Part shown: piece by piece, positions 1 through 64,000 of the stretch
Layout: the number at the start of each line of letters is the position of its first letter
Position numbering within the stretch: position 1 is the first letter of the stretch
Origin: an uncultured Pelagibacteraceae bacterium
GTDB lineage: Bacteria; Pseudomonadota; Alphaproteobacteria; Pelagibacterales; Pelagibacteraceae
NCBI GenBank assembly: GCA_902524955.1
Contig: CABZEY010000001.1
Location: forward strand, 62,001 to 126,000
Reading direction: 5' to 3'
DNA length: 64,000 nucleotides
Program-made: the position numbers and the translations under genes
Notes under the pieces: model-generated
What the model saw: the letters and a program-made list of their open reading frames with translations, nothing else
What the model was told of the DNA's origin: nothing
Database searches by the model: none

Positions 1-848
1 GCTCCAATATCGAAAATTTTCTCTGAACTTTCAATTGCTTTAAGACTATTACCACTCACTATAAAATGCATTAAATCTATAATCTTAGACTCATCAGCTA
101 AACCCAATATCTTTCTAACCTTTTCTTCTGTAACTTTTTCCCCAAGCAAATTGTGAGTAACAATTACCTGATCTAAAATAGATAGTGCATCTCTAACAGA
201 TCCTTCAGAAGATTTGGATATTAATCTTAGAGAATTATTATCTATGTCTGCTTCCTCTTTTTTTGATATTTGAGTTAAAAAGCTAGTCATTTCATCAACT
301 TTAATTCTTCTTAAATCAAATCTTTGACATCTTGATAGTATTGTAACTGGAATTTTTTTAACTTCGGTAGTCGCTAATATAAACTTTAAATGTTGCGGTG
401 GTTCCTCTAAAGTTTTTAATAAAGCATTAAATGCCTGTTTGGATAGCATGTGAACTTCATCGATAATAAAAACTTTAAATTTAGCTATTGATGGGTGATA
501 TTTTGCAGCTTCTAAAATTTCTCTAATATCATCAATTCCAGTTTTAGACGCAGCATCCATCTCTAAAATATCAATATGATTTGAATTTGTAATAGATTTA
601 CAATGACAAAATTCTTTTTCAGAACATTTTTGTTCAGAGGTAAACTCAACATTACAATTAATAGCTTTGGCTATAATCCTTGCAGTTGTTGTTTTACCTG
701 TGCCTCTAATGCCGGTTAATAAATATGCATTCGGAGTTCTCTGAAGCTTTATCGCATTTTGGATAGACAAAACCATAGAATTTTGCCCAATTAGTTCGTT
801 AAACTTTTGAGGTCGATACTTTAGTGCTAATGGTTTTCTATTATTCAT
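1..848 (-). CDS. dnaX: DNA polymerase III subunit gamma/tau (N-terminal part, cut by window edge)
   Basis: Clamp-loader ATPase subunit of the replicative polymerase. The ORF track omits it because it runs off the window, but translating from the ATG at 848 gives an open frame to base 1 (about 282 residues). It starts with a DnaX-like segment (ALKYRPQKFNELIGQ), followed by the P-loop GIRGTGKTTTAR, four zinc-site cysteines (C-x9-C-x5-C-x-C), the DEVHMLSKQAFNALLKTLEEPP segment split here as DEVHML and KTLEEPP, sensor 1 LATTEVKKIP and the arginine finger SRCQRFDL. The C-terminal tau region lies outside. It sits just downstream of the SRP RNA gene, in the same direction. Identity is secure; whether a gamma-producing frameshift exists cannot be seen. 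Confidence 0.96.
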   Translation of the reverse strand, partial: MNNRKPLALKYRPQKFNELIGQNSMVLSIQNAIKLQRTPNAYLLTGIRGTGKTTTARIIAKAINCNVEFTSEQKCSEKEFCHCKSITNSNHIDILEMDAASKTGIDDIREILEAAKYHPSIAKFKVFIIDEVHMLSKQAFNALLKTLEEPPQHLKFILATTEVKKIPVTILSRCQRFDLRRIKVDEMTSFLTQISKKEEADIDNNSLRLISKSSEGSVRDALSILDQVIVTHNLLGEKVTEEKVRKILGLADESKIIDLMHFIVSGNSLKAIESSEKIFDIG

Positions 849-857
849 AATTTTAAG

Positions 858-953
858 CGGGGAACTGAATAATAACCTGAAAAATTTACGGTACGGCTGC
901 TTTCTTTCGAACCTGACCGGATTAACGTAACATCCACCTATTATCAATTCCCC
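858..953 (-). ncRNA. ffs: Signal recognition particle RNA (4.5S-type, small bacterial form)
   Basis: The minus strand carries the conserved SRP RNA apical domain, GGTCAGGTTCGAAAGAAAGC followed by AGCC, which contains the Ffh-binding symmetric and asymmetric loops around the tetraloop-like cap. The outer ends are complementary (GGGGAATT at the 5' end against CAGTTCCCC at the 3' end), giving a single long hairpin of about 95 nt, typical of the short bacterial SRP RNA. Ends are set from this terminal pairing and may be off by a few bases. Its protein partner Ffh is encoded at the other end of the window. Confidence 0.93.
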
Positions 954-958
954 ATACT

Positions 959-964
959 AATATA
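959..964 (-). promoter_or_regulatory. Candidate -10 box for the SRP RNA gene
   Basis: On the minus strand TATATT lies five bases before the first G of the paired SRP RNA terminus, the spacing expected between a -10 box and a transcription start. I see no good -35 match at 16-18 bp. Confidence 0.45.
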
Positions 965-1002
965 ACAAGTTAGTCTAAAATCTACATAGTAGAATCTGTG
1001 GA

Positions 1003-1848
1003 CTAGTCTTTATTTCTATAATTTGATGCTTGATAAACTCCCAGAATATCTAGGCTTTCAGTATTTTTTTTTAAAACCTCTAGGGCTGCATTTATCTTAG
1101 GATGATTAAAATGACCCTCAATATCCAGATAAAATAGTGCCTGATCAAAAGTATTGTTGACAGTAAAGCTTTCTAATTTTGTTAAATTAACATTATGTTT
1201 AGCAAATCCACCTAGGGAATTATAAAGCGCCGCGGGTATACTTTTTAGTTTGAATATACATGTTGTTATATATTTTTTTTCCTTATCAATAGTTGTAAAA
1301 TCTTTGTTATCAGATGACATAATTAAAAATCTTGTTGTATTACCAGAAATATCCTCAAAATTTTTTTCTATTACTTCTAAACCATAAATTTTTGCAGCTA
1401 GTTCTGAAGCTATAACTGCGCTTTGCATATTTTTTTCTTCGCTTAGTTTTTTAGCTGCACCAGCTGTATCAGTTTCAATTATCGGCATAAATTTATATTT
1501 ATTAATTTTATCATGACATTGTCCAATTGCGTGTGAATGACTTTTGATATATTTAATGTTTTCTAATTTATTTCCTTTTAAGATGATTAAGCAATGATTG
1601 ACTTTATGAAAAGACTCTCCAATAATTTTAAGTTTATATTTTGGCAATAAATAGTGCACATCTGCAACTCTTCCTGCTATAGAGTTTTCTATAGGTATAA
1701 CAGCTTTTACCTCTTTATTTTTTTTGGTTAAGCTTAATGCTTGATCAAAAGTTTTACACGGTATAACTTCTGCATTATCATAGATTTCTTTTGCAGCAAG
1801 ATGTGAGTAAGAACCAAGTTCACCTTGAATAGCTATTTTATGCGTCAT
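1003..1848 (-). CDS. pheA: Prephenate dehydratase
   Basis: Converts prephenate to phenylpyruvate, the committed step to phenylalanine. The 281-residue product is a stand-alone dehydratase without a chorismate mutase domain, as usual in alphaproteobacteria. It opens with IAIQGELGSYSHLAA, carries the catalytic-region motif NTTRFLIMS near residue 170, and ends in an ACT regulatory domain (IPAALYNSLGGFAKHNVNLT, then LESFTVNNTFDQALFYLDIEGH in the family position), so phenylalanine feedback is likely. The start ATG overlaps the end of kdsB by four bases, so the two are probably co-transcribed and translationally coupled. Confidence 0.95.
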   Translation of the reverse strand: MTHKIAIQGELGSYSHLAAKEIYDNAEVIPCKTFDQALSLTKKNKEVKAVIPIENSIAGRVADVHYLLPKYKLKIIGESFHKVNHCLIILKGNKLENIKYIKSHSHAIGQCHDKINKYKFMPIIETDTAGAAKKLSEEKNMQSAVIASELAAKIYGLEVIEKNFEDISGNTTRFLIMSSDNKDFTTIDKEKKYITTCIFKLKSIPAALYNSLGGFAKHNVNLTKLESFTVNNTFDQALFYLDIEGHFNHPKINAALEVLKKNTESLDILGVYQASNYRNKD

Positions 1849-2564
1849 AAAATTTTCCTAATTCTTTCCAAATCTTCTTTTGTATCAATACTTAACGGGT
1901 TATCATCTGTATATCCAACAAATATATCAATATTATGATCAATAAATCTCATTTGTTCAAGACTTCTATTTGTTTCATTACAAGTTTTTTCTAATTTTAC
2001 AAACCTTAATAAAGTATTTCTTTTATAAGCGTAAAGTCCAATATGATGATAGAAGAATTTTTCATCAGATATCGATCTCACAAAATCTAAAGCTTTTAAA
2101 AATTTTTTTTCTTTAAGATTATCTGATGTTACTGCTTTCACTACATTTTTATCATTCTTTTCGTTATTATATAATTTACTTGCAACTGTGGAGACTTGTA
2201 CATTTGGATTAGAAATCATAAAATTATTTATCATATTTATTGTTTCAAAATTTATATTTGGCATATCACCTTGTACATTTATTATTATCTCATGATCTAA
2301 ATTCAATTTACCTAATGCTTCACAAATTCTATCACTTCCAGTAGTATGGTGATTTCCAGTGATAATAGTATTTCCTCCATTTATTTTAATTTCATTTGCA
2401 ATATCTTCATCTGGTGTCGCAACGAATATATCACTTACATTTGATTTAATCGCACGTTCCCAAACATGTAAAATCATGGATTTATTATTTATTTCCAGTA
2501 ATGGTTTATTAGGTAGTCTTTTAGATGCTAAGTGACTGGGTATAATTATTGCAGTTTTATTCAT
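1845..2564 (-). CDS. kdsB: 3-deoxy-manno-octulosonate cytidylyltransferase (CMP-KDO synthetase)
   Basis: Activates KDO with CTP for lipopolysaccharide inner-core synthesis; cytosolic. The nucleotidyltransferase signature IIPSHLASKRLPNKPLL is at the N-terminus, with VATPDEDIA, the TGSDRICEA segment and INVQGDMPNI (metal/nucleotide binding) in the expected order. The ORF track starts at a TTG at 2576; I prefer the ATG at 2564 (239 residues), since it begins MNKTAIIIPSHLA like the family. It is the first gene of a kdsB-pheA pair, divergent from the cytochrome c gene. Confidence 0.93.
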   Translation of the reverse strand: MNKTAIIIPSHLASKRLPNKPLLEINNKSMILHVWERAIKSNVSDIFVATPDEDIANEIKINGGNTIITGNHHTTGSDRICEALGKLNLDHEIIINVQGDMPNINFETINMINNFMISNPNVQVSTVASKLYNNEKNDKNVVKAVTSDNLKEKKFLKALDFVRSISDEKFFYHHIGLYAYKRNTLLRFVKLEKTCNETNRSLEQMRFIDHNIDIFVGYTDDNPLSIDTKEDLERIRKIL

Positions 2565-2639
2565 TAAGTGCGACAACAGTTACTTTATTTTATACTCTAA
2601 ATCTCTAAAAAAATAATATATGAATTCATTAATTAAGTA

Positions 2640-3182
2640 ATGGATAGTTTTGAATTTAATAAAATAGCTGCTGCAGTATTGGTTACCGCCTTACTTTTTA
2701 TAGGTATCAAAGAGTTAGGAAATTTTATCTATCACGTAGATAAACCAAAAAAATCTGCATATAAAGTTGAGGGTGTTACAGAAAATTCTGTAGGTACAAA
2801 AAAAGAAGTTAAAATTGAAGAAAAGTTAGCGTCAATAAAACCATTACTTGCATCAGCGTCTATTGATGATGGAGCGAAAGTATTCAAAAAGTGTGCAGCC
2901 TGTCATAGTATAGATAAAGGTGGTGCAAATAAAATTGGTCCTGCTCTATGGGGTGTTGTTAATCGTAAAATTGGTGGTGTACAAGGTTTCAAATATTCGA
3001 CGGCAATGGCTAATTATGGAAAAAACTGGTCTTTCGAAGAATTAAATGGTTTTCTTCATAAACCTATGAAATACATGAAAGGAACTAAGATGGGTTTTAT
3101 TGGTTTAAAAAAAGATAAAGATAGAGCAAATGTCATAGCATATATGAATAGTAAAAGTGATGCTCCGGCACCTCTTAAATAA
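2640..3182 (+). CDS. Membrane-anchored class I cytochrome c (CycM-like)
   Basis: Electron carrier on the periplasmic face of the inner membrane, in alphaproteobacteria typically passing electrons from the bc1 complex to an aa3 oxidase. The 180-residue protein has one uncleaved N-terminal helix (about residues 9-29), a charged linker, then one haem c domain: CAACHS covalently binds haem, GPALWGVV follows, and the methionine in KGTKMGF is the likely axial ligand. This layout matches CycM/cytochrome c552. The precise partner is inference from family knowledge. The gene stands between divergent kdsB and the AmpG-like permease. Confidence 0.88.
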   Translation: MDSFEFNKIAAAVLVTALLFIGIKELGNFIYHVDKPKKSAYKVEGVTENSVGTKKEVKIEEKLASIKPLLASASIDDGAKVFKKCAACHSIDKGGANKIGPALWGVVNRKIGGVQGFKYSTAMANYGKNWSFEELNGFLHKPMKYMKGTKMGFIGLKKDKDRANVIAYMNSKSDAPAPLK

Positions 3183-3218
3183 TTAAGATTCTTTTATACG
3201 CCTTATAAAATTTAGCCA

Positions 3219-4673
3219 ATGATTAAGGAATTGAATATATTCTTAAAAAAAGAGAATCTAACCATGGCTGGATTGGGTTTCTCAGCTGGTTTACCGATCA
3301 TGCTTGTTTTTTCTACACTTTCAGTATGGCTGGTAAAAGCAGGCATTGAAAGAAGCACTGTTACATTATTTAGCTGGGCAGGATTTGCTTATTCTTTTAA
3401 ATTTTTGTGGAGTCCTATAGTTGATAAATTTGAAATCCCATTGTTAAAAAAAATTGGACATAGAAAAAGTTGGTTATTAGTTACACAAATTTTAATTTTT
3501 TTTTCAATTATTTTAGCATCTTTCTCAAATCCACAAGATAATTTGAAATTTATGGCTATAGCAATCGTATTAATTGCATTTTTTAGTGCAACACAAGACA
3601 TTGTTATTGATGCATTTAGAATTGAGTCTGCTCCCGAAAAAAAACAAGGTCCACTTTCATCGATGTACTTAGCTGGGTATAGGATTGCAATGATTGTTTC
3701 CGGAGCTGGTAGTCTTTGGTTAGCTTCATATTTAGGAGGTGAAAACTACCAACAAAATATATGGAGACAGGTTTATCAATCAATGAGCCTGTTTATGATA
3801 ATAGGTTTAACTTGTACTCTAATATCAAAAGAACCAAACACAAAAAATAATAGTAAAATAAACCGAATTAATCAAATTAAATTTACTCTTTCAACAATAT
3901 TATCTATCATCATTTTTTTTGTTATTTTTTTTAATTTTCCAAAAATAAATAATTTAAATTATACTTTTATATTTATTATCAATATAATAAAAATATTATT
4001 AAGTTTTTCTGCATCTATTTTTACTCTTTATGTTCTTGAGAAAATTAAATTTTTACCGAAAAGACAATCTCAGGAAATATTTATTAAACCTATTACAAAT
4101 TTTTTTATTCGTTATAAAAAAATCGCGATAATTATTTTACTACTGATTGGTCTTTACAGAATAGCTGATGTTGTGATGGGCGTAATGGCAAATATTTTTT
4201 ATTTGGAAAAAGGTTATGAAATAAAAGATATAGCAACATTTTCAAAATTCTTTGGATTAATAGCTACAATACTTGGCGGATTTCTGGGTGGTATCGTTGC
4301 TATGAGATTTGGTACATACAAAAGTTTATTAATCGGAGCTATAACTGCGGCACTAACAAATGTTCTATTTTCTTTTCTTGCTATTACTGAAAAAAATTTA
4401 TTTTTTTTAGCTACCATCATAACAGCCGATAACCTGGCAAGTGGTTTTGCAGGAGCAGCATTTGTGGTTTATCTTTCATCTTTAACTTCAATTCGCTTCA
4501 CCGCTACTCAATATGCTTTATTTAGCTCTTTAATGCTGTTTATCCCAAAATTAATCGCGGGTTACTCTGGTGCCATTGTAGATGTAATTAATTATCCGTT
4601 TTTTTTCATATTTACTGCCATTTTAGGTATTCCTGTGATTTTTATTATTATTTATTTGAATAAAATTAATTAA
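3219..4673 (+). CDS. ampG: AmpG-family MFS permease (probable muropeptide transporter)
   Basis: Predicted inner-membrane permease that imports anhydro-muropeptides for cell-wall recycling. It is 484 residues with about 12-14 hydrophobic segments. The AmpG-type sequence FKFLWSPIVDKFEIPLL and the following IGHRKSW loop, plus SATQDIVIDAFRIE, are typical of the AmpG branch rather than sugar or drug MFS proteins. A second MFS gene and an NlpC/P60 peptidase lie just downstream, consistent with peptidoglycan turnover. Substrate is inferred from family, not shown. Confidence 0.82.
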   Translation: MIKELNIFLKKENLTMAGLGFSAGLPIMLVFSTLSVWLVKAGIERSTVTLFSWAGFAYSFKFLWSPIVDKFEIPLLKKIGHRKSWLLVTQILIFFSIILASFSNPQDNLKFMAIAIVLIAFFSATQDIVIDAFRIESAPEKKQGPLSSMYLAGYRIAMIVSGAGSLWLASYLGGENYQQNIWRQVYQSMSLFMIIGLTCTLISKEPNTKNNSKINRINQIKFTLSTILSIIIFFVIFFNFPKINNLNYTFIFIINIIKILLSFSASIFTLYVLEKIKFLPKRQSQEIFIKPITNFFIRYKKIAIIILLLIGLYRIADVVMGVMANIFYLEKGYEIKDIATFSKFFGLIATILGGFLGGIVAMRFGTYKSLLIGAITAALTNVLFSFLAITEKNLFFLATIITADNLASGFAGAAFVVYLSSLTSIRFTATQYALFSSLMLFIPKLIAGYSGAIVDVINYPFFFIFTAILGIPVIFIIIYLNKIN

Positions 4674-4711
4674 AAATTTTACACAAAATAGTGTTAATGA
4701 TACGAGAACGC

Positions 4712-5047
4712 ATGAAAATAATACTTTACATTTTAGCTTTAATACTTGTTTCAAATTTTAAAGCTTTTGCTGAATATAAAACTATTACAAAAAAAGAGTT
4801 TCTAAACCAAAATCTTAAAATTTTAGAAAAAAGATTTGATCAAATTGATACTAATAACGATCAAAAAATAGACGCCAAAGAAAATAAAGCTTGGAGAGAA
4901 AAAGTTATTAAAGCAAGGCAGGAAAGAGCTAAAAAATTGAAAAAAAAATCTCAAGAACTAGCAAAAAAAATTGACACTAATAAAGATGGTAAAATTACTA
5001 AGAAAGAGCTTGAAGATTATAAAAAAAAATTAAATACTAAAAAATAG
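4712..5047 (+). CDS. Small exported EF-hand protein
   Basis: The ORF track begins at a GTG (4691), but the ATG at 4712 gives a clean signal peptide (MKIILYILALILVSNFKAFA), so I start there: 111 residues. The mature part is strongly charged and has two canonical EF-hand loops, DTNNDQKIDAKE and DTNKDGKITKKE, separated by a Lys/Glu-rich helix. Predicted periplasmic calcium-binding protein; no enzymatic domain. Role unknown: it might buffer calcium or act as a calcium-dependent adaptor. It overlaps the end of the convergent TauE/SafE gene by 11 bp. Confidence 0.75.
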   Translation: MKIILYILALILVSNFKAFAEYKTITKKEFLNQNLKILEKRFDQIDTNNDQKIDAKENKAWREKVIKARQERAKKLKKKSQELAKKIDTNKDGKITKKELEDYKKKLNTKK

Positions 5048-5795
5048 CTTTCATTATTAGTAAAACTCCCATTATTACTAGCATTAAATTAAATAATAAT
5101 TTGAATAGAGACTCGCTAATTTTTTTTCTTAAAATCGTCCCTAAGTAAACTCCCGTTAATATCGGAATACATGAAATTGTTGAAAGAATTAATATTTTGA
5201 TATTTATCAAATCATTAAAACTAAATAATAAAAATTGTGTACATGAAAAAATAAAAAAAGTTAACCCCATCAATTGAATGACTTGATTTTTAGTATATTG
5301 CAGAGATTGTATGAGAAAAATAAATGGCATTGTATATATTCCTGTAACACCTGTTACTACTCCAGTCGTACTGCCAATAAACAACTGATAATTTTTTGAT
5401 CCGAAATTTTTAAACTTTATTTCATATTTAATTAAACTCAAAGTAGAATTAAAAATTAATATTGCCGCTAAAATAATTAGAATTGTATTAGAGTTAAGTA
5501 ATAGTAAAAAATAAAAACCAGGAAATACAAAAAGAAAGGCAGAAATTTGAAATAATCTAGTATCACTCATAATTTTTTTTAAATATTTGCCATCAATCAT
5601 TTGGTATAAATTTGTCAATATTACTGGTAATAAAATAAGTGAAATTGACACTTTAATATCAAAAATAAAACTTAAAAATGTTAATGTAACTGTAGGTAAA
5701 CCAACTCCAATCAAGCCTTTAATTAAACCACCAGCAAAAAAAATTAAAACTATTTGAATTAATGTTAAATAATCAATATTTGATATTACTTGCAT
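5037..5795 (-). CDS. TauE/SafE family membrane permease
   Basis: Inner-membrane protein of 252 residues with about eight hydrophobic helices. The family's repeated half-motifs are visible: GLIKGLIGVGLPTVTLTFL in the first helix and TGVVTGVTGIYTMPFIFLI in the second half. Members export sulfite, sulfoacetate or other small organosulfur anions, but substrate cannot be read from sequence. It is a single minus-strand gene between plus-strand genes, so it has its own promoter. A role in sulfur compound export is plausible for a marine alphaproteobacterium but is inference. Confidence 0.8.
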   Translation of the reverse strand: MQVISNIDYLTLIQIVLIFFAGGLIKGLIGVGLPTVTLTFLSFIFDIKVSISLILLPVILTNLYQMIDGKYLKKIMSDTRLFQISAFLFVFPGFYFLLLLNSNTILIILAAILIFNSTLSLIKYEIKFKNFGSKNYQLFIGSTTGVVTGVTGIYTMPFIFLIQSLQYTKNQVIQLMGLTFFIFSCTQFLLFSFNDLINIKILILSTISCIPILTGVYLGTILRKKISESLFKLLFNLMLVIMGVLLIMKAIF

Positions 5796-5825
5796 TAAAA
5801 TTTAAATTATAATTAAGTAGTTTAT

Positions 5826-6245
5826 ATGATTATTGAATGCAAATGTAAAAAATACAAGTTTAAAATACCTAAGAATAAAAATTTAGTTACAGTTGACAAA
5901 GTAAAATGTGAAATTTGCGATGAGGAATGGAATATAAATTTAAATATAACAACTTCCAACAACGAAAGTTTAGACATACTTGAAAATATCAATCCAGCAA
6001 GAGCAAATATTAAATTGAAAACTAAAGATAGTAAAAATGGTGATAAATTATTGCCTTATACATTAATCTTTTTTACAATTTTTTTTATATTTTATGTACT
6101 TGCTGTCAATTTTAAACACGAGGTTTTACAAAAATTTCCAAATTTAAAAAATATTTATGAGAGCTTAGAACTTGTATCTGAAATAGTTAAATCATATATT
6201 GCATATTTTAAAGAGCTATTAAGTGAACAATTCAATAATTTATAA
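5826..6245 (+). CDS. Zinc-ribbon protein with one transmembrane segment (MJ0042-like)
   Basis: A 139-residue protein. The N-terminus resembles the MJ0042/zinc-ribbon pattern found at the start of some alphaproteobacterial membrane proteins: ECKCKKYKFKIP, then VKCEICDEEWN. Note the first knuckle is C-x-C rather than the usual C-x-x-C. A hydrophobic helix spans about residues 79-97 (LPYTLIFFTIFFIFYVLAV), followed by a short C-terminal tail. Function unknown; the family is often described only as a zinc-finger domain protein. The next MFS gene starts inside its last codons, suggesting co-translation. Confidence 0.6.
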   Translation: MIIECKCKKYKFKIPKNKNLVTVDKVKCEICDEEWNINLNITTSNNESLDILENINPARANIKLKTKDSKNGDKLLPYTLIFFTIFFIFYVLAVNFKHEVLQKFPNLKNIYESLELVSEIVKSYIAYFKELLSEQFNNL

Positions 6246-7803
6246 TTTTTTTTTAAATTCAGTATTTCTAGATTTAAAGAAACATTTTAAAATTTCATTT
6301 TTACCTCCATTGCTCATTTATTTGGCTGCAGGAGTATCGAGTTTAACTGGAATAGTTGGAATCTTTTTTATTAAAGACTACCTTAATCTATCAGCAGCTT
6401 TTCTGGCCGGTCTTGGTTTTTGGGCAGGTATACCATGGGCATTAAAAATGCCACTGGGTCATATAGTTGATCTAATTTGGAATAAAAAAAATATTTTAAT
6501 ATACATCGGTGCAACTCTTATAACGATTAGCCTAATCATCATGTATTTTCTAATTTCTGATACAGAGTTTATGACTAACTACATGGCTGCTGAAAAATGG
6601 TTCATATTAAGTACCATTTTATCACCCGTTGGCTATGTACTTCAAGATGTAGTGGCCGATGCAATGACTGTCGAAGCGGTACCTAATTATGATAAAAATA
6701 AAAAAAAATATTCTGCAAAAGAAATTAAAGCCATGCATACTACGATGCAAACCTTTGGACGTTTTGCAATTATTGGTGGTACAGTTTTAGTTGCCGCTGC
6801 TAATATTTACTTTTTTAGAGATGCATCCTCTTTGAACGAAAATGAACAAATTTCGCTATACTCGGATATTTACCTTTATGCATTAATTATACCTTTGATA
6901 TCTATTTCAGGTGTTATTTTATCTAAAATTCTTCTTATAAATAATAAAATAAACTATGAAAATATAAAACCAGATTATTCAATTATAATCGGTAGTTTAA
7001 TATTTGTAATATTTGTTTCAACTGTTGGACTTTTAAATCACAAATTATCTCAGGAAATTGTATTTTGTGGTTCACTAATTATTGTTGGTTTTTTGATGAA
7101 AAGTCTTTTAAATAAAATTTCACCAACAATCAGAAGTACAATCATAGGCACAGCTTTGGTAGTGTTTATGTTTAGAGCGGTGCCAGGTATTGGAGCTGGG
7201 ATGGGTTGGTTTGAAATTGATATTTTAGGTTTCGATCAAAGTTTTTTTTCATTATTATCTCTGATTAGTTCATTATTGACGATGGTTGGTATAATTATTT
7301 TTCGTAAATTTATGTACGAAAATACAATATCTCAAATAATAATTTATTTATCTTTTTTAAATGCAATTCTACTTCTGCCAAGTTTAGGAATGTATTACGG
7401 TTTACATGAATGGACTGCGAGAATTACTAACAATGTTATTGATGCAAAATTTATTGCAATTATAAATACAGCCTTAGAGTCTCCATTAGGACAAGTTGCT
7501 ATGATTCCTATGCTAGCGTGGATAGCAAAAAATGCTCCTTCAAATCTTAAAGCAACCTTTTTTGCAGTATTTGCATCATTTACCAATTTAGCTTTAAGTG
7601 CAAGTAATTTACTAACCAAGTATCTCAATCAAATATTTGTAGTAACCCGGGAAGTTAAAGATAAATTGAATAATGATATATTAATAAACGCTAATTATGA
7701 TGAATTAGGGATATTAATATTTGTAGTTATTTTATTAACATTTTTTTTGCCGTACCTTACGATTATATTAATACAAAAAACCAAATTTCAAACCAATGAA
7801 TAA
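6223..7803 (+). CDS. MFS permease, folate-biopterin transporter (BT1)-like
   Basis: A 526-residue polytopic membrane protein with 12 or more helices. LTGIVGIFFIKDYLNLSAAF at the N-terminus and VLQDVVADAMTVEAVP after helix 4 resemble the BT1 branch of the major facilitator superfamily (proteins transporting folates and pterins in cyanobacteria and protists), but the bacterial substrates are mostly unknown. The start is GTG at 6223, overlapping the upstream zinc-ribbon gene by 23 bases; no in-frame ATG lies before the first helix, which supports this start. It overlaps the NlpC gene downstream by eight bases. Confidence 0.72.
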   Translation: MNNSIIYNFFLNSVFLDLKKHFKISFLPPLLIYLAAGVSSLTGIVGIFFIKDYLNLSAAFLAGLGFWAGIPWALKMPLGHIVDLIWNKKNILIYIGATLITISLIIMYFLISDTEFMTNYMAAEKWFILSTILSPVGYVLQDVVADAMTVEAVPNYDKNKKKYSAKEIKAMHTTMQTFGRFAIIGGTVLVAAANIYFFRDASSLNENEQISLYSDIYLYALIIPLISISGVILSKILLINNKINYENIKPDYSIIIGSLIFVIFVSTVGLLNHKLSQEIVFCGSLIIVGFLMKSLLNKISPTIRSTIIGTALVVFMFRAVPGIGAGMGWFEIDILGFDQSFFSLLSLISSLLTMVGIIIFRKFMYENTISQIIIYLSFLNAILLLPSLGMYYGLHEWTARITNNVIDAKFIAIINTALESPLGQVAMIPMLAWIAKNAPSNLKATFFAVFASFTNLALSASNLLTKYLNQIFVVTREVKDKLNNDILINANYDELGILIFVVILLTFFLPYLTIILIQKTKFQTNE

Positions 7804-8545
7804 AACTTTATCCTGTAAAAAAATAAAATCTATTCTGTATAAAAAGCCTAGTATCAAATCCGAACATTTAAAAGAAATGATATTTGGAGAAATATTTATT
7901 AAATTAAGAGAATATAAAAACTTTTATTATGGTTTCACACAATATGATAAATATTATGGATACATAAAAAAAAATTGTCTGCATAGTAATTCTAATAAAA
8001 ATAATTTCTTAGTAAATTCTGCTAGGGCTTACTTATACAAAAATAATAATTTAAAATCTAAAACAAAAAAATTTTTATACTTTAACTCAAAAGTACATAT
8101 TGCACTCATACAAAAAAAATTGTCCCAGAGTAATATTGGCTGGATTAAAAATACTGATTTAATATCTTTAAAAAATATAAAAAAAAAAAATTTCCTTGAG
8201 AACATTAAATTTTTTATGAAAACCAAATATACATGGGGCGGGAATACAACTGATGGAATAGATTGTTCGGGCTTAGTACAGGAGTTAATGAAAAATAAAT
8301 TAATTAGATGTCCTCGTGATAGTAAAAAACAAGAAATTTTCTTTAAAAAATCAGTGATTAGAAAAGAAGTTAAAAAAGGAGATTTACTATTCTGGAAAGG
8401 TCATGTTGCTATTGCGTTGAATAAAAAGGAATGTGTACATGCATATGGCCCGGCAAAAAAAGTTGTTAAAATTAAAATAAATAGATTAATTTCAAAATTG
8501 ACAAAAAAATCTTTAGAATTATCTTCTATTAAAAGACCATTGTAG
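7796..8545 (+). CDS. NlpC/P60-family cysteine peptidase with N-terminal SH3-like region
   Basis: Predicted peptidoglycan endopeptidase (D-glutamyl-diamino acid type). The C-terminal half holds the NlpC/P60 core: YTWGGNTTDGIDCSGLV with the nucleophile at about Cys157, and KGHVAIAL with the catalytic histidine. The N-terminal 120 residues look like bacterial SH3 repeats (for example ARAYLYKNNN). No signal peptide is visible, so it may act on recycled muropeptides in the cytoplasm or be exported another way. Its overlap with the upstream MFS gene and the nearby AmpG-like permease suggest a wall-recycling role. Confidence 0.82.
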   Translation: MNKTLSCKKIKSILYKKPSIKSEHLKEMIFGEIFIKLREYKNFYYGFTQYDKYYGYIKKNCLHSNSNKNNFLVNSARAYLYKNNNLKSKTKKFLYFNSKVHIALIQKKLSQSNIGWIKNTDLISLKNIKKKNFLENIKFFMKTKYTWGGNTTDGIDCSGLVQELMKNKLIRCPRDSKKQEIFFKKSVIRKEVKKGDLLFWKGHVAIALNKKECVHAYGPAKKVVKIKINRLISKLTKKSLELSSIKRPL

Positions 8546-8594
8546 ATTAAGGAGAACATTTTAAGGGTTGATTCGGTCGCTCTTTATCCATAAT

Positions 8595-8622
8595 TTGTTC
8601 TTGGGATTTATCTAAATATAGT
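8595..8622 (+). promoter_or_regulatory. Candidate sigma70 promoter for the SUV3-like helicase gene
   Basis: TTGTTC, a 16-bp spacer, then TATAGT. The predicted start would be about eight bases before the helicase ATG at 8637, so the leader would be very short and without a Shine-Dalgarno site. Confidence 0.35.
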
Positions 8623-8636
8623 AGGTCAATATTATT

Positions 8637-11108
8637 ATGCCACAACTAACTGCAACAAAAATTTTAGCCATCTTAGGTCCTACGAATACAGGAAAAACAT
8701 TTTTAGCAATTGAAAGAATGCTTGAACACGGAAGCGGTGTTATCGGATTTCCCCTCAGACTATTAGCAAGAGAAGTTTATGATAACGTTGTAAAAAAAAT
8801 TGGTATTAATCGTGTTGCTCTCGTCACAGGTGAAGAAAAAATAATTCCTCCAAAAGCAGACTTTTACCTATGTACCGTTGAGTCCATGCCTCAAGATATC
8901 AATTTTGAATTTGCAGCGATTGATGAAATACAAATGTGCGCTGATCCTGAAAGAGGTCATATTTTTACTGAAAGACTTCTATCGTATCGCGGAGATAAAT
9001 TAACAATGTTTCTAGGTTCTGATACAATTAAAACATTAATTTCTTATTTAGTTCCAGAAACAGAATTTATTTATAGAGATAGATTATCAAAGTTAACATA
9101 TTCTGGTTATAAAAAAATCTCCAGAATAAAACCCCGTAGTGCAATAATTGCTTTTTCAACTGATGATGTTTATGCTCTAGCAGAATTTGTAAGACGTCAA
9201 AAAGGTGGTGCAGCCGTTGTGATGGGATCTTTGAGTCCAAAAACAAGAAATTCTCAAGTCGAAATATATCAATCTGGCGATGTTGATTATTTAATAGCAA
9301 CTGATGCAATTGGTATGGGAATAAATATGGACATAGACAATGTATATTTTAGTGGGTTAAAAAAATATGACGGTAAACAAATTAGAAATTTGAGAGATAG
9401 TGAAATAGGACAAATAAGCGGACGTGCGGGACGTTATATGAACAATGGATCTTTTGGAACAACAGGTGATTGTGAAAAATTAACAGATGAACAAATTGAA
9501 AAAGTGGAGAATCATAAGTTTGACGACGTAGTTAATATTTACTGGAGAAATAGTGAATTAGATTTTACTTCTAGTAACGATCTTATTAATAGTTTAAACA
9601 AAAAACCTTTTGATAAGTCATTATCTAGAAATAAAGACCTTATTGATGAGAGTACTTTTAGATATCTAATCTCTGAAAATTCAAATTTTAATTTTAGGAA
9701 TAATTATCGAAATGTTAAGCTGCTGTGGGAGTGTTGTCAAATTCCAGATTTTACTAAAAGTTCGTATAACGAGCATACTGACATCATTTTTAAAGTTTTT
9801 TCTTTTCTATCTTCGAAAAAAGGTAAAATTAATAATAACTGGATGAAACAACAATTAAATAATTTAGATAATTATGAAGGAAATATAGACTCTTTAGCAA
9901 ATAGAATATCCTACGTGAGAACATGGTCATATGTGTCGAATAAAAGTAATTGGGTCGAAAATGCAGATTACTGGATTGCAAAAACAAAAGATATAGAGGA
10001 TAAATTATCAGAAAAATTACATGAAGAATTATCCAAAAGCTTTGTTGATAAAAGAATTAGCGTTTTATCTAAAGGTTTAAAACAAGATATACAATTAAAT
10101 ACGAAAATTCTCGATGACAATAATATATACATTAATGATCATTTGATTGGGAAAATTAATGGTTTAAAAATAGAATTAAATTACTCAAAATCAAATTTAG
10201 ATACTGATATAAAATCTTTAAAAAAAGCAGCAAGATCTGGGGCACAAAATGAATTAAAACAAAGGATTGATTATATAGTTAATAACTTAAACTCTTTAGA
10301 ATTAAGAGATGATTACAAAGTATATTGGGATAATAAAAAAATTGCTGAATTAAAACCAGGAAAAAACTACCTTAATCCTCAAATTAAACTTTTAATCGAC
10401 GACACTATTGATGAGAACCAATATATAAAGCTTAAAATCGCAATAGCAAATTGGATTGAAAGTCAGATAAAAAATAATTTAAATGACTTAATATCTATCG
10501 AAAAAGCAGTATTTAAGAATTCTTTTTCAAGAGGATTAGCCTACCAGCTTTTTGAACACAACGGAGTTTTAGTAAGAGAAAATGTTAACGAATTAGTACA
10601 AAACATCTCAAAGGAAGAACGTTTTAGTTTAAGAAAAAAAGGGATCAAGATTGGCAAATACCACATTTATCAACCCAGAATGATAAGGCCAAGTGCAATA
10701 AAATTTAAAAGTATTCTATGGAAATGCTTTAAGAATACTAGAGATTTAAATTATCCAAAATTTGGTCTTAACTTTGTAAGTAATTTCCCAAATAAAAATA
10801 TAGAGTTTTTAAGAATTTGTGGATTTGAGACCTTTGGAAAATTTATTATTAGAATAGATATTTTAGAAAGACTTTACCTGGAAATAATTTCAAGATCTAA
10901 AAACTATAAATTTAAGCTAGACTCAAAGATTCTAAATTTGCTAGGCTGTAGTAAAGAAGATTTTGTTAATTTTATTAAATATTTAAATTACAAAATTATA
11001 AATGATAAAGATGATATTATATTCAGATTTGTGCCAAAAAAAAACAAGGGAAATACCTTTAAAACAAAAAAAAATGTCTTTTCTATATTGCAGAACCTAA
11101 AAGTATAA
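8637..11108 (+). CDS. SUV3-like superfamily 2 RNA/DNA helicase
   Basis: ATP-dependent helicase of 823 residues in the Ski2-like/SUPV3L1 group, the family of the mitochondrial degradosome helicase. Motif I is LGPTNTGKTFLA at residues 13-24, motif Ia GFPLRLLAREVYD, motif II is the DEIQ box (AAIDEIQMCADPERG), motif V ATDAIGMGINMD and motif VI QISGRAGRY. The remaining 500 residues are Asn/Lys-rich with no recognised domain except the family C-terminal region. In alphaproteobacteria such proteins are common but poorly studied; RNA turnover or ribosome-related work is the likely role. The TerB-like gene starts four bases after it. Confidence 0.88.
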   Translation: MPQLTATKILAILGPTNTGKTFLAIERMLEHGSGVIGFPLRLLAREVYDNVVKKIGINRVALVTGEEKIIPPKADFYLCTVESMPQDINFEFAAIDEIQMCADPERGHIFTERLLSYRGDKLTMFLGSDTIKTLISYLVPETEFIYRDRLSKLTYSGYKKISRIKPRSAIIAFSTDDVYALAEFVRRQKGGAAVVMGSLSPKTRNSQVEIYQSGDVDYLIATDAIGMGINMDIDNVYFSGLKKYDGKQIRNLRDSEIGQISGRAGRYMNNGSFGTTGDCEKLTDEQIEKVENHKFDDVVNIYWRNSELDFTSSNDLINSLNKKPFDKSLSRNKDLIDESTFRYLISENSNFNFRNNYRNVKLLWECCQIPDFTKSSYNEHTDIIFKVFSFLSSKKGKINNNWMKQQLNNLDNYEGNIDSLANRISYVRTWSYVSNKSNWVENADYWIAKTKDIEDKLSEKLHEELSKSFVDKRISVLSKGLKQDIQLNTKILDDNNIYINDHLIGKINGLKIELNYSKSNLDTDIKSLKKAARSGAQNELKQRIDYIVNNLNSLELRDDYKVYWDNKKIAELKPGKNYLNPQIKLLIDDTIDENQYIKLKIAIANWIESQIKNNLNDLISIEKAVFKNSFSRGLAYQLFEHNGVLVRENVNELVQNISKEERFSLRKKGIKIGKYHIYQPRMIRPSAIKFKSILWKCFKNTRDLNYPKFGLNFVSNFPNKNIEFLRICGFETFGKFIIRIDILERLYLEIISRSKNYKFKLDSKILNLLGCSKEDFVNFIKYLNYKIINDKDDIIFRFVPKKNKGNTFKTKKNVFSILQNLKV

Positions 11109-11112
11109 ATTT

Positions 11113-11538
11113 ATGTTTTTTAAAACACAAAAAGATGAGAAAGATAAGTTTAAAAGCATCGATATAGCAATATGCGGTCTTCTTATACATACTGCAAAAA
11201 CAGATGAAAAATTTGATAAAGAAGAAAAAAAATTAATAGAAGAATATTTGCTTAAATTGGGAAAAAAAAAAGAATATATAAATCAGTTATTTCAGTATTG
11301 TGAGATTAAAGAAAAAAATAGTGTTGAAATTTTGGAAATGACGAAAGAAATAAAAAAACTTGATTATGAAGATAGGTTAGAAATTGTTGAAATGATGTTG
11401 AAAATAATATACTCAGACCAACATCTTTGTAATTATGAAGATCGTTTGATAAGAAAAGTCTCCGGATTAATTTATATTGAGAGTAAAGATTTAGGTGAAA
11501 TAAGATTAAAGGTAAAAAATGACTTACATAGTAAATGA
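11113..11538 (+). CDS. TerB-like (DjlA N-terminal type) all-helical protein
   Basis: A 141-residue, very charged helical protein. The pattern [23 protein letters not shown] with a second [15 protein letters not shown] and [22 protein letters not shown] resembles the TerB domain, in which acidic helices bind metal. The stand-alone form is found in many proteobacteria without other tellurite-resistance genes; function is unclear. It overlaps fdxA by 20 bases and follows the helicase by four, so helicase, terB-like and fdxA form one unit. Confidence 0.72.
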
Positions 11539-11842
11539 AAAATGCATTAAATGTAAATTAACAGATTGTGTTGAAGTTTGTCCTGTTGATTGTTTTTATG
11601 AAGGTGAAAATATGTTGGTCATAAATCCAGATGAATGTATTGATTGCGGAGTTTGTGAGCCTGAATGTCCAATCGATGCTATTGAACCTGATACAAATCC
11701 AAATACTGAGGAAATGCTATTAGTAAACAAAGAATATTCTCTGAAATGGCCAAATATCTCTAAAAAGAAAGAACCAATGACTGACTGGGAAAAATATAAA
11801 GATGAAAAAGACAAATTTAATAAGTATTTTGAAAAAAAGTAA
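11519..11842 (+). CDS. fdxA: Seven-iron (3Fe-4S/4Fe-4S) ferredoxin
   Basis: Cytosolic electron-transfer protein of 107 residues, the normal FdxA length. The N-terminus binds two clusters: [18 protein letters not shown] gives the cysteines of the 3Fe-4S/4Fe-4S pair and [16 protein letters not shown] the second set. The C-terminal tail (YSLKWPNIS and following charged residues) matches the family extension. Its electron partner is unknown. It is translationally coupled to the TerB-like gene and is followed, 59 bases later, by carD; a very similar fdxA-carD adjacency is common in alphaproteobacteria. Confidence 0.94.
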
Positions 11843-11901
11843 TTTCATTAATGCTAATTAAGATTGAAAAATGTATATTAATAATATAACTCACAACATT
11901 T

Positions 11902-12642
11902 ATGCCTAAAAAGACAAAAACCAAGTTAAAAAAAAATTTTAAAAAAAAAAAAGCTGTTAAAAAACTCGTAAAAAAAGTATCTAAAAATAAAAGTGTAAAA
12001 AAAAGTTCTAAAGGCAAAAAAACTAATTCAAAAAAAGATGCTTTAGAAAAAAAAACTACTCAATCTTTAAATCTTAAACCAACTCAACAAAATGATATTA
12101 TTGAAATTAAAAAAATTAAAAAACAAGAAAATGAAAAAAGAATATACAAGGTAAAAGATTATGTAATTTATCCAAAACACGGAATTGGTCAAATAATTTC
12201 AATCGATAAGCTCAATATTGCTAATATAGATGTCAGTGTATATAAAATTGAAATAACTAAGGATCGTCTTAATCTAACAATTCCCACAAACCAACAACAA
12301 CATTTAAGACCTTTATCTAGTTCAAACCAAGTGAACAAAGCTCTAGCAATATTAAAGGGCAAGGCTAAAATTAAAAGAACAATGTGGAGTAGGCGAGCAG
12401 CTGAATATGAGCAAAAAATTAATTCTGGAGATATATACCAGATCGCTGAAGTTGTAAGAGATCTTAATAAAAATACTGATATGCCAATCGATCAGTCTTA
12501 CAGTGAACGTCAGCTATTTGAAAAAGCATACGACAGGTTACTTGGAGAGGTATCTATTGTTTTAAAAATATCAGATGATGAAGGAAAGGCCAAATTGAAT
12601 AAGTCCTTAGGGAAAAAAATTGAAGAGGTTGTCAACAATTAA
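11902..12642 (+). CDS. carD: CarD-family transcription factor with Lys-rich N-terminal extension
   Basis: RNA-polymerase-binding global regulator that stabilises open complexes, notably at rRNA promoters. The CarD_TRCF/RNAP-interacting domain starts at about residue 82 with KVKDYVIYPKHGIGQI and continues with VYKIEITKDRLNLTIP; the C-terminal helical DNA-binding domain has MWSRRAAEYEQKI and SYSERQLFEKAYDRLLGE. The first roughly 70 residues are an unusual low-complexity stretch made largely of lysine with Ser, Thr and Val; typical family members lack this, giving 246 residues against about 170. It ends at a strong intrinsic terminator shared with the convergent micro-gene. Confidence 0.9.
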   Translation: MPKKTKTKLKKNFKKKKAVKKLVKKVSKNKSVKKSSKGKKTNSKKDALEKKTTQSLNLKPTQQNDIIEIKKIKKQENEKRIYKVKDYVIYPKHGIGQIISIDKLNIANIDVSVYKIEITKDRLNLTIPTNQQQHLRPLSSSNQVNKALAILKGKAKIKRTMWSRRAAEYEQKINSGDIYQIAEVVRDLNKNTDMPIDQSYSERQLFEKAYDRLLGEVSIVLKISDDEGKAKLNKSLGKKIEEVVNN

Positions 12643-12644
12643 AT

Positions 12645-12690
12645 CTAAAAAAAAACGCCCTTCTAAATTAGAAGAGCGTTTTTTTCTAAA
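12645..12690. terminator. Bidirectional intrinsic terminator
   Basis: AACGC-C-CTTCT pairs with AGAAG-A-GCGTT (one mismatch) around a 5-nt loop, flanked by an A-run of nine on the left and a T-run of seven on the right. It would end transcription of carD on the plus strand and of the 31-codon gene on the minus strand. Confidence 0.88.
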
Positions 12691-12710
12691 AAATAAAAAT
12701 TAACTAAAAT

Positions 12711-12806
12711 CTATCTTCTTTTCTTTCTTCTTTTAGCTTTCTTTTTACCTTTTTTAGCTTTCTTAGCTTTTTTAGCTTTCTTAGCTTTTTTTCTACGTTT
12801 AGCCAT
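12711..12806 (-). CDS. 31-residue Lys/Arg/Ala micro-protein, unrecognised
   Basis: Not in the ORF track. The frame from ATG (12806) to TAG (12711) encodes 31 residues: 17 Lys, 6 Arg, 6 Ala, one Gly and the initial Met. It is built from AKK repeats (KKAKKAKKAKK) flanked by Arg-Lys clusters. A strong Shine-Dalgarno site (GGGAGG, seven bases before the ATG) is unusual here, where most genes lack one. A perfect -35 box lies upstream and a terminator just downstream, so it looks like a real, independently expressed gene. The composition suggests nucleic-acid binding, like histone H1-type or AlgP-type tails or a ribosome-associated peptide. No family can be assigned. Confidence 0.7.
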   Translation of the reverse strand: MAKRRKKAKKAKKAKKAKKGKKKAKRRKKRR

Positions 12807-12813
12807 CTCCGTT

Positions 12814-12820
12814 CCTCCCT
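12814..12820 (-). promoter_or_regulatory. Strong Shine-Dalgarno site of the micro-gene
   Basis: AGGGAGG on the minus strand, seven bases before the ATG at 12806. It decides the start and supports translation of the 31-codon frame. Confidence 0.8.
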
Positions 12821-12834
12821 TTAAAGTTTGGAGC

Positions 12835-12856
12835 ATCACATAAATTATTATGTGAT
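12835..12856 (-). other. Hairpin in the leader of the micro-gene
   Basis: ATCACATAA and TTATGTGAT form a perfect 9-bp inverted repeat with a 4-base loop. It lies in the predicted 5' leader of the 31-codon gene, about 15 bases above its ribosome-binding site; it could be an RNA hairpin or a protein-binding site on DNA. Confidence 0.7.
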
Positions 12857-12894
12857 TCGTTATTAATAAACTTAAAAACTAATTCGTTATTAAT
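12855..12894. repeat. Pair of 13-bp direct repeats upstream of the micro-gene
   Basis: ATTCGTTATTAAT occurs exactly at 12855-12867 and 12882-12894, start-to-start distance 27 bp. The upstream copy (relative to the minus-strand gene) abuts the -35 box and occupies the promoter spacer; the other falls near or after the expected transcription start. The arrangement looks like a tandem operator. Confidence 0.7.
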
Positions 12895-12899
12895 GTCAA
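12894..12899 (-). promoter_or_regulatory. Consensus -35 box (TTGACA) of the micro-gene
   Basis: Perfect TTGACA on the minus strand about 90 bp before the ATG at 12806. The matching -10 is not obvious (TTTAAG at 17 bp or TAAGTT at 19 bp). The rest of the 12.90-13.00 kb region is AT-rich with no feature I can support. Confidence 0.5.
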
Positions 12900-13003
12900 A
12901 CGTTTAAAATTTAAAATTAATTACAAAAATTTTTTTTCAATTGAAAGTTTAAATATAAAAAAATAAAAAAGTTAAAAAAAGTTAATGTTTTCAATGTTTT
13001 TAA

Positions 13004-14692
13004 TTAATTTTTGTAAAAATTTTCTAAAATATTTTTATATTTTAATTTAATTTTGTGTCTTCTTATTTTCATTGTTGGTGTTAATAATTCATTATTAATA
13101 GTAAATTCTTCACTTATTACATAAAATTTTTTTATTTTTTCTATTTGCATAAGTTCTTTGTTTGTTTCTTCTATTATATCTTTAATTTTTTTATCATCTC
13201 TTACAAAATTTTTATTTAAAACAAGCAAACAAACTAAAAATTTTTTATTATCACCATCTACATATGCTTGATCGATTTCATTATGTAAACAAAGTAAATT
13301 TTCAATCTTGGAAGGAGAAATATTATCTCCACCAACACTAACAATAATATCTTTTTTTCTATCTGTGATTTTCAAATATCCATCAGGGTCTATTTCTCCG
13401 ATATCACCAGTATGCAACCAATCATTTTTAATTACTTCTTTCGTGGCTTCACTATTATTCCAATAACCTAACATCACATTTTCCCCTTTTACTAATATCT
13501 CGCCATCATCAGCTAATTTTACCAAATTGTTTGAAAATATAATCCCAACTGTGTCAATTTTAATTTTATTGACTGGATTGCAAGAAACGACTGGAGATGT
13601 TTCAGTTAAACCATAACCTTGTAAAGTTTTAAGTCCTAAAGAATTAAGAAAAATACCTACATTTTTATCTAACGGTCCACCACCCGAAACAAATGCTTTT
13701 AAATTTCCTCCAAAATTATTAATAATTTTTTTTCTGACTAAATTATTTAAAATACTATTTAATATTTTTTCTATAATTGTAAGTTTATTCCCAGTAAATT
13801 CCTTTTTACCTAATTCTATTGTTTTAAAAAAAAGCTTTCTTTTAAAACTTGAAGCTTTATTTGCTGTACTTAACATCTTATTATAAAGATTATTATAAAA
13901 TCTAGGTACAGCTGTAAGAATATGAGGCTTTGCAATTTTGATATTTTCTAAAAGTTTTTCTATAATCGGTGAATAATAAACTTTGGCGCCTAGAGATATT
14001 TGCACAAATTGAACAGTATGTTCATATGAGTGTGATAAAGGTAACCATGTTAAAAATCTTGGAGATTGGACATTTAATTTTTCGACTAAATTTTTTGCAT
14101 CTTCACAATTTGCCAGAATACCACCGTGGCTTAAAACTACACCTTTTGGTGTACCCTGAGTTCCAGAAGTATAGATTATACATGCGGGATCTTTTCTATT
14201 ACATTTACAATTTATAATATCGCTGCCATTATTAATATTTTGAAAATTTTCTGTATTAGTTATCGCCTCAAAACCTATAACAAACTCAAAGCTAAAATTA
14301 ATTTTATTTGCCGCATCTAATATTGTTTTGTGTAATTTCCTATTTGAAACGATCAATCCTTTAGGTTGACAATCATTTAATACAAATTCAAAATCTTTCT
14401 GAGTATAAGTTGTGTAATTAGGTACAGTGATAGCTCCTGTTCCTAAAATTGCTAAATCACTTATCATCCACTCAGGTCTACCCTCTGATACAAGCATAAC
14501 TCTATCTCCTTTAACAACACCTTTATTTTTTAAAAAAATAGATATTGAAATAACCTTCTCTGTCACGTCTTGCCAACTAAGTGATTTCAAAGATTTGTCA
14601 TCATTTATTGAGTGTAAGAAATTATTTTTTTGAAATTTGTCACTTTGCGTTTGAAAAAGCTCATATAAATTTTTGTAATTTTTAAAGTTCAT
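13004..14692 (-). CDS. Long-chain fatty acid-CoA ligase (AMP-forming)
   Basis: Activates fatty acids to acyl-CoA by way of an acyl-adenylate. At 562 residues it is a full-length ANL-superfamily enzyme. The AMP-binding loop IIYTSGTQGTPKGVVLSHGG is at about residue 170; GYGLTETSPVV and the hinge-region DWLHTGDIGEIDPDGYLKITD (split: HTGDIG, DRKKDI) follow; the C-terminal region has GGDNISPSKIE. It resembles the eukaryotic-like FadD15/long-chain group more than E. coli FadD. The start lies four bases downstream of the tRNA-Leu 3' end, so it may share that promoter. Confidence 0.88.
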   Translation of the reverse strand: MNFKNYKNLYELFQTQSDKFQKNNFLHSINDDKSLKSLSWQDVTEKVISISIFLKNKGVVKGDRVMLVSEGRPEWMISDLAILGTGAITVPNYTTYTQKDFEFVLNDCQPKGLIVSNRKLHKTILDAANKINFSFEFVIGFEAITNTENFQNINNGSDIINCKCNRKDPACIIYTSGTQGTPKGVVLSHGGILANCEDAKNLVEKLNVQSPRFLTWLPLSHSYEHTVQFVQISLGAKVYYSPIIEKLLENIKIAKPHILTAVPRFYNNLYNKMLSTANKASSFKRKLFFKTIELGKKEFTGNKLTIIEKILNSILNNLVRKKIINNFGGNLKAFVSGGGPLDKNVGIFLNSLGLKTLQGYGLTETSPVVSCNPVNKIKIDTVGIIFSNNLVKLADDGEILVKGENVMLGYWNNSEATKEVIKNDWLHTGDIGEIDPDGYLKITDRKKDIIVSVGGDNISPSKIENLLCLHNEIDQAYVDGDNKKFLVCLLVLNKNFVRDDKKIKDIIEETNKELMQIEKIKKFYVISEEFTINNELLTPTMKIRRHKIKLKYKNILENFYKN

Positions 14693-14696
14693 TTTG

Positions 14697-14779
14697 TGGT
14701 GGGCGAAAAGGGAGTCGAACCCTTAAGGTTTCCCGGCGGATTTTGAGTCCGCTGCGTCTACCAATTCCGCCATTCGCCC
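14697..14779 (-). tRNA. tRNA-Leu (anticodon CAA)
   Basis: The minus strand reads GGGCGAATGGCGGAATTGG then TAGACGC, the typical class II leucine tRNA 5' half. The anticodon arm is GCGGA-CTCAAAA-TCCGC, so the anticodon is CAA (reads UUG). A short variable arm is followed by GGGTTCGACTCCC (T arm), the acceptor strand TTCGCCC, discriminator A and an encoded CCA. Total 83 nt. Confidence 0.95.
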
Positions 14780-14841
14780 CCTTTCTTGATAACTATTTTA
14801 TAGTTTTTTTTAATGTATATCTATTATATTTCTTAATAAAT

Positions 14842-15459
14842 ATGTTTAAAGATTTGTTTAAAAAAACAGTTGCTTTAGCTGCTCATAAAAGTGCTAAGTT
14901 TTTTTTATCGTTTATCTGCATAATTGAAAGTATTTTTTTCCCTATCCCACCAGATGTAATGATTATTCCTATGACGTTAGCTCAAAAAAAACGTTGGATA
15001 CAAATTGCAACAATTGCAACGCTTTCCTCAGCCATCGGTGGTATCATTGGCTATGCTATTGGATTCTTTTTTTATAAGGAAGTGGGTATTCATATTTTTG
15101 AATTTTATGGATTTGAAGGTTTTAAAAGTTTTAAAGAGCAAATTCAAATTGGAAAAGGTTTTTGGGCATGGATAATTTTACTAGCTATCGCTGGCTTTAC
15201 GCCTGTTCCGTTTAAACTTTTAACTATTTCTAGTGGTTTAATTCATTTTAATTTCCTTGTGTTTATTTTAGTAGCTTTATTAACACGTGGATCAAGATTT
15301 TTTATATTAGCTGGATTACTAAGTCTTTTTGGACACAAAATTTTACCTTATATTAAAAAATTTTCAGGAAAAATAATGATTATCATAACAAGTTTATTAG
15401 TATTAGGTTTTTACATTGCTTATTTAATATATAATAATTATGAAGTATTTATCAATTAA
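14842..15459 (+). CDS. DedA/VTT-family inner-membrane protein (YqaA-like)
   Basis: The ORF track start (14743) lies inside the tRNA gene on the other strand; the ATG at 14842 gives a 205-residue protein and is preferred. It has about five hydrophobic segments and a VTT/SNARE-associated core: FFPIPPDVMIIPMTLAQKK early, SAIGGIIGYAIGFFFYKE in the middle and AGFTPVPFKLLTISSGL near residue 120, typical of the YqaA subgroup. Family members act in lipid carrier (undecaprenyl phosphate or phospholipid) translocation; the specific role here is unknown. It abuts the DsbB-like gene. Confidence 0.86.
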   Translation: MFKDLFKKTVALAAHKSAKFFLSFICIIESIFFPIPPDVMIIPMTLAQKKRWIQIATIATLSSAIGGIIGYAIGFFFYKEVGIHIFEFYGFEGFKSFKEQIQIGKGFWAWIILLAIAGFTPVPFKLLTISSGLIHFNFLVFILVALLTRGSRFFILAGLLSLFGHKILPYIKKFSGKIMIIITSLLVLGFYIAYLIYNNYEVFIN

Positions 15460-15938
15460 TGCTAAATACCAAAAATATTTTTAAATTTTTATTACTTGTA
15501 CAAATTTTAATATTATTTTCTGTTTATTATATTGAGTATGTAATGAATGTTTATGCATGTAAACTATGTAAATATCAGAGACTTCCTTTTTTTTTTAATA
15601 TAGCATTACTTTTTTTATTAATTTTAAATAAAAATCGTTTTTTTTATTTTTTATATGTTTTAGTTATTTCTGTAGTCATTAATATTGGTATTGCTTTTTA
15701 TCATGTAGGCATTGAGCGCGAATTTTTTACAGAAAATCAAATCTGTATAAGCAAAAAAAACCCAAAAAATGAAAAAGATTTATTGAATCAACTCATTAAT
15801 AATCAGAAAAACGGCTGTAAAGAAGTAAAATTTAAACTATTCAAATTGTCACTATCCGAATTAAACTTAATTACGAATGTTGTATTTTTATTAATTTGTG
15901 GTCATATTATCAGGCATGAAAAAAAACAAAAAAATTGA
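15459..15938 (+). CDS. DsbB-like disulfide bond formation protein
   Basis: Four-helix inner-membrane protein of 159 residues that would re-oxidise a DsbA-type thiol oxidase and pass electrons to quinone. The first periplasmic loop has the redox pair CKLC (Cys34 and Cys37) followed by KYQRLPFF, matching the C-x-x-C-x-x-Q-R pattern of DsbB. The second loop carries two more cysteines (NQICIS and KNGCKEV). It starts at the last base of the dedA-like gene and overlaps coq7, so these three are probably one operon. Confidence 0.87.
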   Translation: MLNTKNIFKFLLLVQILILFSVYYIEYVMNVYACKLCKYQRLPFFFNIALLFLLILNKNRFFYFLYVLVISVVINIGIAFYHVGIEREFFTENQICISKKNPKNEKDLLNQLINNQKNGCKEVKFKLFKLSLSELNLITNVVFLLICGHIIRHEKKQKN

Positions 15939-16452
15939 TGAAGTGATAAGAGTAGATCATGCCGGTGAGCGTGGAGCCGTCAACATCTATGATGGTCAAT
16001 TGCTTGCATTACAGTTACTAAAATCTGATCCAGACATGGAAAGTAAAATTTCCGAGATGAAAGAGCACGAAAAGGAGCACTTGAAATATTTTGAACAACA
16101 ATTAGCAGATAGAAAAGTACGACCGACACTCCTGTTACCACTTTGGGACGTGCTTGGTAAAAGTTTAGGATTTGTAACAGGGATTATGGGGAAAAAAGCA
16201 ACCATGCTATGTACAGCTTCTGTTGAGGAGGTCATAGACAAACACTATCAATCTCAGATTGATTATTTGGAAGCCGAAGAAAAAGATGAAAAAGAATTAT
16301 TAAAAAAAATAAAAAAATTTAGACAAGATGAATTAGAACATAGAGACTTAGCTTATGAAGAAGGAGCAACAAAAGATGGTCCTTTCTTTTTTTTAGATAC
16401 AATAATAAAGACAGGTTCAAAAATTGCGATTGAAGTTGCAAAAAGAATCTAA
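15916..16452 (+). CDS. coq7: 3-demethoxyubiquinol 3-hydroxylase (Coq7 type)
   Basis: Di-iron monooxygenase of ubiquinone synthesis. The ATG at 15916 (178 residues) is preferred to the upstream start in the ORF track since the conserved start IDEVIRVDHAGERGAVNIY follows directly. Iron ligands are visible in the ferritin-like repeats: the Glu of HAGERGA, EHEKEHLKYF with E-x-x-H, SVEEVIDKHY, and DELEHRDLA with E-x-x-H. Co-location with a DsbB-like protein, which needs quinone, fits but is not proof of a link. Confidence 0.95.
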   Translation: MKKNKKIDEVIRVDHAGERGAVNIYDGQLLALQLLKSDPDMESKISEMKEHEKEHLKYFEQQLADRKVRPTLLLPLWDVLGKSLGFVTGIMGKKATMLCTASVEEVIDKHYQSQIDYLEAEEKDEKELLKKIKKFRQDELEHRDLAYEEGATKDGPFFFLDTIIKTGSKIAIEVAKRI

Positions 16453-17022
16453 TTAAGGCTCTAGTTTTACATCCCAGTACAAATAATCTAACCAACTTTG
16501 ATGCAAAAAATTCGGTGGGAAATTTCTTCCATTTCTATGCAGTTGTTCCTCAGTTGGTTTGTAAGGTTTTACTTTTGGTATCATGCCACAGTCTCTAGGC
16601 ATCTTACCACCTTTTTTAACGTTGCATGGTGAACATGCGGTTGCTACATTTTCCCATGTAGTTTGTCCACCCAATGACTTTGGGAGTACATGATCAAAGG
16701 TTAAATTTTTTTTATCTCCACAATATAAACATGTAAACTTATCTCTTAAAAAAACATTAAATCTTGTGAAATTTGGAAATTCAGATGGTTTGACAAATTG
16801 TTTAAGCGAAATGACACTGGGAAGCTTCATTGAAAATGAGGGGCTTCTAATTTCTCTGTCATACTCTGATACGATGTTAACTCTATCAAGAAAAACATCT
16901 CTTACAGCATCTTGCCAACTCCAAAGTGACAATGGATAATAACTCAAGGGTCTGTAGTCAGCGTTAAGCACAAGTGCTGGACATTTTTCAAGTGGCAAAT
17001 GCTGAGATGAAGATGCTATCAT
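16453..17022 (-). CDS. HNH endonuclease domain protein
   Basis: A 189-residue protein common in alphaproteobacteria as a stand-alone gene. The N-terminal half has the conserved ALVLNADYRPLSYYPLSLWS segment; the C-terminal half holds an HNH_5-type fold: CLYCG, the catalytic FDHVLPKSLGG, NVATACSPCNVKKGG. The zinc is held by the two C-x-x-C pairs and the catalytic histidine is in FDH. The biological role of this family is unsettled, though conservation suggests housekeeping rather than mobile-element use. It is convergent with coq7, directly abutting. Confidence 0.88.
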   Translation of the reverse strand: MIASSSQHLPLEKCPALVLNADYRPLSYYPLSLWSWQDAVRDVFLDRVNIVSEYDREIRSPSFSMKLPSVISLKQFVKPSEFPNFTRFNVFLRDKFTCLYCGDKKNLTFDHVLPKSLGGQTTWENVATACSPCNVKKGGKMPRDCGMIPKVKPYKPTEEQLHRNGRNFPPNFLHQSWLDYLYWDVKLEP

Positions 17023-17069
17023 ATTTAAAAAATATATAAATTTATATCTTTAAGCAAGTTAAACTTTTA

Positions 17070-17711
17070 TTAAATATTCTTTTTTATAAAATTTAAACCT
17101 TCACTTAAACCTTCTGGAGAGATTGCGTGGCTCAAATTATTGTAAACTTTATAGTCTACATTAAATTTATTTAGTTTTAGAAAGTCAACAGCTTTATACA
17201 TTTCTTCAACTGGAACGATCTCGTCTATATTGCCGTGCAAAAAATTGATTTTAGGTCTGCTATTAAGATTCTTAATTAATAACTCATAATCAAATATTTT
17301 TCCTGAATAACCAAGTACACCAGCAATTTCTTTTTTTTGACTTATGGCATACTGAATACTCATCATAGTACCTTGTGAAAAACCTACCAAAAATAAATCC
17401 TTAAATTTTAAATTCAACATTTCTAGTTTGTTATCTATTAATTTTTCCAGTTTTTTTAGTGAAATTAGGCTCTCTTCAAGTATTTTTTTTTCATCAGTTT
17501 GCATTAAATCAAACCATTCAAATCCTTTTGAGTTTATTTGACAGACATTAGGGGCATTTGGTAAGCAGAAAAAAAAATCAGGTAAAAATCTTTGCCAATA
17601 TTTAGCAATAGATAACAAGTCGTTAGCATCTGCCCCATAGCCATGTAAAATAAAAACTATTTTATTGCACTTATTAGACATATTTTTCAATTCTAAATAT
17701 TTTAGTGACAT
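17070..17711 (-). CDS. Alpha/beta hydrolase, carboxylesterase/phospholipase family (YpfH-like)
   Basis: Cytosolic serine hydrolase of 213 residues with the acyl-protein thioesterase/YpfH-like fold. The oxyanion segment FILHGYGADANDLLSIA is near the start, the nucleophile elbow is LVGFSQGTMMS (Ser at about 114), the acidic residue is in LHGNIDEIVPVE and the catalytic histidine is in NNLSHAISPEG. Substrate unknown; family members hydrolyse short acyl esters or lysophospholipids. Confidence 0.88.
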   Translation of the reverse strand: MSLKYLELKNMSNKCNKIVFILHGYGADANDLLSIAKYWQRFLPDFFFCLPNAPNVCQINSKGFEWFDLMQTDEKKILEESLISLKKLEKLIDNKLEMLNLKFKDLFLVGFSQGTMMSIQYAISQKKEIAGVLGYSGKIFDYELLIKNLNSRPKINFLHGNIDEIVPVEEMYKAVDFLKLNKFNVDYKVYNNLSHAISPEGLSEGLNFIKKNI

Positions 17712-17752
17712 TTTTATTATCTTTATAACTTTTTTATGCTACAGACAAATAG

Positions 17753-17956
17753 ATGTCTGAAAATGTCTTAAAGTTTTTTGCGATAATTGCCATGATAGCA
17801 GTGGTAATAGTACTAATAAGAGGTTTGAAAACCTTTTTTATAGGCGGTGATATAAATAGTAAAAAAAAGAGTAACAAACTAATGCAAATGAGAATTATGC
17901 TTCAATTCTGTGCAATAGTTATCCTAATGTCTCTTGCTTACATTATGGGAAAATAA
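17753..17956 (+). CDS. Twin-transmembrane HIG1-domain protein
   Basis: A 67-residue protein with two membrane helices (about residues 7-24 and 44-64) joined by a basic loop; the second starts QMRIMLQFCAIVILM, matching the HIG1 consensus of RMR..Q. HIG1 proteins in alphaproteobacteria and mitochondria associate with cytochrome oxidase or supercomplexes, so a respiratory role is likely but inferred. It abuts the convergent TlpA-like gene. Confidence 0.82.
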   Translation: MSENVLKFFAIIAMIAVVIVLIRGLKTFFIGGDINSKKKSNKLMQMRIMLQFCAIVILMSLAYIMGK

Positions 17957-18487
17957 TTATTGAGTCTTTATCCAATTAACAAAACGTGGATCTATAAAAT
18001 CGAAATCACCTATAATTCTACCTATTTCTTTACCTTGAGAATTTACAATTAAAGTAATTGGTAAACCTCTTAATTTAAGTTCTTTAGTAAGTTTTAATTT
18101 TATATCGAAATAACTAACTAAATTCTTTACTTTTAATTCATCAAAAAAACTTTGAATTTTATTATATTTTATATTTTCAATATTGATCAATACAATATTC
18201 AATTGCTTCTGAGAGATTTTTTGGTCTAAAATATCTAATTTTGGTAACTCCTTTTTGCATGGAGCACACCAGGTTGCCCAAAAATTTAACAGTGTTAATT
18301 TTGAAGAAAAATCATTAAAAATAATCCTATTTCCTTTTTTATTTATTAATTCTAGATCAGGTAAATCTTTTGGCTTTTCATGAATTACTATATTATTGAA
18401 TGTTTTAAGGATATTGGGTTGTGAATAAGCATTATTAGTATTAAGTATTAAAAAGGTTGCTATTAAAAATAAAATATTACGAAACAT
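17957..18487 (-). CDS. TlpA-family periplasmic thiol-disulfide oxidoreductase
   Basis: The ORF track start at 18598 would run into argH; the ATG at 18487 gives a good signal peptide (MFRNILFLIATFLIL then AYSQ) and a 176-residue protein. The thioredoxin fold has active site NFWATWCAPCKKELPK with C-A-P-C, and LRGLPITLIV with the cis-proline. Likely used in cytochrome c maturation or envelope thiol reduction. It is divergent from argH with 13 bases between the two start codons, so each promoter must reach into the other gene. Confidence 0.9.
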   Translation of the reverse strand: MFRNILFLIATFLILNTNNAYSQPNILKTFNNIVIHEKPKDLPDLELINKKGNRIIFNDFSSKLTLLNFWATWCAPCKKELPKLDILDQKISQKQLNIVLINIENIKYNKIQSFFDELKVKNLVSYFDIKLKLTKELKLRGLPITLIVNSQGKEIGRIIGDFDFIDPRFVNWIKTQ

Positions 18488-18500
18488 GGATATATAGTAA

Positions 18501-19895
18501 ATGATTAGTAAAAAAACTAAAACAAATAAAATATGGGGTGAAAGAATGAGATCGAAACCTTCATACCTTTTAACTAAAATTAATGCCTCTATCAACATTG
18601 ATAAGAAACTATATGTCCAAGATATAAAAGGATCAATAGCTCACTGTAAAATGCTAGTAAAACAAAAAATAATTAAAAAAGATATGTCAAATAAAATTAT
18701 TAAAGGTTTAAAAAGAATAGAAAAAGAAATACAGCAAAAGAAATTTAATTTCTCAGAATTCAATGAGGATATTCATTTAAATATAGAGAAAAGATTATTT
18801 GAAATTGTAGGTAATGATGCTGGATTTTTACATATAGCAAGATCTAGAAATGACCAAGTTACCACTGATTTTAAACTTTGGATTACTGAAACTTCTGAAA
18901 TTTTAAGAATTGAAATCAAAAATTTGATTAAAGCAATTTTAAAATTAGCGGAAAAAAACAAGAACATAATAATGCCAGGATTTACACATTTAAAAAATGC
19001 TCAACCTGTATTATTTTCACACCACTTACTTGCTTATGTTGAGATGTTCAAAAGAGATTTTAAAAAATTTAAGAATGTTATCAATAACGCATCTGAAAAT
19101 CCTCTAGGTTCTGTAGCGCTCGCTGGTACAAGTTTTAATATTGACAGAAATTTTACATCTAAGTTATTAAACTTTACAAAGCCTACGGATAACTCGATAG
19201 ATGGAGTTTCTGACAGAGATTACGCTTTGGAATTTTTATTTGTAGCGAGCTTATGTTCAATGCATTTATCAAGGCTCGCGGAAGAAATTGTATTATGGAA
19301 TTCAGATGTAATAAATATGATAGAAATTAAAGATAAAATGTTAACAGGTTCATCAGTAATGCCACAAAAAAAGAATCCAGATGGTGCAGAATTAATAAGA
19401 GGAAAAACAGGCGCAATTTATGGTAATCTTAATTCTCTATTAATCACAATGAAAGGTTTGCCGCTTTCTTACTTTAAAGATATGCAAGAGGATAAGAAAC
19501 CAGTTTTTGAAACTTATGATATTTTAAAATTAAATTTAAAAATTGCTAAAGAACTTATCGAGAATATTTCGCCAAATAAAAATAATATGAAAAATTTTGC
19601 TAATGATGGTTTTACAACCGCAACAGATTTTGCAGATTATCTTGTAAAAAAAGGTTTAAGTTTTAGAGATGCACATAAGAAATCTGCAAAACTTGTTAAT
19701 GTTGCTGAAAAAAGAAATATGACACTTGATCAATTATCTTTCAAAGACATAAAGAAAATAGATCCACTAATACAAAAAGATGTATTAAAAATATTAAAAA
19801 TCGAAAATTCAATAAATTCAAAAAAATCTTACGGTGGAACTTCATTACAAAATGTTGTTAAAATGTTAAAAAAACTTAAAAAAGAATTTAAATGA
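18501..19895 (+). CDS. argH: Argininosuccinate lyase
   Basis: Cleaves argininosuccinate to arginine and fumarate, the last arginine synthesis step. At 464 residues it is full-length. The start region KIWGERMRSKPSYLL matches the LWGGRF family start; GFLHIARSRNDQVTTDF (substrate binding), GFTHLKNAQPV, and the signature GSSVMPQKKNPDGAE with the catalytic serine loop are all present. It overlaps the lptM start by four bases (ATGA) and leads into lysA. Confidence 0.96.
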   Translation: MISKKTKTNKIWGERMRSKPSYLLTKINASINIDKKLYVQDIKGSIAHCKMLVKQKIIKKDMSNKIIKGLKRIEKEIQQKKFNFSEFNEDIHLNIEKRLFEIVGNDAGFLHIARSRNDQVTTDFKLWITETSEILRIEIKNLIKAILKLAEKNKNIIMPGFTHLKNAQPVLFSHHLLAYVEMFKRDFKKFKNVINNASENPLGSVALAGTSFNIDRNFTSKLLNFTKPTDNSIDGVSDRDYALEFLFVASLCSMHLSRLAEEIVLWNSDVINMIEIKDKMLTGSSVMPQKKNPDGAELIRGKTGAIYGNLNSLLITMKGLPLSYFKDMQEDKKPVFETYDILKLNLKIAKELIENISPNKNNMKNFANDGFTTATDFADYLVKKGLSFRDAHKKSAKLVNVAEKRNMTLDQLSFKDIKKIDPLIQKDVLKILKIENSINSKKSYGGTSLQNVVKMLKKLKKEFK

Positions 19896-20005
19896 AAAAA
19901 ATTATAACTATCTTAACTTTATCCATAATTTTGTTATCAGCGTGTGGAAAAAAGGGACCACCAGTCTACCAGAAGAAATCTGGTGCGATTTATGAACAAT
20001 CCTAA
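19892..20005 (+). CDS. lptM: LptM-like small lipoprotein
   Basis: Too short for the ORF track: 37 residues from ATG 19892 to TAA 20005. A short signal peptide ends in the lipobox LLSAC, and the mature part begins CGKKGPPVY, which is the YifL/LptM pattern (C-G-x-K-G-P). In enterobacteria LptM helps the LptDE lipopolysaccharide translocon mature; a similar role is likely here. It is sandwiched between argH (4-bp overlap) and lysA (9-bp gap), the usual position in proteobacteria. Confidence 0.88.
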   Translation: MKKIITILTLSIILLSACGKKGPPVYQKKSGAIYEQS

Positions 20006-20014
20006 ATTAGTAAA

Positions 20015-21247
20015 ATGGATTTATTAAAATTAAAAAAGAATAAGCTGCATATAAACAATATTAAATTAGAGAAGATTCTTAAAAAGAGACAGACTCCTTT
20101 TTATCTTTACTCACTAAACCAAATAAGACAAAATGTTAAGTATATCAATTCATCTTTCAAAAATTTTAGTCCTCTCATTTGCTATGCAGTAAAAGCAAAT
20201 TCAAATTTGAGCATTCTTAAAGAATTAAAAAAAAATAATCTTGGAGCTGACGTAGTATCAGTCGGTGAACTAAAATTAGCTTTAAAAGCAGGCATCAAAC
20301 CAAATAAAATTGTTTTTTCTGGTGTAGGCAAAACTGATGAAGAAATTAAATTCGCAATTAAAAAAAACATCTTATCTATAAATGCAGAATCGACTAATGA
20401 AATAACGTTAATTAATGATATTTCAAAAAAATTAAAGAAAATTACAAATATCGGTGTTAGAATTAACCCTGATATTAAAGCTAAAACTAACAGAAAAATT
20501 GCAACCGGAAATAAAGTAAATAAATTCGGGATTAGTATATCTGAATTTTTAAACGTAATAAAAAATAAAAATAAATTTCAAAATATAAAGATTTCTTTGC
20601 TTAGTGTTCATATCGGTAGCCAAATTAAAGATATTAAGGTTTATAAAAAAGTTTTAAGTTTAATAAGCAAAATATTAATTAAATTAAAAAATCTTAAACA
20701 TATTATTAACTGTATTGATTTAGGTGGTGGAATGGGTATCCCATACTTCAAACATGACAAAAAGTTTGATTTTAAAAAATTTGGTTTAGAAATAAGTAAA
20801 TTTTACCAAAAGGAAAGGATAAAAATAATATTTGAAATTGGTAGGTTTATTACAGGTAACAGTGGACATATTATTTCTAAAGTTATTTATGTCAAAAAAA
20901 TTAAAGACCGTATTTTCATAATTATAGATACCGGAATGAATGATATGGCTAGATCAGCAATTTATGATGCATTCCATGAAATTATTCCATTGCATAAGAG
21001 CACAAAAAAATTTTCCAAAAAGGTTGAGTTTGTTGGTCCAATATGCGAAAGCAGCGATACGTTTGGAGTTTATAAAAATTATTCAATACTCAAAGAAGGT
21101 GATTATGTTTGTATAACAAATTGTGGTGCCTATGGTAGGACTTTAAGTTCAAACTATAATATGAGACCATTGATAGAAGAAGTAATTTTGAATAATAAAA
21201 AAATTAAAACCGTCAGATTAAGACAAAAAATTGAAGATTTAATTTAA
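20015..21247 (+). CDS. lysA: Diaminopimelate decarboxylase
   Basis: PLP enzyme giving lysine from meso-diaminopimelate. Of 410 residues, with the PLP-lysine segment LICYAVKANSNLSIL (Lys at about 54), the phosphate loop region LGGGMGIPYF and EIGRFITGNSG, and the C-terminal active-site CESSDTFG plus NCGAYGRTLSSNYN. Its substrate maker, dapF, is at the other end of the window. Co-directional with argH, lptM and plsC. Confidence 0.96.
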   Translation: MDLLKLKKNKLHINNIKLEKILKKRQTPFYLYSLNQIRQNVKYINSSFKNFSPLICYAVKANSNLSILKELKKNNLGADVVSVGELKLALKAGIKPNKIVFSGVGKTDEEIKFAIKKNILSINAESTNEITLINDISKKLKKITNIGVRINPDIKAKTNRKIATGNKVNKFGISISEFLNVIKNKNKFQNIKISLLSVHIGSQIKDIKVYKKVLSLISKILIKLKNLKHIINCIDLGGGMGIPYFKHDKKFDFKKFGLEISKFYQKERIKIIFEIGRFITGNSGHIISKVIYVKKIKDRIFIIIDTGMNDMARSAIYDAFHEIIPLHKSTKKFSKKVEFVGPICESSDTFGVYKNYSILKEGDYVCITNCGAYGRTLSSNYNMRPLIEEVILNNKKIKTVRLRQKIEDLI

Positions 21248-21248
21248 A

Positions 21249-21935
21249 GTGATTTTCACCAGATCTCTAATTTTTAATATTTTAATATATTTTGGAATAA
21301 TTTTTATATGTATTGTTGGTTTACCTTTATTGATTTTGCCAAAGTTTTTTTTAAGAAAACTTAGTTCAATACTAGGGTGGTACTTTATCTGGTTAACAAA
21401 AGTTATTTTGAATACTCCTGTAAATATTATCGGCGCAGAAAAATTACAAAGATCGCAAAAATTTTTTATTGCTTCAGCCCACCAATCAATGTTTGAAACA
21501 TTTGTATATAATTATATTATACCTAATGGTTTTTTTGTTTTAAAAAAAGAACTTATGAACATTCCAATATTTGGTTTATACTTAAAAAAACTTAAGTGCA
21601 TACCAATTGAACGGGGTAAGATTACAAAAAATAATTTAAATTTTTCACAAAAAATATTAGAAAATATTTCTCTTGGTAATACACTAATTATTTTTCCTCA
21701 AGGAACACGTGTGCCTTTTGACGAAAACATTCCTTTGAAAAAAGGTGCAAAAAGAATTTACGAAAATTTGCAAATCAGCTGTTTACCCATAAAACTCGAT
21801 ACAGGTAGAGTTTGGCCAAAAAATAGTTTTTTTAAATATCCTGGGGAGATAAATTTTATATTTAAGGACTTTATTGAACCAAATTTACCTGGTGACGAAT
21901 TTGTAAAAAAACTTGAAAATTCTCTTTACAGTTAA
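21249..21935 (+). CDS. plsC: 1-acyl-sn-glycerol-3-phosphate acyltransferase
   Basis: Makes phosphatidic acid from lysophosphatidate at the inner membrane. The 228-residue product starts with a GTG and a membrane helix. Acyltransferase motif I is ASAHQSMFETFVY, with Glu in place of the usual Asp of H-x4-D; this variant is common among alphaproteobacterial PlsC. Motif II-III follow as IPIERGK and FPQGTRVPFDE. Its end overlaps the convergent tyrA by four bases. Confidence 0.87.
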   Translation: MIFTRSLIFNILIYFGIIFICIVGLPLLILPKFFLRKLSSILGWYFIWLTKVILNTPVNIIGAEKLQRSQKFFIASAHQSMFETFVYNYIIPNGFFVLKKELMNIPIFGLYLKKLKCIPIERGKITKNNLNFSQKILENISLGNTLIIFPQGTRVPFDENIPLKKGAKRIYENLQISCLPIKLDTGRVWPKNSFFKYPGEINFIFKDFIEPNLPGDEFVKKLENSLYS

Positions 21936-22804
21936 TTTTTATCTAACCCTGCTTCTATAATCTTTTCTCTAATTTCCCTAGTTTTTTTGAATTTTTTTTC
22001 TAAAAAATCACCATCATCTTTTTTTATGGCATCTAATATTTGTTTCAAATCATTATTAAATTTCTCAAACAATGAAATTATTTCATCTTTATTACTCAAC
22101 ATAATATCACGCCACATTACTGGGTCAGAAGATGCAATTCTTGTAAAATCTCTAAATCCACTTGCACTAAATTTGATGACTTCAGATTTGATATCTTCCT
22201 CTAAATCACTGGCTGTCCCAACGATATTAAAAGCTATTAAGTGAGGAATGTGACTTGTAATTGCCATTATAGAATCATGATCTTTAGACTTCATTGTAAT
22301 AGTTTTGGAACCTAATTTTTTCCATATTAAATTTATATCTTCTATATTTTTTTCATTACACAATTTACAGTTTGTTGAGATAAACCACTTATCCTTAAAT
22401 AAGTCTCCCAACCCATTTTCTGGTCCACTTTTTTCTGTGCCAGCTATTGGGTGCCCAGGAACAAAAATTTTATTCTTTAGAATTGACTCTGCTAATTCTA
22501 TAATTTTTACTTTTGATGATCCTACATCACTAATTATTGCGTTAGACAAATCAAATTTATTTAATTTATAAAAAATTTGTTCATAAGAACTTATCGGTGT
22601 ACATATAAATATTATATCTGACTCTTCAATTTTTTTATCAATATCTAAACAAAATGTATTACCAAGTTTCAATAACTTACTTTTTTCTAAATTTTCTTTT
22701 GAATTATCGATAATATTTATCTTTATTTTTCCATCTATTGTTTTAAATTTTCTAGCAATTGATGAACCAATTAAGCCTACGCCAATTATTGTTATAAATT
22801 TCAT
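21932..22804 (-). CDS. tyrA: Prephenate (or arogenate) dehydrogenase
   Basis: NAD(P)-dependent step to tyrosine. The 290-residue protein has the Rossmann loop IIGVGLIGSSIARKF at the N-terminus, ICTPISSYEQI, the substrate-binding motif GHPIAGTEKSGPENG near 118, and ITSHIPHLIAFNIV followed by the dimerisation helices. No ACT domain. The start codon follows directly on the hisC stop, so hisC and tyrA form an operon; the hisC-type enzyme may double as aromatic aminotransferase. Confidence 0.94.
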   Translation of the reverse strand: MKFITIIGVGLIGSSIARKFKTIDGKIKINIIDNSKENLEKSKLLKLGNTFCLDIDKKIEESDIIFICTPISSYEQIFYKLNKFDLSNAIISDVGSSKVKIIELAESILKNKIFVPGHPIAGTEKSGPENGLGDLFKDKWFISTNCKLCNEKNIEDINLIWKKLGSKTITMKSKDHDSIMAITSHIPHLIAFNIVGTASDLEEDIKSEVIKFSASGFRDFTRIASSDPVMWRDIMLSNKDEIISLFEKFNNDLKQILDAIKKDDGDFLEKKFKKTREIREKIIEAGLDKN

Positions 22805-23877
22805 TAAAAGTTTTTCTCCAAAATTTCTATAAATTTTGTATTCTCTTCTTCATTTCCAACTGTTAGCCTTAATGAATTTTTTATACCATAGGTATCCATT
22901 TTTCTTAATAATATATTGTTACCTAAAAAAACTTTAAATGCCTCCTCGCTATTTAATTTCGCATTATCAAAGTTTAATAAAAAAAAATTTGCTACCGGTT
23001 CATTTGTTTTAATTTTTTTTAATTTTATTTTATCAAAAAGAATTGAAGACCATTTATTATTATGAACTATATTTTTTTCTAACCATTCATGATCTTCTAA
23101 AGCTAAACAACCCGCCTTTTCAGAAATACCTGAAATATTGAAAGGTGGTCGAAATAAATTTGCAGATTGAATAATATCTTTTGATCCAAATCCCCAACCT
23201 ATTCTTAAATTTGCTAGACCATATATTTTTGAAAATGTTCTGCAAACTACCGTATTTAATGAAGTATTAAAAATTTCTAGACCACTTTTATAATCTTTTT
23301 TTGTTACATACTCTGCATATGCATCATCCACCATTAACAATATATTTTCAGGCAAATTCTTTCTTAATCTAATCATTTCTTTATCACAAATATATGTTCC
23401 TGTTGGATTATTTGGATTTGCAATAAATACAATTTTTGTTTTTTCAGAAACTAGTTTTAAAGTTTCATCTACTGAAAACTTATTTTCAATATTTTTGGCG
23501 TATTTAACAATTGCTCCATTTAGTTGGGAATAAATTCTGTACATCAAAAATGATTGCTCAGCTACAATAACCTCATCGTTTTTAGATATAAAAGATTGGC
23601 ATATTAAACTTATAATTTCATCTGAACCAGCGCCAATAATTATTTGATCTTGATCAATTTTAAAATTCCTTGAGATCATACCTCTTAAATTTTCACTGTT
23701 TCCATCGGGGTATTTTTTTAAATCCAATTTCTCTTTAAAAATGTTAATAACATTTGGTGAAGGCCCTAGAGCTGACTCATTTGCTGATAATTTGAGCGGA
23801 TTTTTAATGTTCTGGATTTTTGATATCCCTCCAACATATAACTCAACATTAACATTTTTTGACTTTGGCAAACTCAT
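22804..23877 (-). CDS. hisC: Histidinol-phosphate (or aromatic) aminotransferase
   Basis: Class I/II PLP transaminase, 357 residues from the ATG at 23877 (the ORF track uses a TTG at 23934, adding 19 residues that do not look like the family). Motifs: LSANESALGPSPNV, IIGAGSDEIISL, FIANPNNPTGTYI, the PLP lysine in CRTFSKIYGLANLRIGWG (Lys at about 221) and NSLRLTVGNEEEN. Pairing with tyrA suggests use in tyrosine or phenylalanine synthesis as well as histidine. Divergent from the riboswitch-metX unit. Confidence 0.94.
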   Translation of the reverse strand: MSLPKSKNVNVELYVGGISKIQNIKNPLKLSANESALGPSPNVINIFKEKLDLKKYPDGNSENLRGMISRNFKIDQDQIIIGAGSDEIISLICQSFISKNDEVIVAEQSFLMYRIYSQLNGAIVKYAKNIENKFSVDETLKLVSEKTKIVFIANPNNPTGTYICDKEMIRLRKNLPENILLMVDDAYAEYVTKKDYKSGLEIFNTSLNTVVCRTFSKIYGLANLRIGWGFGSKDIIQSANLFRPPFNISGISEKAGCLALEDHEWLEKNIVHNNKWSSILFDKIKLKKIKTNEPVANFFLLNFDNAKLNSEEAFKVFLGNNILLRKMDTYGIKNSLRLTVGNEEENTKFIEILEKNF

Positions 23878-23927
23878 TTTTGACGTCTTACAATACTTCT
23901 TTGATACAATCAAAAAAAGTTCATTGT

Positions 23928-23956
23928 TTGACAAAGAAATAGCCTTTTAGTACAAA
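23928..23956 (+). promoter_or_regulatory. Promoter of the metX riboswitch transcript
   Basis: Perfect -35 TTGACA (23928-23933), 17-bp spacer, TACAAA as -10 (23951-23956). The transcript would start at about 23962, right at the 5' strand of the riboswitch P1 stem. Confidence 0.7.
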
Positions 23957-23960
23957 ACCT

Positions 23961-24003
23961 CACCGCCGATTTACCGAATTGCGGGCGATAACAGCTAAAG
24001 AGG
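23961..24003 (+). promoter_or_regulatory. SAM-II/SAM-V class riboswitch upstream of metX
   Basis: The sequence ACCGCCGATTTACCGAATTGC, then GGGCGATAACAGCTAAAGAGG, matches the SAM-II core in order: P1 5' strand, GATTTA, CCGAATTGC loop, P1 3' strand, GATAA, and the GCTAAA pseudoknot strand that leads into the ribosome-binding site GAGG. P1 here is CGCC/GGCG. The position before metX (methionine synthesis) fits SAM feedback. The GAGG lies within the aptamer's 3' end, so control is probably translational. SAM-II and SAM-V share this core; I cannot separate them by eye. Confidence 0.85.
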
Positions 24004-24020
24004 AAATCGCATAGCGATTT
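24004..24020 (+). other. 7-bp hairpin between riboswitch SD and metX start
   Basis: AAATCGC-ATA-GCGATTT folds perfectly and sits between the GAGG ribosome-binding site and the metX ATG. Linear distance from GAGG to ATG is 22 bases; folding this 17-base hairpin cuts the effective gap to 5 bases. Its left arm could also pair with the CGATTT of the aptamer loop. Confidence 0.75.
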
Positions 24021-24025
24021 TAAAT

Positions 24026-25165
24026 ATGAATTTGGATTATAATAAAATAAATAAAATAACCATAAATAAACCCCTCAAACTTGATTGTGGTGTAATTTTA
24101 GATAAGTTTGATATTGCCTACGAAACCTATGGTAAATTAGACGAGTCGAAATCTAACGCTATACTAGTTTTCCATGCTCTTTCTGGTGACCAGTTTGTCA
24201 CAGGAATAAACAAAGTTACTGGTAGAGAAGGCTGGTGGAATTATGTTGTAGGTCCAAATCTGCCAATTGATACAGAAAAATATTTTATAATTTGTGCTAA
24301 TGTCATCGGTGGTTGTATGGGCAGTTCTGGACCAAAAGAGATTAATCCTAAAACCAATAAGCCTTATGGTTTAGATTTTCCAGTCATTACAATAAAAGAC
24401 ATGGTAAGTGCTCAAGTGCATCTTTTAGATTTTTTAGGAGTAAAGAAAACTCTTTGTGTTTTGGGAGGTTCAATGGGTGGCATGCAGGCACTGCAGTTTT
24501 GCTCACTGTTTCCAGATAGAACATTCTCAGCTGTGCCCATAGCTTGTGCTGCAAGTCACTCTGCTCAAAATATTGCATTTAACGAACTCGCTAGACAAGC
24601 AATTATGGCTGATCCAAATTGGGACTCGGGTAATTATTTTTTAAACGGAAAGATACCTAGAAATGGTCTCGCAGTAGCAAGAATGGCAGGTCATATTAGC
24701 TATTTATCTGAACAAGGTTTACAAAATAAATTTGGAAGAAAATTACAAGAAGGTGAAGGTCTTAATTTTTCTTTTGATGCTGATTTTCAGGTTGAGAGTT
24801 ATTTGAAGTATCAAGGCTATGCTTTTGTTGATCGTTTTGATGCTAATTCATATTTATATATTACTAGGGCAATGGACTATTTTGATTTATATAAATTGAA
24901 TGATGGAAATTTATCAAAAGCTTTTAAAGATACTAAAGTAAAATTTTGTATTATTTCCTTTTCTACTGACTGGTTATATCCAACTCAAGAAAGTAAAAAA
25001 ATAGTCATAGCACTAAATTCAATTGGTGCGCAAGTAAGTTTCGTTAATATCATAACTAACAATGGCCATGATTCATTTCTTGTTGAGGAGCCAGAATTTT
25101 TTCAAACATTAAAAGGTTTTTTAGACTCAACGTATGAGGATTTTAAAAGTGAAAATTCAAGATGA
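24026..25165 (+). CDS. metX: Homoserine O-acetyltransferase
   Basis: Acyl-activates homoserine for methionine synthesis by the sulfhydrylation route. The 379-residue alpha/beta hydrolase fold has [17 protein letters not shown], the oxyanion/nucleophile elbow [12 protein letters not shown] (Ser at about 150), the acidic residue in [10 protein letters not shown] and the catalytic histidine in [12 protein letters not shown]. MetX and E. coli MetA are unrelated; this is MetX. It overlaps metW by 32 bases and is controlled by the upstream SAM riboswitch. Confidence 0.96.
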
Positions 25166-25745
25166 TGTTTTAGCTGGTTTAATTGAAATAAAATCAAGAG
25201 TCCTTGATGTCGGCTGTGGTGATGGAAACTTATTGCTTTATCTAAAGAAAAATAAAAGAATAGATGGACGTGGATTAGAAATAAATCAAAAAAATGTACA
25301 GGAGTGTTTGGGTAAAGGTTTGGCTGTCATTGAAGGCGATGCGGAAAAAGATCTGATTAACTATCCTAATGGATCTTTTGATATAGCAATCCTTAACCAG
25401 GCTATTCAACAATTTTATGAACCACGCAAAGTTTTAAATGAGCTATTAAGAATTGCTCATAAAGCAATTATAACTATTCCAAACTTTGGGTATTGGAAAG
25501 TACGTCTTAATCTTCTCTTAACTGGTACCATGCCAGTGACAAAAACCTTACCACATTCATGGTATGATACACCAAATTTACACATGAGTTCTATTAAAGA
25601 TTTTTATAACCTGTGTAACTTAGATAATATTAAAGTTATCAAATCAATCTCGATTTCTTCTAATAAGATAAGTGATATTACCTCAAATAATTTAGAAATT
25701 AAAAATCTAGTTTCTGAATTAGGTGTTTTTGTTGTAAGCAAGTAA
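25134..25745 (+). CDS. metW: MetW methionine biosynthesis protein
   Basis: SAM-methyltransferase-fold protein of 203 residues that accompanies MetX in many proteobacteria and supports its activity. Motif I is [16 protein letters not shown]; then [26 protein letters not shown] and the family-specific [18 protein letters not shown] and [15 protein letters not shown]. The start inside metX and shared frame overlap imply translational coupling. Its exact catalytic activity is not established. Confidence 0.93.
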
Positions 25746-25746
25746 T

Positions 25747-26460
25747 CTAAATTTTTTTAATTATACTTTTTAATGCCCTTTTCTTTAATTTTATTTGACT
25801 AGTTATATTTGCATATATTTTCTTTTTAGCAGTACACAAATAAACGCCATTAAAATATTTAAAAAAAAAAGATCCAAATTTGTCTATGAAATCTTTATGT
25901 TTTTTAACAAGAAATAAATCTTTATTAGGAAAGTAAACTAAACGTTCAATAGATTGTATTTCAAAAAAACTTTCATTCAATAAATTGCTAATCTGGTTTT
26001 TTGAAAAACCGTTCCCAGATGAAAATGGACTTTTGCTAGATAAATACCATGATGATTTTTTATTTGGTATTATTATATACAATTTACCCTCAGGTGCCAA
26101 AATTCTCCAAATCTCTCTTAGACTTAATTGTTTATTATAAGAATTTTCAAGATAATGAATCAGGAATACATGATCAAAAAATGAGTCTTGAAAAGGAACC
26201 CTATCTTCATCAATTAGTAATTTATTTGTTTTAAAAATATCTTCGCTGGATATGCCCATTCTTTTCGAATAGCAGTATGATAATGATAAATTATAATTTT
26301 TTAAAAAATTTAAGTATGGTAAAGAATAGCCAAAGCATCCAATATTTTGATTATCGTATAAGTAACAATATTTTTTTAACCTAAACTCAATGTGATGTGC
26401 TAATAATTTTCCAATAGAACTATTATAAAAATTCTGATAATTTAAAATATCTAAATACAT
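25747..26460 (-). CDS. Class I SAM-dependent methyltransferase-like protein
   Basis: A 237-residue protein of the Methyltransf_11-like type. The glycine motif I is degenerate here (NIGCFGYSLPYLNFLK), but the post-motif LIHYLENSYNKQLSLREIWRILAPEGKLYIIIPN is the classic methyltransferase motif II-III block. It is divergently transcribed from gloB with one base between start codons, an arrangement common in alphaproteobacteria. Substrate unknown. The degenerate motif I raises the option that it no longer binds SAM. Confidence 0.75.
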   Translation of the reverse strand: MYLDILNYQNFYNSSIGKLLAHHIEFRLKKYCYLYDNQNIGCFGYSLPYLNFLKNYNLSLSYCYSKRMGISSEDIFKTNKLLIDEDRVPFQDSFFDHVFLIHYLENSYNKQLSLREIWRILAPEGKLYIIIPNKKSSWYLSSKSPFSSGNGFSKNQISNLLNESFFEIQSIERLVYFPNKDLFLVKKHKDFIDKFGSFFFKYFNGVYLCTAKKKIYANITSQIKLKKRALKSIIKKI

Positions 26461-26461
26461 T

Positions 26462-27232
26462 ATGAGTCACTTAAATGTTAATTTAATTAAATGTCTTTCA
26501 GACAATTATTCATATATTATTTCTAATCCAAATTCAAAAAAAGCAATGATTATAGACCCTGCAGAAGCAAATCCATTAGTAGATGCGATAACCAAATTAA
26601 ACTTAAATTTGGAATACATATTAATCACTCATCATCATCAAGATCACGTTGATGGCAATCTAGAACTAAAAAATAAATTTAATTGCAAAATTGTAGGATT
26701 TGCAGACGACTCAGATAGAATTCCTGGAATAGATATTATGATCAAAGATAAAGAAATATTTAATTTTGAAGACGAAGAAATCCAGTTAAATTTTTCACCA
26801 GGTCATACCAGTGGCCATGTTTTTTTTTATTTCAAAAAAAATAAGCTAGCATTTGTTGGTGATGTTGTATTCGCGTTAGGATGTGGTCGTATCTTTGAAG
26901 GAACTGCAAAGGACATGTATCAATCTGTTATGAAAGTTAAATCTCTTCCTGATGATGTAAAAATTTTTTGTGGTCACGAGTATACTGAAAGCAATTTAAA
27001 ATTTTGCTTAGCATATGATCAAAATAACAATTATTTAACCAAAAGAGCTGTTGAAATTAAATCATTACGTAGCAAAGATCTTCCAACTGTGCCAACTACA
27101 ATCTTAAATGAAAAACAAACCAATATTTTTTTTAGATGCGATGATAAAGCGATTTCTCAAAAACTTGGTCTTGAAGGTCATTCAGAGGAGAAAGTATTCA
27201 AAAAATTAAGGGAATTAAAGGATAATTTTTAA
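26462..27232 (+). CDS. gloB: Hydroxyacylglutathione hydrolase (glyoxalase II)
   Basis: Binuclear metallo-beta-lactamase-fold enzyme that hydrolyses S-lactoylglutathione in methylglyoxal detoxification. Metal ligands are visible in ITHHHQDHVDGN, PGHTSGHVFFY, FVGDVVFALGCGR and CGHEYTESNLKF; the C-terminal helical domain with DLPTVPTTI is complete at 256 residues. Start ATG abuts the divergent methyltransferase gene. Confidence 0.95.
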   Translation: MSHLNVNLIKCLSDNYSYIISNPNSKKAMIIDPAEANPLVDAITKLNLNLEYILITHHHQDHVDGNLELKNKFNCKIVGFADDSDRIPGIDIMIKDKEIFNFEDEEIQLNFSPGHTSGHVFFYFKKNKLAFVGDVVFALGCGRIFEGTAKDMYQSVMKVKSLPDDVKIFCGHEYTESNLKFCLAYDQNNNYLTKRAVEIKSLRSKDLPTVPTTILNEKQTNIFFRCDDKAISQKLGLEGHSEEKVFKKLRELKDNF

Positions 27233-27252
27233 ATTAATATTTGCTCTCTTTC

Positions 27253-27280
27253 TTGACATAGTTGGGACGCTGGCTATATT
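27253..27280 (+). promoter_or_regulatory. Near-consensus sigma70 promoter of rplU
   Basis: TTGACA (27253-27258), 16-bp spacer with GTTGGGACGCTGGC, TATATT (27275-27280). It drives the rplU-rpmA-obgE unit; the predicted start at about 27287 leaves only about ten bases before the ATG at 27297. Confidence 0.75.
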
Positions 27281-27296
27281 GCGCGAAATTATAAAT

Positions 27297-27686
27297 ATGA
27301 CTTTTGCAGTAATCAATACAGGCGGAAAACAATATAAAGTTAGCACTAACGACAAGCTACGTATAGAGAAGCTTTCTGATAAAGAAGGTGAGTCTGTAAT
27401 ATTTAAACAAGTGTTATTGATAAATAATAACGATAACATGGAACTAGGTTCGCCTTTAATAGAGGGTGCTAAAGTTGAAGCGAAAGTAGTAAAGCAGACA
27501 AAAAATAAAACTATTTTAATTTTTAAAAAGAGAAGAAGGCATAATTCTAGACGAAAAAATGGTCACAGACAAAAAATTAGTGTCATACAAATAACAAAAA
27601 TTTTTGGCAAAGGTGGGAAGCTTTTGTCAGAGGCAAATAAAACTGAAAACAAAAAGGTAAAAACTACTGCAAAAAAAAGTGCGTAG
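27297..27686 (+). CDS. rplU: 50S ribosomal protein L21
   Basis: Ribosomal protein of 129 residues from the ATG at 27297; the ORF track uses an upstream TTG. It starts FAVINTGGKQYKVS, as the family does, and contains FKKRRRHNSRRKNGHRQ and ITKI in the RNA-binding region. The C-terminal 30 residues (a Lys/Glu/Asn/Thr tail ending KKVKTTAKKSA) extend past the usual 103-residue length. First gene of a conserved rplU-rpmA-obgE cluster. Confidence 0.95.
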   Translation: MTFAVINTGGKQYKVSTNDKLRIEKLSDKEGESVIFKQVLLINNNDNMELGSPLIEGAKVEAKVVKQTKNKTILIFKKRRRHNSRRKNGHRQKISVIQITKIFGKGGKLLSEANKTENKKVKTTAKKSA

Positions 27687-27700
27687 TGATATAATAAAAT

Positions 27701-27955
27701 ATGGCAACAAAAAAAGCAGGTGGATCGTCGAAAAATGGAAGAGACAGTGAAGGACGTAGATTAGGCGTTAAGAAATTTGGTGGTCAAAACGTAATACCTG
27801 GAAATATTATTTATAGACAAAGAGGTACTAAAATGTACCCTGGACAAAATGTGGGTATGGGCAAGGACCATACTATCTTTTCAAAAATAGAGGGTAAAGT
27901 TAAGTTCCAAAAGAAAAAATTTGGCAAAACCTTCATATCTGTAGTTCCACACTAA
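27701..27955 (+). CDS. rpmA: 50S ribosomal protein L27
   Basis: 84-residue protein; N-terminus [20 protein letters not shown] is the canonical form, whose tail reaches the peptidyl-transferase centre. The family motif [21 protein letters not shown] appears in two parts ([10 protein letters not shown] and MGKDHTIF). Follows rplU by 14 bases. Confidence 0.97.
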
Positions 27956-27961
27956 TTCAAA

Positions 27962-27979
27962 TTAAGACTTAAGTCTTAA
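27962..27979. repeat. 18-bp perfect palindrome between rpmA and obgE
   Basis: TTAAGACTTAAGTCTTAA is its own reverse complement. It has no T-run after it, so it is not a good terminator; it could be an mRNA hairpin (7-bp stem, 4-base loop) or a protein-binding site. Confidence 0.7.
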
Positions 27980-27996
27980 ATTAAATTAATATTTAA

Positions 27997-30070
<2,074 letters not shown>

Positions 30071-30074
<4 letters not shown>

Positions 30075-31330
30075 GTAAATTAAATTATATTCGTAGTTTA
30101 GGAACCAAAGCTAAAAAAGCATCTGAAGAATTGTCAGTCTTATCTGAAAATAAAAAGAATGCAGTATTAAAATCTTTTTATTTAAATATAAAACAAAATG
30201 TTAACAAAATTCTAAAAGCTAACAAAATAGACATCGTATCAAGTAAAAAAAATAAACTGAAAGACAATTTAATTGATCGGAGTATGCTTAATAAAGAAAG
30301 AATTAAATCCATACTCAACTCAATTGAAGAAGTGATTTCTTTTAAAGATCCTACTCACAAAGTCATTGCGAAATGGAAACGTCCCAATAATCTAATCATA
30401 AATCGTGTTACAATGCCTATTGGAGTTTTAGGTGTTATATATGAGGCGCGTCCTAACGTTACCTCTGATGTAGCAATATTAAGTTTTAAATCTGGAAATT
30501 CTGCAATACTTCGGGGTGGCAAAGAGGCCTTGCAGTCCAATATTATTATTTCAAATTTATTTAGATCGAGTTTAAAAAGAAATAATATAAATCAAGACTG
30601 TATACAATTGGTGAACAATACTGACAGAAAAATTGTTGATTTAATGTTATCTAAAATGTCAGAATATATAGATATTATCATTCCAAGAGGTGGCAAAAGT
30701 CTTGTTAAAAAAGTATTAGAATTATCTAAAGTACCTACAATAGGTCACCTGGAAGGATTATGTCATGTTTATTTGGACAATGAATACAATTACGATACAG
30801 CTGAAAAATTAATTCTAAATTCTAAGCTAAGAAGAACAAGTATTTGCGGAGCTGCAGAAACCTTACTTATAAATAAATCTGTTAAAAAAAACGATGTTTA
30901 CAAAATTTTACGAAAATTAAACATTAAAGGCTGCAAAATTATTGGAGATAACAAAACTAAAAAGATATTCGAGAAAACTATTTTAGCTAAAGAGAATGAT
31001 TGGTCCACGGAATACTTAGACTCCAAAATATCTGTTAAAATTGTTAATGATTTAAAAGAAGCTATAAAACATATTAAAAAATACGGAACTAATCATACTG
31101 AATGTATTATTTCCAAAAATAAAAATAATATAAAAACCTTCGAAAAAAATATTAGTAGCTCAATAGTGATGACTAATGCTTCGACTCAATTTGCTGATGG
31201 TTATGAGTTTGGCTTAGGCTCAGAGGTTGGAATATCTACAAATAAATTGCATCCTAGAGGGCCAGTTGGTCTAGAGCAACTTGTGACTTATAAATATATT
31301 GTAAACGGAAAAGGTCAAATTCGTCCTTGA
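30071..31330 (+). CDS. proA: Glutamate-5-semialdehyde dehydrogenase (gamma-glutamyl phosphate reductase)
   Basis: Reduces gamma-glutamyl phosphate to the semialdehyde, second proline step. The 419-residue protein has the aldehyde-dehydrogenase fold: IGVLGVIYEARPNVTSDV, ILRGGKEALQSN, IIPRGGKSLVKKVLE and the catalytic cysteine in RRTSICGAAETLLI, then GLGSEVGISTNKLHPRGP at the end. Stop TGA lies within the TTG start of nadD. Confidence 0.96.
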
Positions 31331-31905
31331 GCATCTCTAGTATAAATAGAATAGGAATATTTAGTGGTTCTTTTGACCCCCCTCACAAAGGACATGTTCA
31401 TATATCTAAAGTATTTTTAAAAAAACTTAAATTAAAAAAACTAATTTGGACTGTATCAAGAAAAAATCCTTTGTTAGAAAAAAAATATTATTACAGTTAT
31501 AAAGAAAGAATAATTTTATCTAAAAAAATTTCAAACAATATTAAAAAAATTATTGTTAGTAATTGTGACAAAAAATATTCCTATCAATTAATTGATTTAA
31601 TACAAAAAAAATACAAAAGTTCTCAAATTTTTTTTCTTATAGGTTCAGATAATGTAAAATATTTCCACAAATGGAAAAAGTTTTTACAAATAATTAACGT
31701 TTGTACACTAGTAGTTATAAATAGACCTGGATACTACAATGCATTTAAAAAATCTTTTTTTTTCAAAAATTATAGCAAATTTATGAAAAAAAATTTCAAT
31801 AATCAGAAAATAATACCACAAAAAACATGGGTTTATATTAGTGATAAGGGCAAAAAAATATCTTCATCAAATATAAAAAATAGATTATATAAAAAAATAG
31901 ATTAA
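31327..31905 (+). CDS. nadD: Nicotinate-nucleotide adenylyltransferase
   Basis: NAD synthesis: NaMN + ATP to NaAD. The 192-residue nucleotidyltransferase has the HxGH-type motif in IGIFSGSFDPPHKGHVHIS and the ISSSNIKNRLY signature near the C-terminus; FLIGSDNVKYFHKW matches the internal GxDN block. Start is TTG overlapping the proA stop; no ATG precedes the first motif. Conserved position between proA and rsfS. Confidence 0.93.
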   Translation: MSISSINRIGIFSGSFDPPHKGHVHISKVFLKKLKLKKLIWTVSRKNPLLEKKYYYSYKERIILSKKISNNIKKIIVSNCDKKYSYQLIDLIQKKYKSSQIFFLIGSDNVKYFHKWKKFLQIINVCTLVVINRPGYYNAFKKSFFFKNYSKFMKKNFNNQKIIPQKTWVYISDKGKKISSSNIKNRLYKKID

Positions 31906-31909
31906 TAAT

Positions 31910-32254
31910 TTGACAAAAAAAATAATAGACATTGTTTACCAAACCTTAGACGATAACAAAGCTCAAAACATAGTTATAATAGATTTGAAAAATAAAAGTT
32001 CCATCGCAGACTATATGATAATTGCAAGTGGAACATCTTCAAGGCATATTCAAGCTATCTCAGAAAACACGGCGCAAAAACTGAAATCATTTGGGTTAGA
32101 CGATTGTCGTATTGAAGGTCAAAACAGTGATGACTGGAAATTAATAGATGCCTTAGAAATCGTAATACATATATTTCATCCGGAGAAAAGGTCTTCTTAT
32201 AATCTCGAAAAAATGTGGGAAGATATTTTGCCTAAACAACAAATTACTATTTAA
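31910..32254 (+). CDS. rsfS: Ribosomal silencing factor RsfS
   Basis: Binds ribosomal protein L14 and blocks subunit joining when nutrients are low. 114 residues; ADYMIIASGTSSRHIQAIS and DWKLIDALEIVIHIFHPEKRS (in two parts) match the DUF143 family. Start codon is TTG. The stop codon overlaps the ATG of rlmH by one base. Confidence 0.92.
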   Translation: MTKKIIDIVYQTLDDNKAQNIVIIDLKNKSSIADYMIIASGTSSRHIQAISENTAQKLKSFGLDDCRIEGQNSDDWKLIDALEIVIHIFHPEKRSSYNLEKMWEDILPKQQITI

Positions 32255-32688
32255 TGAAAATAGATATTTTATGTGAAGGTAAATTAAATAAAAACATAGA
32301 AAATGATATATGCGATTTATATCTTAATAGAATTTCATCCCTAAAAAAAAGTGGAATTTTAAAAGTAGAAATAAAAAAAATTACTGATCATAAAAATTAT
32401 AAAATAAAAAGTAGCAAAAATATTAAAAATTTTATTTTAGACGAAAAAGGTGAAAATTTAAGTACATTAGACCTAACAAAAAAAATTGATTATTTTAATA
32501 ATAATAGAGTTGAATTAGTTAATTTTTTCTTAGGTAAACCTGATGGATTTAGTCAAGACAATAATAAATTTGAAAAAATTTCGTTAAGTAAAATGACATT
32601 TCCACACTCGCTAGCGAGAGTTATTTTGTGTGAACAAATTTACAGATGTGCTACAATATTAGCAAAACATCCATATCATAAATGCTAA
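32254..32688 (+). CDS. rlmH: 23S rRNA (pseudouridine1915-N3)-methyltransferase RlmH
   Basis: SPOUT methyltransferase, 144 residues. SAM-binding knot pieces: ILDEKGENLSTLDL, FFLGKPDGFS and the C-terminal SKMTFPHSLARVILCEQIYRC (split: KMTFPHSLARVIL, CEQIYRC) ending AKHPYHKC, the family signature. It overlaps the ctpA start by seven bases. Confidence 0.94.
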   Translation: MKIDILCEGKLNKNIENDICDLYLNRISSLKKSGILKVEIKKITDHKNYKIKSSKNIKNFILDEKGENLSTLDLTKKIDYFNNNRVELVNFFLGKPDGFSQDNNKFEKISLSKMTFPHSLARVILCEQIYRCATILAKHPYHKC

Positions 32689-33827
32689 TGAATTTATTTT
32701 TTAGACAAATATACTCGATTTGCTTAGTGTTTATTTTAATTACACATGTTAATGCAAATCCAAATGATAAATTATATCAAAAACTAGATCTTTTCAGTGA
32801 TGTATTAGATACATTAAAAAAAGAATATGTTGATGACGTTAAACAAGATGAAGTAATTGACTCTGCAATAAATGGTATGCTTCAATCACTCGATCCTTAC
32901 TCATCATACATGAGTCCCGAAGCGTTTCAAAATATGAGCAGAGATACTAAGGGTGAATTTGGAGGACTGGGTATTGAGATTACTATGGAGTCAGGATTAG
33001 TTAAAATAATAACACCCATAGAAGGAACGCCAGCTGATAAAGCTGGAGTGCAAGCTGGAGATTACATAGTAAAAATTGGAAATAAACAGGTAAAAGGCAT
33101 GACACTACTAGATGCTGTAAAATTAATGCGTGGTAAAGTTGGAACAAGTTTAGAAATAACCGTTCGAAGACCTGAAGTTGAGGGTGAAATAAAATTTACT
33201 ATTACTAGAGCAGTTATAAAAATAAGAGAAGTCTCAGCAGAAGTAAAAGATAGTATTGGCTATATAAGATTACGTGCTTTTAATGAACAAAGTCATAATC
33301 AGTTAATCAAACAATTAAAGAAGATATCTAATAAAAAAGTTGAGGGGTACATTTTAGATTTAAGAAATAACCCTGGAGGATTATTGTCCCAGGCAATTAA
33401 GATAACAGAGACCTTCCTTGATGGTGGAGAAATAGTATCAACAAGAGGTAGAGATAAAAATGATATTAGAATCTTTAATGCTAAAAAAGGAGATAAAATA
33501 AATAATAAACCACTTATTATTCTAATTAATCAAGGTTCAGCTTCTGCTTCAGAAATAGTATCAGGCGCGCTCAAAGACCACAAAAGAGCTATTTTGTTAG
33601 GAGAAAAAAGTTTTGGAAAAGGATCTGTCCAATCTATCATTCCATTAAAAAATCGAGGAGGATTACGATTAACGACAGCAAAATATTATCTTCCATCTGG
33701 TGAGTCTATTCATGAAAAAGGGGTTGAACCAGATATAACTGTTAAGAGAAATAAAAACGATTTTAAGATCAATACTAAAACAGATAATCAACTAAATTAT
33801 GCTATCAATTTATTGAAGGCGTCATGA
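32682..33827 (+). CDS. ctpA: S41 carboxy-terminal processing peptidase
   Basis: Periplasmic PDZ-containing serine protease that trims envelope proteins and wall hydrolases. A signal peptide covers about residues 1-25. The PDZ domain lies at about 90-165 (GLGIEITMESGLVKI, DKAGVQAGDYI). The catalytic Ser-Lys pair is in INQGSASASEIVSGAL and GEKSFGKGSVQSI. 381 residues. In many alphaproteobacteria an EnvC-like M23 activator lies just before it; here rlmH directly overlaps ctpA. Confidence 0.94.
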   Translation: MLMNLFFRQIYSICLVFILITHVNANPNDKLYQKLDLFSDVLDTLKKEYVDDVKQDEVIDSAINGMLQSLDPYSSYMSPEAFQNMSRDTKGEFGGLGIEITMESGLVKIITPIEGTPADKAGVQAGDYIVKIGNKQVKGMTLLDAVKLMRGKVGTSLEITVRRPEVEGEIKFTITRAVIKIREVSAEVKDSIGYIRLRAFNEQSHNQLIKQLKKISNKKVEGYILDLRNNPGGLLSQAIKITETFLDGGEIVSTRGRDKNDIRIFNAKKGDKINNKPLIILINQGSASASEIVSGALKDHKRAILLGEKSFGKGSVQSIIPLKNRGGLRLTTAKYYLPSGESIHEKGVEPDITVKRNKNDFKINTKTDNQLNYAINLLKAS

Positions 33828-34291
33828 ATATTTCAAAAAATCTACCTTATCGTAAAGGTGTTGGTATGATGGTATTTAACAACCAAAAAAAAATTTTTGT
33901 CGGTAAACGTATAGATAATCAAACAGCATGGCAAATGCCCCAGGGCGGTGTTGACGATAATGAAGACCATGAGACTGCGGCTAAGCGGGAGCTTTATGAG
34001 GAAACGGGTATTCAATCAATAAGAATTATTCGAAAATCAAAAGAGGAATATACATATGACTTACCTGAATACTTATTGGGTAAAATATGGAAAGGTAAAT
34101 ATATGGGGCAAAAACAAAACTGGTTTCTAATAAAGTTTTTAGGACCTGATAGTGAAATAAACCTAAACCAAAAGTATCCAGAATTCAATCAGTGGAAATG
34201 GGCAGATATAGATGAGCTTCCAAGATTAATAGTTCCATTTAAAAAAAAATTGTATTTATCAGTAATTCAAGAATTCTGTAAGTTTATCTAG
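33824..34291 (+). CDS. rppH: RNA pyrophosphohydrolase
   Basis: Nudix enzyme that converts 5'-triphosphate mRNA ends to monophosphate to start RNase E decay. The Nudix box reads GGVDDNEDHETAAKRELYEE then TGI, and the start LPYRKGVGMMVFN and WQMPQGGVD are typical. 155 residues, usual length. Convergent with atpC, overlapping by eight bases; no terminator is visible between them. Confidence 0.94.
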   Translation: MNISKNLPYRKGVGMMVFNNQKKIFVGKRIDNQTAWQMPQGGVDDNEDHETAAKRELYEETGIQSIRIIRKSKEEYTYDLPEYLLGKIWKGKYMGQKQNWFLIKFLGPDSEINLNQKYPEFNQWKWADIDELPRLIVPFKKKLYLSVIQEFCKFI

Positions 34292-34667
34292 ATTTAAGTA
34301 AATTTAATTCTTCTATTAGTGTATTCGAAATGAAAACTTCATGGTCAGTACAATTTTCATCTTTGATTTTTTTATTTGCATTGTTTTTAAGTTGGTTAAT
34401 TTTTTGATCTGTTAATTCTTCAATATCATAAATATCTTGACATAAAATTGATAAGATATTGTTTTTAAAATCAATTACACCCCCTGTAGTGAAAAAATAT
34501 TTACTATTTTTATTTTCTACATTTATCACTCCAGGTCTTAAAAAAGTAACTATTGGTACATGGTTATCCAAAATACCCATCTGTCCCTCAATCCCAGGAA
34601 CAGTTACCATTGGCACGTCGTTATCTGTAAATAAAACTTTTTCTGGTGTTACTATATCTACTTGCAT
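34284..34667 (-). CDS. atpC: ATP synthase F1 subunit epsilon
   Basis: Central-stalk subunit that couples and inhibits the motor. The ATG at 34667 (127 residues, starting MQVDIVTPEKVLF) is preferred to the ORF track start, which would extend into atpD. GIEGQMGILDNHVPIVTFL is the conserved beta-sandwich segment; the C-terminal helical hairpin is present. Last gene of atpHAGDC. Confidence 0.94.
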   Translation of the reverse strand: MQVDIVTPEKVLFTDNDVPMVTVPGIEGQMGILDNHVPIVTFLRPGVINVENKNSKYFFTTGGVIDFKNNILSILCQDIYDIEELTDQKINQLKNNANKKIKDENCTDHEVFISNTLIEELNLLKSR

Positions 34668-34668
34668 T

Positions 34669-36980
<2,312 letters not shown>

Positions 36981-36983
36981 TCG

Positions 36984-38516
36984 TTAATTTAAAAATTCCT
37001 TTTTAAAGTTATCAATGAAATCCTTTAATTTTTTTTCATTCGCATCGTCTAATTTACCTGAAGAAACTATATTTTTTAGAATATCTGGAGACTGTGATTT
37101 TATTGCACTTAGCAATTGATCCTCAAAATTTTTAATTTTCGAATTTTGAATATCGTCGAGGAAACCTTTTACACCAGCAAATATTGAGACAACTTGTTCT
37201 TCAACTTTTAATGGGGAATATTGGCCTTGTTTTAAAAGTTCTGTTAACTTCGAACCTCTGTTAAGCAGTTGTTGAGTTGAAGCATCTAAATCTGATCCAA
37301 ATTGAGCAAATGCTGCCATTTCACGATACTGAGCTAACTCTAGCTTTATAGTACCCGCTACTTGCTTCATTGCTTTAATTTGTGCCGCAGAACCAACCCT
37401 GGATACAGATATACCAACATTGACCGCAGGTCTAATCCCTTGAAAAAATAACTCGGTTTCTAAAAATATTTGCCCATCTGTAATAGATATTACGTTTGTT
37501 GGTATATATGCTGATACGTCACTAGCTTGTGTTTCAATAATTGGAAGCGCTGTTAATGATCCACCACCATTTTCATCATTTAATTTTGCTGCTCTTTCTA
37601 ATAATCTACTGTGTAAATAAAAAACGTCTCCAGGAAAAGCTTCCCTTCCAGGAGGTCTTCTAAGCAATAAAGACATTTGTCTATATGCTACAGCTTGCTT
37701 AGATAAATCATCATAAACAATTAATCCATGCATACCATTATCTCTGAAATATTCTCCCATTGCGCAACCAGTATATGGTGCTAGAAATTGCAAAGGTGCA
37801 GGATCTGAAGCTGTTGCAGCCACGACAATTGAGTACTCCATCGCTCCAGCATCTTCTAAAGTTTTTACTATTTGCGCAACTGTTGATCTTTTTTGACCAA
37901 TCGCTACATAAACACAATATAGTTTTTTTGATTCATCATCAGATTTATTTATTTCTTTTTGATTAATAATTGTGTCTATTGCAATTGCAGTCTTACCTGT
38001 TTGTCTGTCTCCAATAATTAATTCCCTTTGACCACGTCCAATAGGAATCAAACTGTCAATTGCCTTTAATCCTGTCTGCATTGGCTCACTAACCGATTTT
38101 CTCGGAATAATACCAGGTGCTTTGACCTCTACTCGCTTTTTATCTTTAGAGTTTATGGGACCTTTACCGTCAATTGGGTTTCCTAATCCATCTACCACAC
38201 GACCCAAAAGTTCTTTTCCTACAGGTACATCAACAATTTCTCCAGTTCTTTTTACAACATCTCCTTCTTTAATGTGAGAATCATCACCAAAAATAACTAC
38301 GCCAACATTGTCAGTTTCAAGATTGAGAGCCATACCTTTTGTTCCTTCAGAAAATTCTACCATCTCTCCCGCTTCAACGTTATCAAGTCCATAAATCCTC
38401 GCAATACCGTCTCCAACTGAAAGTACTTGTCCGACTTCAGAAACTTCAGCATCTTTACCAAAATTTTTTATTTGATCTTTTATTACTTTAGTTATTTCCG
38501 ATGGGTTAATATCCAT
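36984..38516 (-). CDS. atpA: ATP synthase F1 subunit alpha
   Basis: Regulatory nucleotide-binding subunit of F1, 510 residues. P-loop [13 protein letters not shown] (about 170), [20 protein letters not shown], the [17 protein letters not shown] signature near residue 365 and the DQLLSAIK C-terminal helices are present. Three bases separate it from atpG. Confidence 0.98.
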
Positions 38517-38523
38517 TTTTCTC

Positions 38524-39072
38524 CTATAAATTATTTAAGATTTTGTTAAACTTTGCTTTTGCAGTATCTTCTACCATTATACTCCCAATTTGCAGTTTAG
38601 CCCCAGATATTAAACTTGGGTCATATTTAAAATTTAGATTTACTTGTTTTTTAAGAATATCATTTAATATATTTTCGATTTCTTTAATTTGGCTTTGAGA
38701 AATTTTTGTAGGCATTGTAACAATAGCATTCAATTCATCTCTAAAATCACATAATATATCTTTGAAATATTTTATAATCTTTTCTAGAAAAAAAATACGG
38801 TGTTTTTCAATTAGAATTTTGAGGAAATTAATAAAAAAAATATTAAAATTATATTTTTTACCTAGTTCTTCCATTACACCTAACCTATCGACTTTACTCA
38901 ATGTTGGATTTGTGACAAATTTTTTAAAATCTTCAGACTTCATTAAAGCTTCATCTAAAAATTTAACATTTTTTTCAATATCTTCTAAAATATTTTCTTC
39001 ACGGCTTATTTCGAACAAAGATAATGCATACCGACCTGCAGCATCTGAAAAGTGGTGAGTATTTTGCGTCAA
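38524..39072 (-). CDS. atpH: ATP synthase F1 subunit delta
   Basis: Peripheral-stalk (OSCP-like) subunit, 182 residues: [15 protein letters not shown] and [14 protein letters not shown] near the N-terminus and the conserved C-terminal [16 protein letters not shown]. The start is TTG; AAGGA lies seven bases upstream and no ATG precedes the conserved start. First gene of the F1 operon; the Fo genes are not in the window, which is the normal split in alphaproteobacteria. Confidence 0.94.
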
Positions 39073-39093
39073 AATTATCCTTTATTCCGAGAG

Positions 39094-39122
39094 TAATTAC
39101 CACTGGGTCATAGCCTTATCAA
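39094..39122 (-). promoter_or_regulatory. Candidate promoter of atpHAGDC
   Basis: TTGATA, 17-bp spacer, TAATTA on the minus strand in the 78-bp gap between priA and atpH; start predicted about 15 bases before the TTG of atpH. The -10 match is modest. Confidence 0.4.
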
Positions 39123-39150
39123 GCGAGTTGTGGTGGACAAGATGTCATAA

Positions 39151-41121
39151 TTAAAAGAAATTGATAGGATCGACATCAATTTGAAGTTTTAAATTGTTAG
39201 GTAATCGCGAAAGTTCAAGCCTTTTTTTAATTTCGGTTTGAGGTGTAACTTTGGGGTTGTATTTGACAAGTAACCTAAACCTAAAATCCGATTTAATTCT
39301 ATAAATTGCAGCACTCACTGGTCCATATATTTCTATAAATTCATTCCTAGGAAGAGAATTTTTTAATTTAACAGCATATTTTTCAACATGAAAACTATTT
39401 TTACCTGATACGATAATGGATATGAATTTATAAAAAGGAGGAAGCTTAGAGTGTTTTCTAAAGTTAATCTCATTTTTATAAAAATCCTCTGAGTTGAACT
39501 TTTTCAAGGAATTAAAAATACTATTTTGATCATCAAATGTTTGTAAAAAAATTTTTGATTTTTTATTAAATCTTCCAGCTCTACCTGCTAATTGATAAAG
39601 TAATTGATAATTTTTTTCTGATGCTCGAATATCATTACCTAAAAAAGTAGAGTCGCAATTAACAGCAACTATGCAATTTAAATTTTTAAAATTAAAGCCT
39701 TTAGAAACAATCTGAGTTGCTACTATAATTTTAGTTTTGTTATTTTCGATGTTTTGCAGTTGTGGCTTGAATTTAGCATAATCAGTTAGATCACTTGAAA
39801 GTATATCCGAGCTATAGCCCTTAAATTTAATCTGGATCTCCTCATAAATTTTTTCTAAACCAACACCATAAAACTTAAATTTACATGTTTGATTATTTTC
39901 ACATTTCCTTTTTAATTTAGAGATATGATTACAATAATGACAAATCGCAACATTATTTTTTTTGTGATAAACCAAACCGACTGAACATTTTGGACATTCT
40001 AATCTTTTCATACAATTATAGCAAAAGAGAAAAGTAGAATGTCCTCTTCGATTTAAAAAGAATAAAACCTGATCTCCAGTTTGAAGATAACTTTTTATTT
40101 CTTTAGTAACTAATTCTGAAATAAAATTATTTTCTGAAGTATTTTCTTTTTTAAGTTTTACAGTTTTGATTTCTGGTAGATCAGATTGATTATAGCGATT
40201 TTGTAAACAGTAATAATTATATTTTTTCTTCTGAGCATTGTAGAATGTCTCAACCGAAGGTGTAGCGCTTACTAAAAAAATAGGAAATCTTTCTATTGAT
40301 GCTTGTAATATTGCCATGTCTCTTGCACTAAAAGGTAATCCTTCCTCCTGTTTATAGGAAGAATCATGTTCTTCATCTATGATAATTAGTTTTAATTTTT
40401 GAAATGGTAAAAATAAAGCTGACCTTGCTCCCAAAACTAATTTAATCTCATTGCTAAATATTCCTTTCCAAATTTTTTTTTTGGCTTTATCTTTGATGCC
40501 TGAATGCCATATCGCTGGCTCATACCTAAAAAAATTACTAAATCGCTTGGCTATTTGCTCACTTAAAACTTTTTCAGGCAGCAAGACTAATACCTGACAT
40601 CCTTCTTTGAGTGCACTCTTAATAATTTCGAAATAAACATGTGTTTTTCCAGAACCAGGAATACCTTGAAGTAAGTTTGCTGAATACTGATTAAAACTTA
40701 TTTTTTCTTCAATAGATCTTAAAATTTTATTTTGTTCGTTACTCAGCTCCACATTTTGATTAGTGTATGGATTAAATTCACTAAAATCAGTAATTTTTTT
40801 TAGACCTTTATTAAAACTACTAAAGCCTTTTTTATACAAAAATAAGTTCAAAACCATGCCTTTATTTACCAGGTTATAACTTGCCATTTTTTCTATAAAA
40901 TTAATCTTATTTTTAGATATGTTAGGTAAGTTTAAAACTTCAATTATTTTCTTAATTTTAATGTTTTTTTTTAGCGGCTTTGGTTTTAAATCCCAAACAA
41001 TTCCAACAATTTCTTTATTTTTAAAAGATACTAATACGAAATGACCAATTTTCAGTTTTTTATCTGATTGATAAGTAAAACTATGATCAAAATTTAATGG
41101 TAATAGAACATCAACTAGCAT
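39151..41121 (-). CDS. priA: Primosomal replication restart helicase PriA
   Basis: Reloads the replicative helicase at stalled forks. 656 residues, somewhat shorter than the usual 730. The N-terminal DNA 3'-end domain (VDVLLPLNFDHSFTYQ), Walker A GIPGSGKTHVYFEI, DEEH box IIDEEHDSSYKQEEGLPFSA (split: IIDEEH, SSYKQEEGLPFSARDMA), zinc-binding pairs CYNC, CPKC, CHYC, and motif VI QLAGRAGRF are all present. Upstream of atpH, the common alphaproteobacterial order. Confidence 0.95.
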   Translation of the reverse strand: MLVDVLLPLNFDHSFTYQSDKKLKIGHFVLVSFKNKEIVGIVWDLKPKPLKKNIKIKKIIEVLNLPNISKNKINFIEKMASYNLVNKGMVLNLFLYKKGFSSFNKGLKKITDFSEFNPYTNQNVELSNEQNKILRSIEEKISFNQYSANLLQGIPGSGKTHVYFEIIKSALKEGCQVLVLLPEKVLSEQIAKRFSNFFRYEPAIWHSGIKDKAKKKIWKGIFSNEIKLVLGARSALFLPFQKLKLIIIDEEHDSSYKQEEGLPFSARDMAILQASIERFPIFLVSATPSVETFYNAQKKKYNYYCLQNRYNQSDLPEIKTVKLKKENTSENNFISELVTKEIKSYLQTGDQVLFFLNRRGHSTFLFCYNCMKRLECPKCSVGLVYHKKNNVAICHYCNHISKLKRKCENNQTCKFKFYGVGLEKIYEEIQIKFKGYSSDILSSDLTDYAKFKPQLQNIENNKTKIIVATQIVSKGFNFKNLNCIVAVNCDSTFLGNDIRASEKNYQLLYQLAGRAGRFNKKSKIFLQTFDDQNSIFNSLKKFNSEDFYKNEINFRKHSKLPPFYKFISIIVSGKNSFHVEKYAVKLKNSLPRNEFIEIYGPVSAAIYRIKSDFRFRLLVKYNPKVTPQTEIKKRLELSRLPNNLKLQIDVDPINFF

Positions 41122-41162
41122 AATAAATTTGTAAATTTTTAAAAAAATTATAAATTTTAATT

Positions 41163-41819
41163 ATGAAAATATACATTGACTCTTCAGATATTAAAGAAAT
41201 CAAAGAAATTAATAAAACAAAATTAGTGGATGGAATTACAACAAATCCATCATTAATTGCAAAGCAAAATAAAGATATTAAAACAATCCTCAAAGAAATT
41301 TGTAAAGAAATCAGAGGTCCGGTCAGTGCGGAAGTCGCAGCTGAAGATTGTGCTGGAATGCTTAAAGAAGCTCAAGTTCTAAAAAAAATAGCCAAGAATA
41401 TTGTTATTAAATTGCCTCTAACCTTCGAGGGCCTTAAAGCATGCTCAGAACTTTCAAAAAAAAAAGTAAAAACAAATGTTACTCTATGTTTTTCTGTTAC
41501 TCAGGCTTTGATGGCAGCTAAATGTGGGGCGACTTTTGTATCTCCATTTATTGGACGACTTGATGATATTGGTGAAAGTGGGGTTGATTTAATAAAAGAT
41601 ATCAGAAAAGTTTTTGATAATTACAAAAATTTAAAAACAGAAATTTTATCTGCTTCAATTAGGAATGTAGATCATGTAAAAGAGGTTGCGAAAGCTGGCT
41701 CTGATATTGCAACAATTCCTGCTAAGGTTTTCCACGAAATGTATAAACATGATCTCACTGATAAAGGTCTAAAATTATTTTTAGATGACTGGAAAAGTAC
41801 TAATCAAAAGATTAGTTAA
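41163..41819 (+). CDS. tal: Small transaldolase / fructose-6-phosphate aldolase family
   Basis: TalC/MipB-type enzyme of 218 residues. IYIDSSDIKEIKEI at the start, DGITTNPSLIAKQ (strand 2), VIKLPLTFEGLKA with the Schiff-base lysine at about 87, VNVTLCFSV is read here as TNVTLCFSVTQALMAAKCGA, and ISPFIGRLDD as VSPFIGRLDD. The short TalC group catalyses either transaldol transfer or F6P aldol cleavage, which cannot be separated here. Divergent from priA, convergent with lpd. Confidence 0.92.
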   Translation: MKIYIDSSDIKEIKEINKTKLVDGITTNPSLIAKQNKDIKTILKEICKEIRGPVSAEVAAEDCAGMLKEAQVLKKIAKNIVIKLPLTFEGLKACSELSKKKVKTNVTLCFSVTQALMAAKCGATFVSPFIGRLDDIGESGVDLIKDIRKVFDNYKNLKTEILSASIRNVDHVKEVAKAGSDIATIPAKVFHEMYKHDLTDKGLKLFLDDWKSTNQKIS

Positions 41820-43217
41820 TTACATATGTATAGGTCTTTTATCTACTGCAAGTGCAGCTTCCTTAACAGCCTCTGTTAAAGTTGGATGAGCATGACAAGT
41901 TCTTGCTATATCCTCTGAACTTGCTCCAAACTCCATAGCTAAAGCTAATTCTGAAATTAAGTTTCCAGCATCTGGACCAACAATATGAACTCCTAAAACT
42001 TTATCAGTTTTTTTGTCAGCTAATATTTTTACAAAACCATCTGTTTCATCATTAACTTTTGCTCTAGAATTTGCCATGAACGGGAATTTTCCAGAGTTAT
42101 ATGCTATTGATGATTTTTTTAATTCCTCTTCTGTTTTTCCAACTGAAGCTACCTCGGGATGAGTATAGACAACATTTGGTATGACATCATAATTCACATG
42201 ACCAAATTTACCAGATATCATTTCAGCGACTGCAATACCTTCTTCTTCTGCTTTGTGTGCTAGCATTGGTCCAACCACAACATCACCAATAGCGTAAATA
42301 TTTTCTATATTAGTTTTAAAATGCTTATCAATTTTTACTCTGCCTTTTTCATCCTTTTCGATATTTGCATTTTCTAAAGATAATCCCTCTGTATTAGCTT
42401 TTCTACCAATACAAACTAGGACAACATCGGCTTCAACTTTTTCTTTTTTACCGTCTTTTTCAAATTCAACTGAAGCACTGTTTTCGTTATTTTTAACTGC
42501 AGTTACTTTAGAAGATAGGTTAAATTTTATTCCTTGTTTTTTTAATATTTTATAAAAACTGTCTGAAACTTCTTTATCCATACCGGGAAGAATATGATCC
42601 ATGTACTCTATAACTTCAACTTCAGCGCCAAGCTTCATCCAAACCGTGCCAAGTTCTAGACCAATCACGCCACCACCAATAACTATCATTTTTTTTGGAA
42701 CCTTTTCTAAATCTAAAGCTCCAGTTGAGGAAACTACAATTTTTTCATCAATTTTAATATTTGGTAAAGTTGATACGGATGAACCTGTGGCAATTATAAT
42801 GTGCTTGCCTTTAATTTGACTTTTTGATCCATCAGGAGATGTTACACTTATTTCGTTTTTTGTATGAAAACTCCCATGTCCTTTTATATAAGTGACCTTA
42901 TTTTTCTTAAACAAGAACTCTATCCCTTTAGTTAGACCTTGAACAGTCTTTGTTTTATGTTTCATCATCTTAGAAATGTCCAATGACAAACCTCCTGTCG
43001 TAATTCCAATTTTATCAAATTCTTTGTTTGCCTTGTGATACATTTCGGCTGAGTGAAGTAATGATTTTGATGGTATACATCCTATGTTTAAGCACGTCCC
43101 ACCTAATGATCCTCTAGACTCGATACATGCTGTTTTGTGTCCAAGTTGTGCAGCTCTAATTGCGCAGACATAACCCCCTGGACCTCCTCCAATTACTATA
43201 ACGTCGTAGTTTTCCAT
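41820..43217 (-). CDS. lpd: Dihydrolipoamide dehydrogenase (E3)
   Basis: Flavoprotein reoxidising lipoyl groups of the oxoglutarate complex, 465 residues. FAD loop VIGGGPGGYVCAIRAAQLG, redox cysteines GGTCLNIGCIPSK (about 40-52), NAD loop VIGGGVIGLELG, YAIGDVVVGPMLAHKAEEEG (two parts) and the active His-Glu in CHAHPTLTEAVKEA. Its start codon overlaps the sucB stop by one base. Confidence 0.97.
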   Translation of the reverse strand: MENYDVIVIGGGPGGYVCAIRAAQLGHKTACIESRGSLGGTCLNIGCIPSKSLLHSAEMYHKANKEFDKIGITTGGLSLDISKMMKHKTKTVQGLTKGIEFLFKKNKVTYIKGHGSFHTKNEISVTSPDGSKSQIKGKHIIIATGSSVSTLPNIKIDEKIVVSSTGALDLEKVPKKMIVIGGGVIGLELGTVWMKLGAEVEVIEYMDHILPGMDKEVSDSFYKILKKQGIKFNLSSKVTAVKNNENSASVEFEKDGKKEKVEADVVLVCIGRKANTEGLSLENANIEKDEKGRVKIDKHFKTNIENIYAIGDVVVGPMLAHKAEEEGIAVAEMISGKFGHVNYDVIPNVVYTHPEVASVGKTEEELKKSSIAYNSGKFPFMANSRAKVNDETDGFVKILADKKTDKVLGVHIVGPDAGNLISELALAMEFGASSEDIARTCHAHPTLTEAVKEAALAVDKRPIHM

Positions 43218-44437
43218 TATAAATCTAAAAACAACCTCCTTGGGTCTTCTAAAATTTCTTTAACTCTTACTAAAAATGAAACAGCTTCTTTGCCATCGAT
43301 AATTCTATGGTCATAAGATAACGCTAAATACATCATTGGTCTTATTTCAATCTTTCCATCTATAACCATTGGTCTCTGTACTATATTGTGCATACCCAAA
43401 ACCCCAGATTGTGGCGGGTTAAGTATTGGCGTTGATAGCATTGATCCGTAGATTCCACCATTTGTGATTGTAAAAGTTCCACCTTGAAGATCATCAATTG
43501 TAAGTTGCCCCTCTCTTGCTTTTTCACCTAACTTAATAATTTCTTTTTCTATCTCTGCAAAAGACATTTGATTGGCACTTTTAACAACGGGAACTACTAA
43601 CCCTTTGTCAGTTCCTACTGCTACACCAATATTGTAATAATTTTTATATACCAATTCTTCTCCTTGAATTTCGGCATTAACAGCTGGGAAAGTTTGTAAA
43701 GCATTTACACATGCTTTAACAAAGAAAGACATAAACCCTAATTTTACATTATAAATTTTTTGAAACTCATTTTTATTATCTTTTCTCATTTGCATGATCA
43801 TTGACATATCAACTTCGTTAAACGTAGTAAGTGTAGCAGCAGTGTTTTGAGCTTCTTTAAGTCTTTTGGCTATAGTTGCTCTAAGCCTAGACATTCTCAC
43901 TCGTTCCTCCGGACCCTTATCTTGAAACCTTTTGTCTATTGCAGGGCTTAACCCCATTAAACCTATTAAATCACTTTTTAATATTTGTCCTCTACGTCCT
44001 GTTCCGTGTATATTTGTTATATCTATATTATTTTCAGCAATAATTCTTTTAGCTGAAGGCGAAGGTTCTATTTTCTTCTCGACGTTTAATTGAACTACTT
44101 TGGATTCTTCATCGTATTTTTTATTTTCAACATGTGTCTCCATTTTTTGGATCTTAACCTCTTTCTTTGCTTTTTGAGACGATTGATTTGTTTTAGCAAC
44201 TGAATCTCCAATTTCTCCAAGCTTTGCGCCAACTTCCACAGTTTCACCCTCTTTAATAGTTATTAAAGAAAGAAAACCACTTGATGGCGACGTAACCTCT
44301 ACACTTACTTTATCGGTTTCAAGTTCTACTAATGGTTCATCTTCATTAACTTTATCACCACTTTTTTTTAGCCATTTAGCAACAGTGGCCTCAGTTACAG
44401 ACTCCCCGAGAGTAGGTACTAAAATAGGTGAGCTCAT
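43217..44437 (-). CDS. sucB: Dihydrolipoamide succinyltransferase (E2 of 2-oxoglutarate dehydrogenase)
   Basis: Core of the oxoglutarate dehydrogenase complex; 406 residues. One lipoyl domain ([18 protein letters not shown], lipoylated Lys at about 43), a Lys/Glu linker, the subunit-binding domain ([20 protein letters not shown] in two parts) and the acetyltransferase-type catalytic domain ending with [16 protein letters not shown]. Starts one base inside the sucA stop. Confidence 0.97.
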
Positions 44438-47373
44438 TATTCAATTATCGCTTTTTTAACAATTTCTTCTTGTACAGCAAGATGTTTTTTTAAAAAACCT
44501 GTTGCAGGTGATGCTGATGGTGCTCTTCCCACATAGATTATTTTGTTTGGTTCTGATTTCAAATAACCCAGGGTACGATTTATGTACCTTTCAACATGAT
44601 TCCAACAACCCATATTTTGCGGTTCTTCTTGGCACCAAATAATTTTCTTAACATTAGTAAATCTGTTTAAATGTTTTGCTAAAGTTTTTGCTGGGAATGG
44701 ATATAGTTGCTCAATTCGCACAATCTGTACTCTATCAGCTTTCTGTTTTTCTCTTTGATCAATCAAATCGTAATATATCTTTCCAGAACACAATATGACT
44801 CTATCAATTAAGTTATCATCAGCTAGTGATATCATATCGTACTTTGAAGATTCTGCTTTGTCAGATAGAACTCTGTGGAATGAATTCTCCTTCGTAAAAT
44901 CCTCTAGCTCTGAAACACATTTTTTATTCCTGAGTAAAGATTTTGGTGTAAATATGACCAAAGGTTTTCTAAAAGGTCTATGAATTTGTCTTCTGAGTGC
45001 GTGAAAGTAATTTGCTGGAGTTGTACAATTTACAACTTGTATATTTTCTTGGGCACATGCTTGTAAATATCTTTCAATTCTTGCTGAGGAATGTTCTGGA
45101 CCTTGGCCTTCATAACCATGGGGAAGTAACATTACTAGCCCACTTGCTCTGGTCCATTTTTTTTCTCCAGAGCTTATAAATTGATCAAATATTACCTGCG
45201 CACCATTTGCAAAATCTCCAAACTGGGCTTCCCATAGTACTAAAGTGTCCGGGTCTGTTAACGAGTATCCATACTCGAATCCTAGTACTCCCATTTCTGA
45301 TAATAAACTGTCTATTACTTCTGCTTTACCTTGATTTGTAGAAATATTTTTTATCGGATAATAACGTTCACCTGTAACCTGATCATTTATACCAGCGTGT
45401 CTATGGCTAAAAGTACCTCTGACAGTATCTTGACCAACTAACCTTACTCCATTTCCCTCATCAACAAGACTAGCAAGTGCTATAGATTCAGCTAAGGCCC
45501 AATCAATATTCTTTCCTGTATCTATCATTTTAAGTCTATTTTCAAAAATTCTAGAGATTGTTTTGTGAACATTAAAATTATTGGGAATTGAACAAACTTT
45601 TCTTCCAATTTCTCTAAATTTTTCTATATCAATACCTGTTACACCCCGTCTATCTTGACCTTGTTCTGAAGTAAATTTAGACCAAACTCCTGTAAACCAA
45701 TCATACTCATTTGATATATAACTTTTAGATGCCTCAAATTCTTCATCTAATTTATTTTGATAATCTTTTTTGTCGTTTAAAAAATCGTCCTCAGTAAGAA
45801 TACCCTCATTTATCAATGTTTTGGAATACTTCAACAATGTTGATTCTTGTTCTCTAATTTTCTTATACATTAAAGGCTGAGTAAAAGATGGTTCATCACC
45901 CTCGTTATGTCCAAATTTTCTAAAACAAAAAATATCTATTACAACATCTCTTTTAAATTTCTGTCTATATTCAGTCGCAACTTTCGCACAATATGTGACT
46001 GCCTCTGGGTCATCGCCATTTACATGAAATATGGGAGCTTGAACCATCTTAGCAACTTCTGAAGGGTATGGAGATGATCTTGCAAATTCAGGCTGTGTTG
46101 TAAAACCAATTTGATTATTAACTATTATGTGAATTGTTCCCCCAATGTTATGACCTGTTAATCCAGACATAGCAAAACATTCTGCAACAATTCCTTGTCC
46201 TGCAAATGCAGCATCCCCATGCAATAAAATTGGTATAACTTGATTTCGATCTTTATCTTTATGATAATCTTGTTTAGCTCTAGCCTGCCCAAGTACTACA
46301 GGATTTACAGCTTCTAGATGAGATGGGTTAGCTGTTAGACTTACATGTACCAAATTGCCATCAAATTCTCTATTAGCTGAGGCACCTAAGTGATATTTAA
46401 CATCGCCTGAGACCCCTCCACTTGCAATTCCAGGATCTCCTGCAAACTCTTTAAATATTTTTTTTAAAGGTTTTTGGATCACATTAGTCAAAATATTTAA
46501 TCTTCCCCTGTGTGGCATGCCAATTTTAACTTCTTTACAGCCTAAAGCACCACCTCTTTTAATGATTTGTTCCATTGCAGGTATTAGTGATTCACAACCA
46601 TCCAGCCCAAATCTTTTTGTTCCGACATATTTTTTTGCCAAATATTTTTCAAAACCATCTGCCTCAATCAACTTATTTAAAATTGCTTTTTTTCCTTTTA
46701 TGGTAAAATTAATCTCTTTATCTTTTCCCTCTATTCGACTTTGTATCCAACTTTTTTCCTCTGGATCTGTCATATGCATAAACTCAAAACCTATGTTAGA
46801 ACAATAAGTTCTATTTAAAATTTTAAGTATCTCTTTTAATGTTGCATACTTTAATCCCAATACTTCATCCAAGAAAATTTTTTTATTTAAATCTTTATCG
46901 CTAAAACCATACGTCTTTGGATCCAGTTCTGGTGCATATTCTTTTTTTAAAAGTTGAAGCGGATCAAGATCAGCATTGAGATGGCCTCTGATTCTGTAAG
47001 CTCTTATCATCATTATAGCTCGAACAGAGTCTTTTGTGCTAAGTTCTAAGTCTTGTGCAGGGCTTAGGATATCATCTTTCTCTTTTTTAATTTTTTCATT
47101 TAAAACTTGATTAAGTTTTTCTGGTATAAATTTTTCATATATATCTGGATCAATTTCAGAGGAAGATTTTATTTTTTTTGGCTCCCAAGAAACTCTTGTT
47201 TTTTCTTTTTGAGATTGTTTACCATCGTCTATGCCTTCAAAATATTGTTGCCAGCTATTAGGAACTAAATTAGGATCTTTGCAAAATTTATCATACATTT
47301 CTTCAATATAAGATGAATTAGATTTGCTCAAAAATGAAGTTGTTTCAAATATTTTATTTTTAGATGATGACAT
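44437..47373 (-). CDS. sucA: 2-oxoglutarate dehydrogenase E1
   Basis: ThDP-dependent decarboxylase of the TCA cycle, 978 residues. The N-terminal [20 protein letters not shown] segment, [15 protein letters not shown], ThDP loop [15 protein letters not shown] with [13 protein letters not shown], and [18 protein letters not shown] and [15 protein letters not shown] downstream. All domains are complete. Follows sucD by 17 bases. Confidence 0.98.
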
Positions 47374-47390
47374 TATTTAAAGTTATTATA

Positions 47391-48266
47391 TCAACCATTT
47401 AATACTGATTTCAATGTTTTTCCAATATCTGCGGGAGAATCTGTCACTGTAATACCGCATGTTTTCATGGTTTTAATTTTATCTTTAGCTCCTCCTTTAC
47501 CGCCAGCAATAATAGCTCCGGCATGACCCATTCTTCTTCCTGGTGGAGCAGTAATTCCAGCAATAAAGCCAACAGTAGGTTTTTTTATAGTATGGTTTTT
47601 TAAAAATTCAGCAGCTTCTTCTTCAGCTGAACCTCCTATCTCTCCAATCATAATAATAGAATCGGTATTTTTATCTTTTAAAAAAAGGTCAAGACAATCA
47701 ATGAAGCTTGTTCCATTTATAGGATCACCGCCAATACCAATGCAAGTAGATTGACCCAATCCTTCTGCAGTAGTTTGCGCAACCGCTTCATAAGTTAAAG
47801 TTCCAGACCTTGAAACAATGCCAACTGATCCTTTTTGGTGGATATGACCAGGCATTATTCCAATTTTACACTCGCCTGGAGTTATAATTCCAGGGCAGTT
47901 TGGCCCAATTAATCTTGATCTAGAACCGGACAATTTTTCTTTAACCTTAATCATATCAAGTATTGGTATACCCTCGGTAATACAGACAATCAGTGGAACA
48001 TTCGCATCTATAGCCTCAATGATTGCTGAAGCTGCAAATTTTGCTGGAACATAAATCATAGTTGCATTAGCACCTGTTTCATCTACTGCCTCTTTAACCG
48101 TATTATAAACTGGTTTTCCAAGGTGAACTTGACCGCCTTTTTTAGGTGTTACTCCACCAACAAGTTTCGTTCCATAAGCTAATGATTGTTCTGAGTGAAA
48201 AGTTCCGTTAGCGCCTGTAAAACCTTGACAAATTAATTTGGTATTTTTATCAACTAAAACTGACAT
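47391..48266 (-). CDS. sucD: Succinate-CoA ligase subunit alpha
   Basis: CoA-binding subunit, 291 residues. CoA loop [40 protein letters not shown], and the phosphohistidine loop [18 protein letters not shown] near residue 247. Pairs with sucC directly upstream in transcription order. Confidence 0.98.
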
Positions 48267-48267
48267 T

Positions 48268-49428
48268 CTATTTTATTGCCTCAACTATCTTTTTAGCTGC
48301 ATCATTTAAGTCATCCGCAGGTATAATAGTAAGTCCAGAATTATTTAAAATTTCTTTACCTTTTTCAAAATTTGTACCAGCTAATCTAACAACTAAGGGA
48401 ATATTTAATTCAGTTTCTTTTGCTGCAGCTATTACACCCTCTGCAATTACATCGCATTTCATGATACCACCAAATATATTGATTAAAATTCCTTTTACAT
48501 TCTTATCTGACAAAATAATTTTAAACGCTGCACTCACTTTTTCTTTAGACGCTCCACCGCCAACATCTAAAAAATTAGCAGGTTCTGATCCATAGAGATT
48601 GATTATATCCATTGTTGCCATAGCCAGACCTGCACCATTAACCATACATCCAATCTCACCATCTAATTTAATGTAGGCTAAATCATATTTACTAGCTTCT
48701 ATTTCCATAGGATCTTCTTCGTTCAAATCTCTATACTCTAAAATTTCTGGATGTCTAAAAAGAGCATTGTCATCAAAGTTTATTTTTGCATCAAGGCAAA
48801 TAACCTTATTATCCTTTGTTAATATTAATGGATTTACCTCTATTAAATTTGCGTCTGTTTTTATTAAAGCTTGATATAAAGCCTGGATTATTTTTTTTCC
48901 ATCATTTAGAGCAGATTCCTTTAAATTGTATGGTTTTAAAATGTTAAGTATATCATTATCACTTACTTTGTCAGAAATATTTAGACGTGTCGTAAGAATT
49001 TTTTTTGGTGTTTTCGAAGCAACTTCTTCTATATCCATTCCTCCTTCCGCACTTGAAATAAAAGCAATTTTTGAACTCGCACGATCAACTAAACACGATA
49101 AATAAAATTCTTTAGCTATTTCAGATGCATCTTCAAGATAAAGTCTTTTTACCTCTCTGCCTTGAGGGCCTGTTTGATGTGTGACAAGTACTTTTCCAAA
49201 TAATTCACGAGCTTCTTCCTTTAGCTCATCAAAATTATTTACTACCTTCACTCCACCTGCCTTTCCTCTTCCTCCTGCATGAATTTGTGCTTTTAAAACT
49301 ATTTTACTAGTTTTTATCTTTTTTGATGCATCTTTTAACTCTTGTAAATTATAAACAACAATACCGTTTGGAACTGGTGCTCCAAACTTTCTTAACAACT
49401 CTTTAGCTTGATGCTCGTGAATATTCAC
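48268..49428 (-). CDS. sucC: Succinate-CoA ligase subunit beta
   Basis: Nucleotide-binding ATP-grasp subunit, 386 residues: [37 protein letters not shown], the [10 protein letters not shown] metal site, and [17 protein letters not shown] in the C-terminal domain. Two bases separate it from mdh and one base from sucD, so mdh-sucCD-sucAB-lpd reads as one operon. Confidence 0.98.
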
Positions 49429-49430
49429 TT

Positions 49431-50390
49431 TTATTTTAAAGATGGATCAATATTTTTTGCTGCATTCAAAAGTTCATTGACTGCATCAATTGAAATATCG
49501 AAATTCTTTTTCTCCTCTTGATCTAAATCTAATTCTATAATTTTTTCTATACCACTTGATCCTATAACAGCTGGCACGCCAGCATAAAGGTTTTTAACAC
49601 CATATTGATCATTAAGATATACAGCGCATGGAAGTGTTTTCTTTAAATTTTTAAGATAAGATTCTGCCATATCAATAGCCGAAGCAGCAGGAGCGTAAAA
49701 GGCTGAGCCATTTCCTAGATACTTCACAATTTCAGCTCCTCCCTTTCTAGTTCGATCAATAATAGAGTCTAATTTTTCTTTTGATAGCTTTCCATCTTTG
49801 ACAAAATCCATTAAATTTTTACCATCAATTGTTGTTCTGTTAGGAACCGGTACCATTGTATCACCATGACCACCAAGGACAAAAGAATCGATTTTGCCAA
49901 TAGGTACATTTAGTTCTCGTGACAAAAATAACTTAAAACGAGAAGTATCTAAAACACCAGCCATTCCAACAACCATATTTTTTGGCAAACTAGAATATTT
50001 TTGTAGTGCCATCACGATTACATCTAATGGATTTGTAATACAAATCACAAAAGCTTGTGGAGATGTTTTAGCAATTCCCTCGCCAACTTGTTTAATGATC
50101 TTTAGATTTGTGCCTAATAGGTCATCCCTTGTCATGCCAGGTTTTCTAGGTATTCCAGCCGTAATTATAATGACATCTGATTTTTGAGTATCATCATAAT
50201 TGTTTGTTCCTATAAACTTAACGTCAAAACCATCGATTGCTGAAGACTGTGCAATATCTAAAGCCTTACCTTTTGCTACTCCGTCCGCTACATCAAACAA
50301 AACAACCTCGTCAGCAAGTTTTTTTAAACCAATTAAATGGGCTAATGTACCTCCTATTTGACCTGCTCCGATAAGAGAAATTTTTTTCAT
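49431..50390 (-). CDS. mdh: Malate dehydrogenase
   Basis: NAD-dependent, LDH-like alphaproteobacterial type, 319 residues. Rossmann loop [19 protein letters not shown], the substrate loop [17 protein letters not shown] with catalytic arginine, [10 protein letters not shown] and the proton-relay histidine in [12 protein letters not shown]. First gene of the TCA operon. Confidence 0.98.
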
Positions 50391-50401
50391 GATGGATGTA
50401 T

Positions 50402-50430
50402 ATTTTAAGCTATAAAAAAATCAAAGACAA
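50402..50430 (-). promoter_or_regulatory. Candidate promoter of mdh-sucCD-sucAB-lpd
   Basis: TTGTCT, 17-bp spacer, TAAAAT on the minus strand in the asd-mdh gap. The expected start is only about five bases before the mdh ATG. Confidence 0.45.
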
Positions 50431-50476
50431 AATTGTAGCATAAATACTTACTAGAGATTGTTTGGATGTAGAAAAT

Positions 50477-51598
50477 TTAATGATGCAAAACAATTTTTAG
50501 CATTCTTCTTAAAGGCTCTGCAGCTCCCCACAGCAACTGGTCACCCACGGTAAATACATTTAAGTAATCCTGTCCAATATTTAATTTTCTTATTCTACCA
50601 ACAGGGACTTTTAGCGTTCCGCTTACACTTGCAGGACTTAACTCCTTAATTGTTGAAAATTTTTCATTTTTAACAACTTGAGTCCACTCACTGGTCTGTT
50701 TAATAATACTTTCAATTTCATTTATAGAAATATTTTTTCTCAATTTTATTGTAAGTGCAGCACTATGAGATCTCATTGAACCAATTCTAACACACGTTCC
50801 ATCGATGGGTATGGGTTTATCTTCATTTCCAAGTATTTTATTTGTTTCTGCAAATGCTTTCCACTCTTCTTTAGATTGGCCATTATCTAATTTAACATCT
50901 ATCCAAGGTATTAAACTACCTGCGAGTGGAACTTCAAAACTGTTAGACGGAAATGTTTTTGCACTCATTTCACTATGAACTAATTTATCGATTTCTAAAA
51001 TTCTTGATGATGGATCCTTTAAAAGATTTTTCACACTATTATTTAATATTCCCATCTGAGTTAAAAGTTCTTTCATGTGCTGTGCACCACCACCGGAAGC
51101 AGCTTGATAGGTCATTGATGTAGCCCACTCTATCAAATTTTCTTTAAACAGCCCTCCTATACCCATTAACATACAGCTAATTGTACAATTTCCACCAATA
51201 AATTCTTTTTTGCCATTCTTTAATGCATCTAAAATAATATTTTTGTTAATTGGATCCAATATTATAGTGCTTGATTTCTCCATTCTTAAATGAGATGCAG
51301 CATCAATCCAGTATCCATTCCAGCCACTACTTTTTAATTCTTTAAATATTTTTTGTGTGTAATCGCTTCCTTGACAAGTAAGAATAGCATCCATTTTTTT
51401 TAAGTCTGCAATATTAGTAGCATCTTGAAGTATACTTGAGCCTTTTCCAAAATTAGGACCATCTTTTCCAGCCTGTGAAGTGCTAAAAAAAACAACATCA
51501 GAGATATCATCAAAGTCTTTCTCCTCGATCATTCTGTTTATCAAAACAGAACCCACCATTCCTCTCCAACCAACAATACCAACTCGTTTTACATTCAT
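50477..51598 (-). CDS. asd: Aspartate-semialdehyde dehydrogenase, gammaproteobacterial-type
   Basis: Reduces aspartyl phosphate to the semialdehyde, feeding Lys, Met and Thr synthesis. The 373-residue sequence tracks E. coli Asd closely: VGIVGWRGMVGSVLINRM, FFSTSQAGKDGPNFG, ILTCQGSDYTQKIF, GYWIDAASHLRM, the catalytic cysteine in FIGGNCTISCMLMGIGGLF and MTYQAASGGGAQHMKELLTQ. Most alphaproteobacteria use a shorter, distantly related Asd. It sits between mmsA and mdh, both of other pathways, all on one strand. Confidence 0.95.
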   Translation of the reverse strand: MNVKRVGIVGWRGMVGSVLINRMIEEKDFDDISDVVFFSTSQAGKDGPNFGKGSSILQDATNIADLKKMDAILTCQGSDYTQKIFKELKSSGWNGYWIDAASHLRMEKSSTIILDPINKNIILDALKNGKKEFIGGNCTISCMLMGIGGLFKENLIEWATSMTYQAASGGGAQHMKELLTQMGILNNSVKNLLKDPSSRILEIDKLVHSEMSAKTFPSNSFEVPLAGSLIPWIDVKLDNGQSKEEWKAFAETNKILGNEDKPIPIDGTCVRIGSMRSHSAALTIKLRKNISINEIESIIKQTSEWTQVVKNEKFSTIKELSPASVSGTLKVPVGRIRKLNIGQDYLNVFTVGDQLLWGAAEPLRRMLKIVLHH

Positions 51599-51650
51599 AA
51601 TCTAACTATAGATCAATTTTACAAATAATTGTAAGAAAAATTAATATTGC

Positions 51651-53144
51651 CTACTTCATTGTTGGCATAATGAATTCGGGATTATCCTTAATCCCTGATG
51701 GCCATCTCGATGTAACTGTTTTCAATTTAGTATAAAACCTTACACCCTCCAGCCCATGCATGTGATGATCACCAAATAAAGATCTTTTCCATCCCCCAAA
51801 ACTATGAAAAGCCATAGGAACAGGTATAGGTATATTTACGCCTACCATGCCGACTTTAATTCTATTACTAAATGTTCTTGCACTGTCTCCATCTCTTGTA
51901 AAAATAGAAGTTCCATTGCCGTACTCATGATTATTTATTAAATCTACTGCAGAATTAAAGTCATTGACTCTAACTACGGATAGTACGGGGCCAAAAATTT
52001 CTTCTTTATAAATTTTCATATTATCAGTGACCTTGTCAAATAAACATCCACCAAAGTAGAAACCATTTTCATAACCTTGGAGTTTTAATTCTCGACCGTC
52101 GACAATTAGCTCTGCCCCCTCTTTAACTCCAAGATCAACATATCCTCTCACTCTCTCTAAATGTTCTTTTGTAACCAACGGACCCATTTCGGAAGTCTTG
52201 TCCATGCCTGGCCCAACTTTTAAAGCTTCAACTTTTTGAGCTAGTTTTTTAACAAGTTCATCTCCAATCTTTCCGACTGCAACTGCAACTGATTGTGCCA
52301 TACATCTTTCACCTGCTGATCCATATGCTGCACCTATCAATCCATTTACTGCCTGATCAATATCTGCATCTGGCATCACAACACAATGGTTTTTGGCCCC
52401 ACCTAAAGCTTGAACTCTTTTTTCATTCTTAGCAGCATTCTCATATATGTATTTTGCAACTCCAGTTGAACCTACAAAACTTATTGCACTGACGTCTTTG
52501 TGTGTTAAAATTGCGTCAACAACATCTTTATCACCATTAATCACATTAAATACGCCATCTGGTAAACCTGCTTGTTTTAATAAATCGGCCAACATCATTG
52601 AGCAGCTCGGATCTTTTTCTGAAGGTTTTAAAATAAAAGTGTTTCCACAAGCTATGGAAATTGGGAACATCCACATAGGGACCATTGCAGGGAAATTAAA
52701 AGGCGTTATACCTGCACAAACTCCTAATGGTTGACGTATAGACCAACTATCAACATTTTTGCCAACATTTTCTGTAAATTCACCCTTTAATAAATGTGGG
52801 ATACCACATGAAAACTCTACTACCTCAAGACCTCTAGTTAATGATCCTTTAGCATCATCGTATACCTTTCCGTGTTCTGAAACTATCAATTTAGTTAACG
52901 TGTCAGAATTTTTTTCTATTAACTCTTTAAACTTAAATAGTATTCTTGCTCTTGATATTGGTGGAGTGTTAGACCACTCCTGAAAAGCTTTAAGTGCAAT
53001 GTTAACCGCATGATCAACTTCAGAGCTGGTTGCTAAATTAACTTTTGCTTGCACCTCACCAGTTGCTGGATTGTATATATTTGAAAATCTATCACTTCCT
53101 CCACTAAATTCCTTGCCACCTATAAAGTGGAATATATTTTTCAT
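51651..53144 (-). CDS. mmsA: CoA-acylating methylmalonate-semialdehyde dehydrogenase
   Basis: Oxidises methylmalonate or malonate semialdehyde to propionyl- or acetyl-CoA in valine, inositol or beta-alanine breakdown. Aldehyde dehydrogenase fold of 497 residues: ITPFNFPAMVPMWMFPI, FVGSTGVAKYIYE, LGGAKNHCVVMPDAD, and the catalytic cysteine in GSAGERCMAQSVAV. The C-terminal TVTSRWPSGI is typical of MmsA. In a SAR11-like cell it may take part in propionate or organosulfur carbon use; that is inference. 13 bases follow the sdhB stop. Confidence 0.93.
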   Translation of the reverse strand: MKNIFHFIGGKEFSGGSDRFSNIYNPATGEVQAKVNLATSSEVDHAVNIALKAFQEWSNTPPISRARILFKFKELIEKNSDTLTKLIVSEHGKVYDDAKGSLTRGLEVVEFSCGIPHLLKGEFTENVGKNVDSWSIRQPLGVCAGITPFNFPAMVPMWMFPISIACGNTFILKPSEKDPSCSMMLADLLKQAGLPDGVFNVINGDKDVVDAILTHKDVSAISFVGSTGVAKYIYENAAKNEKRVQALGGAKNHCVVMPDADIDQAVNGLIGAAYGSAGERCMAQSVAVAVGKIGDELVKKLAQKVEALKVGPGMDKTSEMGPLVTKEHLERVRGYVDLGVKEGAELIVDGRELKLQGYENGFYFGGCLFDKVTDNMKIYKEEIFGPVLSVVRVNDFNSAVDLINNHEYGNGTSIFTRDGDSARTFSNRIKVGMVGVNIPIPVPMAFHSFGGWKRSLFGDHHMHGLEGVRFYTKLKTVTSRWPSGIKDNPEFIMPTMK

Positions 53145-53157
53145 ATTAGATCTTTTA

Positions 53158-53940
53158 CTATGATGATTTTTCAGTCACCAGCATTTTTTTTATTGAGCCT
53201 ATGGCTTTCGCTGGATTTAAACCTTTGGGACATGCGTTAGTACAATTCATTATAGTATGACACCTAAATAACTTCAGCTCATCTGCTACTTTTTTTAATC
53301 TTTTCTGTCTTTCTTCATCTCTACTATCAATTATCCATCTGTATGCCTGTAAAAGGACTGCTGGCCCAAGATATTTATCACCATTCCACCAGTAACTTGG
53401 GCAAGAAGTTGCGCAGCAAGCACACATAATACACTCATATAATCCATCTAATTTAGATCTATCCTGAATGGTTTGTAGCCCTTCTGTACCATTAGATTTT
53501 TTGGTCGATTGTATCCAGGGTTCTATTGACTGATATTGTTCATATAACTGTTTTAAATTTGGAACTAAATCTTTTATCACCGGCATATGTGGCAAAGGAT
53601 AAATATTAATATCACCTTTTATTTCTTTTGACGATTTAGTACATGCAAGTGTATTAGACCCATCAATATTCATCGCACATGATCCACAGATACCCTCTCT
53701 ACAAGATCTTCTAAATGTTAATGAAGAATCAATCTCATTTTTAATTTTTATCAATGCATCAAGAACCATGGGGCCACAATTGTCCATATCAACTTCGTAT
53801 GTATCAATTCTTGGATTTACGCCCTCTTCAGGATTCCATCTGTAAACATTTACCTTTTTTATATTTTTCAAATTCTTTTCAGATTTGAAATAGTTTCCTT
53901 TTTTGATTTTTGAATTCTTTGGTAAGTTAAATTGAACCAT
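53158..53940 (-). CDS. sdhB: Succinate dehydrogenase iron-sulfur subunit
   Basis: 260 residues, three clusters: 2Fe-2S in [18 protein letters not shown], 4Fe-4S in [16 protein letters not shown], and 3Fe-4S in [20 protein letters not shown]. These give the electron path from FAD in SdhA to quinone in the membrane. Six bases from sdhA. Confidence 0.98.
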
Positions 53941-53946
53941 ATTATA

Positions 53947-55725
53947 CTAATAAACTCTAGCCTTTGGAGGAAAATACTGGACATCGTTGGTTAATGTATA
54001 ATTATGTACATCTCTATAGTTTATTTTGACTTTTCCATCTTCGTGCCACGCCAAGGTATGTTTCATCCAATTAACATCATCTCTTTCTTTAAAATCCTCT
54101 CTAGAATGAGCTCCTCTGCTTTCTTTTCGATTTTCTGCTGAAGCTACAGTTACTTGAGATTGTCGTATTAAGTTATCAAATTCCAATGCTTCAACTAAAT
54201 CCGTATTAAAAATTAATGATCTATCTTTAATAGAAAGATCAGATAGCCCGTTCCAAGGCTCTTGGATCTCACTCAAACCTTCTCTTAGAGTTTTGTCAGT
54301 CCTAAATACTGCACATTTGTTTTGCATTACTCTTTGCATTTGATCTCTTAAAATAGCTGTAGGAGTGCTTCCCTCAGAATTTCTAATTTTGTCAAACCTA
54401 TCTAAACACTTTTGTGTTTGAGATTCAGAAATGCTTTCATGTTTCGAATTAGGTTTTACTTTTTCTGCAGCTTTCATTGCTGCTGCTTTTCCAAAAACAA
54501 CAAGATCAATTAATGAGTTTGATCCAAGACGATTTGCACCATGAACTGAAACACATGCAGCTTCACCTACGGCCATTAATCCATCCACTATTTTATCAGA
54601 TCCATCTGCATCCTTTGCAAGAACTTCCCCAAAATAATTGGTTGGTATACCACCCATATTATAATGTACGGTTGGCAAAACAGGTATTGGTTCTTTGGTA
54701 ACATCAACACCGGCAAAAACTTTTGCGGACTCAGAAATGCCTGGTAATCGTTCTTTAAGAATTTTTTCATCCAAATGATTTAAGTGTAAAAATATATGAT
54801 CTTTATTTTTACCAACTCCACGTCCTTCATTAATTTCAATAGTCATAGATCTTGATACAACGTCTCTAGACGCTAAGTCTTTTGCTGAAGGAGCGTATCT
54901 TTCCATAAACCTTTCACCCTCAGAATTAACTAAAAATCCACCTTCACCTCTACTGCCCTCTGTAATTAAACATCCAGCACCATAAATTCCTGTTGGGTGA
55001 AACTGAACAAATTCCATGTCTTGCAAAGGAAGTCCAGCTCTTAAAACCATTCCACCGCCATCGCCTGTACAAGTGTGCGCCGATGTAGCTGAAAAATACG
55101 CTCTACCATAACCACCTGTTGCCAAAATAACTGTTTTAGATCTAAAACGATGAATAGATCCATCTTGCAAATTCCAAGCTATCACTCCTTGGCACTTATC
55201 GTTTTCCATGATTAGATCAAGTGCAAAGTACTCTATAAAAAATTCCGTATCTCTCTTTAAAGCTTGACCATATAGAGTATGCAAAATTGCATGTCCTGTC
55301 CTATCAGCTGCTGCACAGGTTCTTTGTACAACACCATTTCCATAATTCTTTGTCATTCCTCCAAATGGCCTTTGATATATTTTACCTTCTTCTGTTCGGC
55401 TAAATGGTACTCCATATTTTTCTAATTCTATAACTGCTTGTGGTGCTTCCTTGCATAAAAATTCGATAGCATCTTGATCACCAAGCCAATCAGCGCCCTT
55501 TACAGTGTCATACATGTGCCAACGCCAGTCATCTTCACACATGTTTCCTAGTGCAGCTGATATTCCGCCCTGCGCGGCTGCAGTATGACTTCTAGTCGGA
55601 AAGACTTTAGAAATACAAGCAGTTTTTAAACCAGCTTCAGATAATCCAACAGCTGCTCTAAGACCTGAACCACCAGCTCCAACAACAACAACATCGTATT
55701 CATGATTAATTACATCGTAACTCAT
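53947..55725 (-). CDS. sdhA: Succinate dehydrogenase flavoprotein subunit
   Basis: Catalytic subunit, 592 residues. Dinucleotide fold [19 protein letters not shown], the FAD-linking histidine in [15 protein letters not shown], the active-site [21 protein letters not shown] block (cut here as GSRGEGG and [20 protein letters not shown]) and [18 protein letters not shown]. It overlaps sdhD by four bases. Confidence 0.98.
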
Positions 55726-56063
55726 AAACTCAATATAATCATTGCTGTGATTGCGACAAGAGGAATAATTATCGAAATTAATAAAATAAACGCACTTGCT
55801 GCTTTTTTGATTGCGGCATTATGAATATAATCCTCAAAAATTTCTCCCATCCCAATTCTCATATGAAAGAAAGCCAAGATAAATATTAAACTTAAAAAAG
55901 TAGTATTTACTTTGTTATCAAAAAAATTTACCGCATCTGAATATGAAAAAGTCATTAGATCATCATAATTAAACAAAAACCAAATCAATAAAGGCAAGAG
56001 TAATACTGCAGCAATTCTTTGCATTAACCATTTGGAAACAGCACTATTCATTAGATTACCCAT
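55722..56063 (-). CDS. sdhD: Succinate dehydrogenase membrane anchor subunit
   Basis: 113 residues, three helices. It begins [20 protein letters not shown] (after a short N-terminus) and has the haem-ligand-type histidine region [16 protein letters not shown]. Overlaps sdhC by 13 bases and sdhA by four. The first Met (MGNLMNSAV) and the fifth are both possible starts. Confidence 0.93.
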
Positions 56064-56419
56064 GCTAAAAAAGTTAAAATAAAAGAAAGGATTAGCACTA
56101 TTATTCCGCTGAGGTTAGCAACTTTTAAATCATAACCATAACCAATATCCCAAAACATATGTCTAATTCCATTTAATAAGTGATATGAAAATGACCAGCT
56201 AAATCCTATAAAAATAAATTTTCCAATAAATGTTTTTGCAAATATTTCATAATAACTAAAAATATTTTCACCTAAAAAAAGCATGCATATCCATAATGCA
56301 AAAAAGGTAATACCAGTAAGGTTAATAATTGATGTTAAACGATGAGTTATTGATAACAAAGATGACAATTGCCATTTGTATACTTGAAGGTGCGGAGATA
56401 AGGGTCTTTCAGATTTCAT
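56051..56419 (-). CDS. sdhC: Succinate dehydrogenase cytochrome b556 subunit
   Basis: 122 residues, three helices. The signatures RPLSPHLQVYKWQLSSLLSI (quinone site and family start) and SYHLLNGIRHMFWDIGYGY with haem-ligand histidine are present. First gene of sdhCDAB; upstream is a 63-bp AT-rich gap with no clear promoter match. Confidence 0.95.
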   Translation of the reverse strand: MKSERPLSPHLQVYKWQLSSLLSITHRLTSIINLTGITFFALWICMLFLGENIFSYYEIFAKTFIGKFIFIGFSWSFSYHLLNGIRHMFWDIGYGYDLKVANLSGIIVLILSFILTFLAWVI

Positions 56420-56482
56420 ATTTCAATATGTAACTTAAATTTTTATATTTTTAAAACTGTAAATTGTCACAATAATTTAAGA

Positions 56483-57583
56483 TTACTTAAGTTTATCTAT
56501 AATTGCTGAACCCATTTCGCTAGTAGATACTTTACGTTTACCTATTTCCATAATATCGGGAGTTCGTAAACCATCTTTTAGAACGGACTTTACTGCCTTA
56601 TCTATTTCATCAGCATAAGTATCCAGGTCCAAAGAATATTTCAAAGCCATAGCAAAACTTAAAATCATTGCCAATGGATTTGCTATACCCTGACCGGCTA
56701 TATCAGGTGCTGATCCATGACAAGGTTCATACATTGATCTTATTCTTCCGTTTTTGTCTTTTTCGCTCAAAGATGCTGACGGTAACATACCTAAAGAGCC
56801 AGTTAACATTGCAGCCTCGTCAGAAAGCATATCCCCAAATAAATTATCAGTTACAATCACATCAAACTGTTTTGGGTTTCTTACTAATTGCATAGCACAG
56901 TTATCTGCAAGCATATGACTTAATTCAATATCTTTGTACTCCTCGTTTTCGTCATAAAACTTTTGTACTTCTTCTTTCCATAACATACCTGCTTCCATCA
57001 CATTAGATTTTTCAGCAGATGTTACTTTTTTATTTCTTTTTTTCGCTAGATCAAAAGCAACCTTAGTAACACGCACAATTTCTTTAGATGTATAAACATG
57101 TGTGTTAACTCCTTTGCGTTCTCCCTTCGCAATAGGCTCAATGCCACGAGGTTCACCAAAATAAATACCTCCTGTAAGCTCTCTTACAATCATGATATCT
57201 AAATCTGAAACGATTTCTGGTTTTAAGCTAGATGCACTTACTAATTCAGAAAAACATATTGCTGGTCTTAAATTAGCAAATAACCTTAACTCTTTCCTTA
57301 ATCTTAATAATGCTCTCTCAGGTCTTTTTGAAAATTCTAATTGATCATATCTTGGCCCACCAACCGCACCTAATAAAACTGCATCGCTATCCATGGCTTT
57401 GTATAGAACGTCATCTGTTAAAGGTGTTTTGGTTTGATCATAAGACACACCACCTGCAAGCTCTTCTGTTATTTGAAGATCTAATTTTTTATTTGTATTT
57501 AACCAATTAATAATTTTTTTAACCTCAGACATAATCTCTGGGCCAATTCCATCACCGGCGAGTAACAATAAATTTTTAGGCAC
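56483..57583 (-). CDS. leuB: 3-isopropylmalate dehydrogenase
   Basis: NAD-dependent oxidative decarboxylase of leucine synthesis, 366 residues. [43 protein letters not shown] (substrate loop with the EPRG motif), [20 protein letters not shown] (metal site) and [20 protein letters not shown]. It overlaps leuD by eight bases. Confidence 0.97.
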
Positions 57584-58184
57584 TAAATAACCAAGGAGTC
57601 TCTTTTTTTTTCTTAATTAAATAAGTTTCGACATCTTTTGTTTTTTTTAGACTTAATGCGATATCATCATATCCATTAACTAGACATTCTTTTCTAAATG
57701 GCTCAATATCAAAACTTAACGGCGTATTATCTCCTTTATCAATTTTTTGATCTTCAAGATTTACTGTTATCTCTTTTTTATTTTTTGCAATTTCTGCTAA
57801 TTCTTTAATATTATCCTCTTTCAAAACTATTGGTAATATTCCATTTTTAAAACAATTATTATAAAAAATATCGGCAAACGATGGGGCAATTACAACTCTA
57901 ATACCAAAGTCGAGTAATGACCATGGAGCGTGTTCTCTAGAAGATCCACATCCAAAGTTTTTTTCTCCAATTAAAATTTTTGATTTGTTATAGGGTTCTT
58001 GGTTTAGAACAAACTCTTTTAAAGGTTTTCCATCTTCATCATATCTTAATTCGAAAAATAAACTTTTACCAAGACCGGTTCTTTTGATAGTTTTTAAAAA
58101 CTGTTTAGGTATCATCATATCTGTATCAACGTTCACAATTGAAAGATAAGCTGGAACACTAGTAACTTTGCTAAACTTATCCAT
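57576..58184 (-). CDS. leuD: 3-isopropylmalate dehydratase small subunit
   Basis: Swivel-domain subunit, 202 residues. [37 protein letters not shown] (two parts) and [20 protein letters not shown] are the family signatures. Overlaps leuC by eight bases. Confidence 0.96.
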
Positions 58185-59583
58185 TGTAAAACTTTCTTAC
58201 ATCAGTAAGTTTGCCTTCAATCGCTGCAGCTGCTGCCATCGCTGGACTGCACAAATGAGTTCTTCCGCCTCTACCTTGTCTACCTTCGAAGTTTCTATTT
58301 GATGTTGATGCGCATCTCTCTTGGGGTTTCAACTGGTCAGGATTCATGCCCAAACACATTGAACAACCTGCATTTCTCCATTCTAATCCAAATTCGGTAA
58401 ATATTTTGTCCAGCCCTTCTTCTTCAGCTTGTTTTTTGACTAATCCAGATCCAGGTACAACATAACCGGAAACATTTTTAGCAATTTTTTTACCCTTAAG
58501 AATTTCAGCTGCTGCTCGTAGATCCTGTATTCTTCCATTTGTACACGAACCAATAAAAACTTTATCGATAGTAATCTCTTCTAATTTGGTTTCTGGTTTC
58601 AAGCCCATATAATCTAATGATCTTTCAACCGCTTTTCTCTTATCAGGATCACTAAAACTTTCAGGGCCAGGTATAGCTGAATTAATGGGTAAAACGTCTT
58701 CAGGACTTGTTCCCCAAGTAACAGTTGGAACAATTTCCTCTCCTTTTAAAATTACAACTTCATCGTATTTTGCATCTTCATCAGATTTTAAAGATAACCA
58801 ATATTTTTTTGCTTTTTCCCAATCTTCCCCTTTAGGAGAAAGAGGCCTGTTTTTTAAAAACTCTACAGTTTTTTCATCTGGCTCCATTATCCCTGCTCTT
58901 GCTCCGGCTTCGATCGACATATTACAAACTGTCATTCTCTCTTCCATCGACAAATTTTTAATAGCTTCACCAGTATATTCTATAACAAAACCTGTACCAC
59001 CAGCTGTACCAATTTTTCCAATAATACTTAAAATAATATCTTTTGCAGTAACTCCAATGGGAAGTTTTCCTTGTACTTCAATTTTCATATTTTTGGATTT
59101 TCTTTGAATTAAAGTTTGAGTAGCTAGAACATGTTCAACTTCCGATGTGCCAATTCCAAAAGCTAAAGCACCAAAAGCTCCGTGAGTGGCAGTATGGCTG
59201 TCTCCACACACAATCGTCATACCTGGTTGTGTTAAGCCTTGCTCCGGTCCTATCACATGAACAATACCTTGTCGTACATCATTCAGTCCAAAAAATTCTA
59301 TGCCAAATTCTTTGCAATTCTTATCTATTGTTTCATATTGAATTCTCGAGTCCTCATTTTCTATAGGTTTGCTTCTATCTGTTGTTGGTACATTATGATC
59401 TGCAACAGCCAAAGTATACTCTGGGTGCTTTACCTTTCTATTATTCATTCTAAGTCCCTCAAATGCTTGCGGACTTGTCACTTCGTGAACTAAATGTCTA
59501 TCAATATACAGTAAACATGTTCCATCTTCTTGTTCAGAGACCAAATGGTCATCAAACAATTTATCGTATAATGTTTTTCCCAT
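58177..59583 (-). CDS. leuC: 3-isopropylmalate dehydratase large subunit
   Basis: Aconitase-family 4Fe-4S enzyme, 468 residues. The cluster cysteines are in [16 protein letters not shown] and [34 protein letters not shown] and [20 protein letters not shown] match the family. With leuD and leuB forms leuCDB; leuA is not in this window. Seven bases from rplS. Confidence 0.97.
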
Positions 59584-59590
59584 TATTAAA

Positions 59591-60100
59591 TTATTTTTGT
59601 TTTAATTTTGTATCTTGTATTTTTTCTTTTGGAGTTTCAACTTTTAAATCCGCCTTAGGCTCCTCATTTACATTGTCTAAAGACTCAGCTTGGGCGCTAT
59701 CTTGTTCTCTTACCTCAGGAGTTAAATCTACACCCAGCTTTTTTTTAATTTTTTCATTTATTCTTGCAGATTTACCACTTCTATCTCTCAAGTAATAAAG
59801 TTTCGCACGTCTTACTTTACCTGATCGTATTAATTCTATTGAGTCTAAGTTTGGACTATATAATTGAAAAACTCTTTCCACACCTTCGCCAAAAGATACT
59901 TTTCTAACTGTAAACGAGGAGTTAATTCCGCCCTTTTTTTTAGCAATACAAACACCTTCAAAAGCTTGAACCCTTTGTCTTTTCCCTTCAACTATTCTCA
60001 CATTAACTTTAACTGTATCTCCTGGGTAAAATTCGGTGATTTTTTTACCAGCTAAAATTTTTTCAAGATGTTTTTTTTCAATATCTTCAATTCTATTCAT
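59591..60100 (-). CDS. rplS: 50S ribosomal protein L19 with C-terminal extension
   Basis: L19 core spans residues 1-115: [49 protein letters not shown] and [17 protein letters not shown]. The final 50 residues are an acidic and Gln/Lys-rich tail (from [11 protein letters not shown] to TKLKQK) not found in ordinary L19. Order leuC-rplS-trmD-rpsP-ffh on the minus strand. Confidence 0.95.
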
Positions 60101-60101
60101 A

Positions 60102-60800
60102 CTAATTCTTCTTGTCTTTACTTTTGGTATACCTTGACCATAAATCTGGTCTAAGGTTGCGTGTTATACTCTGTGATTGATTTAAACGCCAGTCTTTTAT
60201 TTCAGCGTGATTTCCTGATAATAGTACACTCGGTACCTCTAAATTATTCCAAACTCTAGGCTGAGTATATTGAGGATACTCAAGTAAATTATCAGTGAAA
60301 CTCTCATCCTTTATTGAATTCTCATTACCCAAAACTCCAGGTATTAATCTCAAAACTGCATCCAAAATAATAATTGCTGCACTTTCACCACCTGAAAGTA
60401 TAAAATCTCCAATAGAAATTTCTTCAATTTTTTTATAGTCTAATACCCTCTGATCTACACCTTCAAAATGACCACAAAGTAAATTGATACCATTTAAATT
60501 TGAAATTTGATTTGCTAAATCTTGATTAAATAACTTTCCTCTAGGTGATAAATAATAAGTCTTAAAACTATTAGAATTTTTATCTAAACACCTATTAATT
60601 ACATCCGCTTTCATGACCATACCACTACCTCCCCCAAAAGGTTTGTCATCAACTGTTAAATGCTTATCAGAAGCATAATCTCTTATATTTTTTACGTTAA
60701 GTTCCCAAATATTCTTATTTGATGCTCTCTCATAAATACCTTGGCCAAGAACACCGGGGAAAACATCGGGATATAACGTAAATATATTTGCAGAAAACAT
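60102..60800 (-). CDS. trmD: tRNA (guanine37-N1)-methyltransferase
   Basis: SPOUT-fold enzyme that makes m1G37 and prevents frameshifting. 232 residues: [78 protein letters not shown] and the flexible C-terminal [11 protein letters not shown]. Conserved order between rplS and rpsP. Confidence 0.97.
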
Positions 60801-60803
60801 TAT

Positions 60804-61265
60804 TTATTTTTTCTCCTCTTTTTTCTCTTCTGCTTTTGGAGCCTCAGCTTTTTTCTCTTCTGCTTTTGGAGCCTCAGCTTTTTTCTCTTCTGCTTTTGGA
60901 GCCTCTTCTGTCTTAGGTGCCTCAGCTGCTTTTTTTGCTTCAGCTGCTGCAGCTATTCTCTCTTGGGCTTTCTTTTTTGGTTTTGCTTTATTGGGATTGT
61001 TCCTTTGCGCTGGTTTAGGTATGACATTAGCTTCCCCTAAAAATCTTGCTATACGATCAGATGGTCTTGCGCCTTTCTCAATCCAATATTTAATACGTTC
61101 AATATCTAAACTTAATCTTTCTTTTTTATCTTTTGGTAATAGAGGATTAAAAAATCCAACTTTTTCAATAAACCTTCCATCACGTGGTTTTCTAGAGTCT
61201 GCAATAACAATTTTATATATTGGTCTTTTTTTTGCTCCTCCTCTAGACATTCTAATTTTTAACAT
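60804..61265 (-). CDS. rpsP: 30S ribosomal protein S16 with repeat tail
   Basis: The S16 core is residues 1-85 ([54 protein letters not shown]). The rest (about 65 residues) is Ala/Lys/Glu/Pro tail, 153 total against about 85 usual. It ends in a 10-residue repeat [10 protein letters not shown] encoded by near-perfect 30-bp DNA repeats. The tail is probably disordered and outside the ribosome body. Confidence 0.95.
60821..60905 (-). repeat. 30-bp tandem repeat in rpsP
   Basis: Units at 60821-60850 and 60851-60880 are identical and a third, 25 bases long, follows to 60905. Each unit encodes [10 protein letters not shown] in frame, so copy number can change without frameshift. Confidence 0.9.
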
Positions 61266-61282
61266 TTTGTTCCTTTCGTTTT

Positions 61283-62644
61283 TTATTTTAAGTTATTTAA
61301 AAGCTCTGGAGGGATCCCATCCAAACCTTGTAATGCTCCTCTGCCACCTTTAGACATTTTTTTCATAACATTTGTCATCATTTTATGTTGCTTGAGAAGT
61401 TTGTTTACCATTGAAATGTCTGTACCAGATCCATTTGCAATTCTTTTTTTTCTTGAGCCTCCAATAATTTTTGGATTATCTCTCTCATTTGGTGTCATTG
61501 CTAATATGATAGCTTCTTGTTTATTTAATAAACCTTCATCTAGATTGGACTCATCTATTTGTTTCTTCATTTTTGATACTCCTGGCATCATACTTAGGAC
61601 TCCACTCATCCCACCAACTTTTTTCATTTGTCTTATTTGCTGAAGATACGCATCGAAAGTAAAAGAACCTTTTTTTAAATCTTCTTCAATTTTGTTAATT
61701 TTTTCTTGTTCTAAATCTTCTGCAACTTTTTCAACTAGTGAAACAACATCGCCCATTCCAAGAATTCTGTTAGCTATTCGATCAGGATGAAATGCCTCTA
61801 ACTGATCTATTTTTTCACCATTAGCTAAAAATTTGATCGGACAACCTGTTACAGCTTTCATACTTAATGCTGCACCCCCTTTTCCGTCCCCGTCAATTCT
61901 AGTTAAAATAATTGACGATAAGTCAATTGTATTTTTAAATTCTTTTGCAATATTTACTGCATCTTGCCCTGTTAAAGAGTCTGCAACGAGTATTATTTCA
62001 TGTGGCTGTAATTCATTTTCTAATTGTTTCAACTCCATCATCATTTGTTGATCAATTTGATTTCTTCCTGCAGTATCAAAAATTACAACGTCTTCGCCAC
62101 TTAAAGAAACTGCATTTAACGCTCTTTTAGATATTTCAAGTGGTAACTGACCTTCTATAATTGGTAGTGTCTTAATTTGATTATCATTTCCTAAAATTTC
62201 TAATTGTTTTTGAGCAGCTGGACGATAAATATCCAAACTTGTCATCAAAACTTTTTTTGACAATTTTTTTTGAAGATAATAGCCAAGCTTTGCTGTGGTT
62301 GTAGTTTTACCAGAGCCCTGTAATCCAACTACTAAAATTTTTACAGGTGGAACGTTACTTAAATTTAAATCAGATTTCTTGCTACCCAAGACTTTAATTA
62401 ATTCATCGTTAACTATTTTGATAATCATTTGTCCAGGGGTGACAGATTTTAAAACTTCTTGACCAATTATTTTTGGCCTTACATCTTCAATAAATTTTTT
62501 TGTTACAGAGAGAGCAACATCAGACTCTAATAGAGCTTGTCTAATTTTTCTTAAACCTTCATCAGCTTGTTTTTCATCTAGCCTAGTAATCTTATTAAAA
62601 AACGAGAAGGCTGACTCAATTTTATCTGTTAAATTTTCAAACAT
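61283..62644 (-). CDS. ffh: Signal recognition particle protein (Ffh/SRP54)
   Basis: SRP GTPase that binds signal sequences and SRP RNA. The ATG at 62644 (453 residues, starting [16 protein letters not shown]) replaces the ORF track start, whose first 11 residues lie in the leader. NG domain: [36 protein letters not shown] and [15 protein letters not shown] domain starts at about 315 with Met-rich segments ([36 protein letters not shown]). Its RNA partner is ffs at 858-953. Confidence 0.96.
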
Positions 62645-62756
62645 ATTTCCTTTTTTTACTCCCAGCAGCAATCGCACTAGTGGGCGAAACCTCGCTGACT
62701 AGTGTTGATCTCTCTTATTAAGAGACACCAGAAAAAGACTACCTTTTCCTTGGAAG
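62645..62756 (-). ncRNA. Structured 5' leader of ffh
   Basis: The roughly 112-base leader, predicted from the upstream promoter, contains a hairpin CACTAGT...ACTAGTG (7 bp) capped by GCGA-GGTT-TCGC with a 2x2 internal loop, and a second hairpin TCTCTT-AAT-AAGAGA; then GCTGCTGGGAG and the AAGGAAATATG start region. From memory, a candidate structured ffh leader was reported from SAR11 bacteria and is in Rfam; I cannot verify that this is the same element. Confidence 0.6.
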
Positions 62757-62762
62757 TAAGAA

Positions 62763-62791
62763 GAAACTACATAGATATGTTTATAAAGTCA
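62763..62791 (-). promoter_or_regulatory. Candidate promoter of ffh
   Basis: TTGACT, 17-bp spacer, TAGTTT on the minus strand. It gives a start at about 62756 and a 112-base leader. Confidence 0.5.
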
Positions 62792-62817
62792 AGAAAAGGG
62801 TCTAAAACGAAATAATT

Positions 62818-63636
62818 ATGAATTTTAAAGCATTAAAAATGGACGGGTTAGGAAATGATTTTTTGATCATTGATAACCGAGATCAAAAAATATATCTAAA
62901 TCAAGATCAAATTTTAAAGCTATCAGATAAAAAAAATAACATCGGATTTGACCAATTAATTTACATTGAAAATTCAAATGATGCTGATGCTGAACTTAAA
63001 TATTTTAATTCAGATGGAAGAAGGGCTGATGCATGTGGAAACGGTAATCGATGTGTTGCAGACATTCTAATTAAGGAAAAGAAAAAAGATAGAGTGATAT
63101 TTAAGGTTGGCAAATTCTTACATTATGGAAAGATTAATCAGGATAATCTGGTAAGCATTTTAATGCCCAAACCTACAAATAAACTGTCCGACATACCAGT
63201 GAGTGATGAGGTAAAAGATAATCCTTTAAAACTTAAAGTTAAAGAAAATTTATTTGAGGGACATTTATTAAATGTTGGAAACCCACATATTGTTTTTTTT
63301 AAAAAGATTTCAGATAATGATTTAACGCAGATTGGACCAATTATAGAAAATCATAAATATTTTCCAGATAGAGTAAATGTTACTTTTGCGGATATCCAAG
63401 ATAAAAAAAATATTAAAGTGAATGTTTGGGAAAGAGGCGCAGGTAATACATTGGCTTGTGGAACAGCTGCATGTGCTACTGCATTTATAGCATCGCAAAC
63501 TGGGAAAGTTGAAAATCCAGTGAACATTCATTTTAAAAGAGGATATTTAATAATAGAAATACAATCTGATAAAAATATATTGATGACAGGGCCTGTTTCA
63601 AAACCAAAAAAGATAGAAGTAAATTTAGATGACTAA
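62818..63636 (+). CDS. dapF: Diaminopimelate epimerase
   Basis: PLP-independent racemase of lysine and peptidoglycan synthesis. 272 residues: MDGLGNDFLIIDN, the first catalytic cysteine in DACGNGNRCVAD, and the second in GAGNTLACGTAACATAF. Ends eight bases inside the next gene (mtaB-like), the common alphaproteobacterial pair. Confidence 0.97.
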   Translation: MNFKALKMDGLGNDFLIIDNRDQKIYLNQDQILKLSDKKNNIGFDQLIYIENSNDADAELKYFNSDGRRADACGNGNRCVADILIKEKKKDRVIFKVGKFLHYGKINQDNLVSILMPKPTNKLSDIPVSDEVKDNPLKLKVKENLFEGHLLNVGNPHIVFFKKISDNDLTQIGPIIENHKYFPDRVNVTFADIQDKKNIKVNVWERGAGNTLACGTAACATAFIASQTGKVENPVNIHFKRGYLIIEIQSDKNILMTGPVSKPKKIEVNLDD

Positions 63637-64000
63637 CAAAGATATAATTACTTATGGATGCAGACTAAATATCTATGAGTCTGAAGTGATTCAGAAACAC
63701 ATGGACGAAGCTGGATTAAAAAATTATATTTTATTTAACAGTTGCTCTGTAACAAACGAAGCTAAAAAAAAAGTTATAAATGATATTAAAAAAGCTAAAA
63801 AAATTTCTCCTCAAAAGAAAATAATTGTTACGGGTTGTGCTTCTCAAATTGATAGTGAGTTTTTCACTAATATGACAGAGGTTGATCATGTTATCGGCAA
63901 TAAAGAAAAGATGGAATTGAATACATATTTAAGTCTTAAAAACTCACAATTAAAAAATAAAATTTCTGATATAATGCAGTTAAAATCAATAGCCCCACAA
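63629..64000 (+). CDS. mtaB: MtaB-like tRNA 2-methylthio-t6A37 methylthiotransferase (5' part, cut)
   Basis: Not in the ORF track since it runs off the window. From ATG 63629 the frame is open to the end (124 codons). The UPF0004 N-terminal domain of methylthiotransferases is visible: ITYGCRLNIYESEVIQKHM (first cluster cysteine), FNSCSVTNEA and VTGCASQID, which provide the three cysteines of the auxiliary 4Fe-4S cluster. The radical-SAM and TRAM domains would lie beyond the edge. Position after dapF is typical; MtaB rather than MiaB is chosen by the CRLN form of motif 1. Confidence 0.88.
   Translation, partial: MTNKDIITYGCRLNIYESEVIQKHMDEAGLKNYILFNSCSVTNEAKKKVINDIKKAKKISPQKKIIVTGCASQIDSEFFTNMTEVDHVIGNKEKMELNTYLSLKNSQLKNKISDIMQLKSIAPQ

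Follow-up and report, generated by a model that had tools for sequence, protein, structure and literature searches.

A polycationic microgene convergent to carD

A 31-codon frame on the minus strand of the window (the whole 64 kb stretch of DNA that was analysed) runs convergent to carD and encodes a polycationic microprotein present throughout the SAR11 order. Judged by order-wide conservation, purifying selection and an excess of Lys and Arg (K/R), this microgene is almost certainly real and protein-coding. Translation gave MAKRRKKAKKAKKAKKAKKGKKKAKRRKKRR, 31 amino acids of which 23 are Lys or Arg and six are Ala, bearing out the position and composition of the original prediction. The strong Shine-Dalgarno site and the consensus -35 box predicted with it were located as GGGAGG (12819-12814) and TTGACA (12899-12894), respectively (Table 1). 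The further claim of a dedicated promoter, ribosome site and terminator held in part: the -35 box and the ribosome site belong to the microgene, the -10 box is weak and weakly conserved across genera, and the terminator is common to carD. Runs of A and T border its stem (about 12647-12685), and the bidirectional arrangement recurs in relatives at 86 of 86 readable loci.

As a chance control, the whole 64 kb window was resampled 15 times under a first-order Markov model and the maximum of each resampling was taken. The K/R count in a 31-residue ORF stretch reached maxima of 10-14 in the resamplings vs. 23 in the microgene. The next most K/R-rich stretch of the window was the N-terminal tail of the carD product with 17 of 31 residues.

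Table 1. Coordinates of the microgene, its signals and the neighbouring carD in the window.
Feature	Position	Strand	Basis and conservation
carD, convergent neighbour defining the locus	11902..12642	+	Pfam CarD_C and CarD_TRCF_RID
Bidirectional terminator stem	12656..12678	both	Predicted fold; common to microgene and carD
Polycationic microprotein CDS	12711..12806	-	ATG at 12806, TAG ending 12711; 86/86 readable orthologue loci, 85 intact; pN/pS 0.14
Shine-Dalgarno GGGAGG	12814..12819	-	Read from sequence; GGGAG or GGAG ahead of the start in nearly all orthologues
CUCC, possible anti-SD	12830..12833	-	May pair with the Shine-Dalgarno region; some genera only
5' leader hairpin ATCACATAA/TTATGTGAT	12835..12856	-	Predicted fold; pairing kept in relatives
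Invariant hexamer CGAATC	12854..12859	-	86/86 loci; predicted mRNA 5' end; leader written from AACGAATC at 12861
Weak -10-like box TTTAAG	12871..12876 (about)	-	Read from sequence; 17 nt past -35
-35 box TTGACA	12894..12899	-	Read from sequence; TTGAC in 86/86 loci

Conservation across the SAR11 order

The carD gene was located in 147 genomes from the window's family and in a further 41 from the sister family. The DNA 3' of carD was read in a large subset of these genomes, yielding 86 loci with enough contig. Orthologues were identified by synteny with carD instead of peptide similarity. BLAST-type searches fail on low-complexity sequence, and for that reason a direct search with the 31-aa peptide matched just 3 of 61 genomes. 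A K/R-rich frame convergent to carD and preceded by a Shine-Dalgarno site was present at all 86 readable SAR11 loci, which span 14 genera and two families (11 genera of the window's family and three of the sister family). Conservation in close relatives, on which the original prediction had been staked, was confirmed, with the frame intact and without stops at 85 of the 86 loci. The exception, L078, is apparently frameshifted within a homopolymeric run of A, which may be a sequencing error. A further four loci (L014, L098, L099 and L106) were left out of the count as their contigs end too early. In the last three, which belong to the sister family, the contig ends at most about 80 nt past carD, where the repeat-rich microgene would sit. 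These contig ends and the L078 frameshift look like assembly or sequencing effects of repeats. Among named Pelagibacterales records, a set that overlaps the genome set so that some genomes were counted in both, the microgene was found at 16 of 17 carD loci and the remaining locus was cut by a contig end.

The microgene was absent from all 91 other alphaproteobacterial carD loci (63 in named records and 28 further ones). The only K/R-rich frame among the 28 was located directly 5' of carD, in the same orientation, in a non-SAR11 genome (L134) and looks like a CarD N-terminal tail, not the microgene. As far as sampled, the microgene is specific to the SAR11 order. A class-wide search with an 85-aa protein of the sister family returned no significant match, and the combined leader and Shine-Dalgarno pattern matched 14 genomes of the class beyond the genus; no K/R-rich frame followed it in any of these. 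Viral contigs held no exact match of the one pattern searched, a narrow test of phage carriage. Within the genus (eight genomes), the K-A repeat pattern was confined to the microgene locus where present. One genome of the genus, G007, with a contamination estimate of 6%, carried two differing carD-microgene loci on two contigs (L003 and L004/L006), probably two strains in one bin.

Selection on the coding sequence

Selection on the microprotein is strongly purifying. In 21 independent near pairs of microgenes, 40 synonymous changes on 532 sites were counted vs. 23 non-synonymous changes on 2189 sites (single changes), giving a pN/pS of 0.14 (binomial p=3e-14). Across 124 overlapping pairs, pN/pS was 0.087. 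The codon substitution analysis of orthologues, with its mainly synonymous change, agrees with the functional, protein-coding gene that had been proposed. Changes between A and G numbered 30, 19 and 6 at codon positions 3, 2 and 1, respectively; a merely purine-rich RNA would scatter them evenly over the codon positions. The length of the coding sequence took 22 different values from 63 to 300 nt.

Few cells in the sea are as abundant as SAR11 bacteria, and few genomes are as streamlined as theirs. A gene under strong selection throughout an order of such genomes is unlikely to be dispensable.

Composition and length of the microprotein

Across the order, the microprotein consisted of 56-86% K/R, plus Ala. 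In the window's family it comprised 20-58 aa with 50% K, 23% R and 16% A, and in the sister family 60-99 aa with 49% K, 25% A, 10% R and 7% P, arranged in KKAAPKKK repeats. A fairly constant MAK(K/R)RKKA start was followed by a freely varying middle, and N-termini such as MEELKVIFAKA occurred in the sister family. Composition was thus conserved while sequence, length and repeat number varied. The charge ranges from about +15 to more than +50, with acidic or hydrophobic residues nearly nil, and a chain of this composition is expected to be disordered in solution. The microproteins of both families are probably orthologues, given their common place, leader motif and composition, a relationship that sequence comparison cannot prove.

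A Pfam search with the microprotein returned no domain and NCBIfam no meaningful match. In the PDB sequence search, the 31-mer was unmatched and the 85-aa form retrieved only L29 at an insignificant E of 0.52; low complexity makes these family and PDB searches weak. Gene callers apply length limits that many of the forms only just reach or do not reach, and the 85-aa forms are probably already annotated as genes. At this tiny size, the microgene escapes reliable detection by ordinary gene finding. Routine proteomics would miss the product as well, because trypsin fragments a peptide that is three-quarters Lys and Arg.

The 5' leader

The leader that carries CGAATC is the most conserved element of the microgene, is practically confined to it and had gone unremarked in the original prediction. 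The spacing from TTGAC to CGAATC was 37-42 nt at all 86 loci and 39-41 nt at 84 of them. With the transcript start placed from the promoter, CGAATC would sit at the 5' end of the mRNA. Two kinds of predicted leader hairpin were distinguished. In the first, present in most genera, the stem is formed by CGAATC and either GATTCG or GATTTG, with a variable loop between them. The second, which the window's genus shares with a few others, is longer and built from ATCAC and the bases that follow. For the second kind, compared over 12 distinct sequences, 100% of the cells were paired, G-U pairs were tolerated and two pairs were altered on both sides (A-U to U-A and A-U to G-C). For the first kind, compared over 20 sequences, 92.5% of the cells paired, the 5' arm was nearly invariant and covariation was no better than in shuffles. 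CGAA lies mostly outside the helix in the second kind and is still invariant, so that the primary sequence itself seems constrained.

The varying spacing of the arms and the tolerated G-U pairs favour an RNA hairpin, and a dimeric DNA operator appears less likely. The conserved leader points to a short mRNA that carries its own control element in cis. AACGAATCAC was found once in its own genome, and the palindrome, searched for in 61 relatives, matched in 11 genomes, in 10 of them at the microgene. A general regulon built on the leader motif was discarded on the latter count. Masking of the Shine-Dalgarno site was likewise rejected as a universal mechanism, as CUCC is absent from many genera; the predicted pairing of the site was about 0.69 in the window's leader and near zero in many genera without CUCC. 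With Rfam 15, no match to the leader was obtained: its three hits in the window lay elsewhere, and a permissive scan of 12600-13010 gave none near the cut-off. The main text of Meyer 2009 (PMC2704228) makes no mention of carD, lysine or a small protein.

Proposed function and alternative readings

Of the roles first suggested for the microprotein (DNA compaction, RNA binding or ribosome association), DNA compaction is somewhat favoured: the microprotein is more likely than not to be nucleoid-associated and DNA-binding, a minimal polycation resembling the tail of histone H1. The free variation in length, repeat number and residue order favours a generic unstructured polycation over a ribosomal protein, and the features that were kept (charge, composition, start, stop and leader) match the needs of such a polycation. 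The microgene would be transcribed from its own sigma-70-type promoter into an mRNA of about 0.2 kb, which would open with the conserved AACGAAUC hairpin and end at the terminator common to carD. The microprotein would bind nucleic-acid backbones without sequence preference, with chromosomal DNA as the most likely target, alongside HU/IHF. It would neutralise charge and help to pack the nucleoid, and its synthesis may be autoregulated through the leader. HU/IHF-family genes were present in 13 of 13 genomes tested; the microprotein would therefore add to these proteins, not replace them, and their presence counts somewhat against a nucleoid role. A more specific version is rather doubtful, namely that a core protein of the whole order consists of a free histone-like tail only, down to 20 residues, and that its synthesis is controlled, by the protein itself or by a dedicated partner, via the single-copy invariant 5' hairpin. 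If true, the microprotein would be a nucleoid protein miniaturised to the extreme, with autoregulation built in.

The features shared with H1-like proteins are a K/A(/P)-rich low-complexity chain without a folded domain and a length that varies by repeat number. No homology to a named H1-like family was detected in Pfam, NCBIfam or PDB, tests which low complexity makes weak. The resemblance is one of composition, which can arise independently. No H1-like protein as short as the 20-24 aa forms is known to us, and the size of these forms is near that of small ribosomal proteins. The histone-H1-like Hc2 of Chlamydia (hctB) is lysine-rich and varies in length by lysine-rich pentamers (PMC2848022). 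Like the microprotein, it is built from repeats, varies in length by repeat number and needs no conserved fold. Hc2, however, is a protein of the chlamydial developmental cycle with 165-237 aa, whereas the microprotein has 20-99 aa in free-living bacteria and homology is not demonstrable. The KPAA C-terminal tail of Pseudomonas AlgP and the tail of PhaF are K/A/P-rich and H1-like, comparable to the KKAAPKKK repeats of the sister family, and AlgP KPAA peptides bind DNA in vitro (PMC9239181). AlgP differs in having a predicted helical N-terminal domain of 124 aa ahead of its long tail; the microprotein is a tail only.

It counts against the DNA reading that a polycation would have affinity not only for DNA but also for RNA, rRNA and polyphosphate. 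Possible but unlikely is a small basic protein associated with the ribosome or rRNA, lying in rRNA grooves and aiding assembly or stability in the manner of bTHX, bS22 or eL41. These proteins share with the microprotein a size of 20-35 aa, seen in most genera, and very high K/R, and the fairly constant start would suit such a role. Their sequence and length are largely fixed, unlike the 20-99 aa and variable middle of the microprotein, and a nearly fivefold length range across the order fits poorly with fixed rRNA contacts. The PDB search gave no significant match to a ribosome chain, and the microprotein was not found outside the order. Considerably less probable is a counter-ion that binds polyphosphate or RNA and organises storage granules or condensates in the way of the AlgP tail. 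AlgP, with its H1-like KPAA tail, does associate with polyphosphate granules and space them (PMC9239181); it has a separate folded domain, however, which the microprotein lacks, and there is no granule gene at the locus.

Two further readings make the peptide secondary or accidental. A small regulatory or dual-function RNA as the principal product, with its 5' CGAAUC acting in trans, would account for the invariant 5' element with its hairpin, the short predicted transcript and the strong terminator. This reading is nevertheless improbable in view of the strong purifying selection on the protein, the concentration of changes at third codon positions and the retention of the Shine-Dalgarno site and start throughout. 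A chance frame in AT-rich, purine-rich DNA has next to no probability: AT-rich DNA commonly contains short, low-complexity frames, but order-wide conservation already refutes this origin, and purifying selection and 23 K/R vs. a Markov maximum of 14 stand against it as well. The microprotein provides a simple test of the minimum size of a chromosome-packing or RNA-binding protein.

Locus neighbourhood

The SAR11 CarD proteins, including L107 and L226, carry a Lys-rich N-terminal extension of about 62-151 residues with a K/R fraction of 0.32-0.45. This extension is encoded at the adjacent locus and has a Lys-rich, low-complexity make-up similar to that of the microprotein, but it is part of a larger transcription regulator, is encoded on the opposite strand and contains other residues, including acidic ones. 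In some genomes of the sister family, it is built from VAKKK repeats. Microprotein length and CarD tail length correlated with a rho of 0.58, a relation confounded by phylogeny and given no weight here.

The pairing of the microgene with carD persists although the upstream neighbour of the microgene differs between lineages, being a tRNA-Arg gene in some and a gene for an AMP-binding enzyme in the window. One genus of the window's family, together with the sister family, has this tRNA-Arg (anticodon CCU) beside the microgene (L025:2626-2702 and L090:2823-2899), which is perhaps the ancestral order. Known RNA elements of the window, all on the minus strand, were the small SRP RNA (856-953), an ffh leader motif (62667-62719) and tRNA-Leu(CAA) (14697-14779).
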